DNA from: Deltaproteobacteria bacterium
GTDB taxonomy: Bacteria > Desulfobacterota > DSM-4660 > Desulfatiglandales > HGW-15
Direction of reading: 5' to 3'
Length of the DNA: 8,952 bases
Assembly: GCA_030671095.1 (NCBI GenBank)
Contig: DAOVAK010000077.1
Location: forward strand, 1 to 8,952
Shown: in pieces, positions 1 to 8,952 of the stretch
Numbering within the stretch: the first letter of the stretch is position 1
How the letters are laid out: every line of letters begins with the position of its first letter
Program-made: the position numbers and the translations under genes
Notes under the pieces: model-generated
What the model was told of the DNA's origin: nothing
Database searches by the model: none
What the model saw: the letters and a program-made list of their open reading frames with translations, nothing else

Positions 1-12
1 ACGGAGAGCACC

Positions 13-1308
13 ATGACAAAGACCTTTATGCCCACAGTAAAAACAAAGGAGGAATTGTTAGACCTTCAAGTGGAAGGGCTGAAGTGGACAGTCAACCACG
101 CCTATAAAGGATCCCCGTTTTACCGCAAAAGATTGGATGAACAGGGAGTAAAAACAGAGGATATACGTTCCCTCGATGACCTGGGAAAGCTCCCCTTAAC
201 GACCGCTGATGACCTGAGGGAGGGCTACCCTTTCCCCCTTCTCTCTGTTCCCCTTGAGAAGGTGGTACGCATCCACGCCTCATCCGGCACCACGGGAAAG
301 AAAAAGGTCCTTTGTTACACACAGAAAGATATCGACGACTGGATGCACTTCTTTGCCCGCTGTTATGAAATGGCACAGCTCACTGCCGAGGATAGGGTGC
401 AGATTACTGCGGGATATGGCCTCTGGACAGCAGGGGTGGGTTTTCAGGTAGGCGCTGAGACATTCGGGGCGGTGGTTATTCCAGTGGGCCCGGGAAATCT
501 GGATTTGCAATGTCAGTTTCTGGTTGATTTCCAGACCACTTTCCTTGTGAGCACTTCGTCCATGGCACTTCTCATGGCTGAAGAGATTAATAGACGGGGA
601 ATTCGCAAAAAAATCAGTCTGAAAAAGCTGACGGTCGGGTCGGAACGGACCAGTGATGCCATGAAAAAACGAATACAGGCGCTTCTCGATTTGGAGGACA
701 TGTTTGATATACCTGGAATGACTGAACTTTATGGCCCGGGAACTGGGTTGGATTGTGTTTACCACACAGGAATCCACTACTGGGCTGATTATTATATCCT
801 GGAAATCCTTGACCCAGACACGCTCAAGCCCGTACCCGAGGGTGAGATAGGAGAAATGGTGGTAACCACGCTGAGAAAAGAGGCCGCCCCCCTGATTCGT
901 TACCGGACCAGGGATCTCACGAGATTAATTACGGGTGATGATTGCCCATGCGGTTCCATCATGCCGCGGCATGATAAGATTTTGGGCCGTTCAGACGATA
1001 TGATTATTTTCAGGGCGGTCAATATCTATCCGGGACAGATTGATCATGTTTTGTCTGGCATCGATGGGATTGGAAGTGAGTATCAGATCCATCTGGATAG
1101 AGGGAAAGACGGAAAAGATTATATGCGTCTGAAGGTTGAACGGGATCAAGGTGTGGAAAGTGCCCAAGACAAAGGATTGAGTAAAATGATAGGCGAAGAG
1201 ATCAAGAAGCAGATCATGGTGAGCCCGGGCGTAGAGTTGGTAGATTACGGCTCTTTGCCTAGATCCGAGAGGAAGACCAAGCGGGTTTTTGATAATAGAG
1301 AGGAATAG
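13..1308 (+). CDS. PaaK-family aryl-CoA ligase (phenylacetate-CoA ligase-like)
   Basis: This cytoplasmic AMP-forming ligase should activate an aromatic carboxylate with ATP and CoA to an aryl-CoA thioester. The 431 residues are full length for the PaaK family. The phosphate-binding loop SSGTTGK is at residues 90-96. The acyl-adenylate motif GMTELYGPG is at 235-243, and YRTRDLTRL at 297-305 supplies the ribose-binding Asp301. The hinge region GRSDDMIIFRAVNIYP is at 325-340. The C-terminal LPRSERKTKRV (415-425) corresponds to the usual LPRSEGKxxRV, with Arg in place of Gly and Lys421 as the probable catalytic lysine. The ATG is preceded by GGAGAG at 3-8. A CPCG pair (311-314) is present, as in many PaaK-like ligases. 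The gene lies upstream of two Mo-flavoenzyme modules, one of HCR type, so a hydroxy- or amino-aromatic acid is a plausible substrate, but sequence alone does not fix it (phenylacetate, hydroxybenzoate, indoleacetate and hydroxynicotinate are all possible). Family assignment is firm; substrate is unknown. Confidence 0.95.
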   Translation: MTKTFMPTVKTKEELLDLQVEGLKWTVNHAYKGSPFYRKRLDEQGVKTEDIRSLDDLGKLPLTTADDLREGYPFPLLSVPLEKVVRIHASSGTTGKKKVLCYTQKDIDDWMHFFARCYEMAQLTAEDRVQITAGYGLWTAGVGFQVGAETFGAVVIPVGPGNLDLQCQFLVDFQTTFLVSTSSMALLMAEEINRRGIRKKISLKKLTVGSERTSDAMKKRIQALLDLEDMFDIPGMTELYGPGTGLDCVYHTGIHYWADYYILEILDPDTLKPVPEGEIGEMVVTTLRKEAAPLIRYRTRDLTRLITGDDCPCGSIMPRHDKILGRSDDMIIFRAVNIYPGQIDHVLSGIDGIGSEYQIHLDRGKDGKDYMRLKVERDQGVESAQDKGLSKMIGEEIKKQIMVSPGVELVDYGSLPRSERKTKRVFDNREE

Positions 1309-1334
1309 ATTTTAGATTTGCGATTTTAGATTTT
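1308..1334. repeat. Short AT-rich direct repeat at the ligase stop codon
   Basis: The 12-mer GATTTTAGATTT occurs at 1308-1319 and again at 1322-1333. The first copy starts on the last base of the ligase stop codon. A related GGATTT follows at 1335-1340. I see no gene in the rest of this spacer (1309-1488), which also holds the inverted repeat at 1386-1467. Confidence 0.6.
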
Positions 1335-1385
1335 GGATTTCTGAACCAGGTCAGGAACAAGATCTGGATTTGGGAATGAGGAATT

Positions 1386-1467
1386 AGTGACAAGTTACGA
1401 GTAACAAGTGACTAGTTGATTCCTTTCACATATTTTACTTTTCACTCGTTACTTGTCACTCGTCACT
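1386..1467. repeat. Imperfect inverted repeat, 25-nt arms
   Basis: The left arm (1386-1410) and right arm (1443-1467) are reverse complements at 21 of 25 positions, around a 32-nt loop. Each arm is built of degenerate repeats of a GTGACRAGT-like word. No run of T follows the right arm, so it does not look like an intrinsic terminator. It ends 21 nt before the next start codon. It has the look of a dispersed palindromic repeat rather than a gene-specific regulator. Confidence 0.75.
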
Positions 1468-1488
1468 CTCCATCAAGCAAGTAGGCAT

Positions 1489-2343
1489 ATGAAGAGATTT
1501 GATTACTACCGACCTCAAACACTAAAAGAAGCCTTTTCCCTCATGGAGAAATTGAAAGGCCATGCTAAATACATTGCAGGAGGCACGGATATTCTGGTGA
1601 GGATAAAGCAGAAGGCCATCCAGCCAGACGCATTAGTTTCTCTAACGGGAGTAAGCACTCTGAACAATATCAGCCATAATGGCGGATTATCTTTGGGAAG
1701 TATGACCCCTTTCAGGGATTTGGAAAGAGATCCCGTTATTGCCCGGAAATATCCGGCTCTTGCGCAAGCCGTCTCACTCCTTGCAAATCCCCAGGTCAGG
1801 AATGTGGCCACAATGGGAGGCAACCTGAGCAATTCTGCGCCGTCCGCTGATTGTGCACCTCCCCTCATGGTCATGGAGGCCACTCTGAAATTGCAGGGCC
1901 CAGGTGGGGAACGGGAAGTCCCCATTGATGATTTTTTCACTGGGCCCGGTGAGAATTGCATGGAGGCAGAAGAGGCATTGACCGAAATCCACATGCCAGA
2001 AAAGGCGAACCCCACCGGCATGGCCTTTTTGAAGGTGGGACGCGTGGCCCAGGATATCGCTGTTGTCAATGCTGCGGCTTTGGTGGTTATGGATAAGAAG
2101 AAATTTCGGCAATGCCGGTTGGCTGTGGGAGCTGTCGCCCCTGTCCCGTTAAGACTGAAAAAGGTGGAAAAACTTATAGAAGGAGAAGAGATTGGACCGG
2201 AACTATTGGATCGCGTCGGTCAAATGGTGGAACAGGAGGTCAGTCCCATCACGGATGTGCGTTCCACTGAAGAATACAGAAGGATCATGTCCGGGGTGTT
2301 GATTAAGAGAGCTATCCAGCAAGCCCTGGAGAATATGGACTAG
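1489..2343 (+). CDS. FAD-binding subunit of a xanthine dehydrogenase-family Mo enzyme (module 1)
   Basis: This is the medium subunit, which binds FAD and passes electrons between the [2Fe-2S] subunit and an external redox partner. The 284 residues show the two FAD-binding signatures: IAGGTDILVRIKQ (29-41) and TMGGNLSNSAPSADCAPPLM (108-127). The C-terminal half is the CoxM/XDH-type domain, ending in a typical YRRIMSGVLIKRAI (263-276). It lacks the four-cysteine [4Fe-4S] insertion that the module-2 homologue has directly after GGNL; that stretch is 38 residues shorter here. I chose the ATG at 1489 because the product then begins MKRFDYYRPQTL, as relatives do. The upstream in-frame TTG at 1453 lies inside the inverted repeat and would add 12 residues unlike the family. 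The ribosome site is weak (AGTAGG at 1480-1485). It is followed 120 nt later by the [2Fe-2S] subunit. The substrate is not determined. Confidence 0.93.
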   Translation: MKRFDYYRPQTLKEAFSLMEKLKGHAKYIAGGTDILVRIKQKAIQPDALVSLTGVSTLNNISHNGGLSLGSMTPFRDLERDPVIARKYPALAQAVSLLANPQVRNVATMGGNLSNSAPSADCAPPLMVMEATLKLQGPGGEREVPIDDFFTGPGENCMEAEEALTEIHMPEKANPTGMAFLKVGRVAQDIAVVNAAALVVMDKKKFRQCRLAVGAVAPVPLRLKKVEKLIEGEEIGPELLDRVGQMVEQEVSPITDVRSTEEYRRIMSGVLIKRAIQQALENMD

Positions 2344-2357
2344 GATCCAGAATTCGG

Positions 2358-2396
2358 ATTTCGGAATGAAAATTTTGACATTTGGCATTTCGAAAT
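2358..2396. repeat. Small AT-rich inverted repeat in the FAD/[2Fe-2S] spacer
   Basis: ATTTCGGAATG (2358-2368) is the reverse complement of CATTTCGAAAT (2386-2396) at 10 of 11 positions. The right arm extended by one base (2386-2397) is itself a perfect 12-bp palindrome. The surrounding spacer (2344-2463) has no open frame with family character; it ends with the AAGGGGA ribosome site (2453-2459) of the next gene. Confidence 0.55.
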
Positions 2397-2463
2397 GGAG
2401 CGATCTCAATCCCCAGATGGTATCTGAGATTTGGTCATAAGTTATGAGAGTAAAGGGGAATGA

Positions 2464-2946
2464 ATGAAAAAGGTCGTTAACTTCATCCTAAATGGCTATG
2501 AGGTCTCTGCTGAAGTGGAATCCCATAAGATGCTGTTGCAGGTCATCAGAGATGAATTCCAACTGACAGGGACGAAGGAAGGTTGCGGTGAGGGTGAATG
2601 CGGATCATGTACGGTGCTGGTGGATGGTATGAGCGTAGATTCATGCCTATATCCTGCCTTTGAGGTGGAAGGCAAAACAGTAACGACTATCGAGGGATTG
2701 CTGGGGGAAGGTCACACGCTCCATCCCGTTCAAGAGGCCTTTGTGGAAAATGGGGGCGTGCAGTGTGGTTTTTGTACACCAGGCATGATCATGTCAGCAA
2801 AAGCGCTTTTGGATGAGATCCCTGATCCCAGCGATGCGCAGATAAAGAGGGGTATTTCTGGGAACCTGTGTCGCTGTACAGGATATGTCCAGATCATTGA
2901 TTCCATAAGAAAGGCCGCGGAGAAGCTGCAAAGCCAGAATTTATAA
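2464..2946 (+). CDS. [2Fe-2S] iron-sulfur subunit of XDH-family Mo enzyme (module 1)
   Basis: This small subunit carries electrons between the Mo-pterin site and the FAD subunit through two [2Fe-2S] clusters. At 160 residues it is standard for the CoxS/HcrC/NdhS family. The plant-type ferredoxin domain has cluster ligands C41, C46, C49 and C61 (pattern CGEGECGSC). The C-terminal helical domain has C101, C104, C136 and C138 (patterns CGFC and CRC). All eight ligands are present, so both clusters should form. The ATG has AAGGGG at 2453-2458, 5 nt upstream. No twin-arginine signal is present, consistent with a cytoplasmic enzyme. The neighbours are its FAD subunit upstream and Mo subunit downstream; the 228-nt gap to the latter is filled by a GC-rich palindrome. 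It is clearly paralogous to 6735-7223. Confidence 0.96.
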   Translation: MKKVVNFILNGYEVSAEVESHKMLLQVIRDEFQLTGTKEGCGEGECGSCTVLVDGMSVDSCLYPAFEVEGKTVTTIEGLLGEGHTLHPVQEAFVENGGVQCGFCTPGMIMSAKALLDEIPDPSDAQIKRGISGNLCRCTGYVQIIDSIRKAAEKLQSQNL

Positions 2947-3035
2947 TAAGATAAATTGCCCCAATCATATTGATATCATTGAGAGGTCCAAAAATCTAGT
3001 ATAGCGTCTCGCAAATGAGTTGAATATATGAAGTC

Positions 3036-3124
3036 CACCCCCACCCCGCCCTCCCCCTCGAGGGGGAGGGTTAGGCCTGCCCGCCATCGCGAGCCGCTCA
3101 GGCGAGGCGGGCGGGGTGGGGGTG
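3036..3124. repeat. Nested GC-rich palindromic element in the [2Fe-2S]/Mo subunit spacer
   Basis: The outer arms are perfect 16-bp reverse complements (3036-3051 and 3109-3124). Inside them, 3049-3070 is a perfect 22-bp palindrome centred on CTCGAG, and 3075-3115 is a second palindromic unit with arms GCCCGCC (3079-3085) and GGCGGGC (3106-3112). The 3075-3115 unit recurs inverted at 4484-4523 inside the downstream gene. The rest of the spacer (2947-3035 and 3125-3165) shows nothing recognisable. No T tract directly follows the arms, so a terminator role is not supported, though the structure could stabilise or attenuate the transcript. Confidence 0.85.
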
Positions 3125-3165
3125 AGGCCAACGAGTTATGAAACTTATTTTTGAGACATAACACT

Positions 3166-3170
3166 AGGAG
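3166..3170 (+). promoter_or_regulatory. Ribosome binding site deciding the Mo-subunit start
   Basis: AGGAG lies 4 nt before the ATG at 3175. The alternative in-frame TTG at 3151 has no purine-rich site upstream and would add 8 residues with no family character, so 3175 is preferred. Confidence 0.65.
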
Positions 3171-3174
3171 CCAG

Positions 3175-5604
3175 ATGACTGAATACAGTTTCATTGGAAG
3201 TGAAACGCCGAGGCCTGATGCGCCGGATAAAGTTGCGGGCAAGGCCGTATATATCCATGACCTTGTAAGGCCTGGCATGCTATTTGGCAAGATCAAATTC
3301 AGTGAATATGCACATGCCAGAATAAGGCAAGTGGATACGTCGAAGGCTGAGAAGCTGCCTGGCGTTCGAGCCGTCATTACGGGCTACAACACCCCTGAAA
3401 TCAGGATCGGATTCATCAGAGATAACTTTGCCTTAAAGAGGGACAAGGTGAGGCAGTTCCGCGATGAGGTGGCCGCGGTGGCTGCTACAGATCCGGAGAT
3501 TGCTGAAGAAGCCATAGAACTCATTAAGGTGGAGTATGAAGAACTCCCCGCAGTGTTTGATCCGGAAGAGGCCCTGCAGGAAGGCGCTCTCCTTATACAT
3601 GAACAGGACCCGAGAGGACGGCCCAAAGAGGACAACCTGGTTCCAGTCCCTTGGAAATTTGTGGCGGGCGATGTGGAAAAGGCCAAACAGGAGGCGACAG
3701 TCATTGCGGAAGATTCCTTTCAAACCCCACTCATACAGCAGTCATGCCTGGGCACTTCGGGGTGCATCGCAGAGTTTGATCTACAGAACAATCTGCTCAT
3801 CCACACAAAGACACAGATCCCCTTTTTGGCACAGAATGATTTCAATCGGGCCCTTGCGGCCATGGGACTGAGAGGGAAAAACACAAGGGTCATTGTTCCG
3901 ACGCTAGGAGGTTCTTTTGGGACGGGACTTGATACTCACGGGTATGAGTATATTGCCATCCTTTTGGCCTTCGAGACCGGCAGGCCGGTTAAGATAGTTC
4001 TAAGCCGTGAAGAGGAATTCACTGCCCTGTCGCCCCGACAATCCACGAAGACTTATATTGCTCAGGGATGTGACAAGGAAGGTAAACTTACCTTTCGAGA
4101 AGTGAGAATGATCCTTGACAACGGGGCTTACACCTCCTGGGGTGCCACGACGCCAAGCGTGATGATGCTTCCTGTATCCTCGCTTTACAGGGTCCCCAAT
4201 GTGTTTTACGAGACCAAGATCGTATATACCAACAACACCTACTGCCAGGCCATGAGGGGATATGGGAATCCGCAGGCGACTTGGCCCATAGAGAGCAATA
4301 TCGACCAGCTTGCCGAGGCAGCCGGTATGGATCCTTTTGAGTTCAGAATGCTGAACAGCAACATCCCGAATGATTTGACCCCCATGGGGCTTGAGATCAC
4401 GACGTGTGGGTTGAAGGAATGTTTGGAGGGAGTCGCAGAAAAGCTCGACTGGAAAGAGAAGTGGGGAAAGGGTAGGAAAGAGGCCCGCCCGCCTCACCTG
4501 AGCGCTCTCGAAGGCGGGCAGGCACGAGGTGTGGGAATGGCTTGCCTTTTTCATGTAGGGGGTTCGGGCCGCGTCTACCGTTCGGATGGAACAGGCATAA
4601 TCATGAAACTAGATGATTTCGGGAATGTATCAGTCATCACCGGTGGCGTGGAAATGGGGCAGGGATTCAATGCAGCGCTTACAATCGCTTCTGCTGAAGC
4701 GCTGGGAGTGACGCCAGATAAGGTCACAATATTTTCTGGGGACACGGCGACCTGCCCCTGGGATGTGGGGACACATGCCAGCCGGGGAATTTTTACGTCC
4801 GGAAATGCCGCCATCCTGGCAGCTCAGAAGGCGAGAGAAAAGATATTTCAGCTGGCCGCGGAGCACTTTATGCCTCGGGTACACTTCAATCTCAAAAGGC
4901 GAGAAAAGAAAGATCCCGATTTTGAGATCCCTGACCTGAATTTTGAGAGGATCTGCGATCCATCGGAGTTTGACATGAGGGAGAATATCGTCTTCATGAA
5001 AGAGGAGCCTCATAACCCTCTGCTGCAACTCGGGTTGGATGAAATATTGAGAGAGGCCCATTACAAGGAACAAGGGACCATGATCATCACCGAGGCCTTT
5101 TATGACCCTTGCAACCAGATGATCGACGCTAAGACCTGTAGGGGTAATATGTCCGCCACCTACATCTTTGGGACGCAGGGAGCGGAAGTGGCGGTGGATT
5201 TAGAGACAGGAAAGGTGAAGGTTTTGCAAGTTGTGGCGGCCCACGATGTGGGGAGGGTCATAAGCCAGCAGACCATAAAGGGTCAGATTTATGGTGGGGT
5301 GGTCATGGGCTTAGGATATGCCCTTTGCGAAGAATATAAGACGGACAAGGGAAAGAATCTAAATCCTAATTTCTTGGACTATAAGATATTTTCAGCATCG
5401 GACATGGACTTTCCCGTTCACGTGAAATGCATTGAGACTGACGACATAGAAGGACCTTTTGGTGCAAAGGGTGTGGGAGAGCCCGGTCTTGTCCCTACAG
5501 CGCCGGCCATCGCGAATGCCATATATGATGCCATAGGGGTAAGGATCAAGGACTTACCCATCACACCGGAAAAGGTTCTTGCTGCACTAAAGGCGAAAGA
5601 GTAA
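3175..5604 (+). CDS. Molybdopterin-binding large subunit of XDH-family Mo enzyme (module 1), HCR-alpha-like
   Basis: This catalytic subunit should hold the Mo-pterin cofactor. It has 809 residues: an a/b hammerhead domain (about 10-130), then the two MoCo-binding domains. Cofactor motifs are GGSFGTG (245-251, in place of the usual GGGFGGK), AMRGYGNPQ (359-367, Arg361), EMGQG (493-497) and THASRGIF (533-540). GVGEPG contains Glu769, the position of the catalytic base of the family. The region GNMSATYIFGTQGAEVAVDLETG resembles the HCR alpha branch. There is no CODH-type CSFR loop, so CO oxidation is unlikely. Two stretches are longer than in close relatives: about 566-598 (charged, perhaps a subfamily trait) and 437-450, which is translated from a palindromic repeat. 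With its FAD partner lacking the extra [4Fe-4S] site, it may work as a hydroxylase/dehydrogenase or as a reductase with another donor. Substrate is unknown; family assignment is firm. Confidence 0.95.
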   Translation: MTEYSFIGSETPRPDAPDKVAGKAVYIHDLVRPGMLFGKIKFSEYAHARIRQVDTSKAEKLPGVRAVITGYNTPEIRIGFIRDNFALKRDKVRQFRDEVAAVAATDPEIAEEAIELIKVEYEELPAVFDPEEALQEGALLIHEQDPRGRPKEDNLVPVPWKFVAGDVEKAKQEATVIAEDSFQTPLIQQSCLGTSGCIAEFDLQNNLLIHTKTQIPFLAQNDFNRALAAMGLRGKNTRVIVPTLGGSFGTGLDTHGYEYIAILLAFETGRPVKIVLSREEEFTALSPRQSTKTYIAQGCDKEGKLTFREVRMILDNGAYTSWGATTPSVMMLPVSSLYRVPNVFYETKIVYTNNTYCQAMRGYGNPQATWPIESNIDQLAEAAGMDPFEFRMLNSNIPNDLTPMGLEITTCGLKECLEGVAEKLDWKEKWGKGRKEARPPHLSALEGGQARGVGMACLFHVGGSGRVYRSDGTGIIMKLDDFGNVSVITGGVEMGQGFNAALTIASAEALGVTPDKVTIFSGDTATCPWDVGTHASRGIFTSGNAAILAAQKAREKIFQLAAEHFMPRVHFNLKRREKKDPDFEIPDLNFERICDPSEFDMRENIVFMKEEPHNPLLQLGLDEILREAHYKEQGTMIITEAFYDPCNQMIDAKTCRGNMSATYIFGTQGAEVAVDLETGKVKVLQVVAAHDVGRVISQQTIKGQIYGGVVMGLGYALCEEYKTDKGKNLNPNFLDYKIFSASDMDFPVHVKCIETDDIEGPFGAKGVGEPGLVPTAPAIANAIYDAIGVRIKDLPITPEKVLAALKAKE
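4483..4524. repeat. Palindromic repeat copy inserted in frame within the Mo-subunit gene
   Basis: Bases 4484-4523, read on the minus strand, match the spacer unit 3075-3115 at 37 of 41 aligned positions (three mismatches, one 1-nt gap), with similarity stopping sharply at both ends. The codons 4483-4524 encode 14 residues (437-450, ARPPHLSALEGGQA). The paralogous Mo subunit in this window reads KKKYGKLPPW then RGIGI, where this one reads KEKWGKGRKE, the 14 residues, then RGVGM. The extra block is therefore exactly the repeat, rounded to whole codons. It lies in the link before the second MoCo domain, probably a surface loop. Confidence 0.85.
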
Positions 5605-5608
5605 TCTT

Positions 5609-5703
5609 TCACCGCAAAGGCGCTGAGAGAGCAGAGGAATATGGTTTCGATTCACGAACCGTCGCCACATAATGCAACCCAGGTCTTTGCGTCTCAACGG
5701 TGA
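5609..5703. repeat. Imperfect inverted repeat between the two enzyme modules
   Basis: The left end (5609-5628, beginning TCACCGCAAAGG) and right end (5684-5703, ending CAACGGTGA) are reverse complements at 14 of 20 positions, with perfect 6-bp tips TCACCG/CGGTGA. It begins 5 nt after the stop of the first Mo subunit. No gene is visible in the spacer 5605-5736. It resembles, from memory, a CACCGCAAAG-type dispersed repeat seen in Desulfobacterota spacers; I could not check this. Confidence 0.6.
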
Positions 5704-5722
5704 GCTATAAGCAAATAATGAA

Positions 5723-5727
5723 AGAGG
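5723..5727 (+). promoter_or_regulatory. Ribosome binding site for a TTG start
   Basis: AGAGG lies 9 nt before the TTG at 5737. The nearby ATG at 5718 opens only a four-codon frame (ATG to TAG at 5730-5732), so the TTG is the start that yields the family N-terminus MRLPSFEYLEP. Confidence 0.65.
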
Positions 5728-5736
5728 ATTAGTTAG

Positions 5737-6738
5737 TTGAGACTACCATCCTTTGAATATCTTGAACCCAAGAATCTGGGAGAAGCCCTGGAATTTCTGG
5801 CCGCCCATGGTGACAAGGCGAGGGTTATTGCGGGCGGAACCGATCTGATCGTGCGGATGAAACAGCGTCTGGTAGAGCCCGCTTTTCTGATCAGCCTGAA
5901 AAACCTGCAGGAGCTGGACTTTATTCGCGAGGAGAACGGCGTCGCAATGATCGGTGCCATGACGCCTCTCTCCTCCTTAATGGATTCGGAGCTCATTAAA
6001 GCCAATTTTGCAGCGCTCTTCCAGGCCGTCAAACTGATTGGTGCACCCCCCGTCCAGCACTTTCGGGGGACCATTGGTGGGAATCTTTGCCTTCAGACTC
6101 GGTGCCTCTATTACAACCAGTCTGCATTCTGGCGTTCGGGAAGGACAAGGTGCCACAAGGACAATGGGGAAACGTGTTACGCGGAAGAGAACAGCGACCG
6201 GTGCCGGTCCGCCAACCAATCGGATGGGGCCTGCGCTCTGATGGCCCTGGGTGCAAAGGTCAGCCTTGCATCCACCAGCGGAAAAAGAATCCTTCCCATT
6301 GAAGAATTTTTTACAGGTAAGGGGGAAAATCCATTTGCCACTGAACCTGACGAAATTGTTGCAGAGATTCATGTGCCAATTGCAGCTAGGGGCCAGGGGA
6401 GCAGCTTTCAGAAGCTGACTTACCGTTCAGCCCTTGACTTTGCCCTGGTTTCTGCCGCTGCATCGTTGGCTTTGGAGAAAGGTAAAATATCTGATGCCAG
6501 GATAGCCATTGGTGGTGCTGGGGCATCCCCCCTTGTTTTGAAGGAGGCAGCGGAGTTATTGATGGGCAAAGACACACAGGACGCGGAGGCTATTGAGGCG
6601 ACGGCCCAGCAGGTTCGGAAACATGCATCCGCCTTTATGGTGGATAATTTGGGGACTACCCTTGAGTACAGGCAGAAGATGTCTGGAGTCATGGCCAGAA
6701 GAGCAATCAAGGAGGCACTAGAGAGAGCGACATCATGA
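5737..6738 (+). CDS. hcrB: 4-hydroxybenzoyl-CoA reductase-type FAD/[4Fe-4S] beta subunit
   Basis: This is the FAD subunit of a 4-hydroxybenzoyl-CoA reductase-type enzyme, which feeds low-potential electrons from ferredoxin toward the Mo site for reductive removal of a ring hydroxyl. The 333 residues have FAD motifs IAGGTDLIVRMKQ (31-43) and GTIGGNL (111-117). Directly after GGNL is a 38-residue insertion relative to the module-1 paralogue. It contains RCLYYNQ (122-128) and cysteines C123, C139, C147 and C156, spaced 16, 8 and 9 residues apart. That is the spacing I recall for the [4Fe-4S] ligands of Thauera aromatica HcrB. C118 and C166 are further cysteines. The cluster-bearing insertion is the defining mark of HCR beta subunits. 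The start is TTG with AGAGG upstream. The stop overlaps the next start by 4 nt (ATGA), indicating translational coupling. The exact substrate could be 4-hydroxybenzoyl-CoA, 4-aminobenzoyl-CoA or a hydroxy-heteroaryl-CoA. Confidence 0.95.
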   Translation: MRLPSFEYLEPKNLGEALEFLAAHGDKARVIAGGTDLIVRMKQRLVEPAFLISLKNLQELDFIREENGVAMIGAMTPLSSLMDSELIKANFAALFQAVKLIGAPPVQHFRGTIGGNLCLQTRCLYYNQSAFWRSGRTRCHKDNGETCYAEENSDRCRSANQSDGACALMALGAKVSLASTSGKRILPIEEFFTGKGENPFATEPDEIVAEIHVPIAARGQGSSFQKLTYRSALDFALVSAAASLALEKGKISDARIAIGGAGASPLVLKEAAELLMGKDTQDAEAIEATAQQVRKHASAFMVDNLGTTLEYRQKMSGVMARRAIKEALERATS

Positions 6739-7223
6739 AAAAGATGCTACCCATATCCCTGACAGTAAACCAGGAGGAATATGATCTGTACGTGCCGTCC
6801 AATCGTACACTCCTGGAGGTCCTGCGGGAGGATCTGGAACTGACAGGGACAAAGGAAAGCTGTGGCGAAGGGGTTTGTGGGTCCTGTACGGTCTTGTGTG
6901 ACGGGTTGCCCATAAGGAGTTGTCTGACACTTGCTGTAGAGGTTCAGGGGGCGGAAATCACAACTGTGGAGGGTTTGCTGATGGAGAATGGACAGCTTGA
7001 TCCTGTGCAGCAGTCCTTCATCGATCACGGAGCCGTCCAGTGTGGTTTTTGCACACCCGGAATTCTTATGTCTACCAGGGCCTTTCTGAATCAAAACCCC
7101 AATCCCAGTGAGTCCGATGTCCGCAAGGCCATCAGCGGAAACATATGTCGATGCACCGGGTATACAAAGATTGTGGAAGCGATTCTAGATGTGGCACAAA
7201 GCAGGACTGATACTGGATACTAG
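6735..7223 (+). CDS. hcrC: 4-hydroxybenzoyl-CoA reductase-type [2Fe-2S] gamma subunit
   Basis: This small subunit relays electrons between HcrB and the Mo subunit through two [2Fe-2S] clusters. It has 162 residues. The ferredoxin-like domain has C43, C48, C51 and C63 (CGEGVCGSC). The helical domain has C103, C106, C138 and C140 (CGFC and CRC). All eight ligands are intact. Its ATG overlaps the hcrB stop (ATGA at 6735-6738), so the two are probably translated together. The last residues after the conserved IVEAILDVAQ (SRTDTGY) run into the inverted repeat that starts at 7209, and that repeat supplies the stop codon. The ferredoxin domain reads TGTKESCGEG against TGTKEGCGEG in the module-1 subunit, so the two are paralogues. 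Confidence 0.95.
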   Translation: MKKMLPISLTVNQEEYDLYVPSNRTLLEVLREDLELTGTKESCGEGVCGSCTVLCDGLPIRSCLTLAVEVQGAEITTVEGLLMENGQLDPVQQSFIDHGAVQCGFCTPGILMSTRAFLNQNPNPSESDVRKAISGNICRCTGYTKIVEAILDVAQSRTDTGY

Positions 7224-7308
7224 ATGCTGGGTGTCTAGCAAGAGGTTCTAAATTCATCTCAGACAAAGTTCCATCTAGTATCGAGGATCCAGCATCTAGC
7301 ATCTGATA
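7209..7308. repeat. Inverted repeat overlapping the end of hcrC
   Basis: GATACTAGATG (7216-7226) pairs perfectly with CATCTAGTATC (7272-7282). A second, longer pairing joins 7211-7230 with 7289-7308 at 16 of 20 positions. The CTAGATGCTGG/CCAGCATCTAG words give alternative foldings. The element begins inside the hcrC coding region and includes its TAG stop (7221-7223). The rest of the spacer to 7365 shows only the ribosome site of the next gene. Confidence 0.75.
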
Positions 7309-7351
7309 GCAGGATATCGCAATTAAACGTCGAGTCTAAGTAAATACATAT

Positions 7352-7356
7352 AAGGA
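7352..7356 (+). promoter_or_regulatory. Ribosome binding site for the GTG start of the second Mo subunit
   Basis: AAGGA lies 9 nt before the GTG at 7366. An in-frame TGA at 7357-7359 excludes any earlier start, and the GTG gives the family-like N-terminus MSKESSLIGKRVPRVDSLSR. Confidence 0.7.
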
Positions 7357-7365
7357 TGAGAAACA

Positions 7366-8952
7366 GTGAGCAAGGAGTCCTCTCTAATCGGCAAAAGAGT
7401 ACCCAGGGTCGATTCCCTGTCTAGAGTCACTGGCGAAGTACAATTCTCCGGCGACCTCAAGCTTCCGAGGATGCTTGTGGGCAAGGTCAAGCGAAGTCCA
7501 TTGGCTCACGCGCGTATCCTTCACGTAGATACATCAAAGGCGGAAAAACTCAGGGGCGTAAAGGCCGTTGTGTCGGGCCAGGATACGGCGGGGGTGAAGT
7601 GGGGCGTTTTTCGTTATACCCAGGACATGGAACTGTTGCCCAAGGACAAGGTGCGGTATTTCGGTGATGAGATTGCAGCGGTCGCTGCTGTGGATGAAGA
7701 TACCGCCATAGAGGCCCTGGATCTGATTTCAATAGATCTGGAAGAGCTCCCGGCCGTGTATGATCCCTTTGAAGCCATGGCATCAGAAGGCCCTCTCATC
7801 CATGACGAATTCCCGAACAACATAAACATCCATGTGGAAATCGACGTGGGGGACATTGAGAAGGGATTTAAAGACGCCTATCTGGTAAGAGAAGACACCT
7901 TTACTGCGGCTGAGGACAACTACTTCCAGGGGGAGCCTTTTGCGGTCACTGCACGATTTGATGATGCAGGCAACCTGGAGGTCTGGACGCCCAATGCCGG
8001 ACCTCACATGAAGTCTAAACCTCTCGCCAACCTCCTCTCCATGCCCCTTCACAAGGTCAGGGTCAGGAAGATCGCCATAGGTGGTGCCTTCGGGGGTCGA
8101 TCAGAGATATCACCTGGGGATTTTATATGTGCTCTTTTGGCACGGAAGTCCGGCCGGCCCGTTAAGATCATATACACCAGGGAAGAAAACTCAGTCAGCG
8201 TCCGAATGGGCCATGCCCTGATCACCACAATCAAGACAGGGGTGGATCGGAAAGGGCGTGTTCTGGCAAGAGATATTACGTGCTACATGGATGGCGGGGC
8301 CTATTCCTCCACCGGCCCCATTGCCACCTCTGTCCCCTTCCTCTGCATGGAACAGGCCTACCGCATGGATAATGTGCGTTACAACGGCTACCGAATCTTT
8401 ACCAATAAAACGCCTCGGGGCATGATTCGAATGCATGGGCGGTCCTTTGCCTGCGGTATCGACCTCCAGCTGGACATGCTGGGGCAGGAGCTGGGAATTG
8501 ACCCTCTAACCATGAGGCTTGTGAATGGGAGAAAGGCTGGAGAATATACACCCACAGGGAGCTATGTTCCCTCCTGTGGACTCACGGAATGTATTGAGAA
8601 GGCAGCAGAGAAGGCTGGATGGAAGAAGAAATACGGTAAACTGCCGCCGTGGCGAGGCATTGGTATTGGGATCAATTCGGTACAGACCGGGTTCCCACTC
8701 GGGATCAGGGGGGGATCTCAGGCATTCATCAAATTTAACGAGGACGGAGGGGTGACACTAAACTCGGGGGTCGTAGACAACGGTCAGGGAAATGACAACA
8801 TGCTTGTGCAGGTGGTGGCAGAGGAGCTGGGATTGGAAATGGAGGATGTCACCCTGATTACCGCAGACACTGAGGTTACTGCCAATGATCCTGGGTCCTA
8901 CTCCATGGTTTCCACCTTTGTAGGGGGGCAAGCAGCCCAACTGGCGGCCATT
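7366..8952 (+). CDS. hcrA: 4-hydroxybenzoyl-CoA reductase-type molybdopterin alpha subunit (3' end cut by window)
   Basis: This is the catalytic Mo-pterin subunit partnered with the HcrB/HcrC-like proteins just upstream. The frame is open for 529 codons to the window edge. Compared with the 809-residue paralogue, roughly 230-280 residues are missing, including the GVGE segment with the catalytic glutamate. The hammerhead domain (about 10-130) has RVPRVDSLSRVTGEVQFSGD near its start. GGAFGGR is at 239-245, the dioxothiomolybdenum-binding loop of the family, and NGQG at 472-475. Two sites differ from the consensus: the usual FRGFGxPQ is GMIRMHGRS (352-360, Arg355), and the segment usually written GSYSSR is GSYSMVSTF (510-518). 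The His-Gly in the first recalls HCR-type alpha subunits, as far as I remember them. It lacks the 14-residue repeat insertion of the module-1 subunit. The start is GTG with AAGGA 9 nt upstream. Family is firm; HCR function rests largely on the adjacent hcrB. Confidence 0.9.
   Translation, partial: MSKESSLIGKRVPRVDSLSRVTGEVQFSGDLKLPRMLVGKVKRSPLAHARILHVDTSKAEKLRGVKAVVSGQDTAGVKWGVFRYTQDMELLPKDKVRYFGDEIAAVAAVDEDTAIEALDLISIDLEELPAVYDPFEAMASEGPLIHDEFPNNINIHVEIDVGDIEKGFKDAYLVREDTFTAAEDNYFQGEPFAVTARFDDAGNLEVWTPNAGPHMKSKPLANLLSMPLHKVRVRKIAIGGAFGGRSEISPGDFICALLARKSGRPVKIIYTREENSVSVRMGHALITTIKTGVDRKGRVLARDITCYMDGGAYSSTGPIATSVPFLCMEQAYRMDNVRYNGYRIFTNKTPRGMIRMHGRSFACGIDLQLDMLGQELGIDPLTMRLVNGRKAGEYTPTGSYVPSCGLTECIEKAAEKAGWKKKYGKLPPWRGIGIGINSVQTGFPLGIRGGSQAFIKFNEDGGVTLNSGVVDNGQGNDNMLVQVVAEELGLEMEDVTLITADTEVTANDPGSYSMVSTFVGGQAAQLAAI

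Follow-up and report, generated by a model that had tools for sequence, protein, structure and literature searches.

A short dispersed palindrome, very probably inserted in frame, in a molybdoenzyme gene of the Desulfatiglandales

Introduction

How does the gene for a conserved molybdoenzyme come to carry, in frame, a palindrome that also lies in the spacer ahead of it? Palindromes that sit in frame in conserved proteins are known chiefly from Rickettsia and from tagged REPs. We consider such a palindrome in a window of 8,952 nucleotides, by which we mean the whole stretch of DNA that was analyzed. Its host is the gene for a molybdopterin-binding large subunit (positions 3175-5604, plus strand; Pfam PF01315, PF02738, and PF20256). 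The 809-residue product, hereafter the Mo subunit, belongs to the xanthine dehydrogenase/4-hydroxybenzoyl-CoA reductase family, and its nearest PDB chain is 1rm6_A, a 4-hydroxybenzoyl-CoA reductase. A sequence-only reading had proposed either that the palindrome is mobile and enters coding DNA without breaking the frame, as in Rickettsia, or that its two copies are the donor and acceptor of a gene conversion. The first proposal is supported by the checks that follow; the second fared poorly.

Results

The insert and its boundaries

The segment at 3075-3115 in the spacer does recur, inverted, within the gene, with 37 matches over 41 columns that include one gap. The local alignment score is 60, whereas the best of 300 first-order Markov shuffles of the gene reached 32. 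When the bounds of the element are set by the ends of related copies, the gene copy occupies 4484-4522 on the plus strand, or 39 nt. It thus adds 13 codons, rather than the 14 residues (437-450) first proposed. Its ends are those of a 39-nt consensus, and it matches a copy from another locus (L097) at 37 of 39 positions. As a DNA hairpin, it has a predicted energy of −11 kcal/mol (z −2.0). The insert begins at A437, whose codon (4483-4485) consists of G4483 and the two bases with which the element starts; without the insert, G4483 and CA4523-4524 would form the codon GCA. Deleting 4484-4522 converts GAG GCC...CAG GCA CGA to GAG GCA CGA (E-A-R), and the gene so shortened reads K-E-A-R-G-V-G, which is the form of the uninserted orthologues. 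The sharp edges and correct phase noted earlier agree both with orthologues and with other copies of the element. The residues added, ARPPHLSALEGGQ, lie just before a Mo-cofactor domain. AGG occurs at the left flank and again at the 3′ end of the gene copy. The block is indeed missing, as had been stated, from the paralogous molybdopterin-binding subunit gene of the same window (7366-8952, plus strand, open at the window end), which reads KLPPWRGIG with KLPPW joined directly to RGIG.

The spacer copy, ahead of the Mo-subunit gene, is a 40-nt form (3076-3115, minus strand) identical at 40 of 40 positions to copies in other genomes (L118, L134, and L149), and at 43 of 43 to L118 once adjoining bases are included. 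It is enclosed by a larger inverted repeat (3036-3124, arms 3036-3054 and 3106-3124) that folds as DNA at −38.5 kcal/mol (z −5.4). The core of this outer hairpin, with up to two substitutions, was absent from the 465 loci searched, and therefore the spacer site is not demonstrable in an empty state. Other spacers of the window also contain imperfect inverted repeats (arms 1386-1409/1437-1460 and 7207-7230/7289-7312). At Rfam gathering scores the window gave no match, and the window together with four element loci gave only a tRNA, in L118.

A dispersed family

The consensus of the family, CCCGCCCGCCTCGCCTGAGCG-AGAG/CTCG-CGATGGCGGGCAGG, is 39 nt long and folds as a DNA hairpin with a z score of −3.65. 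With up to four substitutions allowed in the first 20 nt and up to three in the last 13, the search yielded 227 distinct copies, of which two are those of the window and three lie on viral contigs from IMG/VR (L271, L272, and L273) that carry the exact gapped pattern. The copies are 39 nt (133), 40 nt (34), or 37 nt (23) long in the main size classes, and 150 of the 227 have a length that is a multiple of three. The commonest 39-mer accounts for 58 occurrences among the first 120 copies. Thus, the family has the size, imperfect palindromy, and high copy number by which REPs are recognized (20-40 bp). The sequence-only reading had called for a search of related genomes and a count inside and outside genes. 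The search returned these many further copies, and they lie in both settings; most are outside recognizable genes and 8 of 227 are inside, a share that is approximate because the loci scanned were mostly chosen by matching the element.

With up to two mismatches allowed, 43 of the 85 genomes examined from the related order contain the core pattern, with 388 matches versus 8 for a reversed control (row sums over the 85 genomes). Seventeen genomes (G008-G024) hold 332 of the 388, and up to 65 core-pattern matches occur in one genome when three mismatches are allowed. A stricter pattern was found in 7 of 395 genomes sampled evenly across the phylum, one of which (G009) belongs to the order. The element probably belongs to one bacterial order, the Desulfatiglandales. 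These copy counts come from related-order genomes, with the host itself represented by the two copies of the window. Plasmids gave no match at an E value of 0.01. A 421-bp query around the insert matched three sites (in G024, G018, and G008) only over 4482-4523, at 93-95% identity, and otherwise matched Mo-subunit homologues. The earlier reading had also named two outcomes that would speak against mobility, namely distant orthologues with the same residues in divergent codons and a lack of further copies in the host; across the related-order genomes, and with the six insert-bearing homologues known by protein only, neither was encountered.

Six copies are 72 nt long and nested. In five of these (L116, L222, L278, L286, and L287), the element is interrupted at CGA^TGG by a second palindrome, of 33 nt; in the sixth (L344), a second palindrome is nested at another place. 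Five of the six reading frames of the element are open, compared with 5.34 in shuffles, so there is no sign of selection for open frames.

Empty sites and target preference

Empty sites, in which the flanks are joined without the element, were found for 42 of 214 testable copies, at identities of at least 80% over at least about 20 nt per side and with no gaps within the 20 columns that span the junction. These 42 copies represent 19 independent contexts, and many share larger repeat families. No bases are duplicated at the empty sites, so the target-site duplication expected of a MITE is missing there. Junctions have a purine on the left and a pyrimidine on the right (R^Y) in 35 of 54 independent contexts, compared with a background of 22.5% (p 3.7e-11). 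The empty sites thus show that a site holds or lacks the element as one discrete unit, that the element leaves no target duplication, and that it prefers R^Y. Several insertion points sit in loops of larger inverted repeats. Targeting of hairpin apices was considered and rejected, as pairing across the junction was no stronger than in controls (86 independent contexts; Wilcoxon p 0.66; 10 of 86 in their own top 5%).

In-frame copies in other genes

As with the Rickettsia elements, copies are found in frame in conserved protein genes. Drawing on the 22 best candidates ranked by open run on both sides, we identified eight copies in seven Pfam-supported genes, with the frame unbroken in all eight. 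Besides the Mo subunit, the genes encode PriA (in G017), CheW (L372, in G009, with two inserts and an unbroken frame), three histidine kinases (L127 in G042, L132 in G048, and L336 in G010), and a penicillin-binding PASTA protein (L339 in G013) that carries a shorter variant.

In PriA, an exact 13-residue gap faces the insert in 12 of the 18 other homologues listed, and the DNA gap relative to G014 is 39 nt. Five of the remaining six are distant, and the sixth, from G008, has extra residues at the site, where a related but decayed element keeps the same orientation (one of 2000 shuffles scored as well). For kinase L127, all 19 other homologues listed show the 13-residue gap. For kinase L132, among 15 other homologues listed, the exact gap appears in L455 and L452, a third (L451, in G045) has at that site a related element into which a second palindrome of about 33 nt is nested at CGA^TGG, the frame being kept, and the rest are variable. 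No clean empty orthologue of L339 was found, and since the linker of this PASTA protein varies among orthologues, L339 is a weaker case. The L336 kinase also contains, in its HATPase loop and receiver domain, the segments NRFRISDLKPNIEQSQSTIHNPKSK and YSKSEIQNLKSQIKK, which resemble translated AT-rich intergenic repeats that were inserted in frame.

Five copies (L307, L268, L192, L212, and L340) lie between open runs of at least 57 codons that do not join in frame. Pfam revealed no gene split in two among these ten runs, a weak result given that nine of the ten had no match; the sole match was a peptidase in the right-hand run of L340. Several copies were left out of the in-gene count: L290 and L115, with no Pfam match on either side; L108, with a whole HAD-type domain on the right only; and L286, L219, L232, L141, L345, and the reverse strand of L372. 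Copies at frame starts (L111, L114, L135, and L194) were treated as preceding the true start. An in-frame copy after a run of N in L110, by eye probably a cysteinyl-tRNA synthetase, was likewise left out. Frame retention by the in-gene copies is weak evidence for selection: the length is divisible by three in 150 of 227 copies, and gene recognition itself favors unbroken frames.

The insert loop

The earlier reading had suggested mapping the loop on a structure model. A first AlphaFold run was poor (mean pLDDT 57.6); a more diverse alignment, of 30 diverse sequences, gave a good model (mean pLDDT 86.9, pTM 0.87). Only two segments of at least three residues fall below a pLDDT of 50. One of them, residues 433-447, includes 11 of the 13 insert residues and is flanked by a helix (413-423) and a strand starting at 449. 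The low pLDDT in an otherwise good model suggests that the insert occupies a flexible, surface-exposed loop.

Recurrence in the Mo subunit

Among the best 120 of 7590 homologues, a related insert occurs in six (P0001, P0002, P0004, P0013, P0016, and P0019). It is absent from the other 114 and from all 30 orthologue loci of the order, three of which (L060-L062) have an unrelated insert there; the orthologue comparison proposed in the sequence-only reading thus bears out an insertion. The same loop holds unrelated in-frame inserts in P0025, P0106, and P0109, as well as in L060-L062, and that of P0109 resembles a low-complexity intergenic repeat.

One reading of this distribution is a single ancestral insertion in the Mo-subunit family, followed by repeated exact loss in most descendants. 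The seven carriers, counting the window, all have the insert at one codon and in one phase and orientation; P0016 and P0019 have a common 16-residue form; the window protein and its sister P0001 both have the insert; and the AGG of the left flank, which recurs at the 3′ end of the element, could permit exact deletion. However, a tree in which the seven carriers form one clade is rejected (AU p 1.9e-5; LG+G4, 32 sequences, insert columns omitted), so that an old insertion requires several exact losses. Insert presence takes at least three changes on a careful tree of 32 sequences and four on a quick tree of 68. Moreover, the insert changes quickly. Between the window protein and P0001, 4 of 13 insert residues differ versus 31 of 796 elsewhere (Fisher p 0.0016), and to P0002 the counts are 5 of 13 versus 114 of 796 (p 0.03). 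Yet P0013, only 81% identical overall, has exactly ARPPRLSARDGGQ, which is what the CTCG form encodes and is also the kinase insert of L127; this would be unexpected if the insertion were old. We regard one old insertion as a serious possibility, though one we would bet against. Because the insert evolves fast while P0013 keeps the exact translation, the comparison favors fresh insertions at one codon in several lineages.

Discussion

Our results indicate that the segment in the Mo-subunit gene is very probably a short, non-autonomous palindrome of a dispersed family, inserted in frame. The main form is 39 nt, or 13 codons, and is open in five of six frames, so a landing in a gene can spare the frame; copies that land in permissive loops would be retained, and the added peptide would be near neutral. 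A single-strand nuclease of the HUH/Y1-like type, acting in trans, would move the element. We also put forward, more tentatively and as slightly less than an even bet, a fuller account: an untagged palindrome of 39 nt and 13 codons moves in trans as a single strand, joins at R^Y without target duplication, and inserts repeatedly at the same codon. By this account, it would have entered the Mo subunit in up to four lineages and PriA in G017, with a decayed counterpart in G008, and a 33-nt palindrome would itself enter it at CGA^TGG to give 72 nt, again a multiple of three. If so, much the same peptide has been added again and again to one loop.

The proposed mover invites comparison with typical REPs, which are moved by RAYT (TnpA-REP) transposases. 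The size, palindromy, copy number, and mainly non-genic placement of the element fit REPs, genes for Y1_Tnp (PF01797, IS200/RAYT-type) are present in 79 of the 85 genomes, and both the missing target duplication and the short preferred target would agree with an HUH mechanism acting on single strands. Against this, of 86 independent contexts one has GTAG and one CGTC at a distance of up to 8 nt from the ends (two for the complement of each), and the consensus contains neither. Linkage to Y1_Tnp was not seen in the loci examined: one of 20 Y1_Tnp regions (L255) has a copy, which we judge to be about background density, and half-sites around 40 Y1_Tnp loci (132/Mb) are not enriched over control loci that include some carriers (191/Mb). 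Many genomes with Y1_Tnp genes, moreover, have no match to the pattern. A typical REP moved in this way is therefore somewhat unlikely. A divergent RAYT is a possible mover, since TnpA-REP, which relies on GTAG in E. coli, depends on it less strictly elsewhere (PMC8266576).

That the spacer and gene copies, which are inverted, 1.4 kb apart, and identical at 36 of 40 positions, are linked by gene conversion or local copying is very improbable. Counted as matches minus length, eleven copies elsewhere are nearer to the gene copy, L097 (37 of 39) among them; the spacer copy is a 40-nt variant that is identical to copies elsewhere and whose copying would shift the frame; and P0001 has a related insert as well. 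A native hypervariable loop or a chance GC-rich likeness, to which the varying loop length in the family could point, is refuted for the Mo-subunit locus and deserves next to no credence, given the matches to the spacer and to L097, shuffles that score far lower, a 421-bp query that found three foreign sites over the insert alone, and orthologues with an empty site.

The element resembles several known systems, and each differs from it in some respect. Neither its core 17-mer nor, among the matches listed for Desulfatiglans, Desulfobacter-, or sulfate-reducing combined with palindromic repeats, any title or abstract opening on such an element turned up in the literature searched. The RPEs of Rickettsia, as described in passages of PMC2229807 and PMC10969869, are dispersed palindromes between and within protein genes, where they are in frame and their product is apparently tolerated; RPE-6 has been noted at the ends of an inversion (PMC2694212), and protein-coding palindromes of Wolbachia are cited in PMC3733652 and PMC2229807. 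Like these, our element is dispersed in and between genes, in frame. Unlike the RPEs, which measure 105-146 bp or about 150 bp and belong to Rickettsia, it is 39 nt long and belongs to Deltaproteobacteria and relatives, a distinction drawn by description, not by sequence.

Intragenic REPs tagged with GTAG or CGTC, reported in the relevant section of PMC3733652 from several bacteria, are 20-40 bp long and mostly intergenic, with some in genes of O. terrae, Thauera, and R. conorii, often genes of DNA synthesis and repair; that section also recalls the in-frame RPEs. "Deltaproteobacteria" and "Desulf-" do not occur in the text of PMC3733652. Our element is likewise a short, mostly intergenic palindrome with some copies in genes, and PriA is comparable to their DNA synthesis and repair genes. 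It differs from tagged REPs in having no GTAG or CGTC tag and no RAYT linkage that we could find.

MITEs such as ERIC, NEMIS, and RUP are described in part of PMC2229807 as non-autonomous, palindromic, and able to fuse in frame with genes, and are given as 70-300 bp long in a passage of PMC3733652. Our element shares the first two properties and can also fuse in frame, whereas it is shorter and has no target-site duplication at empty sites. Overall, what is new is a family that carries no tag and comes from environmental genomes of a different group, for which empty sites are known, a target is preferred, and one codon has apparently been used repeatedly. With it, one can test what agent moves palindromes this small and whether they regularly supply new protein loops.
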